Source: Liolophura sinensis | Lineage: Eukaryota > Mollusca > Polyplacophora > Chitonida > Chitonidae | Assembly (NCBI RefSeq): GCF_032854445.1 | Contig: NC_088301.1 | Location: 39,109,187-39,173,186, forward strand | DNA: 64,000 nt | Direction: 5' to 3' | Part shown: in pieces, positions 1 to 64,000 of the stretch | How positions within the stretch are numbered: position 1 is the stretch's first letter | Layout of the letters: each line of letters begins with the position of its first letter | Program-made: the position numbers and the translations under genes | The notes under the pieces: model-generated | What the model was told of the DNA's origin: nothing | Databases searched by the model: none | Seen by the model: the letters and a program-made list of their open reading frames with translations, nothing else

Positions 1-1
1 A

Positions 2-715
2 TCAGTAAAAGAAGACGGTGACTTTGTTATTTTGTGGCATGAGGCTATCAGGGGTAGATTAGGAGTTGACATTGCCTCCACGTATATAAAGTGTTTGTGC
101 CTTTGTGAGACAGATTTTGTGATATTCTGGGCAGACAACTGCACGGGACAAAACAAAAACTGGGTCCCTTACACGGTGTTGTGTTGGTGTGTCAATCAAC
201 CCTGGAGCCCACAAAGTATCACAATGAAGTATTTTGAAAGGGGACACACTTTTATGCGTGCAGACAGCGTCCATGGCTGCATTGGAAGGAAAATGAAGAA
301 ATGTCCCGAGATTTGTAATTTCCAGGACTTCGTAGATTTGTGTGACAAATCGGGAACTAAGATCAAGCCAATCACAATGCAATACCATGACTTTTATGAA
401 TTTGAGGACGGTCACGGTAATAGAAAGTCCAAGAACGTAACGCTACCTCATCTCAGCTCCATATCAGTGGCAGAATTTCGTAAAGGTTCACGCGCAGGAG
501 AAGGAGACTACATGTACCAGGAAGTTGACTTTCTTAAACCCAAGTTCAGACTGGACTTTACACCACCAACACAGAATGAACCAAGAGGAATTCCTAGCGT
601 GAAACGCCAGAATATTCTGAAACTGGCCGATTCATTCCCCGCTGCTAAGAGGAAATTCTGGCAGGAAATTCCAGTAAATGACAACAATGATGACCTTGTT
701 GAACACTTTGGGTGA
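2..715 (+). CDS. DUF7869-type transposase-like protein, 5' end cut by window
   Basis: An open frame enters from the left edge and runs about 237 codons to TGA at 713-715. The upstream codons are open to base 2, so the true start lies outside the window. The motif ADNCTGQNKN (near base 135) and the block GHTFMRADSVHGCIGRKMKK (near base 243) match the conserved core of the DUF7869 family as I remember it. That family is widespread in invertebrates, is often tied to mobile elements, and has an acidic residue in the D-N-C-x-GQNKN motif that suggests a DDE-like nuclease fold. WHEAI followed by IAS just inside the edge also fits. The C-terminal part (KLADSF, AKRKFWQEIP) is typical of the family tail. 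Whether it is an active element or a domesticated gene cannot be told. It converges on the esterase gene. Confidence 0.7.
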   Translation, partial: SVKEDGDFVILWHEAIRGRLGVDIASTYIKCLCLCETDFVIFWADNCTGQNKNWVPYTVLCWCVNQPWSPQSITMKYFERGHTFMRADSVHGCIGRKMKKCPEICNFQDFVDLCDKSGTKIKPITMQYHDFYEFEDGHGNRKSKNVTLPHLSSISVAEFRKGSRAGEGDYMYQEVDFLKPKFRLDFTPPTQNEPRGIPSVKRQNILKLADSFPAAKRKFWQEIPVNDNNDDLVEHFG

Positions 716-732
716 TTCCTAAATATGTAATC

Positions 733-850
733 AAGCTGCAGTTGCTGCTATTCCTCGAAAATGTCTCAGACTGGTAGATTTATTTACCACGGCTAAGATA
801 AAATTCTGGCTGGAAATCACAGCAAATCATGATCTTGTTAAAACACTTGT
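733..850 (+). pseudogene. Diverged duplicate of the DUF7869 C-terminal segment
   Basis: Just after the stop codon the sequence repeats the last ~40 codons of the preceding frame in diverged form. Translation gives AIPRKCLRLVDLFTTAK and then IKFWLEITANHDLV, parallel to the upstream ILKLADSFPAAKRKFWQEIP block. It probably arose by tandem duplication of the gene's 3' end and now lies in the 3' UTR. Confidence 0.5.
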
Positions 851-908
851 TTTATGTATTCAAACTACACTTGGTGTTATTTCTCTGATAATTGTTCATG
901 TGTTAGGC

Positions 909-914
909 AATAAA
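909..914 (+). promoter_or_regulatory. Putative polyadenylation signal of the DUF7869 gene
   Basis: AATAAA lies about 195 bases after the stop codon and is the first such hexamer on this strand. It would place the duplicated tail segment in the 3' UTR. Nothing else is recognised between here and the esterase exon at 1219. Confidence 0.4.
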
Positions 915-1218
915 GTGAAGTTATCACGCTGCTGTTGACATACTAGGCTTTTGTTGATAAAATGTTTAGTTGAAGGATTGGTTAGATCAGGTAAAACATA
1001 GTAAGTCATTTTGTAACCAAATTAAACCAGTAACAATAATATACCTATGTGAGCTGAAAAGGCATCTAATTGTCTTGATCTAAAATGCCGAAATAAAATT
1101 TATTTCATATTTTGCAGCTTAATCCTGAAACAAAACACGTTTCCTTTGTTTCCTCCAATTTGCATTCAACTGACTAACTAGGTTTTTCCAGATTACAGGA
1201 GAAATCATCAACTCTCAC

Positions 1219-4200
1219 CTAATGCTGCCAGTCTGTAGTTGAAGGTAATCACTATGATATCTCCATGTGCAGCCAGTACATCACCGTCAAAGAATGCTCC
1301 CATTCCCGCCATATTTGAGCCACCATGGATGAAGACAAGGACGGAAAGTGGCTCATTTTCAACCTACAAAACATACCGATAAATTTTGTTGTCACCCAGA
1401 CGGCTCCATAGCACTCAATAACTGTAAAATGGTACGACTACTACAAATAAATTAGTTGTAGACTGGCAAAAGTGCTTATCTTGGCTTTGCCAAAGAAGTA
1501 ACTTACAACAGAACACATCCTCCTTTCGATTTTAGTACACAAACGTTGTGTATGAAACTTATTGCAGATTTACACATATGGGTGATATCTGCTATCGGTT
1601 AAACCCTTAAAACGTGTTTATAATTTATTCACCACATCCACAATTCTCGCTGGACATCATGATTAGCCTTTAAAATTATGAGAGTTTCGTGAGTTTATGA
1701 TCTTTACTTTTCGGCATTGAACAAATCAATCAGTGGAAATAATGGAACAATGTATAAACAAACATATAAATATGGCCAACAAATATTTAACCAATTCCTA
1801 ATTGTTACAAAACGTATAGCGTTTTACTAAATGTTTTACTTGTTGTTTACAAAACACAAAACACTAGAGAGGATTTGTTCCAGATTTGTCATGGTTAACA
1901 AGTACAGAGTTAACAAAGCAGTGGGTTTCTCTTCAAACTTTTTTACGCACTCCGATGAATACATTACGCATGAAGCATTGAAACATAAATTATTTATTGA
2001 TACGTCGATAACGTTGCTTTCCTGGATACATGTGGATATAGGAAGCAGTTTGACGAATCCTGCTGGCTGTCTTAGTGACAAACCACGCCACAAGCCTTTT
2101 TCCAAGTTGAATCAAGTATGAAGTTTGAACCCGGTTGTAGACAACCTTTTCTTTGCGAAGCGCGGCAATTTTCTCCGTACGATATCCGGTTACTTCCATC
2201 AACACATCTTACCGGCGTCACGTAAGAGAAATATTCTTGAGTTCCAAGTGGATCACAAATATGATAAATTAAGCCTATAGATTAGAATATTGTATTGTCT
2301 AACGGAATTTAAACAAGAATGAAATAATTTGATAAACCCCAAAAAGCCGTTCTGAGCTGCCATCACGGCATCTTATGAAAACCAAATCGGACAAACAGTA
2401 GACGTGTGTTAAATAAGAGGTTAGCCAGATGCTAGGAGATAAAACATAATCAGTGCTAATGACACTTGTCATAAAGACACTCTAACGCATTCTGATGAAG
2501 ATAGGAATTGACCTTTGTTATAGGCACGTAGATATTAAGATAAAGGCAATCTTCGCTTGTGATGTTGAACAGCGGGCGATGCTGCTGGATGTACTCTAGG
2601 GTCTGCAAAATTTGAAGACAGGCTGGGGAAAGCTGTCTAGCATCTCGTGTGTTAGGAGCCCAAGCTCTTGGAGGCTCCGGAGGCTGAAAAATGAAAAAGC
2701 ACTCAATGTCAAACCAGTGTAATATCCATAGTTAACAGTACTAATGGGTAGTACATCAATTTATGAGAACCTTACCTTCATATTGTTATTCAAACACATA
2801 GTGGCCTTAGGATTTATAGTACCTGGACACCGTTAATTATCTTTCACAAACAGACACTGCCTTAAAGTCATACCTCGCGACTATTAAGAAATTCAGCAGT
2901 TCATTTGGTTCACCTGAGATACATGCACTTTACATAAGTACGTCAATGGTACCAAACCTCTTCGGTAGTCCGCGAAAAGGTCATTGTTTACTTCTTTCCT
3001 TTTTTTTTTTTTTTTTTTGCTTCAACCTTTGGTATTATGATACTATGATAACAGATGTGTGTAGCTCAAAGGTCGGCCAAGTAGAATTGGAAGACAAATC
3101 AAAAGGCGATGAAATCAGAGTTTATACAATGATAAAAATTACCTTTTACCGCTTAGCTGAAACCCAACACAACTAAAGGAAAATTTCGCTCGTTGCAACC
3201 AGCCGGCGACATATAAAGGTATGCACTGGATATGAAATGAGGCTTCATATGGTTGCCGTTAGCAAGTTGTCAATAATAAAATATGTATCTTAGTTGCGCT
3301 CTGATTGCAGTTGTCCATATAACCGATGTGGAGATCTAATTCAACACGATGACCATACTACCCCTATCATCGACGCGAATTTACTATATATTGTGGCTTT
3401 TCTACTGGAAACACTGGGAATACGTCAACTCGGCCTGTCAGCAAAAACTGTTGCGTTGTTGTGCTTTCGCTATATTTTAATGCAACATGGCGCATTTGTT
3501 TAACGTTTTTTTAGTTTTATTATAGTTGAAAAGACAGCAACTTGACCACACAACAACGCGACAGCGCAATATTTTAATGTCTCTTTTCGCCCCACTGTCT
3601 GTGAAAAATTTCGGATAATGTGTTCATCCATTTCGATTTTCAATGAAAATAATTAATATAAACTTGTTAAATGAATATGTTAAAAACATTAACCGAAAAA
3701 CGAAGTTTTATAACTTAAATGTTGTGATGCCGAGTTGTCGCTCAATCTATCTGTTCACTTAAAGCCAGAGAACCACGACATTTCACTTTAAAATGGCGTT
3801 GTTCTCTGTGCTCTTCGATAGACCGTGATAAGGCAAAATAACAATTAGACCCGTGTATTTTAAAAGGACAGAGATGCGCAAACCTAACGGTAAATATAGC
3901 GTTTCTGTCCTGTTCAAGTATAGAACAGTTCGCGTGACGAAGCGATGACCGTAATGGGCTTCAATAGCATTACGCTCTACAGCGAAGACTTCGGAACGGT
4001 TTTTTCACGTGCCTGCCTCTTTTGTCCTGCAATGAATGGCTGTCGTCCTTATTATTACCTCTTCCAGGAAACTAGTGCTCACGAAATATTTTAAAACAAG
4101 GTTGCATGCATCTCTCAGAACGAACTGTGCAGCTCTCATAGTACCACGTCATATCCGAGATACACACAGTGACAATGCATTCTGAATATTCTGACTTGAC

Positions 4201-7200
4201 AAAATAATATGTTCGGTCACATGACGTTTCGAAATGAAAGCGTAAATCAAGTTCGTTAGAATCTCGATTGCAGGAGTTTGAATTTAAACAACTGCGTGTA
4301 AAAAACAAATCGCACAAAGTGACTGAATTCCAGAATTTCTCACCTTTGCAAGGCCTTGTTATCAATTTCCCCACATTTGTTTTTAAATTTTTAAATACAT
4401 GTTGTCATTATGGGACTATTACTGCATTTCATCGCTTGGGCACAATGTTACAATAAGAGCCATTTTGAAATTTACCTTCTGATCATATTTATCGGAATGT
4501 AGTACGTTTCCTTAAAACCGACATGCACGTAGGTCGATAAATAGTAAAAATGTTGGCATCTTCTAAGTATTACTCACAACACTTGTTGATAAAGATGGAA
4601 TGCTTGTCTGGGCCTTTTTCTTGCCATGCTCTGAGTTTTCCTCTCATGTTTGGAATGTGTCAGTCGTGGAATGCTACATGGGTGTTTCCATGAGAATAGC
4701 GGCACAGGCCAACTAGTCGCCGTGAAGCTATGTGTTTTTGCTATAATGATAACTTTGGGATGTACCAAATGACCAAAATATATTATATAGAGTAGAAACG
4801 TTGACATGAGTGGGTTTATATCCACTGATACACACGAAATGATGCTTCAGCATTGGCATGCATTGACCCCAAGAAAATATTTCATCCTGAAAAGGTTGTT
4901 AAAGAACTGTTAGCAAGACCACTTGTCAAAACAATATTTGAGGTACCATCAACCGTTTGGCATGATTGGCTTTTAACAATAGTTTCAGTTCCAACCACCA
5001 TTCAGGTTTAAGATCCTAAGAAATCTTCTTAGTTAATACAATGGCTCTTGACATATTCCAAATAGGATATTTACATTGAGGCTGTAAATAAAGTTTGATA
5101 GAAAAAATCCCAACAAAAGAGGTTATGTTAACATACATCTTAAGCGTTTTATTTAAGAATAAAATAACTCTCCACCCACTCAATACACTTTTAGAAACAA
5201 GTGTATATAGTATCCCAAATATCCTCCCTCGAAGAGAACATACATTTTGCTGAAGTCATAGCCACATTCTTATCAGTTTTGGGGTATTAATTGTGCTCAG
5301 TTGAATGATCAAAAATGAAAAAAAGTTGTTATTTCTTCAAGAATGTCGAGAGTTTAACGTCCAAGAAACTTTTTGTCTAATTCTATGGCAAGTATATGGC
5401 ATCTAGAGCAAAGTTATGTACAAGCTATGCAAGTTGTTGCTAAATGTAATGTTTATTCTTTATAACAAGCGCCACTTATAGCTGACATACGGCCGGATGT
5501 AAAACTGTCAGTGTCACATTTTTGTTCGAAAATATCACCATAATAAAAATTACTCAGGAGGGCTCACTTCATACCGCTGTGTAATACGTTCCCATGAAAC
5601 ACTCTCTGTCCAGCCAAATGGGCTCCACTAGTATTAAGAATTATCTGTAAAAGCAAACTACTTGATAACCTAATGTGTCATAAATTAGTGCCTTGCAAAG
5701 CAAGCAATCTCTTTCAACTAACAGGCTTCAGTGCACAAGTCAAATCCAAACCGTTTACAAATTATGTTAAAAATGATTCCAAGGGCCAACAATTTTCAAA
5801 AACAAATTAAAAACAAAATAAGACTGAGACTTTTATAACAGTTTGCCCATTTGCCTAATAACTCACAGAGTTTTTCTTCCAGATAGGAACTGTTATAGTG
5901 CCAGGGTACTGGCGTCCCATATGTAATGAACAAAATGAAATAAAGGCATGCCACAGGAGACCAGAGGACGAAGATCACGAGTGCAAAAACATTACATAAA
6001 TTCAAAATGTGTTGTAATGTCACAATCCAACAAGTTAAATTTATAAGTAGACACAGACCAGTTTATAACTTCGTAATATAAACATCGCAAGACAGTGGCG
6101 TTAATTATCATTTACTTCCTAGGAAAGAAATGATTTAAAAATGCAAGCGTAAAAAATTTGAAAACATTAATATTTATGAGATTTTTTGGCAGTTCAAAAC
6201 CGTGCAAACAGGAACTTTTGATAGATGGCAGAAGAGGTGTAAGAACGACTGTATCAGGTAATCGATCAGCACTGACAACGTATCCTGAGAAGCCAGGCTC
6301 TGAGCTTTTGTAGTCTCTAAGGATATGAATCCAGCCTTTGCGGCTTTGATTATATGTCGATTGGCGTTCACAAACTGTTCGCGAGTTTATAACTGGTATT
6401 TGCCTCACACCCGTAAATTAACAGTTAGTCGTGGCAGTCTTATTACAGTCTGAGATAACTAACGCTCCACCACCGTCATTCATCACGCCAATTTACAGGT
6501 ATCTGTCAGGTGCAATACATCATCTTAAACTGGAGCACAACAGAGAGTCAGAGACTGACTTCCGCGTACGAACTGTTTGGTCTGTATGGCGGCCATTTGG
6601 CTCATTCCCATTTGACCTGCTAACATACTAATAAACACATAGCCTAACCCGAAAAGACCCGCCTGAAGTGTTTATTTCCTCATGGTGTAAACTATGGAAA
6701 ATATAATAAAAAGAAATCTGACTTCTATCTTTTTCTAACATCGTGGTTGGCGTGTAAAAGATCGTTTCGTTAGAGCTTTGGTTAAACTTGAAGACATTAC
6801 AAAGACTCAAGCTTTGTATTAAAGCAGTGGAAAATTCGGAGATTTACTGGGCCATAGCTAATGTAAGTAAAGGTGAGAGGTACAGAATGAGGTTAAAGGA
6901 AAAAACCTCTAAAAATCGAAGTAGGCATCACTAAATAGACCACTTAAAACTATGCATAAATATTGTTTGATTTATTTTTTAGATTTCTGTGAAGGGAGTT
7001 ACAGAAGTTCAAACGTTTGAATTCTAAGGCTTTACGGACCATACTATCAGAGTTTAGGAGATCTGACGTCACAGGAAGTTTTTCCATCTCTAATAACGAT
7101 ACTGGCTGTTGGGATAACTCTTTTTACCCATGAATAAACGATTACAGAAATAATGTTCCCAAAAATTCCTTACCTCTGGTGAACATCAGAAAAGAAGGTG

Positions 7201-10200
7201 ATGTGACGCCAAAATTCCTGGATGATATCAACCTGTTCCACTTGGCTGGTAACTGATGTGGTTTGCTTGGTTTTGAACTTGTTGGTAAACCATGGCTCTG
7301 ACCACATAGTTACCAGTGTGAAAGAACCTGGAGTTCTAGGACACTGATTTGTAATGTTCGGGGGCCATTCTTTTCAGTTCCGAGGCAATTGATAATCACC
7401 CTGTTACCAATTTTTGTCTTTTCGAGTATCGAGTGACAACTGTCTTGGATTCACCTTCAGACAACTTCAATATTAGTTATGGCTGGTCGTAATTGCATGG
7501 GTTAAAGCCAATGTCTTCGAATCGCTTCGAAACACACGAAGTAATTGTTGCGTCTCAACCTTGAACATGGCATTTTCTAAACCACTCGGTCTCCACTGTT
7601 CTGAAACAATTACCCATGGATATCGCTTAAAGTGAGCTCGCTCTGCGCTTGAAAATTTGTGCGTCACATACAGAACGTCCTCATTTATTTGCCTAAGATT
7701 TATGCTTGGTTTACTCTCAGCATGCTGGTTTCATCCATCCTATGGTAATGGATTTTAATGGATTAACTTTCTTAAACCGCGCCTCTTTGTGTGAAATAAA
7801 AGAGAGGAAACGTATTTTCAACGCAACTGAATTTTCAATGAAAGGGTTAAATCACTTTTCGGAAATAATACGCTCTCATAGAAAATCTGCAGATATTGAT
7901 ATACAAGGTGGAATGTTTGCATAATGATTTTAAGATTATGCAAAAGACACGTAGCCATGCACATTCATTCTGTTTCAACGAGGATTTACCCTTCAGTGCA
8001 GGTACTGTGACCCTAATCTGTGCAAAACGGAGACTTTTCAAGATTGGTATTGGTATTAAAAGAGAGAATACCTAGTTCGTTCAAAAAGTTCCGGGGCCTC
8101 CGTGGCTCAGTTGGTTAGCGCGCTAGCGCATCGTAATGACTCAGGAGCCGCTCACCAATGCGGTCGCTGTGAGTTCAAGTCCAGCTCATGCTGGCTTCCT
8201 CTCCGGACGTAAGTGGGAAGGTCTTCCAGCAACCTGCGGATGGTCGTGGGTTTCCCCCGGGCTTTGCCCGGTTTCCACCCACCATAATGCTGGCCGCCAT
8301 CGTATAAGTGAAATATTCTTGAGTACGGCGTAAAACACCAATCAAATAAATAAATAAAATAAATCAAAAAGTTCCTTCTAAAGATAGCAAAGCTTTATAC
8401 GGTATCCATTATAGCACTGGTCAACATGGGTTTTAATCAGTCTCAATTTGTCTTGGCTTAGGACTCCATGAATTTCCCCATTATTTTTTGACCCAAATAA
8501 GGGGTTTATATGAAAGGGGCTGGAATACAAATATGCTTACCTGGATATTAATATGAGTAGAATCATAGTGAGAAATTTAATTTGATCGTGGAATACTTTA
8601 CTGTCAGCTGTATTTTCCTCAAAAAATCCTATTAACAACCAATAATTGCTCTTCTTTTATGGGTAAACAGCTTTATGTTTAAGCCGGTAAGTTTTCTGAT
8701 GTAGGTGGTAGACTTCTTTGGGTCTCTCAACTTATTTGCGCTGACGAGTGGATCTCCAGTAGGCCTACCGGAAATTTCGTAATATGAAATATTCCTTTTC
8801 AGTTAATTCCCGAACTATTAAAGGAATGAAAAACGCAATGAATTCAATCTAGTCACTTTACTTGGCGAATTTCTTGATAGATGGATCTTGATACTATTGA
8901 CACAGCTTTCATTTATCTATTTATTTATTTTTTGGAGATTCCATGGCCTAGTGGTTACCGTGTTAGCGCACTACAACGACCTAGAATCCTCTCGCTAAAG
9001 CAATCGCTGTGAGTTCAAGCGCAGGAGGCTACTTATCCGGCCTAGCAGCAACGGATGGACGCTCGAAGTTCACCTGGGATCCGCCCGGTTTCCTCCCACC
9101 TATAATACTGGCTGTCGCCGTGTAGGTGAAATATTCATGGGTACGGTGTGAGGCTTCAATCAAATATATATATAAAATGAATTAGTCTACTTCTTTCACT
9201 TGTGTTCAGCGCGGTTATCAGATTTTTTCACTTACACGAAGACGGTGGATGCTGTCCGAGTCGCGTGCCACGTGTTATTTATATAATGCATGTAAGAGAT
9301 GAGGTACAATCAGCTCTCTAGGCTAATCCTACTATTTATGGAAAACTCGAAATAATAAATACTTGTTGGCAATAATGTACTGACATATTATAACCAGTAT
9401 GGTAACTGATAACTGCTTGGTGAGTGATAAACGCTGTAAATACATGTATTAATAATCACACTGATATATATCTGGGAAAATAAAATGCATGGGTTGATCT
9501 TACACTTGTAATATATACCACACGTACTGCTATGGTCGGGTGTCATCAAAAGTGATCCAGCAAACATCACAGCCGTCTTTGCCATCGTCATTTAAGCAAC
9601 TGACTTCAAGTTGCTCCAGTGCTGATCCACATTAAGCGGTTAGCAACTAAGGCTTAATATTTTTGAAAGCCCTCTGTGTGGAAAGGCAACCCTTTTGACC
9701 CGCCATAATTCATACGCCTTATTTTCGGAACACGCAGGCTGGCATGTTTACGGGGAAGACAGGAGATATGCATGGATTGTATACTGTTAAGGTCTTCGTT
9801 GACGGCTGGTACCCGAGTGTCTGTTTCTCCTATTGAACAAACCATACATATATCAACAGCGTATTCCTACAAATGACATTCAACAAGACAGGAACCTGAA
9901 ATGATTTACAATGTCTATAACTGCGTATTCCTGTGCGGTTGTGAGACTGGGAGATGTAGCCTATATTATTGTAAGTGCCTCTACCCTTAAGTTTAACAAT
10001 AATATTTTTTTAATGGTATAATGAATATGCAGCAGCAGAACTGAGGTTCATTTTGTGCTATTAATTAACACGCACACAACCGAGCAAGGTGTACTTCTTC
10101 GCCGTGACACTAAAAACAACATATTTTTTTTGGAGCCGATTGTGGACAGACAGGTGTAGTGACATATTGCCAACCAGAGATTTCCCCGGGGTTAAATGGT

Positions 10201-13200
10201 GGCTAGATCAATATTACGCCTTTACTCTTTTGACGACACTGACTGTAAATGGCCCACTGTCGACGCAGAACTCCCAAGTGAAGGAAGCTTAACCGCTAAA
10301 AATTCTGTTATGCTAATAGTATGAGTTTGTTGTCTGGAATTGCCTTTCGGTGCACAGTTAAGGTTTTCCTTAACATTTACTGAGCTGCGCTGTGCTTATA
10401 AAGATGTATAATATATATCCTAACGTAAACATCAGGAAACACGCCACCGTCTAACAACCGTTAGCAGTCGTGTGAGCATACTGTAACACCTAGTATCAGT
10501 CATGCGAACCACAACTTCTGCCAATCAAGTGAACATGTAATCGTCGAATACCCATTTCTAACAGCAAACTGAACTTGTTAGGCAAAGACAGGTTTTTCAA
10601 AAATCAATAAAATAGATGAAAAAAATTCAACGGTGGTATTACTTTGAATATGAACGTTCCAGATGTATAATTTGTCCTCTCTCCGGATTGGTCGCACTCA
10701 CCTTAACCTCCGTAATTACATTACCAAGATTGAGACAATCTTAGCTGCAGGGAGCGTGATATTAAGTTTACATGTGCATGTGCCTTATTAGGTTTTAAAG
10801 ATGTACAGAATCACACACATTACAGAGAGAGGTGGGTAAAATTTTGGACGTCCTATATCTTTTAACATAATAAACCCGGTTGGTCAAATTCTAACGTTGG
10901 TCCATTAACCATAGGCCTAATTTCAAGACGACAACGACTTTTTGATGGATGTCCGTCCGTCTGCTTAGACAATTTTGTCCATGGATCTTCGCCCAATCGG
11001 GTCATTATTTTAATGATCACCCCCATTTAGGACTGTGCATAATAGTGCTTTTCCATGTACTCAGATGCAACTCTTCCTGAAGCACTGAACCTATGTCTGT
11101 GAAACTTAACATACATCTTTTTGCCAGATAAAGGTTAATTACAACCGGTTCATTATTTTCATAAAGTATTGCACAAATTTGCCCTGAAAATTTGTGTATA
11201 TCTTTTATATGATCTAAACATCTACGTGCTTAATAATAATGACAGTCCAATTATTATTTTGGTTTTCTTTTTTTCTTATTCGAAATGTTGGAGGATGGAA
11301 AGGGGGTATTTCGGACATCCGGATTCTACTTTTCATTTATTTTTTACTGATTTGGGTTTAAAACCGCAAATGAAAATAGTATTTTTCACTTTTAGGAACG
11401 GGCAGAGAGGTTTAGTGGCTGTGAGAACAGTGCTGAGCCCATGAACACCAACCCCCCATTGCCAATAATCTGACAAACTCCGGCACTTACGTCCATAAGC
11501 AGTTGAACCGACGGAAGTCGGATTCGAGCCCGAGACGTGAGACAACTGGTCACTTCGGACACGAGAGCAACACTTCCGGTGAATGAGCTAACGAGGAAGG
11601 CTGAAATGTCTAGAAAAAGACACCGCACCAGTACATAGGCCTTACTGTCATAATGGGCGCTTGATTCAGATGTGATGTGGTTGATATATTGGCTTTAGGC
11701 AAGGATAGACGTTCGTCATTACTTTATGTACGAGTTTGGTTGGCTTTGCTAAAGGTCATGGCCACAGAATGAATGAACCTATATGGTTTAACCTACAAAT
11801 TAGTTGTATTCAATATCAGTCGATAAGATTTTAAATGGACTCAAACACTAAAAAAATGCTTAGAAAGCATCACACTCGACATTCGGCTTTAAAAAAATAC
11901 ATTAATATACAAATTTATATTATTTTGTATTCATTTATTTCAAAAACACAATGTTGAAAGAGGAATGTAAAAAGAGAATGTGTAAAGCCTGCACTGTTCA
12001 GCAAAACATGTTGGATGAAAATCACAAGAGAACACACTGTGTACAAAATTGTTGTCCATAATCAATCAACACCAGCAAACATTTGTTTTCTTTCTTCCTA
12101 AGTTTGCTCAGGATTATTGTTTAAACCGACTTTTTAAGTTACAGACGCGATGTTTCGATGTTTGTGCTTTTAATCAGGAAAAGGGAAAATTTCTTATCTA
12201 TAACAACTTCTTAATTTATAAACATAATGTTTCGATGTGGATGCTTGTATCTGTATGAAGTGATGACAGTATATAATATGGGATTACGTAACAGAAACGA
12301 TGAAAGCAACCGCAAAGAAACGATTTAATCTGTGAATTGCTCCATTATATTTACCATCCAGCCCATTCATCGTTCTAATTCATTCATTCAGATAGAAGTA
12401 AGAGTCTTCTTATGTTTCCACAAAATATATACACAATCACAAGTGCTAACATCTAAGCACTGTGGCTTATGGCACGGTTTTTCCATTTCTTTGGAGTAAC
12501 ATAAGGTCCCTCCCTGTATTATTCTTTATAGCCTGAAGAATAAACGGGTCACCAATATTCACATGTCACTGTCCACAGAAGATGCCGAACCTCACATACA
12601 ACAGCCACAACTGTGCATTTTGTTCATTCTTCATGAAGAGACTGCGATCGATTTGCGATTTTATCTACCGTTCAGCTCGTTGCGATAAAAACATCTTGTC
12701 AGTGCAGGGAATTAGAAATGACACGAAAGATGAAGAGATATCGAACTGTACCGAATGTGGAACACGATATACCATATAAGCTAAGCTAGTCTAGGCCAGT
12801 TGAGCGCAGCACATCACAGCGTATACTATAAGAGATATATTGTTTAAGTCGTAAATCAGGATAAGTGTGCAGTTAGAAATAGTCAATGCTACATCACAGA
12901 AACTGGACGATCAGTTTTCTCAGCTATACGTATATACGTTAAAGATACCGATATCAGAACACTGAGTCTCTGCACTGTTAAACAAGGCCAATAATAACTG
13001 CCGTCACTCCAAATGTACCAAACTAAGATCGGCCACTAATTGCCTTGGCCAGAAGTATGCAAAGTATTTCTTATCCACTAGTGTCACCGTTTTGGTATAA
13101 CTGATGTTGACATTTCCTCTTTATGTAACCTTTAGATCACGTACATACTCTCGTGACACAGTACCGCAACTGTGTCTTTATTGCTTATCTAAAACACAGG

Positions 13201-15002
13201 AACACTCATTGCGAAAAGTGTTTTTTGACGATAAAGTATCCTTCAGTATGGTGTTTGTTTAAAAAATCTTTCTGCTGTCAAACCTGTCAAGTTTCTAAAG
13301 TAACGAAGTTTTCATTAGTCTTCCTCAAATAATTTCAACACAGCGTTACTTTATAGAGTGTATACCTCTGCAATATGTCTGAATTTTCCATTATTCCTGC
13401 ACATGTAGGTCTAGTAGATATACGTGTGGTCTATATCAAATTTAAGAGATTCAGTTTTGGAAAATTTTAGTGAAGCGACACGTCCGTACATGTACAGATC
13501 AATTTAAATGCAAGTGAGTACGTTACGCTGGGGAACTTTAGCTGAAGCATGATACCCTTGTGGTTGGTAGTCAAGACGTCTTGATTGTATTGCTCGAGCA
13601 CGCGCAGCCTAATTTACGAAGTCAACCTTTCAAGAGCCGTCAATTACGGTTGTTACCGGAGGTGGAATGGTTGGGAATGCGTGTAAGGAGTTGGGGTCGT
13701 GCATTCTGATCCATGATTCCTACTCTACCCGAGAACAGTGTGTCTAACACTTGAGTGTAAACTGATTTTAAGGTGGGTATACATATATATACCAACACGT
13801 TAAATTGAGCCTGACGAAATAGGTCAATTTTTTTCTCCAGGTGATCCAGTCTATGACCAGTGTAACAAGATGACATGATCAAAACAAGAAACTTCGCATA
13901 TAATTAAATGTAGATATGCTAATATCGTATATTTACAAGTGTATATATAATTAAATATGTAAGTGTCCTGTCCACCTGATTACTTCGTATGACGCTAAGG
14001 CTTTAACAATGCCTGGGGTGTAACTTGCTGAGTATATCTCGAAGAAAGAAAACTAGACAAGGGTAACAATGTAACGCGAGGTGCCATTGACATTATGAAG
14101 CTTTTTACAAACGTGCAATTTCATGAAGCAATTATTTAAAAAATTGTTTACACTATTTATGGGACGTAAATTTTTTCACAAACTAATGTACAAGTCTGAT
14201 TCGGTGTTCATACAGCTGTTTCGTTTAACAGACTGCTACTATGCATCGTTAAGCTGAAACAGTTCGGAACAATTTCCTTACATTTACCGCATTTGATACA
14301 AACTATTTCGGCACTCCAATGTCATGGCGAAATAGCCTCAAACAGTACAACGCCCCAAGTGATTTATGTTTTGACATCATAAATCAGGCAGTTTTGTGGG
14401 TACCGGAAGAAAAATTAAACAAAGAAGGAAATCACCATCGGCTATACATGATGAAAATCCCATGTGTGTCAAAGATGGCAATCAAAGGATAAGTATCAGT
14501 GTTGATGTTAATGTTAATGTTGACGACATGTGTGAGGTCTTCTAAAGATTTTATTTATGAAATTATTGCTGAGAAACCTGCGGATCGCCGTGGGTTTCCC
14601 AAAGGGTCGGTCCGGTTTCTCCCACCATAATGCTGGCTGCCGTCGTATAAGTGAAACATTCTAGAGTACGGCGTAAAACACCAATCAAAAAAAAAAAATA
14701 AAATAAATAAATTGCTGAGAATGTTACGTGTTATAAATGTTGAGTGCATCAGAGACATGGTTACGTACACTTACCTCAAACCGAAGGTCACCTGTAGGAG
14801 GTCGTCCATACGGTATTCCCAGGTAGTTCTCCACCTGTTTCTCCGGTAAGGGTTTAGTCACAAACCCACGCACTTGTCCGTATATTGTTTCTCGAACCTT
14901 CGACGTTGTCTCTGGCCCATAAGTATCGGCAACGACACACAAGAGCAGGACAGAGAGCACAGCTGTGTGAACGAAGACATTGTTATTGTTGTCCGTGATC
15001 AT
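1219..15002 (-). CDS. Neuroligin-like / type-B carboxylesterase, N-terminal part only
   Basis: Three coding exons on the minus strand join in frame: 15002-14775, 2683-2513 and 1363-1219. The start chosen is the ATG at 15002-15000 because it is followed by a hydrophobic stretch (VFVHTAVLSVLLLCVVA) that reads as a signal peptide. An upstream in-frame ATG at 15170 would add 56 basic residues. Family marks in order: YGQVRGF, then YLGIPYGRPPTGDLRF (exon 1); PPEPPRAW and the carboxylesterase signature EDCLYLNIYVP (exon 2); and FIHGGSNMAGMG with VITFNYRL (exon 3), which forms the oxyanion-hole region. The exon-3 wording (GGS, DGDVLA, VIVITxNYR) is closest to neuroligins. The catalytic serine region and everything after it lie beyond the left edge, so activity cannot be judged. 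Introns are about 12.1 kb and 1.15 kb, with GT-AG ends. Confidence 0.85.
1364..2512. other. Intron 2 of the esterase gene
   Basis: AT-rich intron between coding exons 2 and 3. No repeat family, RNA gene or conserved reading frame was recognised. Confidence 0.6.
3264..3350 (+). repeat. Short interspersed repeat, copy 1 of 2 seen
   Basis: About 87 bases starting aagttgtcaataa and ending tcaacacgat are clearly related to 18988-19074, sharing atgtatcttag, tgattgca and gatct-attcaaca blocks. Family unknown. Confidence 0.5.
8093..8363 (+). mobile_element. Full-length tRNA-derived SINE with target-site duplication
   Basis: The head has pol III boxes: an A-box in tggctcagttggttagcgcg and a B-box-like gagttcaagtcc. 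The body contains ggaaggtcttccagcaacc, tcccaccataatgctgg-like and tataagtgaaatattcttga blocks, and the tail is gtacggcgtaaaacaccaat plus AAATA repeats. A perfect 12-base duplication, tcaaaaagttcc, flanks it at 8081-8092 and 8364-8375, which proves insertion by target-primed retrotransposition and suggests a fairly recent event. This copy serves as the reference for the others in the window. Confidence 0.9.
8933..9165 (+). mobile_element. Degenerate tRNA-derived SINE
   Basis: Same family as the copy at 8093. It has ccatggcctagtggttaccgtgttagcgc as a decayed A-box region, gtgagttcaagc as the B-box, a shortened middle, then cctcccacctataatactgg, gtgaaatattcatgggtacgg and a caatcaaata tail. It carries many substitutions, so it is an old insertion. 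Confidence 0.75.
11404..11612 (-). mobile_element. Second type of tRNA-like SINE (candidate)
   Basis: Read on the minus strand, ctcgttagctcattcaccgg resembles a tRNA A-box region and gggctcgaatccgac is a near-canonical B-box about 55 bases on. The body differs from the common SINE of this window. No target-site duplication or tail was established. Confidence 0.4.
14575..14711 (+). mobile_element. 5'-truncated SINE (3' half)
   Basis: Contains the body from aacctgcggatcgccgtggg through cccaccataatgctggc, gtataagtgaaacattctag and gtacggcgtaaaacaccaat, then an A-rich AAATA tail. The tRNA-like head is missing. It sits in intron 1, only ~65 bases from the splice donor of the first esterase exon. 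Confidence 0.8.
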
Positions 15003-15545
15003 TCTTTCTCCGTTAACGCCAACTGATTCCCTGATCCGTGTTACGGTGTTGAGCCATGTGACAGCGTTGTACCGCAGGTTTTCTCGGCCTGGGACACGCT
15101 TCAGGAAAAGCGCTTCGCGTGTCCGTCTCTCATGCTCCGGTCGATACTCCAGCCGTAGTAGCCTTTTCAAAATGCTTTAAAGGTAAGCGGCGTATCGGGG
15201 TTAGCCTACCTTTGGGATAAATCCTACGAAGAGGAGAGTTTCATCTAACAGTCCCTTCCTAGCCACCCGAAGTGCTCGTCAAACACTGACCACTAGCGCA
15301 TCACTGTAGCCTGTTGCACAAAATAGCGTGCCTGGAATTCAGTGGTTTTATTTTGGAGCAATTAGCCAAATTAGTCGGCGTATGCTAAATTGATTTCCCT
15401 GGAGGCGATCAGGTACTAACAACACGGTGTTGTGTTTTTCTTCTTCTCTGTCCACATGTATGTGATACCACGCACGGAAGATTTTCCACTCCGTCCTCGG
15501 TAAGCCGACACGGTGTTATATATACTATAGCTGGCGCGGCCGGGT
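15003..15545 (-). promoter_or_regulatory. Upstream region of the esterase gene
   Basis: This stretch reads open on the minus strand back to an ATG at 15170, so it may encode an N-terminal extension or be 5' UTR. A TATA-like run (tatagtatatataa on the minus strand, 15517-15530) sits in a locally GC- and CpG-richer stretch and is a possible core promoter about 515 bases before the chosen start. This is weak, position-only evidence. Confidence 0.2.
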
Positions 15546-17214
15546 CACCTGAACCCAAGTCAAACCATCGCCAAACGGCCCTGCAGCAAAGAAACCACCG
15601 GCAACATCAGCCTGGTCGAGTACGGCTTAGATCCACTCAAGAGTTAGACACCCGGCTATTCTGTACCTTTCTCTGGCGTGTTAGCTGGTATATCCAAGCC
15701 GGTATCACTGCCGTGCTAATTACACACACAGTGTTCACTTCTTAGCCGTGGGCTTTCCACGCTGCGATCTGTTTTATTGCATTTCAATATGGACATGATG
15801 AGACGAAGGCCTATTGCCGTACCGTTGGAGGCTCTGTTAGCCTTTTGCAATTAAGTATATTATTGAGGGAAAGAATCGGCTGGTTTCACGGCCTGTCTAG
15901 CACTTCACAGATATCTGTTTCCTTTCAACATCACAGCAGACACTAATTCGCCCAGACTCGCGACAAGAAGCGATGCTATATAGTATTCCTGGGCAAATTC
16001 AGTTTGTCGACAACTGTTTTTTTCTTCTCTGCTCTCCACAACTGTAACAAATTATACTCTCTGTCGATGTTTTCACCGAGAAGCAGTGAGACAGGGGGAT
16101 GTTTTCCTACGGGAATTCGGCGAGCCTTCGCTAGGCTTAGCGTATAATGTGAATTTAAAAAGCTCTTTATCAGTCAGTAATGGCAGCTGAAACAAGCTGC
16201 TTCGCCCCTGGTACATATCGCGGGTGGCATTTGTCCCCCGGTTAATAATCCACTTGTTCTCTTCACTCACTGTCGCTCTGTAAACCCCTGTTACAGCTTT
16301 GCGGGTTAGCCGTCAAAAAGTCGGCCAAACTGGAAGCTTCCGGCTCAATTTGATCCGTCTGAAACAAGCCGACATTCTGTTCATTTACATAGATACGCAC
16401 ACACACACGCACAGACAAGCACATACCCCCCTCTCCCCCCCCCCCCCCCCCATAATGCTGGCCGCCGTCCTATAAGTGAAATATTTTTGAGTACGGCGTA
16501 AAATACCAATCAAACAAATAAATAAATCATATTGCCTTGCCAGTTCTGCGCCCGTTGAAATGCATTGTGATCCATCGTAGTAGTATACTCAGACGAAATC
16601 GTTACTGCTGACCCACAGCACTTTTGACCCTGAATGCTACATGTATTATCATCTGAATGTATGCTAGAGCTAAAAGGACAGCATGCATTAAATCGGATGT
16701 AAAATATATATCACTCCATGGAGATATGTGCCACGTACTATATAAGCATCTAATCTGAAGAAATCGAATGTTCGTACGGTACATATGTTTGCTGTGCGTA
16801 CATGAACTACATTTTATTATACATCTCGATATTCAATGGTGATTTTTGCTAAGTGCTAAGTTATTGTTGTGCTAATAAGGTGTTCAATGTTTTCATACTT
16901 CTCCATCCATGTTGTCACAGTCATTTTGCGGTAAATAGATTTTGCTTCCTCGCATCTTGTGACCGAGATACTAGAGGAATTTTCATTGAGCAGTTTGAGT
17001 GTTTCATTCATCATCGTATCGCGAACACTACTCACCAGTTTGCTTTAACCATTATCGTATCAAACTATGATTGTCTTACCGAGAAGTTGGTTTAACCATC
17101 ATCTTTTCGCAAAAACTATCAGGTCTTACCGACCACTTTGACTGTTATTAACATCACTGCCTTTTTTACCTAGTTCGCTTATGTCTTACTGCTAGGGGAT
17201 ATTAAAGTTGCTAC
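15546..17214. other. Intergenic stretch
   Basis: No gene recognised. It contains CA/CG-rich simple sequence near 16390, a C-run at 16433-16450 and the SINE tail that follows it. Confidence 0.5.
16451..16530 (+). mobile_element. SINE 3' tail next to a poly-C run
   Basis: Contains cataatgctggccgccgtcc, tataagtgaaatatttttga, gtacggcgtaaaataccaat and an AAATA tail. Only the last ~80 bases of the family are present, directly joined to a run of about 18 C. Confidence 0.75.
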
Positions 17215-17460
17215 TAATGAAGAGAGTAAGATCAAAGGGGCGACGACAGTGTGATAGCTGGCAAATGGCCACACTTAATTGATGAAATACCGCCACATGT
17301 CAGTTTAATCTCAATCAGGGTTTTATTCTAACTGTTCATGTACATGCTTAAATGGTAGCATGCTCGCTAGCACCATGACTTAAGCAGAATTAGTTTGTAA
17401 AAAATAGTGATGTTAATTGCAATTTATTAAGTCACCCGTGGGAAAATGTGTTAGTTATTT
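17215..17460 (+). repeat. Clustered repeat family R1, copy 1
   Basis: Carries the family landmarks in the order gcgacgacagtgtgata, gctggcaaatgg, gatgaaatac, aatctcaatcagggttttat, tctaactgttcatgta, gacttaagcagaatta and tgatgttaattgcaattta. The far end has decayed. The strand assignment is arbitrary: + means gcgacgacag reads on the given strand. Confidence 0.7.
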
Positions 17461-18377
17461 GGCACTAACGGTGTACTGTTTAAAAATCTGTTTCTTCCAC
17501 CCATTAATCCATTGCCGGTCGCTCAACACTTATCAACCCGCAATCGTCTTGGTATCGAAACAGCTTTGACATCTGATATTTGTCTAACTTCATTGATTCT
17601 ATGGACTTTTTGATGATCAGTAATCATGATATCTCAGGAAGACCTCACACTAAGAGTCGAGGGTAGAATAGAGATCACTGACTACTCTTAAAAATCAAAT
17701 GTGTACCCGTTTTTACACGTGTTTGTGTAGCCTGCAATAAAGGCAAGGTATTATCAAATGGACACATTTTGTGTACATTATGTATATAAAGTTCACATTA
17801 ATGATCCTGTGCAATTTGTTAAAAAATTATGTTTGCCTATAATACACATCCTGTGTATTTTTTGTGCACAATTCCTTTTAGAGAGTACATGCATACTGTA
17901 CAAAGAGTTATAATCATACGTATCGCACTTACAGTTATGCCTTTCTAAATACCGTGTTATACATGAGCCAACTATTAGAAATAAGTAAATCGCGCAAACT
18001 AAGACGACTCACTAATCAGCGTAAGTCAATCTCTAACCATGATTTCCTACTTACTATATGATATCTTGCTACATTCGTACGTTGTCATTATTAGTGGGTT
18101 TCCGTGATCAGTGTGAAGAAAGTTCCAATCTGTGATGAAAGTACCGAATCACCCATTTCCTCATATTGCACACCGATTCTCGGCCAATGACCATAGGCTC
18201 GGAAATACAGGTTTTTGACTCTTTCAGCGATCAACATTTCAAACCAAGCATGGCATCACGAAGAACATTATGTGTTGATTAGTGATCACGATGTTGCACT
18301 ACTATGACATCTCACTAAGGGACAATGCCTGGATCAGTGGTTATGGCTTCGCTGTAGCAATATAATAAGACTTGAAG

Positions 18378-18637
18378 CCTAGAGAGTGAAAGCAGAGCAG
18401 CGACGACAGTGTGATAATTGGCAAATGGTGACACGTAACCGGTGAAATACGACCTTTTGTCAATTAATCTCATTAAAGCTTTTATTCTAACTGTTCATGT
18501 AAGTGCTTAAATAGTAGCATAATCAGAATTATTATTAATTAATAATGAATTAATCAGAATTACATCAAAAAAATGCAGTGATGTTAGCAGAATTTATTAG
18601 ATATCTCTCGTTTAGAATTACTCAGCGTTGTGTCTAG
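18378..18637 (+). repeat. Clustered repeat family R1, copy 2
   Basis: Contains agagtgaaagcagagcag, gcgacgacagtgtgataatt, ggcaaatggtgacacgtaac, cggtgaaatacgacc, tttattctaactgttcatgt and gcagtgatgttagcagaatt. A short attaatt-rich insertion interrupts it near 18530. Confidence 0.7.
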
Positions 18638-18987
18638 ATTGGTGGATTAAAACTAACTACGACGTCTTACTGGGAACTGTCTCCCAGTTCGTGTTCGCGG
18701 TTTCAAAATGACTACCCCTTCTTACACTGACTTCCAAATCATCCCTTCGCACCGGCCCAGGGATCTTACAGAAATTCGTATACGAAACCTCAACGAAGAT
18801 GGAGGTTCCAGGTCAATAATAGCAAGGCCAATTCCCAAAACTGCGTTTAAACACAAACTATCAAAGAGCTAAGAAAGGATGTACATAAATAGGACGGAGC
18901 AGTCAACAATGATGCTGGAAAGACGCAAGGTAAGTTCTGGACAACTGGGAGAAATCAGTATTCAAATACTGTACGATGCTGAAATAT

Positions 18988-19074
18988 AAGTTGTCGATAA
19001 CACATTATGTATCTTAGCTGCGCTTTGATTGCAACTGTTCGTGTATCCAACGTGCCGATCTCATTCAACAGGAT
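18988..19074 (+). repeat. Short interspersed repeat, copy 2 of 2 seen
   Basis: Partner of 3264-3350, with the same blocks in the same order and roughly one change in four to five bases. Confidence 0.5.
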
Positions 19075-19547
19075 TAATATACATCAACTAACCCCGGGTT
19101 AAGCGCAAGTAGATCATGAAGCAGAGTACAAGAGATTCTGTCCATATTTACTTGCAAGAGAATTATACTCATTGTAAAACTTAGGAAAGTTTGAGTGAAG
19201 GGTTTGATGGAATAACCTTGACATAAAAACCATTAGTTTTGCAGTAATAACTTGTGACGTTGATTGAAATGACATAACACACAGGATCTCTAAAATGCTA
19301 CAAGGCAAGATATGTACACGCAGGGCCCTTCGGTACATTGCTGTTCAAGTATGCATAATTTACAATGTCAAAGTTAAACCTATTCCTCGTGTCGTACAGT
19401 CTGCGAATTACTATTACCCATAGTAATACCTATACACTGTTGACATATGGTTTCCCCGATTTTCACATAGATGCTATTGGGAACCTGGATGAACAACAAA
19501 ACATCCCATGAATGGTACACACACACGCGGTGCAATGACCCAGGATA

Positions 19548-19627
19548 ATCTCACCAATGCGGTCGCTGGGAGATCACGTCGTATAAGTGAAATATCCACG
19601 AGTACGGCGTAAAACACCAATCAGTTA
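19548..19627 (+). mobile_element. Internally deleted SINE
   Basis: The block tctcaccaatgcggtcgctg from the SINE head joins directly to cgtcgtataagtgaaatatc and gtacggcgtaaaacaccaat, so roughly 140 bases of the middle are missing. Confidence 0.7.
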
Positions 19628-19639
19628 ATTAATTTAATA

Positions 19640-21186
19640 TGTGATAATGACAGTGAAAACTCACTGATCACGCAATGACTTGGTCCTTGAGAATGGGTGC
19701 TCGTCTCACGCGATATCGTGCCACATACAGCACTGATTATAATGCAGCAGTTAATACAGGCAGATCTGGTATCTGGGCTGTGCCGTTAACATTGACGATG
19801 TGTACTAAGATTTTGAAATTCGTAGAGATGGAACGTAGACCGTTATCACACACACACGTTCCCTGCGGTTTCATGCCAAGGTGACAAAAAAAACCCATTA
19901 AACTTCTTATTATTCTTTCAAAACTTCACGCGGCACTCCCACGAGGAAGTTTAAGCCGACATTACCAAACGTAAACCAAGGTACGCAGACATTGTGGTGT
20001 CTGAAATGTATTACTAGTGTCCATATCTATTCCCCAATAGACTCTCCGAGAATAATACCGAATAACTTAACTTCTACTGGATTTTAACTCTTTCATAAGG
20101 CATTCCCTTCCTTGTCTCACAAGAAACTAATTTAAACTTGAGACCGTGTGGCTATAAATTGTAAACAAAAACTGCTTATCGGGCTAACGACAGTCCCTTG
20201 TACACCAGACATAACGGACAGTACCGTCAGCGACGATGCCAAGTTATTCCAGTTCACATGAAATAACCAAGATACAGCCTCCATCTTGTGCTGCTATGGA
20301 CAGAAATCTGGCTAGTCTGCCATTATTCATTGAAACAGCGTTGTGTTGCAATCTACGCTGCCTACACTGTATGACATATTTACTACATGTTTCAACTAGA
20401 AATCAGCATACCATACCTCCAATCGTGTACCGCGGATGTAAAAAGGCATAAGGTATGCTTATTGACTTGTTATCTATCTCATGGTTCATTGTGCATGAAT
20501 GTACGATTAAACGAACACAAACAATTAAAAAGAACTCCACAGAATAACTGAATTTTTGAATCTTTTGTGTTTTTTAAGCTTGATTGAACATGTGCGCCAG
20601 ACATTTTAAGACGTTCCACTCATATTTTCAAGCTAGAGTGTGACACTTATCAAACTCATTAATGAGAATTAGGATGAAGGCTCTTAAATATTACCCTTTG
20701 CAGTTAATAGTCCTGTAATGAAAATGTGTAAGCAGGATCGAAATCTTATAAACGTTTGAAGTCATCGTAGAAGTTTAGTTTCATTGTCAGCTAAGTGTAA
20801 TTCATACTTATTTCATGTTTACGATGGCGTCGTTTTAATTAAGTAGATGTTTCAAGAATTTAATACCCTCGACCCACAAATATTCAGAACATTTCTAGCA
20901 ACCAATTTTACTCACCGCGAATAAGTCTGTTTCACTTTTTGGGGTTAATACAACGAATGGATCAGAACCTAATTTAGTGAATTTATATTGAAATTTAATT
21001 GGCCTTAAATATAAACTTAGTATGATAATATTTTCTGGTCTTTATATCACCAAACGGCTAAAGGTCACATATGTGTATACGTTATGTACGAGAGTGGAAT
21101 ATAGATCTAGATTTCTATATAGACCGGCTTGTTCTGAACACTGAACAAAAGGCTGCCCTGATACATTATACCGTAAATGGTCACTA
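19640..21186. other. Intergenic stretch without recognised content
   Basis: AT-rich. The short open frames here (for example near 19675 and 20236) show no domain or start/splice context that I can support. Confidence 0.5.
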
Positions 21187-21500
21187 TGCATTGTTTTAAT
21201 ATTACTATATGTTAAATGCTATGACAACGCAGGATTTTGATAATTGTACGCAAGTGACATCTAATAAATTGCAAATAACATCAAATATCACTCTATGTTA
21301 AATGTGATGACAACACAACTTTTGAGTAATTCTAGACAAATGACGCCTAATAAAATGCAATTAACATCACTAAATTTCACCAAATTTTCCATAAGAAGTG
21401 ATGGTGGTGGTGGGATTGCTGCTATTTAAGTATTTAAACGAACAGTTAAAGTAAAACTCTATCTGAGGTAAACTGAAATGAGATAAAACTGTTTCCCAGG
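21187..21500 (-). repeat. Clustered repeat family R1, copy 3, with duplicated end
   Basis: The family's distal end (atgtgatgacaacac, gagtaattctagac, taataaattgcaattaacat) is present twice in tandem, at about 21190-21280 and 21290-21370. The body continues to aacagttaaagtaaaactct and gaggtaaactgaaatgagat. The gcgacgacag end is lost. Confidence 0.6.
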
Positions 21501-21654
21501 AGTTTCCTGTCACGCGGTAATCGTTGATTTCAGTTTTGATATGGCTAATTATCCTTAGTAATAGTAATTCACCAAAGGATCGTGTGTATAACTTGTCTTA
21601 AAGCATTTGTCAGATGACTTTTATATGAACATGTCAGTCAACGCCGCGATCTAT

Positions 21655-21895
21655 TACTTGTAAGGGATATATATATAAATCGCAATTAACATGACTGCAT
21701 TTTTTTTCTTTACCTAATTTTGCTTAAGCCAGGGTATTACGGGGCATGTCGATAGCTACTATCTATGCATTTAGATAAACAGTTAGAATAAACCTTGACT
21801 GATGTAAATTGACAAGATGACGTTTTTCACCGGTTACGAGAGACACTGTCGTCGCTGCTCTTGTTTTACTCTCTATGTTGTACGTCTGTATAACA
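21655..21895 (-). repeat. Clustered repeat family R1, copy 4
   Basis: Contains atcgcaattaacatgactgc, a T-run, ttgcttaagcca, aacagttagaataaaccttg, aaattgacaagatgacg, tcaccggttacg and actgtcgtcgctgctcttg, in family order on the minus strand. Confidence 0.75.
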
Positions 21896-22366
21896 ACTCT
21901 TACTACATGACTCCGATATTACCACTTGTGTTGAATATTGTTTTGGAAACTGGTCTTGATTATACTGAACGGAACGCCCAATATGGCTGAATATTGATGC
22001 AGCTGGGTGAAATACAAAATTCAGACCAAACGATTGCTTTTAAGGAGTTTCCTAAGTTTACGTCCTCTAAACATTCTGCTTTTATTTCAGTAGATTTTGA
22101 TATTTTTCCCTATCCAAGCATCAGTTTTACCATTCCTCTCAATTCCTCTGATGTCCCGTACAACATATTGCTTATATTCAGTGCACACAATCCAAGAGAT
22201 TGATGCTTGGATGCTCTTGGTTTGCAAATAATTGAAAGACGTACATGATGATAAGTTATTCTTTATCACCAATTTTACAACATCCTGTGTGAAAGTGTGA
22301 CTGATTTCAATAAATGATATTCTGGCCTAAAGCTTAAGATTTGTTGCATTCATTTCTCGTAAATGT

Positions 22367-22574
22367 TATGAATATGATGTTTCCGAAAAGCAATGCTAAT
22401 AAATAGTGACACTACTGCAGTAGTGTGCCACCTGGCTACGCATTTATAGATCCACTCTGATAGATAATAGATCAAACTGCATTTCTAATAAATAATAAAT
22501 GCCAAACAATCTCGCCAAAAACAAGGTATCATTTCACAGCCACTGATTGTATATCAAACTCATGCAAATATTTT
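22367..22574 (+). repeat. 208-bp near-identical duplication, copy 1
   Basis: Matches 24887-25094 with one substitution (t versus c at 22486/25006) and no gaps, 2,520 bases apart in direct orientation. It begins tatgaatatgatgtttcc and ends catgcaaatatttt. A perfect 16-base palindrome cactactgcagtagtg lies at 22410-22425. No coding content recognised. Confidence 0.95.
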
Positions 22575-23779
22575 ATTACATGCCAGTAATAATTCTCACT
22601 TGAATGATTTTTTGTCGATAGTAAACAATTATGAATTGTCATCTAGTGTTTTGAGTTCACAGATTTTTGGATATGAAACTGTTAGATACAGTTTCACAAA
22701 CTGTGTTTGCTATCAATTATTAAACCACTTCTACCTCTCCAGAAATGGGCACTCACCTGAGGACGTTTGTCAATACAGCATATGAAAAGGTTCATTGAAA
22801 ATATGGGTTGGATGGGTACTCGGTACAGTTTCAAACATAATTAATTCCTGATATTTAGCTTTCAGAAAGGCTTTATGTCAGCTATTGATGCAAGTTTGGG
22901 GGCACAATTGAGCATGCATGTGTGAAATTCTGCATGACCTTGGCCAACGCTGGAGTGTTGCATGTTAATAATATAAACGTTATCTGTAAAACCATATGGC
23001 TAGCAGACTGCTCGGTACAAGAACCAGCCACAGTGTGTCATGGGCGGGAAGCAAACGTCTGAGAGGCGTTGAAGGATGACTTGGTTGGTTAGCGTGCCGC
23101 TTGTCATGATCTGTCATTTTGCGAGTTAGTAAGACCGCCACACGTATAAACATTAAGTTATCAATAAACGCAACTTTAAAAGGGGTAAGCCTAGGTTAAC
23201 ACAGGTTACTGAAATCTATTCCAGCAAACACGTCCAGGGTTGTAAGTGATAGAAGGAATGACAAAACTGTTTAGCGAAATACAGCTATAATGTTTACTCC
23301 AAAATAACCAACAACAGTGTTTTTAAAAAATCGAGAAGAAACCCGATCTTCACCAAAGAACTATATTTTCGTCAGAAGTAACTATGTCATATTTGCGCAG
23401 TTAAGCTATACACACATACTTTGGTCAAATAAAGCAAGTTGGACATTTCTTTCCGTATGAATATCAATCAAACTTTTCATGTACATGAACTGTATTATGC
23501 AAATAACGTGGAAGGACTTTCCACTGTGAGGAGTACGTAAGCGCACCCGCAAAGTGTTTCAAAATTGCAGTCGTAGGACTTCAAGAAAAAGTTTGAGTCC
23601 TATGTAGTCCTTTTTTTCTTTGGAAACGTACTTTTGTGTGAATAAAGATATAGAATTAGTAAAGATTGTAGGAAATAAGTGTTACCATGAAACAGAATCG
23701 ATAATTATTAAGGTACATGTATACTAATACGTAACATGTGGCAACTAACCCAAACAGTACATGAATCCTGCTGGAGAGC

Positions 23780-23895
23780 ACATGTGGTAATTGACAAGAT
23801 GCCGTATTTCACCGGTTACGTGTGACCAGTTGCCAGCAATCAATCTGTCATCGCTGCTCTGGTTTTTCTCTGTATGCTGTGCGTCTTTAATTATG
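23780..23895 (-). repeat. Clustered repeat family R1, copy 5 (partial)
   Basis: Has attgacaagatgccgtattt, tcaccggttacgtgtgacca, tgccagcaatc, catcgctgctctgg and ctgtgcgtctttaattatg. The distal half is missing. Confidence 0.7.
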
Positions 23896-23920
23896 TTGTA
23901 TTCCTGCATAAACCAGGATT

Positions 23921-24025
23921 CTGCTGGTGGACTAAGTGTTCCCGAGGCCTAGCCCCTGTTAGTGGACTAAGTATCCCCGAGGCCTGGTCCCTGCTGGTGG
24001 AAAAAGTATCCCCGAGGCCTTGTCC
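23921..24025 (+). repeat. Three tandem copies of a 35-bp unit
   Basis: Units start at 23921, 23956 and 23991. Each carries ctgctggtgg (or ctgttagtgg), then a-aagt-t-ccccgaggcct. The array sits between two R1 copies. Confidence 0.85.
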
Positions 24026-24027
24026 AA

Positions 24028-24300
24028 TTGCATTGTGTTAATGTTATTGAATGTTAATTGTGATGACAACACAGCAGTTTGAAAAATTCTAGACCCGTGA
24101 CGTCTAATAAAGTGCAACCTAAATTGTTAAGTTATTTCTGCTACATGAACAGAATAAAACCCTAACTTGAAAAGAATTGAAAGTAATTGAAGTAAATTGA
24201 AAAGAGCCCGTTTTTCACCGGTTACGAGTGATCATTTGTCAGCAGTCGTCGCTGCTCTGGTTATTCTCCCAATGCTGTACGTCTTAATTATATCATTAAC
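24028..24300 (-). repeat. Clustered repeat family R1, copy 6
   Basis: Has attgtgatgacaacacagca, aattctagacccgtgacgtc, taataaagtgcaa, then gaataaaaccctaa, tttttcaccggttacgagtg, gtcagcagtcgtcgctgctc and atgctgtacgtcttaattat. Confidence 0.75.
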
Positions 24301-24886
24301 TTGGCATTCTATGTAAAGTATGTAGAGGAATGATAGGGCTGAAAGCTATATTTGTTATATATTTTTTATTTGATTTTTGTTTAACACCTTGCTCAGGAAT
24401 GTTCAGAGAATTGTATTTGTAATGCTACATCGTGTAATATAGACAAAGATATATCTGTGTGACTGGGGCAGGCCATCCTTTTTCGATTTTATGACCAATA
24501 CTCTACGCATTAGTTTCACTGCTTGGAATGTTTTAAGTCACACGCTTGTCATATAACAAGAAAAGAGGAGTAAAACAGAATCTTCGACTTACTAAACCAC
24601 GTCCTTTGTATTCGGTCTAAAAATTATAAACGGACTACGAGTTATAAATTTGAATGGAATATAGTGCCTGGAGTATAGACTGCCTTCCTTGATTTATCAA
24701 TAACTGATGAAAGTTCTCTCTCACATATTAGCATCTTGGTCTTGTTTTGGAAATGAGACTTACGAATATCGAATTGGAACGCCCCATCATTGTCAATGTC
24801 GATCGTGACGCCTAGACCCAAGTTTATTGACTTCTACGATTCAGAATTGCAATTATTGAGTCGTTTCAACCAATGGTACTTGAGAC

Positions 24887-25094
24887 TATGAATATGATGT
24901 TTCCGAAAAGCAATGCTAATAAATAGTGACACTACTGCAGTAGTGTGCCACCTGGCTACGCATTTATAGATCCACTCTGATAGATAATAGATCAAACTGC
25001 ATTTCCAATAAATAATAAATGCCAAACAATCTCGCCAAAAACAAGGTATCATTTCACAGCCACTGATTGTATATCAAACTCATGCAAATATTTT
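24887..25094 (+). repeat. 208-bp near-identical duplication, copy 2
   Basis: Second member of the pair described at 22367. The flanks diverge abruptly on both sides. Confidence 0.95.
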
Positions 25095-25926
25095 TACTTG
25101 AGATTTAAAAATCTCTGCTGAATAGCAAGAGATATTTTCTTTGCGAAAAATGATAAATGACAAATTTTACAGTAGTTATTATTACATATGTGCTGTCGTA
25201 TAGGTCTTATTTAATTGTTGTTTTTTATTTACCATTTATATGATGGGGAAAGTTTTTTTATTGATTGAGAAAACCGGAGGGACCGGCGTATACCATACGT
25301 TTCAGTGAGGCAGCACTAGATAAAAGAGCAGGGGAAATCCGTTCAAGGAGATCCGTCCATCCTCAACAAGGAGACACATTACATGCACTCAAAGAAAGAT
25401 GAAAACTTGATCTAGAGGCAACTCCACGAATGCGTTCGGCGAGAATAATCATGCTGTTTCAAGCGACCAATGTACTTAACTGTTGAGTAACCCTATTTAC
25501 GTTCCACATACTGCCGATTTCGCGAAAGAAGCGTTATTGCCATTTATTGAAATGAATATTTTCCTTTTTTAATAATAGATTAAACACGTTTTAAGCTGTT
25601 GACAGTAATTGAACTGTTAGCTGAATAGTTACATAAGCCTGTTTTCATTATTCTTCAGGATTTGTTCAACCATTTTATTTTAAAGAATTTTTGGCCATTC
25701 ATACAGCCTGCCAAATTCGTTTTTGTGCTAAGGAAGTTGTCAAGATGTTGGTATTTAAATTTATATAGTAGGCCTATTTACTTATCACGTGATGGCATAG
25801 TTACTCGTTTTTAATTTGTAAGAACAGGGTATGAACCACAGATTTAGGGGAGGGGCTGTGGGCTCATAGTTCAGGATATTAGCAATTGAACGCGACATGG
25901 CATTTTGTGTGAAAAAAAGCTTACCT
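25095..25926. other. Intergenic stretch
   Basis: Nothing recognised beyond AT-rich sequence. Confidence 0.5.
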
Positions 25927-26056
25927 TTGGTCGGTTTCACGAAGCGTACTTAGTGTTAAGTACCCCTTAGCTAACTGCACTTTATATCTCTACAACATAC
26001 GTTGCCATGGTAGTTAAGGGCTTACTTAACTAAATACACTTCATGAAAACGGTCCC
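25927..26056. mobile_element. Fold-back MITE-like element
   Basis: The left end (ggtcggtttcacgaagcgta onward) is an imperfect inverted repeat of the right end (reverse complement ggaccgttttcatgaagtgt onward). The two arms pair over about 45 bases with mismatches, around a short core. TTTCAC-GAAG-type ends are common on invertebrate MITEs, from memory. No target-site duplication was identified. Confidence 0.55.
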
Positions 26057-26799
26057 AGGGAGCTTTGATTTATATGTGGAATTTACCGTTAACTAGATTG
26101 TTGGTTAACCGTGGTTAAACATGCAACAACTGTCCAAAATCATAATCCTCTGAGCCCAGAGACATTTGTATACCAAATGTAAACCCTAATGACCGTCAAT
26201 AACCGAAGGATCAATTTCTCAAACATCATTTTTTCACAAACCACCAAAGAACTAAGAAAGCCTAAGAAATTACGGCTGATTTACCCTAAATGACCATAAA
26301 TTTCGTCCATGGCTATCTTGCCCATTTTTCCTGATTTCTTACTGTTCTACTGATTTTAGAAAGGTGTTTTGAGGTTTGTTTGGAATATGGGATGATATTC
26401 TACTGGAAAGTTCTAAGTTTCAGCGCCAAACAATATTTTGTACGATTTATTTGCTTCTAAAAATGCACTTTTGTGGACGAAATTTTAGGTCATTTAGGGT
26501 ATGTAAAATGAAGCAGTCAACAGTTCTGAAAACCTTTGCGTTACCTTTGCGTTGAAGGGAACACCTAATCCCTCTTGATTACTTATCATTGAAGTATTAC
26601 CATAATTTTAAGCATCCTCGTAAGCAATCCAAGAGCTGTTCTACATATGAAGCAATAATTCCCAGCAGCCGCATCTCTCTTAGGCTAAATTATCAGGGTA
26701 CACATGTAGCTACTTTTAGTACATGCGCGAATCTATGATATGCATGCACATGTCCGCCCCATATTTGCTAAGAGTTATGCTCAAAAAAGAGGTGGCTTT

Positions 26800-27065
26800 T
26801 TTATGTGATTGCATATTAAATGTGATGACATCACAGCATTTTGAGTAATACTAGACCAGTCACGTCTAATAAATTGCAATTAACATCACTGCATCTTTTT
26901 TTTTTACCTAAATCTGCTAAAGCCACGGTTCTAAGGCCGTGTAAATTACTGTGTAAACTGACAAGAGGCCGTATTTCACAAATTACGTGTGACCATTTGC
27001 CAGCTATCATACTGTCGTCGCTGCTCTGGTTTTAGTCTCTAAGCTGTACATCTTTAATTATATTT
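26800..27065 (-). repeat. Clustered repeat family R1, copy 7
   Basis: One of the most complete copies: aaatgtgatgacatcacagc, gagtaatactagaccagtca, taataaattgcaattaacat, a T-run, ctgctaaagccacgg, aaactgacaagaggccg, acgtgtgaccatttgccagc, actgtcgtcgctgctctgg and aagctgtacatctttaatta. Confidence 0.8.
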
Positions 27066-27462
27066 TAATCAGTAACTATACATGTAAATGTGAAATCATC
27101 ATATGATGATTACATACGATCTATCAAAGGCTATACAGCGAGATATGTGTACGCTCTATACATACATCCTTTGGTATGTAACGACGAAATTGTGTGAATT
27201 AAATTTGTTTGAGGAATACTCGTAGAAAGAAATACCTATATATACTATATGCTGTTGAGCGTCTAGTTCTCCCTTGGGACGTTTTGAGTGGTTGTAGATC
27301 CATAAAGTCTTTTGTTACTGTGATCATTCAAAGTGGGTGGAGAGTGTCGGAAAGCCTTAATTGTATCTTGTACAGAGGGTTCATGTTGGATTTTTAGAAC
27401 ATTTTACCAGAATTAATGACTCCACGTCAGTTCGCTTCGATATATTTAAAAACTATAGAGTA

Positions 27463-27712
27463 GAACCAGAACAGCGACGATAGTGTGGTAGTTGGCAAGG
27501 GGTCGCACGTAATTCGTGAGATATGACATCTTGTCAATTTATCTCAGATGTAAATGCTTAAACAGAAGTAAATTTTACAGCCCCTACAATCATGACTTAA
27601 GCTCAGGTAAGTAAAAAAAATTCAGTGATGTTAATTGCAATTTAGTAGATATGCCTGGTCTAAAAAAAACCCCCTGTGTTGTCATCACATTTGACGTATA
27701 GCACTGTATCGT
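27463..27712 (+). repeat. Clustered repeat family R1, copy 8
   Basis: Contains cagaacagcgacgatagtgt, gtagttggcaagg, gtgagatatgacatcttgtc, gacttaagctcagg, cagtgatgttaattgcaatt and tgtgttgtcatcacatttga. It is opposite in orientation to copies 3-7. Confidence 0.75.
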
Positions 27713-29145
27713 GTATATAGCCATTGCAATGTAATATTCGTTGACTTTTCAGACAGAAAGATTAAATGCTGTTTACAACGCCGTACTTAAGAACTATCAG
27801 AAAGAGTGGTATAACTAATACACAGTTGATGAGAGCCGATTTCAATTTAATGAAATCAGTGCATATGTGGGGTGTACAAAATTACGCATTCGACGATTGA
27901 GCCTCTGTTTGTTTTTAATATCTGGTGTCAAGAATCCTGACGGCAACCTCTTTTTATCCAATACATAGCCGAAAATATTTCGATCGTGACACTACGATCG
28001 TGAGACCAAATGAAAATGAAAGATCGAAGCAAACGTTAACTGTAGAAAAGAATTTTATTCTTGAATGCACGCGTTTATTACGTTCTTTCAGGGCATGCCT
28101 TGTATCATTTACAGAATTATAACTATCTGACGGGCTTAGCAAATGATCAACTACACTGTTGGTTGGATTAATATTTTATGTATCTCTTTATTAGTATGTT
28201 TTTTACTTAAAAGATCATTTCCAGACAGAGGCTGCACACTTTTGTTCCACTTTATTCTTTTATTTGGAAATAATAACATCTAGGAGAAATTCGGCTGCGT
28301 AATACATGAACAGGCAGTTAAGTAGCGAAACGGTGCAGTTAGTTAGCGATGCGAACGAGGTAACGATGGGGCGACGTTATGTTAATAACACTACTTCGCT
28401 GCATGACTTCGCTACCTCGCAATGCATGGGCTTTCATAGACATCCGTTAAATTTTAGACCAAAATTGTCATTTAGCGGCAAAGGTTTCTATAGGCCTTTG
28501 GAGGGAATAAACTGTGATAGACTGTACAATAAGCGCACATTCATAATTCATGAATTTTAACTTACAAAAACTGTTTTAATGGATTAGCTCTACTGTGTAT
28601 TTGCTCAGTGAGACATAAAACAGTGGTATGAACTGGATGTGGATGGGACAGATCAAAAGCATGCTGTTATGTTTAACACTAAACTGCTTTTGGGAATATG
28701 GCTAATTGAACTAAATCTATACACTTCATAAAATTTTGTCAACATTTTAACTGTCTTATGTTCGGTAAATTTATTGCAAATGGGAGAACACATCTCATCA
28801 CATGTTTTCCAACATATTAACTGTACAATAACCGATTAATGGTCCATTTGTTCCCAGTCAATCAGTCATGCAGTGTTCACTTAATTGATGTACTTCCGCA
28901 GCTTAAAAGCTGTAGGCCTGCTGATAATAAGCCGAAGTAAGCGTTAACATAGTCGTGTCGAACCTGACGCTCTTTGTTGATGTATTCTTTGGGGCGTAAG
29001 CAAATGATGTTCCAAATGTGTTTTAATGCAAGAAACACCATCGGTACTAAACTAACATCTACATTAAAACAAGGTCTTTGGTGTTGACGGTAATCGTCAG
29101 CTGGCTACCAGTGATTTAGCGAATAGGCTCAGAGTAACACTGATC
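27713..29145. other. Intergenic stretch upstream of the F5/8C gene
   Basis: No gene or repeat recognised. No convincing TATA element is visible just before the ATG at 29146. Confidence 0.5.
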
Positions 29146-31732
29146 ATGGATCGTGGCGTGTACCGTGTGTTTCTAGCCATTAGCGTTTGGCAGATTATCA
29201 GGCCTTGTGTGGTTCTTCGAAGCCCATGGTTAGCCACTCCTTTTGAAAGTTACGAAGAGGGATTGGCCACCATTGGTAACAACACAAGTGCCAGGGAACG
29301 TCTCACCTTAAGAGCCTGTGCACAGTGGTGCTTAGACATGAATTGTACGATGTTTCTTTATGAACGACCCCTCGGTAGATGTGTACACACGGTAAGCGAA
29401 ACCCGAGACTGTCCCAAACTTCCACACAGCGTGGGAGAACAGTCTTCATCCCTTCGAACAATTATCTTGTTCGAAACTTGCAAGCATGGTGAGTAACTTC
29501 CATCTATTAATTTTACTCTTAAAGTATTCACACTCCTCCCATTACTACTGTTACATACCATAGTGATCTAATTTCGTATTTTTTTTTTACAAATGCATAA
29601 AAAAGTCTACCACTATATTCACCTTAAGTTATCTTTAACAAGTAGATGATATTTTCTCTTGGCATACTTGAATAATAAATCTTTCACAGTTATAATAAAA
29701 CAGTAATATGAATTAAGCAAACCTTAGCGTAAATGATTAGTGCATATTATCTTATCTGACGCTGAAGCACTCAATTAAACTTGTGTCAAGTGTAGACTTC
29801 TGGCTGATAAATGTTTAAACCTCCTGTCGGCTTTGATTGTTTTGTTTGATTGTTGTTTAATGTCAAACTCAAGGATTTCTCACTTATACCGGGGTGCACT
29901 GAGTAAACGAACAACCTTTGACAAATTACCGACGAACTTTGTCACATACAGATTTTCCCATCATGTATTTGGTGGTAGACAAGTTAGACCTCATCAAATC
30001 TTATTATATTCGCTTTGGTTTGTGATACAAAGCGTGCTTAACTTTGCGACAGGCGTAACTGTTATGGCAACCACAACAGTTACCTTAGCACACATTTGCG
30101 CACGCTTACACTATCCACCATATACGGGAGTCGTCGCCCTCTAATTTTCATAAAGCACCACGATCTCTATGAGCACTGAACTCCACAAAGTCCATATCCA
30201 AGTTATAACAGGCCTGCTTATATTTTCAGAAACGTGGACATGCATGCTGCAAAGATTTATAATGAAATATTTTTTATATATTTTATTTATTGGAGTGGCG
30301 TTCACAGCGATCGCATTGGTGAGAGGTTCCTGGGTCGCTGGCACGCTAAACACCTTGGCCACAGAAGGCCCTTTTGGATAGGCTACATTTTAAAATTTGT
30401 TTGGTGTTTTACGCCTTACTCAAGAACATTTCACTTATACGACGGCGGCCAGCATTATGGTGGGAGAAAACCAGGTTATATCTTGATATATTTTAGATGT
30501 AGGCCTATCTATACATATGATAATAACAATGAAGTCAGTTTATTATCACTTTGTTTAATATTATTTTGAAGTGTCATCTTAACAAAGTTCAATGTTTCTC
30601 TTCAGACTGTACAGTTGAAAACTCTGCTCCATTGGGGATGCAATCCAATGCAATCCCAGACTCTGCCATCTCGGTGTCGGATGATCATATAAACAACAAA
30701 CTGAATAAAAACCACGGCCGTCTTATGGCTGAAGGAGGGTGGAGTAGCCCTTTCCAAGAAGGCCTCACGTCGCATCACTACTGGATAACACTCACTCTTC
30801 GTCGAACGGCGGTGATACGTCAAATAGCCACTCAGGTGGGTCCGAAGCTATATCCCATGAAATGGACAGATGTTTGGATAAATAGCATTATATCCAAACC
30901 TAATTTATGTGCACATACCGTGATTGATTTGTGATTTTTTTGTTTATTTGATATGGCTTAACATATCGATTTGTTGGTGAACGTTTTCTGGTGAAGTAGC
31001 TGACATGAATGTTGAAGAAATAGTAGGCATCGCCTGTATATGGTCTTGTTTATGAGCATATCGCATTAACATAAGAATTTATGACGGCCATCAAATTTGT
31101 ATAAGTTATCTGGTCGCCAATCTCTCTTACCAACATCGCGTCTAACATAGTTTACACCTTATGCATGGCTGATGAATAGGGATATAAAGACTGGGTTTGA
31201 TAATAGATCGTTTATGTGTTTCAGGGCTGTTCGCACTGCGTGTCTCGATGGGTGAGAAAGTTTAGCCTGCGCTACTCGTCTGACAACCTTTCATGGCGAA
31301 ACTACACTCACAATGGCGAGACCTGGGTAAATGCAGATGTTCTGTTTTAATCTGTTGTGTGATTTAACCTAATTTCGTGGGGGCGGGGGAGCAATCTGAA
31401 TATTTGGATGAGATGAAATGACTAAAACACAATGTACAATCTGTGTACATTCTGTGAACCCAACAGCAGATTTTCACCACTTTATTGACACTGACTTTAA
31501 ATGGGTCCTGGACAGCTGAGATTTTTTATAATTATTATAGCCAAACCATTTCTTCTTGCAGATATTTGAAGGGAATGTAAACAAAAATGCAGTTGTTTAC
31601 AATGACATTGACCCCCCCATTGTAACTCGCTACTTAATGCTCTTTACTGAAAATATAACAGAGGTTGAGATTAAAGGAATACTTACACCTGTTCTGGGAC
31701 TGCGCATGGAGATCTACGGCTGTTGGGATTAA
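29146..31732 (+). CDS. Secreted PAN/apple-like plus F5/8C (discoidin) domain protein
   Basis: Four exons, 29146-29488, 30606-30835, 31225-31326 and 31562-31732, join in frame (phases 1, 0, 0) to give 281 residues ending TAA. Residues 1 to about 25 read as a signal peptide (VYRVFLAISVWQII). Residues 54-90 (RACAQWCLDMNCTMFLYE, then GRCVHTV) have the Cys spacing of a PAN/apple-like module. Residues 116-279 form a coagulation factor 5/8 type C domain: opening Cys, PLGMQSNAIPDSAISVS, GGW, YWITLTL, FSLRYSSDNLSW, RYLMLF, and closing LGLRMEIYGC with C279. The paired end cysteines match the family disulfide. Such proteins are extracellular and bind glycans or phospholipids. The ligand here is unknown, and a lectin-like recognition role is inference. 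Confidence 0.85.
29845..29895 (-). mobile_element. SINE tail fragment in intron 1 of the F5/8C gene
   Basis: tttgattgttgtttaatgtc followed by actcaaggatttctcactta is a decayed reverse complement of the SINE 3' end. Only about 50 bases remain. Confidence 0.45.
30290..30475 (-). mobile_element. Two abutting minus-strand SINE pieces in permuted order
   Basis: The head segment (gcgatcgcattggtgagagg, ttcctgggtc, gctaaac, ggccacagaagg) lies at 30303-30372. The tail segment (ggtgttttacgccttactca, acatttcacttatacgacgg, ccagcattatggtgggag) lies at 30400-30470. In an intact minus-strand copy the tail would come first, so these are two insertions or a rearranged copy. Confidence 0.65.
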
Positions 31733-31938
31733 TCTACACCCGACGCTCCCAGTACCGAGTTCTGTTTGATGACCAGATTGGACTACAGGGACTTGGCTTG
31801 TATCGTACGATTGCTTACGCCATAAGCGTCATATGCATGTACATGGGTACAGATATCGTATATGCGTCATACATGAAAATGGGAACAAAGGAGAAAATCG
31901 AGGATTTCACTTAACCGAAAAATCACATCAACTGCTGC

Positions 31939-31944
31939 AATAAA
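31939..31944 (+). promoter_or_regulatory. Putative polyadenylation signal of the F5/8C gene
   Basis: AATAAA lies 207 bases after the stop codon and is the first such hexamer downstream. Confidence 0.5.
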
Positions 31945-33009
31945 AAGTTACCGATTTCACTAAAACTGTCATCACTTTGTTTGTTGTGTATTGCAAACGT
32001 TTGGCACGTCTAACATTTGGTGCCTAAAGTCTCACGAGCGAAGTAATTAGCGTAACTTCCAAAGGTCGGTGGTACGTGAAGGGTACCTCGGTTACATCTG
32101 TTATCGTTAACACTCATGAGTATTTGGCATCAAACAGTCTAATAAAAGTAATCTAAGCTGGACCTTCAATCCCAGTTAACAATGCTATGTTAAGTCTTAT
32201 CAAAACGCCGCTTGCATATAAACCGTGTCCCAATCTTATGGAGATCAGAATGAGGTCATCCAGTGAGATCACATGCTGATGTAAGAATTGCCATTCAGTT
32301 CGTGTTATTCGGTCAGACTGCACTTAAATTTTTTTTTTTTGAAAAAGGGGAAAATAACCGGAGTAATTGTTTTTGAAATCTTAAATCCAAGTGCGGCAGC
32401 TATACATACTGCCTGATGCAGCACAATGACCAGGAGGCCAATGCGGTCAATGCGAGTTTAACTCCAGCTCATGCTGGCTTCCACTCCTGTCGTACGTTGG
32501 AAGGTCTTACAACAACCTTCGGATGGTAGTGGGGTTTCCCCGGGCTCTGCCAGGTTCCTTCCCTTATAAGTGAAATATTCTTTAGTACGGCCTGCATACA
32601 TAAATACACAGACACAGCGTTTTCAGCTTCGAAGTGCAAGTTCTGAGGTTATGACATTGTGCGGATTATAGGGATTTCCAAACGCCAGTAACATTGTTCA
32701 AATTGCAGCCACTTCTTATCTTCTCTCGAGACTTGGTATATCATTCGAAGTTGAGCTGGTGAAACACTCTACCACACATGGTTGGCAAGTATGCGAGCTG
32801 CCATTTTGATGGATTAAAACATCGATGGAAAAGGGTCATTTTGCACATAACTATATACCTTTATTCATGAAGTCTTTGTAGGTGCTGCCTCTGGTGATTG
32901 GCCGTTAGCATTTAATGTAATCCTATATAGTTATTAGAATCATGGCAATTTAGCCTACTTCATAAGATTTGTTCTTTTCATTTGAAATTGTAGCCCATCC
33001 CTTAACCTA
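31945..33009. other. Intergenic stretch with one decayed SINE
   Basis: Apart from the SINE at 32416 and a T-run near 32330, nothing was recognised. Confidence 0.5.
32416..32595 (+). mobile_element. Degenerate SINE
   Basis: Has cacaatgaccaggaggccaa, ccagctcatgctggcttcca, ggaaggtcttacaacaacct, cccttataagtgaaatattc and a truncated tagtacggc end. The A-box region is lost. Confidence 0.7.
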
Positions 33010-34235
33010 ATAAGGTGTGCTCTGAAGTGTGTCTGACGTATACCTTATATACCTCAGACCGTATGGAGGCCGTACTAAAGAATACTTCACTTATATACCA
33101 CGTCGTCTGAGGCGTACTGTAGGCGTATCTAAATTACTGCCAATTATGCCAATTAATACTTCACCTACACCTCAAGGACACCTCAGTGGAGGTGTGCCCT
33201 TGAAAGACTAGGTAACACTTAAATAGGATGCATGTTGTGTCCCTGGGGTATACCTATGGTAGGCCTATATATGCCTATATAGACAAGGTGGATGTGGAAC
33301 TCACATTTAACACATTTCGACAAATTTAAAACACTTAGATATTGGCTGTATAAACTGTAGATCAAGCAATTCAAGCTGTAAGTTAATTTGCAAGTGAAAT
33401 TCTTGTTTAAAGTACTTGTATACTTGTATATTTAAGCCTACTTGAGACTTTTTAGCAGCTTGATAAAAATTTAGTGCTTCCGATACTCCTTTTTCATGTG
33501 CGTACACATGTCACAAATTCTGTCCCAGGATAGAAGCATCAATCTGACAGTGCTAAACTGGGTTGTTCTCCCATAGCCTTGAATATGCATACTGTTACAG
33601 GGAACCCATCATGGAATGCTCAGTGGTAATATACCGTAGTCGTACATAGGTACTCAGTTATTAGTCAATATTTGTATACTGAGTGACACGTCAGTATATG
33701 ATGACACAAAGGTTAACAATTACTTAGTAAATGTTTTTGTTTTGAACAAAAACATTTTTAATTTTGTATTCGCCTTTTTGTTTGAGGTAAAATATCAAAA
33801 TGTAATCTCTTTTTTTAAAACTTTTAAGTGACTGAGGACGCACCTGAGGTATTAGTACATGATCAATTACTTATTCAAAGTTTCTAAAGTGTACGTGAGG
33901 TATATCATTCATTTTTTCAACAGTCGAAGTTTCTGAGGTGTACCTGGAGTATACATCTTAATTCTTATTGTTGATGTTTTTTTTTAAATTAGCCGAGATA
34001 CAGACATCAGAGGCAGGCCTACATTATATCTCGTATTCAAAAACTGTATCTTAGTTCATGATCTATACCTGATGCGCAGGAATGTGGCAGGAGTGTATAT
34101 ACCTGAGGTGTACACTTAATCTACACCTCACACTGAAGTGTAGGCCAGATGAGGGATACACTCCATATAGGCCTACACCTCATATAGGCCTATTCCCTGG
34201 GCTAAGGTGTGGGGCCTACACTTCATGTCTGTAAC
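33010..34235. repeat. Region dense in cctgaggtgtac-type motifs, both orientations
   Basis: Variants of acctgaggtgtac and its complement recur at about 33045-33200, 33827-33960 and 34090-34230, interspersed with taggcctatat. Between them is AT-rich DNA. The two ends carry the motifs in opposite sense, which suggests a composite or fold-back element. The boundaries are approximate. Confidence 0.4.
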
Positions 34236-35133
34236 GGATGTAACCTGAGACTAATATAATATTGGTCCCAGATGTAACCTACAGAGTAAGTGATAGGGTT
34301 AAGCAGTTGAAATGTAGAAGTAAATCATTTAATAGGCTTACGATAGTTGACTGAAACTAATTGACAAGCTTCAAACTGAAATCTAACCTTTCAGTGTTTT
34401 AGATGCCCGAAGGGCATGCACGGTTAATGTAACCGCTGAGTGACATAGGCCCCTCCATCGAAGTCCCAGCATTAGGACACAGACCCGCATTACAACTTCC
34501 GTTTATTGGTAGGGACGAATGTAATTCTGTGTAAAGTCTTTTTTTTTTTTTTGCTGCCAGCCTGCCTTTTTTATTGGTGCATTGGTGCATGCTTGGTATC
34601 AAAATGATGGAAATTGTCTCAGCTTTGGGCAGGTATGAGTTTTAATGATAAAAGTTTGAAATTCTGGGCGAGAGGACACAAGGAGACAGGTGGTGATGAG
34701 GCTGCGAGTGACGTCCCCTTGGCGTTGCTAGGCACCCCTCCCAGCTGTCGGCATAGAAAGGTCCAGATTTTGACGATCAACCTATGTCAAGATTTTTATG
34801 GCTTCTTTCTCACAGGCTGGGCCAGGTATGCACCAAAGCTTATTGGCCATGTCTGGGACTGAGCTACAGCGCTAAACGCTAACATTGTCGCTTATGGAAA
34901 ACTAATGGGGGTCTGTGGCCTGATCTGCAACACACTATATGTACTTTCCACGTGAGGATGGGCACCTGTTAGATGATGTATCTATGTAAGGGAAGCAACT
35001 GTGAAAAAAAGAAGTTATAGATTATCGTCCTTGCACAAACCAGAAATCACATGACCGAAACATAAAGCACATGACACATATTATATGTGCTGAGAGTTTC
35101 TTGTTTTCAAAATAGTTTACCCTATTCGGCTTC
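34236..35133. other. Intergenic stretch upstream of GILT
   Basis: Contains a T-run at about 34540 and no recognised gene. An open frame at 34614-34862 has no family resemblance. Confidence 0.4.
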
Positions 35134-38100
35134 ATGATGCTGTATTTGCTTCTTATGGTGGTGTGGTATGTTACCGGAGTATTTGCACAGTGCAACCTAC
35201 CTCCTTCAGAATGGTGCTCGTCCAGGATGACAGCCCAGCTATGTCAGGTACTGTAGCGATCGATATACATGTATACATATACTCCAACGAGTGACCCTTT
35301 AGTATCAAATTTGATATTACAGGGTCACGAGTTTGCAACAGGAATTTAAATATGTGGCGTTCGTCATTCGTGCTCAGACCAAAGCACAACATTTGTAGGC
35401 AGTATCAAATATACAACACACAAAAGAGTTCAACACAGAACGGCTTTACTCTCACAAGCTTTGATAGGATTTCTAAAGTATCATCTATCTGACAGTGCTA
35501 AACTGTTTTTTTTTAAACAGCTTACGAACGTGTCCGTCAAGGGAAGATTCCGAGAAGTCGCGGGAAAAGCAGTCAGGAGTGTAGTTGAAATTTTATACGC
35601 CAACACGTACTGACATTTCCAGGGCATGTATGACTACAGTCTACATTTTTTCGGGCGATTGTGAGGACTGGATTACTCAGATACGACGTTATTTATTGGA
35701 TGGATATTCGTCGTTTTTATTGTGGTTGTGGATATGGATGTTAAGGACTTTACCAGAGATAGGCCCCCGAAGACTGATGGATTTGGCTTGATTTCCATCT
35801 TCTTAATGCGAGAAGTTGAACTGGTACAACAGGCAAGATTTTGACCAGTGTTATTTGTGGTTAATTCAACGGCTGAAGTAAACGAACAAGGGTGGGAGGA
35901 ACTGACAGTAGAGCTGCGAATGTTGGATATAAATAAATTTATATTTATATTAATTATATTCGAATTATTTCGTATAAATATTAAGACTGAATACCAGATT
36001 TAAGTTTCAGCCAAGTCTTCATTGTTTACTGAGACTAAAGAAAATTTGGTAGCATTATAATACATGTGAACTAAAACTGCTGCTGTTATACTATGACTTT
36101 TGAGAACTACACTGGCTGCTGAATGCGGCTAAAAAAGTAAATATAAAATGTGACTTAATACCAGTATTAGCTAATACATTTTTGAACAACTGGGCCCACT
36201 CACATATATGGGATAAACGTGATTACATGTACTAAAAGACTCCATACGAATACGACTGTATGTTATGTAAATGAGGAAGTGTTTAGCTCTCATATAACAT
36301 AGGGAAAGCATAAAATAATTCACGGGACCTCCGTGTCTCAGTTGATTAGCACGCTAGGGCAGCGTAATGACTCAGGAGCCTCTCACCAATGCCGGTGCTG
36401 TGAGTTCAAGTCCAGCTCATGCTGGCTTCCATTCCAGCCGTATGTAGGAAGGTCTGCCAGCAACCTTATGGTTGTGAGTTTCCCCCAGGCTCTGCCCAGT
36501 TTCCTCCATCCATAATGCTGGTGGCCGTCATATAAGTGAAATATTCTTGAGTACGGCGTAAAACACCAATCAAATAAATAAATAAATAAAATAATTCACA
36601 CTACACCGATAATTTATTTATTGATTTTATTATCAGTAGTTAGAGTAAATTTACTGGCTGGCATGGTACCCTAACAGTTTTGTGTAAAATGTGGAGTTTT
36701 CTTGAATCAAACTGTTTCACTGAATATAATTTAATATTAATAACAAAAATAACAAACATAACCAAGGATTGACAGTTATTAATTCAACAATGTCAAATGT
36801 CTATTACCTCCATATTTTATATTTCTGATATTCATTGAATCGGTAGGTAAGGAAAATGTCAATGTTAAATAAGAAAGGAGATTAGATTTAGACAGTTGTG
36901 TGATCATTACTTTTACAGGTGGAGAAGCAGTGTGAGCTATCAGGATACTTGCCTGGAGTGTCAGCTAACCCAGGCCCTGTAAATTTTACATTGTATTATG
37001 AGTCATTGTGTCCAGACTGCCAGAGGTTCTTCAGAGAGCAGATGTTCAAGGCTTACAAGACTGTGGGTCAGATCATGAACATTACCCTTGTCCCTTATGG
37101 AAATGCCAATGTATGTATATAATATGTAGCCATTTATCTTACAAAGACATTTTTTACACGCTTAATGTTATTTTATCACCATTGCTATGGTAGGGTTGGG
37201 AAATACTTGGTTAGTTTTGGCTTGTTTGAGGTTCAACATATTGTTTTCATCTACACTTTTATTGTATGAGCCTTTATCTGATATGTGATTATGGAGGCCT
37301 GAAATTACATGAGATGTTTTCATGTGGACACTTAATTGAGTTTACACCTTATTTGTGACACAGTGTCACTTATCGCTGACAGTCTGACCTGTATTTCATA
37401 TGAAGATAGCTCATCTCTTTTCATCGACATGTAGATTAAATATTCCACATTCAGTGAAAAAATTCCATGCGACAAAAACAGCTTGACTTCCACATTTTAA
37501 CAGTTTTCAAAGTTGAAAACATTTTTCAAGTGTTATACTCTGTTCACATGTGTTAACATAAACTCTTACTGATCTAAAAAGTGCTTAGTCCATCGACTTG
37601 CCTATATATGAATCATCCCATGAAGTGTCCATCATACCATATCCTTGGATCAAACCACATCATCCCATATCCTTATTTGAAAGCCACTTCATCATATAAC
37701 ATTACATGAAGCCTACATCATACCATATTCTTGAATTTGAGCCACATCATCCCACATAACTTAATATTGGGAACAAAAAGTAATGACTGTAACACCTGGT
37801 AAAGAGCTTCCATCCGATCTTCCCAACATAGCTCTTAATGGTTAAACAATTGAAATAGTATCTAACGTCGGTTTTCTTGGAATTATTTTTAGTGATAAAC
37901 TTTCTAGGGTGCCTCGTATAAAACAGAAATGCAGCAAATATTTAGAAGTATCAGATGTGTCCAACATATTAACACTGTGTTAATAAAAAAACTCTCTTTA
38001 CTATTCCATGATATACGTCAATCTTTGTTGGACCTTTGTTGAGTACGAAATTAATACTGTTAGCATCGAGACTCCAACAACGCTAGGCCAGTATAAAAAA

Positions 38101-40684
38101 GGGAGTTGCAGTCTTTTGGCGCTACGCATGTCCCTGAATTCTGATGGTTTGTATTCATTGATATTTATATCTATAATTAACAACCAGATATCATCAGATT
38201 ATTACACTGTCGTCATTGACATTGTTGAACTTACCTTTATCTGTATATCACTATATTCTTTAATTACTGCTTTCAATTTAAATTTTGTATTTCATACAAG
38301 TACAAGGGTAAATCTTATCCTTTCCTTTTTGTTTTTTTTTTCTTGGTCAGGAGCAGAAAGATGGAAGCAAGTGGAAGTTTCAGTGTCAGCATGGTCCTCA
38401 GGAATGCAGAGGAAATCTCATTGAGGTTTGGAAGTTCATTTGTGCTATTTAAAGTTGGTTCATTACAGCATGAAGGTGATATAATTGTGTGGTACTGTAC
38501 TGTATTTGATTCAGGAGTACTGTGATTCAGAAAATACACTTTTATGGGATGAGTGCAGTAGCTTATTTGATGTAAAATGCAAATAACAAAACAGTTTATT
38601 TTTGTGAATCATCTATTTTTATTTTCTCTTGCAGACTTGCACAATTTTCAATGAAAAGAAAGTCCAGAATTACCTCCCCTTTATTCACTGCATGGAAGTA
38701 TCAGGAGTGATGCCAGATGAAGCTGCCGAAAAGGTTATTTCAGTATTTCTTTCCAGTGAATACTTGGCGTTAAGCCACAATCATTCACTCATTCCAGTGA
38801 ATACTTGATAAACATTTTTCTAATTTTAGAAAATTTGGATCTTCTTAATACAAATCCTCTGGGCTCTTGTTAGATGGTTAACGCACTGGCTTACTACAAC
38901 TCTAAGGCCCTTTAGCAATGAGATCTCAAATCTAGCTCTATTTGATTTGGCTGTGGCTTTAAATATGATGACCTTTGTGGCCGAGGCGGTCAGCTCGCCA
39001 GCTTGGAGCACGTGCCGGCTTCTTCTTCGGCCATACGTGGGAAGGCCTGCCAACAGCCTAAGGATGGTCGTAGGTTTCCCCCGGACTATGCCCAGTTTCC
39101 TCCCACCATAATGCTGGCCACTGTCGAATATTCTTGAGTATTGTGTAAAACACCAACCAAATAAATAAATAAACTAAATAAGTAAGGATATTTGTTAGTT
39201 GTTATGTATCTGGCAAAAATTAAGTAAATAAATGAAAGAAATTTTCAAATATATATTTTCACTTGTATACTGTTCCTGTAGTGTGCCAAACAGTTTCCAG
39301 TGGACCTAGACAGCATTCTGAAATGTGCCAATGGAAGTAAGGGAAATGCTTTAGAACATCACATGGCATTGCAAACAGACGCCCTCAAACCACCTCATCA
39401 GTATGTTCCATGGGTCACCATAAATGGGGTGAGTTCATGATACAATAACAGTGTTGATCCACTTCTTACTGATGGAGAAATTATTTTTTATTAACATGGC
39501 CAGTCGGTGTCCTATCTGTCAATTGTTTCCCAATATGTTATGGGCAAAAACTGGCCCAACTTTAAGGTTGGCTGGAGGAGAGGAGTACATATACCCCACA
39601 AGGTGCATTGAAGCTATTATCAGTCTGCTTCATTTGTAATACCAATCAAATGTGTCAATTAAGTGAAAGCCATAGTTAGAACTTCACATAGCAGAGATAC
39701 AAAACTGTGGCAGAAGATTTTAAATGAATCAAATGGAAAGTGTTTACATGTTTTTTAGTTAAGACTTACCCAATTCATAATGGAGGGCTTTGTTTCGCCT
39801 TCATCATCACAAAATAACAAATACACTGTATTTCACCTAAAATTTGGTCTTAAAATGATACTTAAGTTTTTGTAAAGAATTAATCAAACTTTCAAATGGA
39901 TGAATCAATCAGAGTTAGGCAAATTGTATCACTTGAAAAAAAATTAATCTTTCCTTCAAATACAGTCTCAGTGATGAAATATAGTTGTTTATCTTTGACG
40001 CCAGGTTCACACGGAGAAAATGGAAAAAGAAGCAGAAAGAGATTTAGTATCACTTATTTGCGATACATATCAGGTGGGTGCAGTAGTATTGGTTAATCAA
40101 ATGAATATGAAGAACCTCTTTTTCTTTCCTCATTTATTCCAACATATCCACAACAGCCTAAATATTTCTGCGATGAACAGTCAAAGAATAAAAATAACTA
40201 CGTGATAAAATGTAACACACATGCTTTAAAAGTGGATAGATACATTGCACATACCTGTGCTTGAGAAATATACGTCCACACATAAGTAGTTTCCTGTAAC
40301 CTAAACTATAATCAAGTATTAATATCCTTGTAAATGTTGAGTCATGCCAAAAAAAAAAATGATAAATCGTTGTTAAAGTGTTCTCAAAAATTGACATTAC
40401 CCAGATGTCAGGAATATTCATGCTTTCCTGGCACAGGTGCTTTTGTCCATAATTCAGATTATATTTTAAGTCCATGTATAAACCATTTCATAGCCATTTC
40501 ATTGTTGGGAATTTTTATTGTACGATAAATGTGGGTTTAATTATGGTTAAAAAGACTAGAAATTGCAAAGATGTATTGATGAAGAGTGCTCAGTGTTGCT
40601 TTCTTTGTATCATTTCCGCAGGGAGTAAAACCAAGTGCCTGCAGTCGGTCGACTCACCATACCTGTTGGAGACAAAAGGCCTGA
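35134..40684 (+). CDS. IFI30: Gamma-interferon-inducible lysosomal thiol reductase (GILT)
   Basis: Seven exons: 35134-35247, 36919-37110, 38351-38425, 38635-38733, 39282-39428, 40005-40073 and 40622-40684. All introns are phase 0 with GT-AG ends. The product is 252 residues, normal for GILT. Two ATGs stand side by side at 35134 and 35137, and either could start the signal peptide ([16 protein letters not shown]). Landmarks: [23 protein letters not shown] with the redox CPDC at residues 69-72; the GILT signature from C114 ([11 protein letters not shown], then ETC at C129); and late cysteines in CDTYQ and GVKPSAC. Possible N-glycosylation sites at NFT, NIT and NGS suit lysosomal delivery. The enzyme reduces disulfides in endosomes and lysosomes; in invertebrates it is linked to innate immunity. 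SINEs sit in introns 1 and 4. Confidence 0.95.
36324..36585 (+). mobile_element. Full-length SINE in GILT intron 1
   Basis: Head gggacctccgtgtctcagtt, B-box gtgagttcaagtcc, body and gtacggcgtaaaacaccaat tail with AAATA repeats. It is flanked by ataaaataattcac at 36310-36323 and 36586-36599, a 14-base target-site duplication (the first three bases could be tail sequence). Confidence 0.9.
38865..39178 (+). mobile_element. Degenerate SINE in GILT intron 4, with a second tRNA-like piece
   Basis: A decayed head (ttagatggttaacgcactgg) at 38873 is followed by a separate tRNA-like start (gtggccgaggcggtcagctc) at 38979. Then come cttcggccatacgtgggaag, ccccggactatgcccag, ataatgctggcc and a caaccaaataaataaataaa tail. 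It looks like two overlapping or nested insertions. Confidence 0.6.
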
Positions 40685-40802
40685 AAACACAATGCTAGCC
40701 AGTAAATGCATGGACTGTGATGTGCTCAAACTGCATTTACTCATTTTGCATATTTGATCTAAATCTTCCTTCAATCAAAACATCTCTCCCATAATGATAA
40801 TT

Positions 40803-40808
40803 AATAAA
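40803..40808 (+). promoter_or_regulatory. Putative polyadenylation signal of GILT
   Basis: AATAAA lies 119 bases after the stop codon. Confidence 0.5.
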
Positions 40809-41657
40809 CTGCTCCATCAAGCAAAAGACAAAACTGAATTATCTGATATTAAAAAGAAAACATATTCTGATTATTTCTATACAATATATTTATGGAGAAA
40901 ACAAAGTAAATATTCATTTTCCTGTAAAACATTTTTTTTACAGTTGAACAACATTCCCATTGTGCGGGTGCATCTGTACTCATATTTTTTAATATAAAGA
41001 GATCTCATTCCAAGTACTAGCCTTTTTTATGCTTCTTGTGCTCTTTGGTTGTTACCATAATGATTTAATACTATCAACTGTGCCAATCACCAAACGGTTG
41101 GTGCAGTAGTTGTTTCATCGTTTGTGTACAAACTTAACAGCTTAATTGTTAAATGATTCATCATTTCACAAATGCCATGAGCAAGTTTCACGAAAATTTC
41201 AAGCTTTAGGTTTTCGAAAATCACTCTAAGTCAATCTTCCTCATAAAACTAACGACATTAACAGTTTATTGAGCTTTGGAAGTTCTGTAATACTGGGCCA
41301 AATGCTTGTAGTTTTTAAGTAACTACAAATAAGTCAGTCTTTGGAGTACAGATTAGAAGTAAGAACATACGTCCTCATATCATATTATTGGCGATTAAGT
41401 AGTAGAGTACAAAAAAAGTACTGGAAGGCTCGATTTTCCTTATTTCATATATACGATGTAAGATGTTCTTATCACAGATTCAACTTTTTTCAAAATTAGT
41501 GCAGATGCAAATGTTATTCTTCCATTATCACATATAAATCCCGGAAACAATCATAATTTAAAGACTCTGCACACAATCCAATTTTCAAATTAAGTTACAC
41601 TTATGACATGAAGGAGACGTTATCAGTTGGTCCTGCGCCACAAGAGTTCAAAGTGTT
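40809..41657. other. Region between convergent GILT and oxidase genes
   Basis: AT-rich, nothing recognised. It must contain the 3' UTR of the oxidase; a minus-strand AATAAA (tttatt near 41264) is a possible signal. Confidence 0.4.
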
Positions 41658-44600
41658 TCATAATTTGGATGGGTGTGTAGACCTGCTCTTTGTACAATAT
41701 TTCTGTATGGTGTCTTTGACAATCGCGACGGCGTCCAAGGCACACCCCCAGTGAAGGGTAACACCCGATCCTCCGTGGCCGTAGTTGTGAATCACCTGTA
41801 ATGAAAGTTAAAAAAATCATGATCAGTCCTATTCCTCCAACGTGGGACGATTACATTAATGTTGAATTCCAAGTTTTGGAGACATCATTTAACATAGGAT
41901 ACAATGTACTGTATCCCAGATTGAACTGATAGGTGTGTTAGGGTACAATATATAGCATACTGTATCCCAGATTGAACTGGTAGGTGTGTTAGGGTACAAT
42001 ATATAGCATACTGTATCCCAGATTGAACTGATAGGTGTGTTAGGGTATAATGTATAGCATACTGTATCCCAGATTGAACTGATAGGTGTGTTAGGGTATA
42101 ATGTATAGCATACTGTATCCCAGATTGAACTGATAGGTGTGTTAGGGTATAATGTATAGCATACTGTATCCCAGATTCAACTGATAGGTGTGTTAGGGTA
42201 CAATATATAGCCTACTGTATCCCAGATTGAACTGGTAGGTGTGTTAGGGTATAATGTATAGCATACTGTATCCCAGATTGAACTGATAGGTGTGTTAGGG
42301 TACAACATATACCATATTGTATCCCAGATTGAACTGGTAGGTGTGTTAGGGTGTAATGTATAGCATACTGTATCCCAGATTGAACTGATAGGTGTGTTAG
42401 GGTACAACATATAGCATACTGTATCCCAGATTGAACTGGTAGGTGTGTTAGGGTATAATGTATAGCATACTGTATCCCAGATTGAACTGATAGGTGTGTT
42501 AGGGTACAACATATAGCATATTGTATCCCAGATTGAACTGATAGGTGTGTTAGGGTATAATGTATAGCATACTGTATCCCAGATTGAACTGATAGGTGTG
42601 TTAGGGTATAATGTATAGCATACTGTATCCCAGATTGAACTGAGAGGTGTGTTAGGGTACAATATATAGCATACTGTATCCCAGATTGAACTGGTAGGTG
42701 TGTTAAGGTATAATGTATAGCATACTGTATCCCAGATTCAACTGATAGGTGTGTTAGGGTACAATATATAGCCTACTGTATCCCAGATTGAACTGGTAGG
42801 TGTGTTAGGGTATAATGTATAGCATACTGTATCCCATATTCAACTGATAGGTGTGTTAGGGTACAACATATAGCATATTGTATCCCAGATTGAACTGGTA
42901 GGTGTGTTAGGGTGTAATGTATAGCATACTGTATCCCAGCTTGAACTGATAGGTGTGTTAGGGTACAACATATAGCATACTGTATCCCAGATTAAACTGA
43001 TAGGTGTGTTAGGGTACAATATATAGCATACTGTATCCCAGATTGAACTGATAGGTGTGTTAGGGTACAATATATAGCATACTGTGTCCCAGATTGAACT
43101 GATAGGTGTGTTAGGGTACAATATATAGCATACTGTATCCCAGATTTAACTGATTGGTGTGTTAGAATACAACATATAGCATACCGTATCCCAGACAACT
43201 GTTGTAGGACACAACGTATAGCATACTGTATCCCAGATTGAACTGGTAGGTGTGTTAGAGTACAACATATAGCATACTGTATCCCAGATTGAACTGATTG
43301 GTGTGTTAGAATACAACATATAGCATACCGTATCCCAGACAACTGACAGAGGTGTAAGACACAACATATAGCATACCGTATCCCAGATTGAACTGATAGG
43401 TGAGTTAGGATACAACACATACCATACTGTATACCAGATTGAACTGATAGATGCATATGATACAACATATAGCATACCGTATCCCAGACAACTGTTGTAG
43501 GACACAACATATAGCATACTGTATCCCAGATTGAACTGGTAGGTGTGTTAGGGTACAATGTATAGCATACTGTATCCCAGATTGAGCTGATAGGTGTGTT
43601 AGGATACAACATATAGCATACTGTAACCCCGATTTAACTGATAGAAGCATATGATACAACGTATAGCATACTGTATCTCAGATAAAACTGGTAGGTGTGT
43701 TAGGGTACAATATATAGGATACTGTATCCCAAATTGAACTGGTAGGTGTGTTAGGATACAAGATATAGCATACTGTATCTCCGATAAAACTGGTAGGTGT
43801 GTTAGGGTACAAAATATAGCATACTGTATCCCAGATTGAACTGGTAGGTGTGTTAGGGTACAACATATAGCATACCGTATCCCAGACAACTGTTGTAGGA
43901 CACAACGTATAGCATACTGTATCCCAGATTTAACTGATTGGTGTGTTAGAATACAATATATAGCATACTGTATCCCAGGTTGAACTGATAGAGGTGTGGG
44001 ACACAACATACAGCATACTGTATCCCAGATTGAACTGATAGGTGAGTTAGGATACAACACATACCATACTGTATACCAGATTGAACTGATAGAGGCATAT
44101 GATACAACATATAGCATACCGTATCCCAGACAACTGATAGAGGTGTAAGACACAACATACAGCATACCGTATCCCAGATTGAACTGATAGGTGAGTTAGG
44201 ATACAACACATACCATACTGTATACCAGATTGAACTGATAGAGGCATATGATACAACACATAGCATACTGTATCCCAGATTTAACTGACTGGTGTGTTAA
44301 GATACAATATATATACTGAATCCCAGTATGAAAGGTGTCTTAACGTTGTACACAGCCTTTTTTCACTCACAGAACGAGCAGGTTTAATGTTGAAGGAAAC
44401 CAGTTGTAAAGTACTGCCCTTTGCGAGGCGTGAGTTTTATAAACTTTTAAAACCACAGCCACACCAGGGATAGCTTGGTTTCGAACCTGCGACCTCCTTG
44501 GTCATGGACTATATGGCGAGAAAAACGCTTTTTCGAAAGAACCAGCGATAGCCCAATCAGCCTTTGCGGCAGCCTATTACTAACGACATTGTTAGCATAC

Positions 44601-47600
44601 AACATCTGGTCGACTGGAATCGTGAACTGGGCGGCCAATACCACATCGTTAAAGTGTGATCTGTGTTAGAACGTCGTATGATTTGCAGAGCAAGTATATC
44701 AAGAACTGATTGTATGTGAAAGGTTCATGAACAATGGCCCTGTTTCAGTGAAGATATAGGGTTAATTTGTATTGGTAGCTCAAGCTTTACATGTAATTCA
44801 GCTGTCAATGGTTGAGCCGCGGTTTAACGTCCGGTGATTTACCAGGTAGGCCACCTGCATGCTTGGGTATGAGTTGCTATGGTTTTACTCCAATCTAGTT
44901 GGTATTCCGCCATGCAGTTTTAAACCTGACAAAATGTATTGGAGAATCAGTGTGATCTGAAGAACGTATTTACTAGGGCTATGTAGGAATAAATAATATG
45001 GGAACTGTAGCTACATGTCGGTCGTTTTGAAGCATGATGTGTCACCATGAAACAGTTCATCACAACCACATTCTTTGTTGCGTCGTGCGCACGATTTAAT
45101 AAAGATCTCTATTTCGTGCTCTCGAGATCTTTATTAAGTCGTGTGCACGAGATCTTTACTAAGTTGTGCGAATGACTTTTTTTTTAAAAAAGTTATAACT
45201 TTTTAATAACTAAAACTTTAAAGATTGTGTTCTTATTTTTTTCTTCCATTTACATTTTTCTAAACGTGTCACTTTTACGGCTCCGTGGTTAACACACTAA
45301 CAAGAGAAGATTCAAAGGCCTATAAGAACATGGTGTTTATAATGCGAAAACATCACAAACTACTATGGCCGATTTACTGCATGTCGCAAACGAATTTAGA
45401 ACATTGTCTCAGGCTATATATAACTACATTACACACTGGTGGACGCAAAGAAGTTTAAGGGACTCTTTACGATGTATACAAGTATATGTAATAATTGGAC
45501 AAACTACAAGATACTACACAATACCCACAATTAAGCACCAGACTGACCATGAAAAAATTTCCTCAAACTGACAGGTGAACATGTTCATCCGTGAAAAGGC
45601 TTTTTCATTTTTCAAAAAAAATTAAGGTTATAGTAAGAAAAATTAGATTCCAACTTTGAATGACACGAATATTGTACCAAAGTCATATAGTTACACAGCT
45701 TAGCTATTAGGTACATCTGGATTTGCAAATATATGTGAAATGCACACAGACTTGTTCTACATATCCCCTACGAAGATAATTGTTAACCACAGGAAAGTAT
45801 TAAGAACAGTTACAATGTACATGTAGAGGCACCAATATCATCTAGCAGTATATCGGTTAAATTTCAGGCAATATTCAATATTTTGAAGAAAGTTTATTAC
45901 TAGAAATATTAACTTTAGTGAAATTAGCATGTAAGTCTATTTTATCTTAAAATAAGTCAACCCAAGCTACTAAATCCTTCTAACAGAGAAGAATTAGATG
46001 CTAATGAATTTCTTACCGGGAGCTGTTTGCCCTTTGCAGTTTTAAGCTCTTCCAATTCTAGTCTTACTTCGGGACGAAAAGGACGTAACCCGGCCCAGTC
46101 ATACAAATACTTCGCCTCCTGGTGCATAAACGAAGAAAGCTTTCTAGAGATCAGATATAACATATGGACGAACTAAAACACAATACAGCGGGCTTTGTGA
46201 CATCCCCAAACATATTGATCACAATAGATTTTGATATGTACTGTTACAGTAATATGTGTTACCTTAATAAAAATATCTGTGGGAAGACACTGCCTGTATA
46301 ATCAACAATTACTCTGAACTAGGCACTAGATATGGTATGCCCATACCTTTATAAGAATATCTATCTGGAAATTAAAGCAACACAAGTCAGTCTTTGTTAA
46401 TTTTTCGTTTAAACACAAATTTGGTTTTAGAATATGTATCGGAACACTCAGTGCCACTATTATGTACAACTGCTCTGAAATATTTACTAGATAATATAAC
46501 CAGCGAATTGAAAATGTTCGGCCATTAGAGAAGATGCTGTACCGTTAGACTTGGAAGGAGCTCCGTGCAGCGTTTCCAGATGCCAAGTTTGTCTTTTTCA
46601 TCAACCGTTTCTTCCCAGTTGCCTTCCTGTATTGTTCCACCAACAGTCACTGCTTTGGCTCTGTGCAATGTACAAATACACTCAAATGAAGAAAATCACT
46701 ATTGAAATGAGAATTTCAAAGTAAAGAATACTAGTTCTAATAATAAGCACATGGTTAACAATGCTGCTGCAAACCCAGCACAAAATTATAACATTATTAT
46801 TTAATAAGTCTAACACCATACATTGTACAACACCACATTTGATATGTAATAAATTTACAGAAGTTAGGACATCGCAACTTATACATTTGCTGGACTCCCT
46901 CCCCCGCCGGCATTTATGTGACCTGTTGCGACACTGTCCCATTTCATCATATCAATCTTTAACAGTATACACCTCTAAATCCACTATCACAATCCACTAC
47001 ATCTTGTATGACATGTCCATTGCGTCGATTGAGAGAGAGGTGAACTCACCCTGGCAACACATAGGCTACGTGACCCGGGTCATATTGGTGATCCAACACT
47101 ACGAAATGTTTAATCCACGGAGCGAGGACCTATGGGCCAAAACGTTTGGGGGGGTTACTGACATAATGGATCTAGAGAATAAGCAGTGTCATCAAAAGAC
47201 TGAATCAAAGAAAAGTGGAAACGATTGTGAATTATGTCATGAATGTGGTTACGTGTGCCAAATCACGACTTTGATCAATAAAGGAAACAAACTACAGAGA
47301 ATGCAGGTGAAGATACATATGATGAAGTCTTTTCCGCGAAGAGCAGCTATACCGGAGAAAACAATGATGGGAAGAAGTGGGTAGACAATGATGAGTGGGG
47401 GGGGGGGGGGGGGGGGCAGAAAATGAAATCGACCTGAGCGAAATCGAATCGTTTCTGAGCTCCACCATATGTTACCACAGCACCACTGGCAAATTTGGTA
47501 CTGACCTTCACCACTTGTCCACGTATTGCCTTAAGAGTATTGTCATTGGTCAAGTCCCTGGCAGCTAGACCAGCACAGTTCACAACCAGGTCAAACTCGT

Positions 47601-50580
47601 CCGCTATCTAAGGTGACAAAATGTACATGAAACGGTCGTAGGGCATATCTTTGAACTTTCCACCAGTTATTGCTTGTTACTGACATTAAATCATGTGGTG
47701 GAAAGTAGTTTAACATGCAATATTGTTAGCTTTACACAATTATTTCCTTCTTAGAATCGAGGCGTTCAAATTACTTTGAAGACAAGCTCTAGTTCATATT
47801 AAATCGATGAGAATTCCTGCAGATATAACAACTTCATGATTTTTTTTCAATAGGTAAAGGCAATCGAGAGAGCTTAAGCCCAAAATATTATGTTAATTAT
47901 TTGATTTCCTTATATTATGAACAGATTAATATAAATGTGAAAAACATGCATGGTTTCAGGTCCTCAGAGTTTCACAGTTTAAAATTCGGGAACCATATGC
48001 ATGTCGTCAAAACTACAAATTTATGGTTACAAGGCATAAATACTGATAATCTCTTAAATAATGATAATGTATGTAAATATAATTTTTCCATGGAACACTT
48101 TTTAATCTAGTTGTCAAAATTATGTAGTGAAGCTATATTCAGCCAACTGAATGGTGACTGAAGGGAATATATTTACCTCTTCAAAGGAATTAACTCTCCG
48201 ATGGAAGACTAGACCTCCTTTCTCTTTAAATCTGCAATGAAAAAAAACTGTCGCTTTCAAAGTAAATAAGTTTAGGATGGGAAATGGAAAGTTTGCAAGC
48301 TTCGGTTGAAATGAACGACTTCAAACGTCTTTCTGGTTTTTACCAACTGGATGACTGTCTAATTAATTTTTTGAATAATATAGATAACAATACATGATAA
48401 TATTGATAACTGAATTTTGTGTTATATTTTGTTTTATGTGGGGTTTTTTTGTGTATATTACTAAAATGGATCTATGATCCCAAGGCCAGTGGTTTAAAAA
48501 CTGTTAAGCTCGGATTCAAGTTCAGTCTTAATTGATGAAAGTTTTGTATTGGGACACGAAATGTATTTATATTTAAGGCCGGGTAAACTTAAAATACACT
48601 TTTGAACAACTGGGGCTCTGACCAAATAACAATGAACGTAGAAAAAACGGATATTACCGATGCATAAGCCAAGGGAGATACATGGAACACTCAATCATCA
48701 CCGTGGTGAAAAAGGACCCCATCCTGCAATATAAAAATGCCAAGCACTTTAACTTGGGCCTATATTCACTCATTATTCTGTGGTGCTCTGTTTGTGCCGT
48801 AATGCTCAACAAACCTTCCAGTAAAATCTAAATTCAAGGACCTTTCACAAAATTCGTAAGTCATATTTCACGCAACTCATTTTCGTAAAAGACGTTGTCT
48901 AGGTATAGTACCATAAGAGGACGTCACTAACGAAAGGTGCGAAAAATTTGGTCACGAATTTTCGTAAAAGTGGGCACTGATTGTTGCAGGAGCCCGGGAA
49001 TGTTCCTCCTAAAATAGGATCGTTCATTCTGCCTGCACTGAGACAGGGGATCAAACCCGGGTCGGGTCATACTAAAGACTTTAAAAACGGTACCTCGGTT
49101 GCCTCGCGTGGTGCTCAGCACTGAGAGGTCAGCCTGAGAGCAAGGAAACAAGATTGGTTGATCCGGTGTCAGCATAATGTGACTGTGTGGAGTGTCGCTG
49201 GTAGTGTCTATACTTACGGCATGGATTTGTTATGCCACACATAACCAGAAGTAAATACAGTATGTACCAGTATCCAAATGAATGGACATTTCTTCTGCTT
49301 TCTCATCGTGGCTTACTCTCGTGCTTAAGCAACATGTCAAGGGAAAGTTTTACGAATATGTATTTTACGATTCAAAATCTACCCGTTTTTTAGGTATACG
49401 AGTGCTTGAATGTTCCTATGATCCATGCACATAAGACTACAAAAAGGCTTAAAAATCACTCTCAGGATGGTCAACGTGACTGAAACAGGACAAGCTTATC
49501 ATCGTTTGAGATCTTTTCTGATCATATAAAAAATCAGGCTTTTGGTCAGTTCTTTCAGTGAAAAAAGAACGACGGGGCAGTCACAGTATACCCACGTCAC
49601 TCCGGAAGTTGGAAATAACGCCAGTTCCTCTTTCGTCATGGGTCGAAAACCCAACACAATATCGGACCAATTAATGTTCTGAAAAAAAACAACAACAAAT
49701 GAAATGCTCCAATAAAATCACTAAAAGTGTCAAATAAGCATGTCTTTAAACGGCCATTGGTATGTGTGATCACAAGGTTTCGTCTGTTTTAACTTTTCCA
49801 CGAATGATACATATGTGAGTGAATATGGAAACAAATATGCTCAATATACAAGGCACAAAAGTTAACATACTGATTTTAAACTTGGAATCATATCCAGGCA
49901 CTCTTCATATTCCTGTATCGCTAACTTCTTAACGCATAGTATCAGCCATAATCACTTCTTTGCGGATAAGGTCGTATGAGTATCCAATTTGAGGTATCAC
50001 TTCAAAGTTTTCATCAGCTTTCTCACCTATGTACACATCCAGGCTGGATTCAGACAAATTTGCGTAACGCAAAGATAAGGATATCAGAAGTAAAAGAACT
50101 GGAAATGGAGGTCTTACACATTCTCCTAACTGGTATCCGGAACAAAACTGGGCACCAATTCTTCCCGCCAAAGGCGACTGCGCAAGTTCGACCAAGTGAT
50201 CAAAGGTCACTTTAGACCATCGACTGTAACATTGTGAAGAACCATAAATGAGAAGATGTCTTACTGCGGTTTTGAAAAATGAAAACTTTTGTATAAAACG
50301 TTTTCTGTATAAAACGTTTGAATGACGTACAGATGCATTACAACCAAATAAAAATCGAACATTCTGTCGTCTTTGGAATTATTAGCTATACATACAGTAT
50401 GTTTGCTCCACTGGTCACAAACGGTTCCCAGAGCCCAGCAGAATAATCTCCTGTAGTATTGGGCGAAAAGATGTTCGCCATGATGGTGACCTCCGCATCT
50501 GGAATACTCTCAACAATGTTTAAAGCCGTCGATAACCCGATGACCCCCGCGCCAATTACACCTATCTTCGTTGAAGACAT
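41658..50580 (-). CDS. DAO/DDO: Peroxisomal D-amino-acid / D-aspartate oxidase (FAD)
   Basis: Ten minus-strand exons: 50580-50396, 50223-50118, 49678-49596, 48723-48658, 48231-48177, 47607-47506, 47129-47050, 46660-46543, 46118-46017 and 41795-41658. All have GT-AG ends and matching phases, giving 344 residues (family about 340-347). Landmarks: FAD-binding [12 protein letters not shown] near the N-terminus, [74 protein letters not shown] with the substrate-carboxylate Arg at 277, [15 protein letters not shown], and a C-terminal SKL peroxisomal signal. It deaminates D-amino acids to keto acids plus ammonia and H2O2. Substrate choice is unresolved: the loop after KHF resembles D-amino-acid oxidase and shows no clear match to the Arg that favours acidic substrates in mammalian D-aspartate oxidase. 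Confidence 0.93.
41889..44335. repeat. 51-bp minisatellite array (~47 units) in the last oxidase intron
   Basis: The unit, roughly gattgaactgataggtgtg, ttagggtacaatatatagc and atactgtatccca joined, is 51 bases long. It repeats almost without break. Units up to about 43140 are close to uniform. Beyond that, shorter variants (about 43, 48 and 50 bases) and higher-order blocks appear. Because 51 is divisible by 3, long spurious open frames run through it on the minus strand with a 17-residue period. No splice or start context supports coding. Confidence 0.97.
44440..44600 (-). mobile_element. Possible tRNA-like SINE fragment
   Basis: On the minus strand aggtcgcaggttcgaaacc is a near-perfect tRNA B-box. 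A convincing A-box upstream was not found, and the rest matches no family in this window. Confidence 0.3.
45084..45149. repeat. 26-bp inverted repeat (cgtgcgcacg...gatctc), hairpin
   Basis: The left arm (cgtgcgcacgatttaataaa then gatctc) pairs with the right arm (gagatctttattaagtcgtg then tgcacg) with two mismatches across a 14-base loop. A third partial unit (gagatctttactaagttgtg) follows at 45150. It lies in the last intron of the oxidase. Confidence 0.75.
47399..47417 (+). repeat. Poly-G run in oxidase intron 6
   Basis: An uninterrupted run of about 19 G on the given strand (poly-C in the transcript), roughly 90 bases below the splice donor of exon 6. Confidence 0.9.
49010..49195 (-). mobile_element. 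Candidate tRNA-like repeat in oxidase intron 3
   Basis: On the minus strand cgacccgggtttgatcccct resembles a B-box. The given strand also carries ctgagaggtcagcctgagag and ggtgtcagcataatgtgact, which feel like a dispersed molluscan repeat from memory. Ends not defined. Confidence 0.3.
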
Positions 50581-51044
50581 TATCTGTTAATGTTATCTGT
50601 CCACAACCTGGATGTAAACAGAGAAAATACAATACATATATCACATATACACACACTATATAGTCCAATGTATAAATACTGCACCGATCTTCAACATCCT
50701 TGAGACAAACAACAATCCAGATGAAATGCCTTTTTATTCGCGTGGCACTAACATTCGCGGATTTCGCGCAAACACATTTCCGTATTTTCTGTACTGAAGT
50801 TTGATTTCCGTTTATCAGCTGTCAAAAAATTTTGTTAAGATCCGTAAAAGTTGATTCCCGCGAATGTGTCTTCTTACCAAATCCGCGAAAGTGTATGCCC
50901 GCGATTAAAAAGGCATTTGAAGTAGTCCAACGTATAAATACTTCACCGACATTCAACATCCTTGAGCCAAACAAAATCCAGATGAAATATGTGCAAAGTT
51001 AAATTTTGCAGGTAATTGTCACCATTAATCTTATATACAGTAAA
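50581..51044. other. Region upstream of the oxidase gene
   Basis: Probable promoter and 5' UTR side. Two related stretches (near 50730 and 50870) share gatttccg, cgcgaa and ttcccgcga-type words in opposite sense. No TATA box was identified. Confidence 0.35.
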
Positions 51045-51400
51045 CATGAGCGGGTGGTGGCCGAGTGGCTAAGAAACATACCTTTCAGCCGCTAGGACAC
51101 TCCCCGAAAGGGGGATTTTGTTGATTCTCTTGTTCGAGGCACCTTAGTGACAATAAGCGTTCGACGACGCATGTGTATAAAACAAAAACCTGGACGACGC
51201 TCCAGTGTGCCGTTTGCACAGTCTAAGTGTAACTGAAGCCCATTTGTCTTTCACCAATATCGCCTATATATATGTGAACGTCACGTGAGGGACAGTCTGT
51301 CAACAACTTGCCAAAGGTCGGTGGTTTACCGAGGGCCACCATCCACCCATGAAGCCCATCAGACACAAGAAAATATAAAATACATACAATAAATTGTGTC
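51045..51400 (+). mobile_element. Second tRNA-derived SINE family (Ser/Leu-tRNA-like head)
   Basis: The start gtggccgagtggctaag is a typical class-II tRNA A-box region. A B-box-like ttgttcgaggcacc follows about 75 bases on. The body has ttagtgacaataagcgttcg, cgtcacgtgagggacagtct and ccaaaggtcggtggtttacc, and the end is A-rich. Confidence 0.55.
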
Positions 51401-51830
51401 ATTTCACTGTCATCACATTTTGAACATTTTTGTCTTATATAATACTCTTTATTTTAAGATACAAAGTCTTTTATACGCCGCCAGTCGGCCATTCTTTTGT
51501 GCAGGTGCATGTGTGGCATGAAAATAATGAAAATGACTATCTGAATTCTCCACAAGTCATTTTTATCGACCTACTAGAGTAATGATATAAATATCATGAT
51601 ATAAGATATCATTAGAGCATCACTTCAGTGTCGATGGACGTTCAAATTCATTTCTTGCATATATAGTTATTGATTAAATGTCATGCCTTCCCAGATATGG
51701 AACATGCTATTGGCTGGAATCATATTTTTTTTATTAGGAACATATGGTTCATGTAAATTATTTCTAGGTAACACGCACCTGTTTAAATAAATTAAGGCCT
51801 AGAATGTTGATATATTTAAAAAATCAATGG

Positions 51831-52036
51831 ATTTTGATTTGGTTGTACTCAAGAATATTTCATTTATACAACATTATGGTGGGAGGAAACCGGAAAAGCC
51901 GACAGACCTTCCCACTTACGGCCGGAGAGGAAGCCAGCATGAGCTGGAGTTGAACTCACAGCGACCGCATTGGTGAGAGACTCCTGGGTCATTACGCTGC
52001 ACTAGCGCACTAACCAACTGAGCCACGGAGGCCCCC
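51831..52036 (-). mobile_element. SINE with target-site duplication
   Basis: Reverse-complement SINE running from the decayed tail near 51836 to ccacggaggccccc. It is flanked by aaaaaatcaatgg (51818-51830) and aaaaaatcagtgg (52037-52049), a 13-base duplication with one mismatch. The middle is slightly shortened. Confidence 0.88.
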
Positions 52037-52049
52037 AAAAAATCAGTGG

Positions 52050-54705
52050 TAATCAAGACTTACTTTACAAGTCCTTTAATTATGAGATTGTCCTTTGCAG
52101 CCGTTAGATTACACTCATTCTCTACCATATTTCTTGTCCGGCTTGTTGTGCACTACAACTCACTCGCGCATGGGGCCAACGGGAAAGATATACAGCAACG
52201 CACCACATGTATGAATGAGGGCAGATTTGTATGTAGGACTACGGCCTAGCTTGTGGCATGTATAGGCCTATATAACACCAGTCCATCATGCGTGAGAATA
52301 AGGCTTTAACACGTGAATGCCTTTTCCATGCTGTGTACACCGATCGGCACTTAACACGCACGCCGTTCAGAAACTATGAAAACATACAAAAACATTCGAC
52401 CTAAGTGTGTAGGCCTACCTTATTGATACCCTGTGTAAGTCACTAACAGTCTGTCCTAAAACGAAGTTTGCCCCATGCCCTCATTACAGCATGGCTATAG
52501 TATCACACTGCGCAGTCCACTGCTGACTCCTATATACCGTCCAGAGAAACCACCAGCTGCTGTTGTTAGGTTTGCAGGATTATCTGTAATAACACAAATA
52601 ACGCTTTAAAAACAAGTGTATGCTTACAATTCATGTACATGGAAATACAATATAAGCTTTAGTTTTAACACATGGACATACCACCCACACAGACAGGAAA
52701 ACAAGAACTATAACCTAGCTTTAGACGTTTGTAGGGAATGTACATGCATGTGTACGACATGCTCGTATTCCCATGCATGTACCCTACTTAATTATTCGTA
52801 TTAATTAAATTTAATACGAAAATATAAACACTTTCATATACAGCAGATCGATATGAGAGAACATAAAGATCTAAAATCATGGAAATAAAACACATAAAAA
52901 TAAAAAGTATTTTTCAGGCCGATATACCTCGATCCTCTGGTGAGAATTGATCTCTGTGTACATATCTTTTGCATATTTGAATAATTAAAAAAATATATTA
53001 AAACAGTAATAGCGAAAAGGATTGATCCGACAGAGCCACCACCATTAGAACGATAGCAAATAATGATAAAACAACTTAAGACTTCTTTATGCTTTTTTTT
53101 TCAGTTTATTTGAAACTTATAAATTCCCAAGCCAAGCTATGCGCTTAGGTCGATTGGTCTACATTGATGTGATGATGGTAATGTATAAATCTAGTAACGA
53201 AGCATGAGCATTCACAGTGACAGTACGTATTGTATCCGCAGATCCATCCTAAAATAATATGATAAAAATGTTAATTGTAACCGCCACTCTGGCACTTTAC
53301 ATGCCCATCTTGATTCCCCATTAGGCCTATATATAAGGGAGTCCCCTTGCGCGGTGACGTCAGAAACTTTGTCGATTCTTAAAGGAGAAGAAAATTTAAA
53401 TATCAAACAAATACTATTGAACAGAGTATGCATTTCCTCGCAGGTGCATGCCCTAAAAAAATTCTAATATGTACCTCAAGTTGATAAATTATAAATAAAG
53501 GCAGCGCCAAAATCTGCTGTGGGCGACTCCATTTTGCCTAAGTCCTGAAGTCTTCTGTGTTAGGAGGAGAATTGCCCTCGGAAACCGTCAAAGTGCAGTA
53601 TTTCCGGTAGAACTCTTCTTCCCAGAAAGTAGCGAACAGTGCAGTTCATTTTCCGTCTGACGATCGGAAAACCGGAATGCCGGAAGTAGGTTCCGAGTTT
53701 ACACTAACAAGTCGGCAGTTTTAACGACTCTCCCTGGGTGAGAGGCAACACACCCCTAGCGTAAATTACAGGGTGTTAAAGATAGAGGACGCGATGAACT
53801 GCCGTTTTCAGACTTAACGTGCATGGCGAGAAAAAAAATCGCAAAATTATGCAGCAGGCACCACCAGATAGAAAAAAATGTGCTTCTTTAAGCCTATAGT
53901 GGCATTGTTTTAAGTTTTCTTCTACTTTAAAACTTCGCGACCTGTGTAACATGTATCTTCAAACCTGCTAAATTCCAATCACCAAAACTGCCAGTGGAAT
54001 TCACCTGATCAAAATGGCGAACAACAAAACGCCATAACCCTATATTGCGACACATAGATCTTCGTGTCAAGACAAGGGGTTCATTTGGTCGCTACTGGTT
54101 CAGCCCTTCTGCTTTTGTTAACACGTGGTCACATATTTAGGGAATTAGGGAAAAATAGAAAATTAGCAAGCAAAACCTTTAGGTATAATAATACATTTAA
54201 ACTGAAAAATGTAACTAAGTACCCACGATTAAATATATATGGTCTGGACCAATATGTACACTATTATATTATCTGATATTAATCAAACGTGTTACCCCTA
54301 ATAGATTTGTTTTTAATGTAAATATAATACTGTAATCTCATAACTTGATAAAGCGTTGTCTTCAAAATTATTTGGCATATTCAAGCATGCAAATAACCAG
54401 CATAAACAACACATATATTACACTGTCATAACCATTCAGTTCTTAGGCTCTTTGTGTGCCGAAATGTCGCTGCATACTGTATACAACGATGTACGTATAG
54501 GTGTCATGGATTTGGCTTTCTAACGCAAGTTTTATAGCAGACTTTTTTCCCTGCATTAATTATTTTAGACTGTGTTGTATAACTATATATATATTATTAT
54601 CTTACTCTTGGGTTTGGTTATTTTATATTTTAAAACTCCTAATATCAAATAGCACTTTCTCGTTGGCCAGCAATAATAAGTTGAGAATGCGTAAGATCTT
54701 TTTAA
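52050..54705. other. Intergenic stretch
   Basis: No gene recognised. 53510-53810 is locally richer in GC and CpG and could be a regulatory or old-element segment. Nothing else is supported. Confidence 0.4.
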
Positions 54706-54906
54706 CTATTTATTTGACTGGTGTTTTACGCCGTACTCAAGAATATTTCACTTATACCACGGCGGCCAGCATTAATGGTGGGAGAAGGTACGGCCAGAGA
54801 GAAAGCCAGCATGAGCTGGACTTGAACTCACTGTGACCGCATTAGTGAGAGGTTCCTGGGTCATTTCGCCGCGCTATAGCTGGCGTGCTGGCCACGGAGA
54901 TCCCCC
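54706..54906 (-). mobile_element. SINE, internally deleted
   Basis: Contains actggtgttttacgccgtac, caagaatatttcacttatac, gaaagccagcatgagctgga and gcattagtgagaggttcctg, ending ccacggagatccccc. The usual block between ggtgggag and the polymorphic ggtctt region is missing. Confidence 0.85.
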
Positions 54907-54986
54907 GTAATAAAGATCTATGTGAGTGTAAAATGCTGTAATATTAGGAGTAGTTGTTGATAGATACATACTCAAGAATTTGTCAC

Positions 54987-55085
54987 ATGTACACATGTAA
55001 GAATTGTTTTTGACAACGTAAACGACCAGATCGAACGTCATTGTCACTAACGTTCCGCGAGTCGGTGGGTTAATACCTGGCGTAT
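54987..55085 (-). mobile_element. Fragment of the second SINE family
   Basis: On the minus strand cgttagtgacaatgacgttc matches ttagtgacaataagcgttcg of the 51045 element, directly next to the SINE at 54706. Confidence 0.35.
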
Positions 55086-57248
55086 GCACGTGTCCAGTCT
55101 TACGTACATGTTTAAGATGTTTTTATGTATCATATTCTTTCACATTCTATACATATTTTATAACACAAACAACCTGTCATGTGTGATCATAGATTGTGAC
55201 TGCGTAACATACACTCATCCCTATCTAATCATCTACGTCGCCTTAACACGTACGGCAGATAATCTTATGCATATACCATTAACCAGCTGCTCGGCCTGGG
55301 TCTGTAAGTGTTAATGCCGCCATCTATATTTAACATGTACATGCTGGCCTTTTGGTCTCCTACATCTGCTGACCTTTACTACACGGTCATCTGAGGTGAT
55401 GGTCTTTGCTGACCGCTAGATTGACCTGGACTTTATAGCTAGTTCGCTTATCGACTAGGATACAACAAAATGGTTGACCTATATGCATACAGTTTTTTTT
55501 ACGCCCACAGTGACGTGAAGGTGTCGTACATATAAGGGCTGTGCTTTCGCGAGATCATAGATGCACTTCCAGTCGAGTCAGGAGATTCAGGTCAGTGATT
55601 TTCACTTATACATAAGCCTACATCAATTTTGTACCTTAGCATATATGTTTGTATGTGTAAGGCATAAATCATGTTATTTTAGAGGACTTGTGTGGAGGTA
55701 GACAATGGTTTGAGGAAATGCTGCATTTTTATTTAACGTAGAAAATATAAACCTTTACACATACAATATAAGTTGTTACGCTAGCCATGGCCTGTAAACG
55801 TCTATTTTTATATGTGAAATGTTATAGGGTGAGTGAGTGAGTGCTTGGGGTTTAATGGAAATCCTATAGGGCTAACAGCCATGCATTAAGTTATATGACT
55901 CATATTTTTATATATGTATGTAGGGTTTAACGTCATATTTAAGAATTTTTAAGCCATATGATGACGAGAAGGAGTCATTAGGTGTGTTTACGTATATTGT
56001 GCTCATATTTTTATATCCAGATATCGCCCTTTACTACCCTTAAAAACCTCAGAAAACGCGTGAATACACGAGCACAGAAACGACTGAAATGATCTCTAGT
56101 TAATGGTCAAACAATTTCAACATTTTTTCTTTGTCTTTTCTCCCGTAACATAATCAATACACTGTAAAGTAAACTTATACACTGCTGAGTTCGCGAGGTA
56201 CGTAATACATACATAGGGTCAGGGACATGCAGAAAGAAGAGCCTACAACTTACACGAGTGTATAGGCGATCATATGAAGAGAATCCTGTTAAAACCGCAG
56301 TCTGGCATGCCAACCACGGACAACTTGAATCAGCTATATATAGCTATGCCAAGGCACAAGGGCCACATTCATATAACTTACATGCCGTGTTTATCGCAAA
56401 AACCATCTACGTAGCAACAGACTATAGGAGTGAACTGTAAAATAGGCCTATATAGCTCTAGACATTTGATATCGTCTTTGTGTGCTGACATCAGTGCATT
56501 TGGCAGAGATATTACGTCTCGAGGTTATCAGCTGGCCTTAAACGCGAGAATGGAGTAGGTCACCACGCACTTGGACTGTATTTGAGATAGTTATATCCGT
56601 TTGCTCACAATTAATATTAAGCACCATGACCGGACGGACATGTATCCGTCACGTGAATTAAAAGTTTAAGCATAGTTACCAGACAATGTAATTCTTGTAT
56701 ACAAAGATAACTAAGAACATAATATTAGAATATGTAATTTCCATCAGAGGTCCCCATCTTCTTCAAATTTGCTTTGAATTAAAGCTTATATTGACATTGG
56801 ATGCAAAAATTGATAACTTTTAACAAAAACAATCTGTCAGCTAGAGTTTCTTTTAGGCGAGTTTTGACATTATATCAGACTGTCTGTTGTCCATGGAATA
56901 CTTTCTACTTGGCGAAACATATGTGGCCCTAAGCTATAGGACCTAATTAAATTACATGGGTCGGCCTTAAGAACTGATATAAAATCTTTAGGTGTATGTC
57001 CATGCATTTCCTGGTTCGTTCATTTGATACTATTTTGACATTATATATAGCAAACTAAAACATTGTCCGTGAGGTCCTCAAAGTTAATTGCCAGAATAAG
57101 TATTGAATTTTTTTTTAAAGTTCATGGGCCATACATAAATAACTGATCAACTTTTTGAGAAGAGGGCTGGGGTACATGCTTTGGGTCCAAAACTTTCCTT
57201 CCTGTAATTTAAATGTTGGCTTTCCACGAATATTCCTGCGTGAAGCAG
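55086..57248. other. Intergenic stretch upstream of the DUF1838 pseudogene
   Basis: Contains a TATAAGG at about 55530 followed by a short ATG frame at 55560 ending at a possible GTCAGT donor, too weak to call. The repeat at 55826 is listed separately. Nothing else recognised. Confidence 0.35.
55826..55990 (+). repeat. gtgagtgagtg-headed dispersed repeat
   Basis: gggtgagtgagtgagtgctt, ggggtttaatgg and, after an insertion, gggtttaacgtcatatttaa, gccatatgatgacgagaag, gagtcattaggtgtg. I recall this order of words from a common molluscan repeat. The family name is not known to me. Confidence 0.45.
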
Positions 57249-57257
57249 ATATATATA

Positions 57258-57304
<47 letters not shown>
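57249..57304. repeat. (AT)n microsatellite
   Basis: About 56 bases of alternating AT with one interruption (ttt at 57260). Confidence 0.97.
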
Positions 57305-57311
<7 letters not shown>

Positions 57312-57615
57312 GTATGCTAAGCTCAAAGAATATACTTTGTGTACCATACCTACATACATGTTATACTATCACGAAATATAGACAGATAAAAATATAACAA
57401 CTGAGTACGAAATTACTTCTTTGAAACTTTTAAAATAGAGAACTAGCCGCTGTTTTCGCATTACAGTGCAGACTACAGGTAATCATGCAGACTTTCATGT
57501 TTACATCCGGCGATTTTCCTGCAGGAACACACAAGGTTTATGCATGCTTGATCTGCACAACAGGACAGTTTATATATATACCAATTAACCCAGTTCTATC
57601 TTTTCTCCTTTGCAG

Positions 57616-58545
57616 ACGAAGCGCAAAGAAGGATGGAACATCTTCAGGCAATGTTGAGGGTAAGGCTAACCTTGGACGAATCTCCCGAGAAGTACGAATA
57701 TTTTGTCATAACGGGTAGTGTTTACAGCAATATTCCTGGCGAATCTGCACAGAAACTGTTCAACATAATCGGTGTCAACAAAGGCAGGCTGTTTCAGACA
57801 AACAGCGACAAGTACATGTTGAACACCAAAGAAGTTTTGTTTTTCGAAGATCACATCACGGGCAGAATCTTGAACAAGTGGGTTAACCCATTTACTGGTG
57901 AAGAGAACGAAGTTACTCATACATACAATGATCCGGTCAATATACCGCTATTTGCCGCATTCACGCGTCCCCCCAACAACACTGTGTGGACGGTGAACTT
58001 GCTGTGTTTCAACAAACGGTCCCTTTACGCTATCCTAACCCCTTAAACCCCTCTGATTACCCTGATCATTCAACGGGGGAGTGGTACGTTGCCTCTGAAA
58101 CGTTTGTCACCTCGTCCTGGATACAAGATTCATACGACAATGATAGATCATCAGTCCCTGGAAACATATACTGGACTCGCACCTGCCCATGGATACCTTG
58201 GATGAAAATGCAAAATAGACCAGGGGGATTATTTTATATCGCGAATTCGTGGAAATGTCACGACGTTTGTGAAATACCTTCCAATATTCGAGTCCGAATT
58301 CAAAGCATTTTCCCAGATTTTTACAGGATCCAAAACCCTTAACAGTCCCCAAATCAAACGTCTTGGATTACTTTTAAAGCTATAATTGATAAGAGTAAAG
58401 AACAAGGCGCGTCTGATATGGCAGTACCTATTACCAAAAAAACGCATCAGCGTCCCCACCACCAATACATAGATGCTTACCATCGGACAAGGGGTCTCTT
58501 GAACTGCTACACTGCGAGACTTTCACAGTTGGGGTCTCGGGGAAT
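57616..58545 (+). pseudogene. DUF1838 family gene, broken by a frameshift and a stop
   Basis: An exon opens after a good acceptor (tttgcag, 57615) and reads ITGSVYSNIPGESAQKLF, NIIGVNKGRL, FFEDHITGRILNKWVNPF, TGEENEVTHTYNDPVNIPLF. This is the DUF1838 pattern (pge, G-N-R, E, D-TG-il-W-NP-TGE, NDPVN) as remembered. Homology then shifts frame between about 57983 and 57997, continuing as DGELAVFQQTVPLRYPNPL, TGEWYVASETF and GGLFYIANSW. An in-frame TAA at 58339-58341 interrupts just before NQTSWITFKAI, the family's C-terminal NxTSWxxFK. Two independent lesions indicate a pseudogene, or a sequencing error plus a real stop. The function of DUF1838 is unknown, and the N-terminal exon was not located. 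Confidence 0.7.
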
Positions 58546-58635
58546 GCCTCAGTGATAGGTTCTTCTTGAAAGACGAAACCCATTTGGAATCAAGGGTGTT
58601 GCCACTGTGTCATTACATACTGAGAACGAGAAACC

Positions 58636-58800
58636 ATAGTGTCTGTGAAGTATGAAGTCAGGGTGCATGATTTGAGGACTGGAGAACCTCTGCAGACCTT
58701 GCCAATCCCCGGCACAGCTCAGACTGTGGGCGTTTCTCTATTCGCAGATTCACTTGAATTAGAATTGTCACCCGATGAAATCAATTATCTTGATAATAAC
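58636..58800 (+). pseudogene. Fragment resembling a prolyl oligopeptidase propeller
   Basis: The frame VRVHDLRTGEPLQTLPIPG followed by TVGVS and LELELS resembles the strand 'hDl-tG-l--lp-p-GtV' of S9A prolyl oligopeptidases, N-terminal to the catalytic domain. Resemblance fades after about 50 codons. No catalytic domain follows, so this is a remnant or chance match. It lies 90 bases after the DUF1838 pseudogene in the same orientation. Confidence 0.3.
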
Positions 58801-58971
58801 AAACAGAAACACGTTTCCTTTGTTGGCAAAAACGAATCGCTGTTGTCTGTTAATCACGTCGCGATGTCTTTTCCACAAAGCAAATCAGCATCCGCGCAAT
58901 GTAGGCCTACTGTTTTCATAACTGCTTCATCGCCCATCCCACGTTGGATGGAACTCACGGGTGCCAGGTGA

Positions 58972-59910
58972 ATATTGTATCTTAAGCTTATGTGGTTAGC
59001 CAAACCAACCGGGTTTTAACCGGGACTGTACCTGTTATTAATATATATAACGTGGGGTTATGGATACTTCAGCTTCTGTACATCCATCCCTATATACCGC
59101 AGTCGTATAACCATTCTGTTCAATCTCCGTATATTGCCACACAGATCAGTGACACATTTTATGCGTGTGCAGTTAATGGTCCTGTTGAGTGGTTCAAATA
59201 GCTCTTTAACCGTAATCATGGCGCATCACTTTACTTACTTAATTCTCAACTGAAACTTTTGTTTACGAGCCACGCATGCTTATTGCTGTCTAGAATCAAC
59301 GTATTTTACCTAATGCATCGGCAGTGAATGATTTTTTTTTCATTATATGTCAACAGGGATGTCTGCTGAGGTATATACTATACCCCCAAGGTATTTCTGT
59401 TCTTGTCTTGAGATCAAATATGTATTTTACCATTTGCAAATGTTCTATAAATAATAGTTCTTTGGTAATTGATATGAAATTTAACACACTTTCAACTTAG
59501 TTTCCATTATAAAATATAAATACAGAAGACTAACACGTCATGTAAGAAGACAATGTCTAATGCTTCGTGTAAAATGTGAACAATTCAGAGATTTGCATGC
59601 TTAAAGCTCAGGAAATCAGACAAAGCTCACACATATATCTTGGTTATTTATCATTTTTGTATTAACTGAATTCAGATCTCATATTATCTGTGACGTTGAC
59701 CAAATATATATCATAACAGATGCTGACAGTTTCTGTTTTCAGGCATACACGACTTCATAAATAATAAAAAATGAGGGTGAGCTTTCGAAACCTTGAATAA
59801 CTTTTTTTACTACGTGGCCATTTTGTTTTCTCCAGATTTATGCAATAAAATGTACAAACGTCCGTTTTATTTTACTCTGTGCCATTATATGTTGTCTCTG
59901 ATCATTTATT

Positions 59911-59956
<46 letters not shown>

Positions 59957-61375
59957 CGTTAGGCACTAATCATTCACTCATTCATTCTTTTATATATGTA
60001 AAAGATATAGAATTCATCAGCCATAGGTCTCGACCATTTGACCACACCTGTGTATTAATTATCCATGCATTGTTATACATTATTTAAGAATGCTATGTTT
60101 AATGCATATAATGAACTGCATTATATTGTTTGATATTACACTAATTTATAAAGATTAGTATTATCTTTATTGATCTCTGTGTATAGCTGTTCACAACGCT
60201 TTAGCATGTCCCTACATGCTAAAGCTAAAAAATTTATTGTCTCAGTGACCATTTACTCCCTGGAAACATGCCCACATATAAAGCTTGTCGAACTGTTATA
60301 CTTCATTCCTTGATAAGAACAAGATTATTCGAAACTGCAGTCGTGATACAGATGTAGAAAGCTGAGAAGGCTCATTTGTGTCTTAATTCTCTCGCTCTCC
60401 GTATATATGTCGTACACTGCTACCACGTGTGCCGTATACTGCTACTGTGTGCCCCGTGGGAGGTATCATCGCCACTTTGTTCTAGTGAGACAGCATCATA
60501 CATATGTGAGCAAAGGAAAACCTTGCTGCAAGCAGAAATGGCGTTCAATTCTGTCGATGAAGGAAATGGATACAAGACTTACAGCAGAGAGTAAAAACCA
60601 GACAAGCGACGGCAGAGATTGACCGCGTGCCTCGCATGTCTGGTGCATGGTTATGAGGGATGTTCCATTCCCATAGTGCTTAAAGTACATCCCGCTCACT
60701 CTGTGGGTTGACACATGCACTGTCCTTTCCCAATTACATTCCCCCAAAATTAATTTCCAGACAATATCGTTCAAAGCACTGAAATGTCTGTCTACAACCT
60801 TTTTGCCATCTGTTTACCGGGCTTTGAAATTTCGGCTTGAAGTATTCCTCACAAAAAGCATTTATAAGGTCCCGTCTACATTTCTCCTTCATTCAAGCGG
60901 TGGAAGGGGCTTGGCGAGCGGATCAGCTCTTCTGACCTCTGCCGGTATCATTTCATGATGAATGATTCTCCAAAATAATCAACAGTGGGACTCATACATA
61001 CGCCCATCTAAACGGGCCTATCCACGTTAGGCCTATTTATAATATAAATAGAACGTTCTCAATAAAATTGGACCGCGACCTAAAAAGATCGAAACGCTCT
61101 GAATACTTGCACACGGAGTCCTTTGTAGGCCCATAGACTATCCTTTCTATAAATGACCTGTAGGCCTGCCTTTGTATCATCAATGGGGGTGGGGATGGGG
61201 GGGGGGTATAACTGGTAATGCGTAGCAGATCTAGCGGTAAAACGTTCGAAGTCGCGACAGGATTTGTGATCAATCAAAACATGCATGTATAAAATTATTA
61301 TACAGGTTTGCATTGGGGAGTAAGAAGTGGTGATTGGGCGCAGATGCATGGTTTTTCTAAATGTATACACTTTTA
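58972..61375. other. Intergenic stretch
   Basis: AT-rich with an (AT)n run at 59914. Overlapping short open frames around 60376-60622 show no recognisable domain. A G-rich run lies near 61190. Confidence 0.5.
59914..59955. repeat. (AT)n microsatellite
   Basis: About 42 bases of uninterrupted AT dinucleotides. Confidence 0.95.
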
Positions 61376-61385
61376 CTCCATCCAA

Positions 61386-61630
61386 TATATTTATTTATTT
61401 ATCTGATTGTTGTTTAACGCCGTACTCATGAACATTTCACTTATACGTCGACAGCCAGCATTATGGTGGGAGAATACAACCATCCACTGGTTGCCGGCAA
61501 ACCTTCCCACGTACGGCCAGAGTGGAAGCCAGCATGGACTGGATTTGAACTCACAACAATTGCATTACGGAGAGGATACTGTGTCATTATGCTGCGCTAG
61601 CACGCTAACCAACTGACCCACGGAGGCCCC
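61386..61630 (-). mobile_element. Full-length SINE with target-site duplication
   Basis: Reverse-complement copy from a TATTTATTTATTT tail through gttgtttaacgccgtactca, cgtacggccagagtggaagc and gctaaccaactgacccacgg to ggcccc. It is flanked by ctccatccaa at 61376-61385 and 61631-61640. Confidence 0.9.
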
Positions 61631-61640
61631 CTCCATCCAA

Positions 61641-62333
61641 CATACATACTGCATGTACAGAAATAGGTGTTCTGACCCGGGCCCTGTGATGGTGGAGAAG
61701 GCCTATGTAAACGTGTCCATATAAAGATATCTGTTGAGAGCCATTTAAAACATGAAGTGCTTAATTTGACATCAGAGAATTACTTGCGCCTGCAAGTTTT
61801 ACCTTGCCTCTACCGCTTATTTACCATGGCACTTTACACAATACTCCTGCTTCACGACGACACACTTTACATGGGGTTTGCTGTGCAGATTGGTCTGTTA
61901 AATATACTTTAACTATGCCCCCATTAGGTCAAAGTCGCCCACATCTTCACTTATTATTGAGTGAGTGAAGTCCCAGATGTGCATGATCTAGAATATCATT
62001 TGAATGAAATTCATGTTGCTTTTTCCAAAGAACAATACTTTTTGCTTTAAATTGTACTTCTCAGCCTTCCTTTACCAGCACAGGCTTTAATATTTATTTT
62101 GTAAAATGCACTTGTTTTTGTTACTATTCAAGAATTAAGGTATAAATTTCTCACAATTTATTGTTGAGTTTACGGATACTCCAACTTCATAATATGGAGA
62201 TCTCTTGTACTCCCTTTTGTCTATGAAGACATATTAAGAAATGAAACAAAGACAAATTACTTACATTCACAAAACTCCTGATCAACGGAATAAAACTGAA
62301 TGGGGTTACTTTGCTTTCACTGAAAATAAACAT
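61641..62333. other. Intergenic stretch below the selenouridine synthase gene
   Basis: Nothing recognised. Confidence 0.5.
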
Positions 62334-62339
62334 TTTATT
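62334..62339 (-). promoter_or_regulatory. Putative polyadenylation signal of the selenouridine synthase gene
   Basis: AATAAA on the minus strand, only about 36 bases beyond the stop codon, implying a very short 3' UTR. Confidence 0.45.
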
Positions 62340-62374
62340 ACATGATGACTGGAAAACTGCCTATTCAGCAGTGG

Positions 62375-63884
62375 TTACACAATCCTCTTTACCAAATCTG
62401 ATAGCGTGCCAGGAGTCAGGTCGGGAATCAATAATTCTTCCACAGAGTTATCACAGGACCTGCTGAGCATCTTTTTCTGACTATGGGAGTAAGCTTTATC
62501 ATAATGCTCTGTCAGTATGTCCTTCACAAAGTCTTCCCACTGCTCCTTTCTCACAAGCTCACACCAATGTTCAATTTTCTTATCTCTGTGAAACTTTTTA
62601 AGGTTGGTTATGCATGTAATAGTATCCTCTTTCTGGACAGTCCAGAACCTGTACTCTGATATGATATGATGAATTCTTTTATCCAATGGTAGTATGATAA
62701 CATACTTCCTACTATTACAACACATGGCTTTAAACATCTCCTCGGGTATAAAACACCTGCCAATACCTCGACCCTCTGATTCCACCCACACTGGGCGGCT
62801 AACGTCAAAACTTGACAGCCTATCTCTTAGGAGAGACTCCCAGTACTTTTGTGAGGGTTGGCATACACCAGGTTCTAAACCTAACACTGATCCCCTGTGG
62901 TTGGCTAGTGCTTCCAGATCCAATACCTGTTCTCCATGCTGATGCAACGTGTGAAGCAACAAAGTTTTCCCAGATCCAGTGAGCCCTGTGAATAAATTAT
63001 ACACATGTAGTCACAATTATTGTTTCCTTCATACCTCACCCAAAGTCTATATTCTGTAAGGCTTAATATAAAAGGGATGTAATGACCAACCCAACTAAAT
63101 CACTTACCATCAGGGCATCTTTAAGTCTAGCAATGTCCATTAGTTCAACCCAACACTGACACTGAACTTATTCAGTATAAAGAGAAAGAGATTTTTAAAA
63201 TACATGTATTCAGCATAAATCATTAATATTTTTTCCATCAGACAAATTGTCTCAATCGCCACAATGTTTACCATGTAATACTCTGTTTAGAATTTAAATT
63301 TAGGTGCAGTGATTTATTTATTTTGCATTAAAGAAAGATGTATACTGACCTGATATAACATTAAAATTAAACCCTTTAGGGAGCTCTTTCAATTGTTCCT
63401 GAACCAGCTTCCTGTAATTCTTGTAGCCACCCTTCAAGACTGAAACTTTGAAGCCAATTTGAGATAGGACTAAAGCCAAGCTCAATGACCGCTGGCCACC
63501 TCTAAAGCAATAGATTAATGGATGGTAATCACTTTCTTTATCAATGAAGTGACTGGAGAGAAATCCACTGATATTTTTAGATATAATTTCTGCTCCCAGT
63601 TTCCTCGCCCTGAACTGATTGCATTTATATAGGCAGCCGACTTCATGATGTTCAGACTGTCTTAAAACAGGCAGGTTGACTGCCTTGGGAATATGATCCA
63701 CCTCAAATTCATTTGGTGTTCTGACATCTATAATCTCAGAAGCTTCTACACCAAATGGACTATCGCAGTACAAAGGCATGCCTCTCTTTTCATCCGGGAT
63801 CGCGTAATGCCTCTTCTGTGCCAATAGAAGTACTGGTCTCTGCACACACATGCAAAGACCACAACGGCTCAAACTGAACATCAT
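62375..63884 (-). CDS. SelU: tRNA 2-selenouridine synthase (SelU/MnmH-like), probably mitochondrial
   Basis: Two exons, 63884-63350 and 62985-62375, joined at a phase-1 GT-AG intron of 364 bases, give 381 residues (bacterial MnmH about 360). Residues 1 to about 30 are basic, Cys/Leu-rich and free of acidic residues (RCG, QRP, QKRHYA), like a mitochondrial presequence. A rhodanese domain follows: IIDVRTPNEFEVDHIPKAVN and YCFRGGQRS with the presumed catalytic Cys126. The P-loop domain starts at the exon junction: GLTGSGKT (179-186), then QVLDLEALANHRGS and WVESEGRGIG, all matching bacterial SelU. That enzyme replaces sulfur by selenium at the 2-position of the wobble uridine of Lys, Glu and Gln tRNAs through a geranylated intermediate, using selenophosphate. 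Whether this animal protein does the same is inferred. Two adjacent ATGs (63884, 63881) are possible starts. Confidence 0.9.
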
Positions 63885-64000
63885 CCTTCTCTAAATGTCA
63901 CAATCTAGCCTTCATGCATATCACACCACAAGGAAGTCTATCCTTGCTTTTCATTTCCTCTGAAAAAAAATTTAAAAATATGTATCATGAAAAAGTGTAG
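63885..64000 (-). promoter_or_regulatory. 5' flank of the selenouridine synthase gene
   Basis: Probably 5' UTR, with an A/T-rich run at 63960-63985. The promoter probably lies beyond the right edge. Confidence 0.3.

Follow-up and report, generated by a model that had tools for sequence, protein, structure and literature searches.

Organization of the locus and structure of the gene

The window, meaning the whole stretch of 64,000 nucleotides that was analysed, carried on its minus strand an intact gene of the MnmH/SelU family between positions 62375 and 63884, with two exons encoding 381 residues in an uninterrupted frame. The positions of the gene, its parts, and the neighbouring features are collected in Table 1. 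An earlier note on this DNA had proposed an intact gene with exactly this span, and no stop or frameshift could be found in the 381 codons. The intron of 364 bases proposed in the same note was confirmed, with GT-AG ends, and the analysis refined its position, as it splits the codon of the first glycine of the P-loop. When the gene was read without splicing, a stop was hit at codon 189. A total of 30 GT-AG pairs lie within 60 nt of both junctions, and six of them keep the frame open to the natural stop. The GLTGSGKT motif and the open frame were both restored by the predicted pair only (1/30); the alternative splice pairs were rejected, since none of them restored the two together. A possible 3' splice site upstream of the ATG hints at a 5'-UTR exon, the other end of which would lie outside the window.

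Table 1. Features of the MnmH gene and of the surrounding DNA in the window
Feature	Position	Strand	Details
Open frame, weak match to DUF7869	2-712	+	E 2.7e-4; below cut-off
Carboxylesterase-family exons	2459-2731 and 14727-15176	-	12 kb apart
Interspersed repeat, core CCAGCATTATGGTGGG	8278, 14621, 16446, 30449, 36506, 39102, 51868, 61455		8 copies with at most 3 mismatches vs 0.47 expected by shuffling
Open frame, weak match to PAN domain	29068-29493	+	E 0.003; below cut-off
Satellite	41907-44313		51-bp tandem repeat, ~48 copies, 85% match, strong GC skew
D-aspartate oxidase-like fragment	47350-47607	-	E 8.7e-5; D-amino acid oxidase E 0.0041; no Pfam match at 0.01
DUF1838 gene	57552-58339	+	Two overlapping open frames, E 2.1e-22 and 3.1e-23; family function unassigned
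Repeat copy nearest to MnmH	61455..61470	+	~0.9 kb past the MnmH stop
AATAAA polyadenylation signal	62334..62339	-	36 nt beyond the MnmH stop
MnmH exon 2	62375..62985	-	P-loop domain up to the stop TAA, residues 179-381
MnmH stop TAA	62375-62377	-	
HYDKAY motif	62489..62506	-	Residues 339-344; Y340, D341, and Y344 near-invariant
Walker A, G179-LTGSGKT186	62963..62985, first base 63350 in exon 1	-	K185 = E. coli/Salmonella K155; Lys in 171/171 bacterial rows
MnmH intron	62986..63349	-	364 nt, GT-AG, phase 1, ends GTCAGT...TTATTCACAG
Exon-exon junction		-	...ATATCAG would be joined to GGCTCACT on splicing
MnmH exon 1	63350..63884	-	Encodes leader and rhodanese domain (residues 1-178); last base is the first of codon 179
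Rhodanese domain	63411..63737	-	Residues 50-158, Pfam PF00581, E 1.5e-11
Catalytic loop, C126-F-R-G-G-Q-R-S (CFRGGQRS)	63486..63509	-	Cys126 = E. coli Cys97, within C-x-x-G; Cys in 171/171 bacterial rows
RHY|A	63801..63812	-	Residues 25-28; fits R-3 processing-protease pattern
Candidate mitochondrial presequence, MMFSLSRCGLCMCVQRPVLLLAQKRHY	63804..63884	-	Residues 1-27
MnmH start ATG	63884	-	
In-frame TAG	63891..63893	-	Three codons 5' of the first ATG; 5' limit of the frame
Possible 3' splice site, TTTTTTTTCAG	63960..63970	-	~75 nt before the ATG; seen in sequence only

The interspersed repeat, which may resemble the tRNA-derived elements of molluscs and their kin, occurs throughout the window and also beyond the end of the MnmH gene. 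Searches of the 64-kb window for tRNA genes, and for Rfam families at the gathering score, gave nothing. From the context of the gene we infer that the window DNA is that of an animal.

Family assignment and conserved residues

Three of the five NCBIfam MnmH models scored above their cut-offs against the window protein, namely NF008752 (379.1 bits; cut-off 266), TIGR03167 (323.8; 219.75), and NF008750 (301.5; 241), while NF008751 (163.9 of 361) and NF008749 (113.6 of 548) fell below. This suggests a protein of one MnmH subfamily, the two failed models looking like those of other subfamilies. The two complete SelU domains, the rhodanese cysteine, and the perfect GLTGSGKT that the earlier note had described were all found, with Cys126 and K185 as the key residues. 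In the alignment, Cys97, G67, R129, and K155 of the E. coli enzyme correspond to Cys126, G97, R158, and K185 of the window protein, respectively, and the two proteins have 28% identity. Identity to the 171 bacterial MnmH proteins was at most 48%, and the nearest relatives, among the best 80 of 582 confirmed relatives, were cyanobacterial proteins with 46-48% identity.

Conservation was measured against 171 bacterial MnmH rows, unweighted for relatedness. These remained from 179 extracted rows after eight had been dropped, three of them short (L103, L137, and L146) and five being repeats of other loci (L111, L122, L150, L172, and L201). The window protein keeps 28/28 columns conserved at 99% or more, 37/39 at 95% or more, and 42/45 at 90% or more. 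The departures at 95% are R79H and S250G, which are seen in 2/171 and 5/171 bacterial rows, respectively, and a third departure at 90%, F to W at residue 227, has W in 1/171. Bacterial rows scoring below the window protein numbered 6, 4, and 4 of 171 on the 99%, 95%, and 90% column sets, and 37/39 corresponds to the bacterial 5th percentile. For the 95% and 90% columns, the protein is near the bottom of the range of the family, as a distant member may be.

Passages of one study describe an insertion of approximately 33-36 residues in the MnmH rhodanese domain which is missing from single-domain rhodaneses (PMC4830565). The corresponding region of the window protein aligns with bacterial MnmH, A63, L66, and G67 of E. 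coli being A93, L96, and G97 of the window protein and E. coli R79 facing a gap, in an alignment made of bacterial MnmH proteins only. We regard membership of the window protein in the MnmH/SelU family as practically certain. Family models, residue conservation, the phylogenetic tree, gene structure, and context together give strong support to an intact MnmH/SelU gene that lies in intron-bearing nuclear DNA of animal-like character. The gene very probably encodes a working MnmH-type enzyme, because half or more of the aligned positions are changed relative to any one of the bacterial proteins examined, and yet the 99% columns, the frame, the splice sites, and the polyadenylation signal have been kept.

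Predicted structure and comparison with known systems

AlphaFold2 models were produced one per exon, translated straight from the window, together with 41 bacterial rows. The mean pLDDT was 89.1 for exon 1 (residues 1-178) and 93.8 for exon 2. By sequence and fold, the best PDB match of the exon 1 model was 3g5j of Clostridioides difficile (E 3.9e-10), a structure solved for the rhodanese domain at the N-terminus of a clostridial protein. The exon 2 model resembled PDB structures weakly, with a best E of 0.019 and nothing that reached 0.001. Its nearest folds were those of P-loop kinases, namely AK6/hCINAP, adenylate kinase, and dephospho-CoA kinase, which are enzymes of other chemistry. The P-loop prenyltransferase tRNA isopentenyl transferase appeared at rank 41 against the exon 2 model with an E of 0.58, which is no evidence alone. 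No full-length MnmH structure was present among the PDB matches listed for sequence and fold.

Bacterial MnmH/SelU/YbbB (E. coli b0503; NF008752, TIGR03167) has the same domain order, catalytic cysteine, Walker A motif, and 28/28 columns as the window protein, whereas the window gene has in addition an intron, a polyadenylation signal, and 31-41 extra N-terminal residues relative to three bacterial proteins. The last figure could be derived from a conserved Asp, which is residue 53 in the window protein and residue 12, 12, and 22 in the bacterial three. The bipartite SelU of archaea (TIGR04568 and TIGR04569) has homologous rhodanese and P-loop halves, with 70.9 and 48.9 bits, respectively. However, archaeal SelU is made by two separate genes, and the window scores are far under the cut-offs of these models (200 and 180 bits).

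Phylogenetic position and origin

Two trees were constructed, a FastTree of 172 rows and a maximum-likelihood tree of 81 rows with a mixture model, both containing MnmH rows only. The earlier note had considered a placement among non-SelU rhodaneses as one of the outcomes that would speak against it. In both of these MnmH-only trees the window protein was found among the MnmH subgroups, at the end of a long branch (1.31 changes per site in the 81-row tree), and the family models also argue against another kind of rhodanese. As the trees consist of MnmH rows, membership rests on the subgroup placement and the family models together.

In the best 81-row tree, the window protein stood beside one cyanobacterial group with weak support (80/56). 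Three placements were held in turn on the 81 rows and none was rejected: beside a MAG contig labelled Bacteroidales (p-AU 0.72), on the beta-proteobacterial side (0.57), and with Rhodobacter-type alphas (0.43). In the first two cases, the constrained tree outscored the free one. Because the three held placements were not rejected, no single donor lineage is claimed, and an arrival with the mitochondria is not distinguished from a later one. A claim of a cyanobacterial donor was not upheld, given its weak 80/56 support and the other placements that fit too. Inheritance from the Asgard side is argued against by a survey of Asgard archaea, the consulted portion of which reports that the selenouridine pathway was not found there (PMC11227280).

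The MnmH on the Bacteroidales-labelled contig (L011, 6.5 kb) stands apart from the other Bacteroidota rows and has H79 in common with the window protein; the contig is possibly misbinned.

The homologue searches covered prokaryotic, viral, and plasmid collections. Predicted invertebrate proteins of the MnmH family may well be found in public databases. Among viral contigs, no relative could be detected by single-protein search, while alignment search gave three, which fall among proteobacterial rows in the 172-row tree. Phage records gave no relative, and 39 plasmid records were matched.

N-terminal leader and predicted compartment

The earlier note had pointed out a basic, acid-free N-terminus. 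This description holds, as residues 1-30 contain no D/E, four K/R, and one H, with two K/R only in the first 20 residues. The same 30 residues are the low-confidence part of the AlphaFold2 model (pLDDT 51-66). The leader is probably translated, because a purine occupies position -3 of the first ATG and the frame is closed by a stop shortly before it. The sequence RHY|A, which fits an R-3 processing-protease pattern, is located at the end of the candidate presequence. In bacterial MnmH, this pattern occurred 109 times in 61,642 residues, approximately once per 570, and at that rate the first 60 residues would hold ~0.1 of it. For windows of 11, 14, and 18 residues, 63, 65, and 98% of shuffles equalled or exceeded the best hydrophobic moment of residues 1-27. 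The mitochondrial import suggested by the earlier note thus stood in part: charge, the extra residues, and the RHY|A pattern speak for it, and a hydrophobic moment no better than that of shuffles, together with the few K/R of the first 20 residues, speaks against it. Judged by its leader, import of MnmH into mitochondria is plausible and somewhat more likely than not, with moderate support overall.

Alternatively, an active MnmH could work in the cytosol, or in both compartments, on mcm5s2U of cytosolic tRNAs with the product of SEPHS2 at hand. The leader would then be no true presequence, as its unremarkable amphipathicity would allow, or it would be bypassed via Met36 (ATG at 63779), which is placed just ahead of the conserved domain. 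The probable synthesis of selenophosphate in the cytosol also favours this explanation. The lack of any acid before residue 31, the basic residues, RHY|A, and the probable translation of the leader argue against it, and we consider a cytosolic enzyme somewhat unlikely.

Proposed mechanism and selenium supply

In animals, SEPHS2 is the source of selenophosphate, and the mitochondrial tRNAs for Lys, Glu, and Gln are thiolated at the wobble base. On balance, we lean towards the reading that this animal nuclear gene encodes a complete, functional MnmH/SelU, which is mitochondrial and selenates tRNA. The bacterial enzyme is the basis of the mechanism proposed here. In parts of the literature, the MnmH of Salmonella and E. 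coli is described as putting selenium from selenophosphate in the place of the 2-thio sulfur of wobble (c)mnm5s2U and as being able to geranylate this sulfur as well (PMC4830565, PMC5372745); Cys97 is required for selenation and the Walker lysine (K155) for geranylation, as stated in the consulted portion of PMC4830565.

The gene would have been acquired long ago from bacteria and would have gained its intron, leader, and polyadenylation signal later. The animal MnmH would enter mitochondria via a removable leader of ~27 residues and would bind the tRNAs for Lys, Glu, and Gln. There, the sulfur of the wobble 2-thio base, taurinomethyl-2-thiouridine or its equivalent, may be replaced by selenium from the selenophosphate made by SEPHS2, a chain from selenophosphate to the matrix and on to tRNA that we infer. 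The rhodanese cysteine would carry the exchange of sulfur for selenium. The P-loop domain would be the part that binds the tRNA and perhaps also geranyl diphosphate, the latter for the formation of an S-geranyl intermediate. Both roles are modelled on those described in Salmonella and E. coli.

The supply of selenophosphate was followed in bacterial genomes. Among 22 chosen genomes bearing mnmH, 21 had selD above cut-off, the exception being G002, the genome of L010, which has mnmH without selD above cut-off. In one sampled phylum, selD was above cut-off in 5/5 genomes with mnmH vs 8/54 without it (Fisher p 2.6e-4). When the centre genome, picked for its mnmH, was left out, selD was above cut-off in 4/4 (p about 0.001, by hand). 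The selenophosphate synthetase gene travels with mnmH in bacteria.

A bacterial mnmH with six in-frame stops, apparently decayed, was seen at G194:C1:999918-1000739, in one of the 42 genomes that passed the cut-off out of 244 from one sampled phylum.

The window protein might also be an MnmH relative in other use, chiefly geranylating s2U or transferring sulfur or selenium without stable selenouridine. The two MnmH activities are separable in the account given in portions of PMC4830565, family scores are silent on substrates, and S250G is a change in one of the 95% columns. That same departure is nevertheless present in five bacterial rows, and the intact selenation cysteine, together with the full set of 99% columns, fits an ancestral reaction that has been kept. 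Such a change of use appears improbable. Still less probable is a decayed or silent copy without function: one copy only is in view, with no second eukaryotic one beside it, but the 381 codons are free of stops and frameshifts, the 28 columns have been kept despite an end branch of ~1.3 changes per site, and the splice sites and AATAAA are intact. An origin by contamination with bacterial DNA, or by misassembly of an animal contig, to which a bacterial family with cyanobacterial proteins as nearest relatives (46-48% identity, among the best 80 of 582) might point, is very unlikely and the least credible of these explanations, because the gene has a spliceosomal-type intron and a polyadenylation signal, the interspersed repeat is common to the rest of the window in eight copies, carboxylesterase exons and a D-aspartate-oxidase-like fragment lie in the same window, and no bacterial relative exceeded 48% identity among those examined, the best 80 of 582 included.

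Known distribution and significance

The earlier note's statement that SelU is known mainly from bacteria agrees with published surveys as far as their consulted portions go, archaea having a split form. In those portions, ybbB and selenouridine are discussed for bacteria and archaea only (PMC4561486, PMC5029168, PMC1273633), and genomic surveys treat selenouridine as prokaryotic (PMC4561486). Selenocysteine is called the only known eukaryotic selenium trait in the consulted part of a 2021 review (PMC8744743). According to passages of PMC5372745, tests of several eukaryotes that lack mnmH did not detect any geranylated tRNA.

Other sources, likewise in excerpt, carry statements of a different kind. 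The nucleoside mnm5se2U has been assigned to all three domains of life (PMC7694415). One review cites tRNA that contains selenium, at a site left undescribed, from several plants and, among mammals, from mouse leukaemia cells and bovine liver; it also states, citing Mizutani 1999, that mammals have orthologues of YbbB (PMC7216251). A review on microalgae describes mnmH as mainly bacterial and in the next clause places it among genes mainly of mammals, reptiles, and birds; this is said without sequences and is given little weight (PMC10215577). The consulted portions of PMC2398784, PMC9369223, and PMC9325004 added nothing on eukaryotic MnmH. Apart from the remarks in PMC10215577 and PMC7216251, no description of an animal mnmH gene was found in the open-licence literature, among the matches listed and in the portions of these sources that were available.

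The MnmH enzyme kind is already known, and what is unusual here is its owner and its possible compartment. We tentatively suggest, as a possibility that stays on the doubtful side, that this lineage has a second selenium trait beside selenocysteine, in which a mitochondrial MnmH makes 2-selenouridine, possibly via S-geranyl-2-thiouridine, in the wobble position of the tRNAs of the organelle. With an intact animal-type MnmH gene, the old loose end on eukaryotic selenium tRNA can be tested with a named gene, residue, and product. It can now be tested whether an animal of this kind puts selenium into its RNA in addition to its proteins, and if the enzyme is mitochondrial, selenium status could directly affect mitochondrial decoding.
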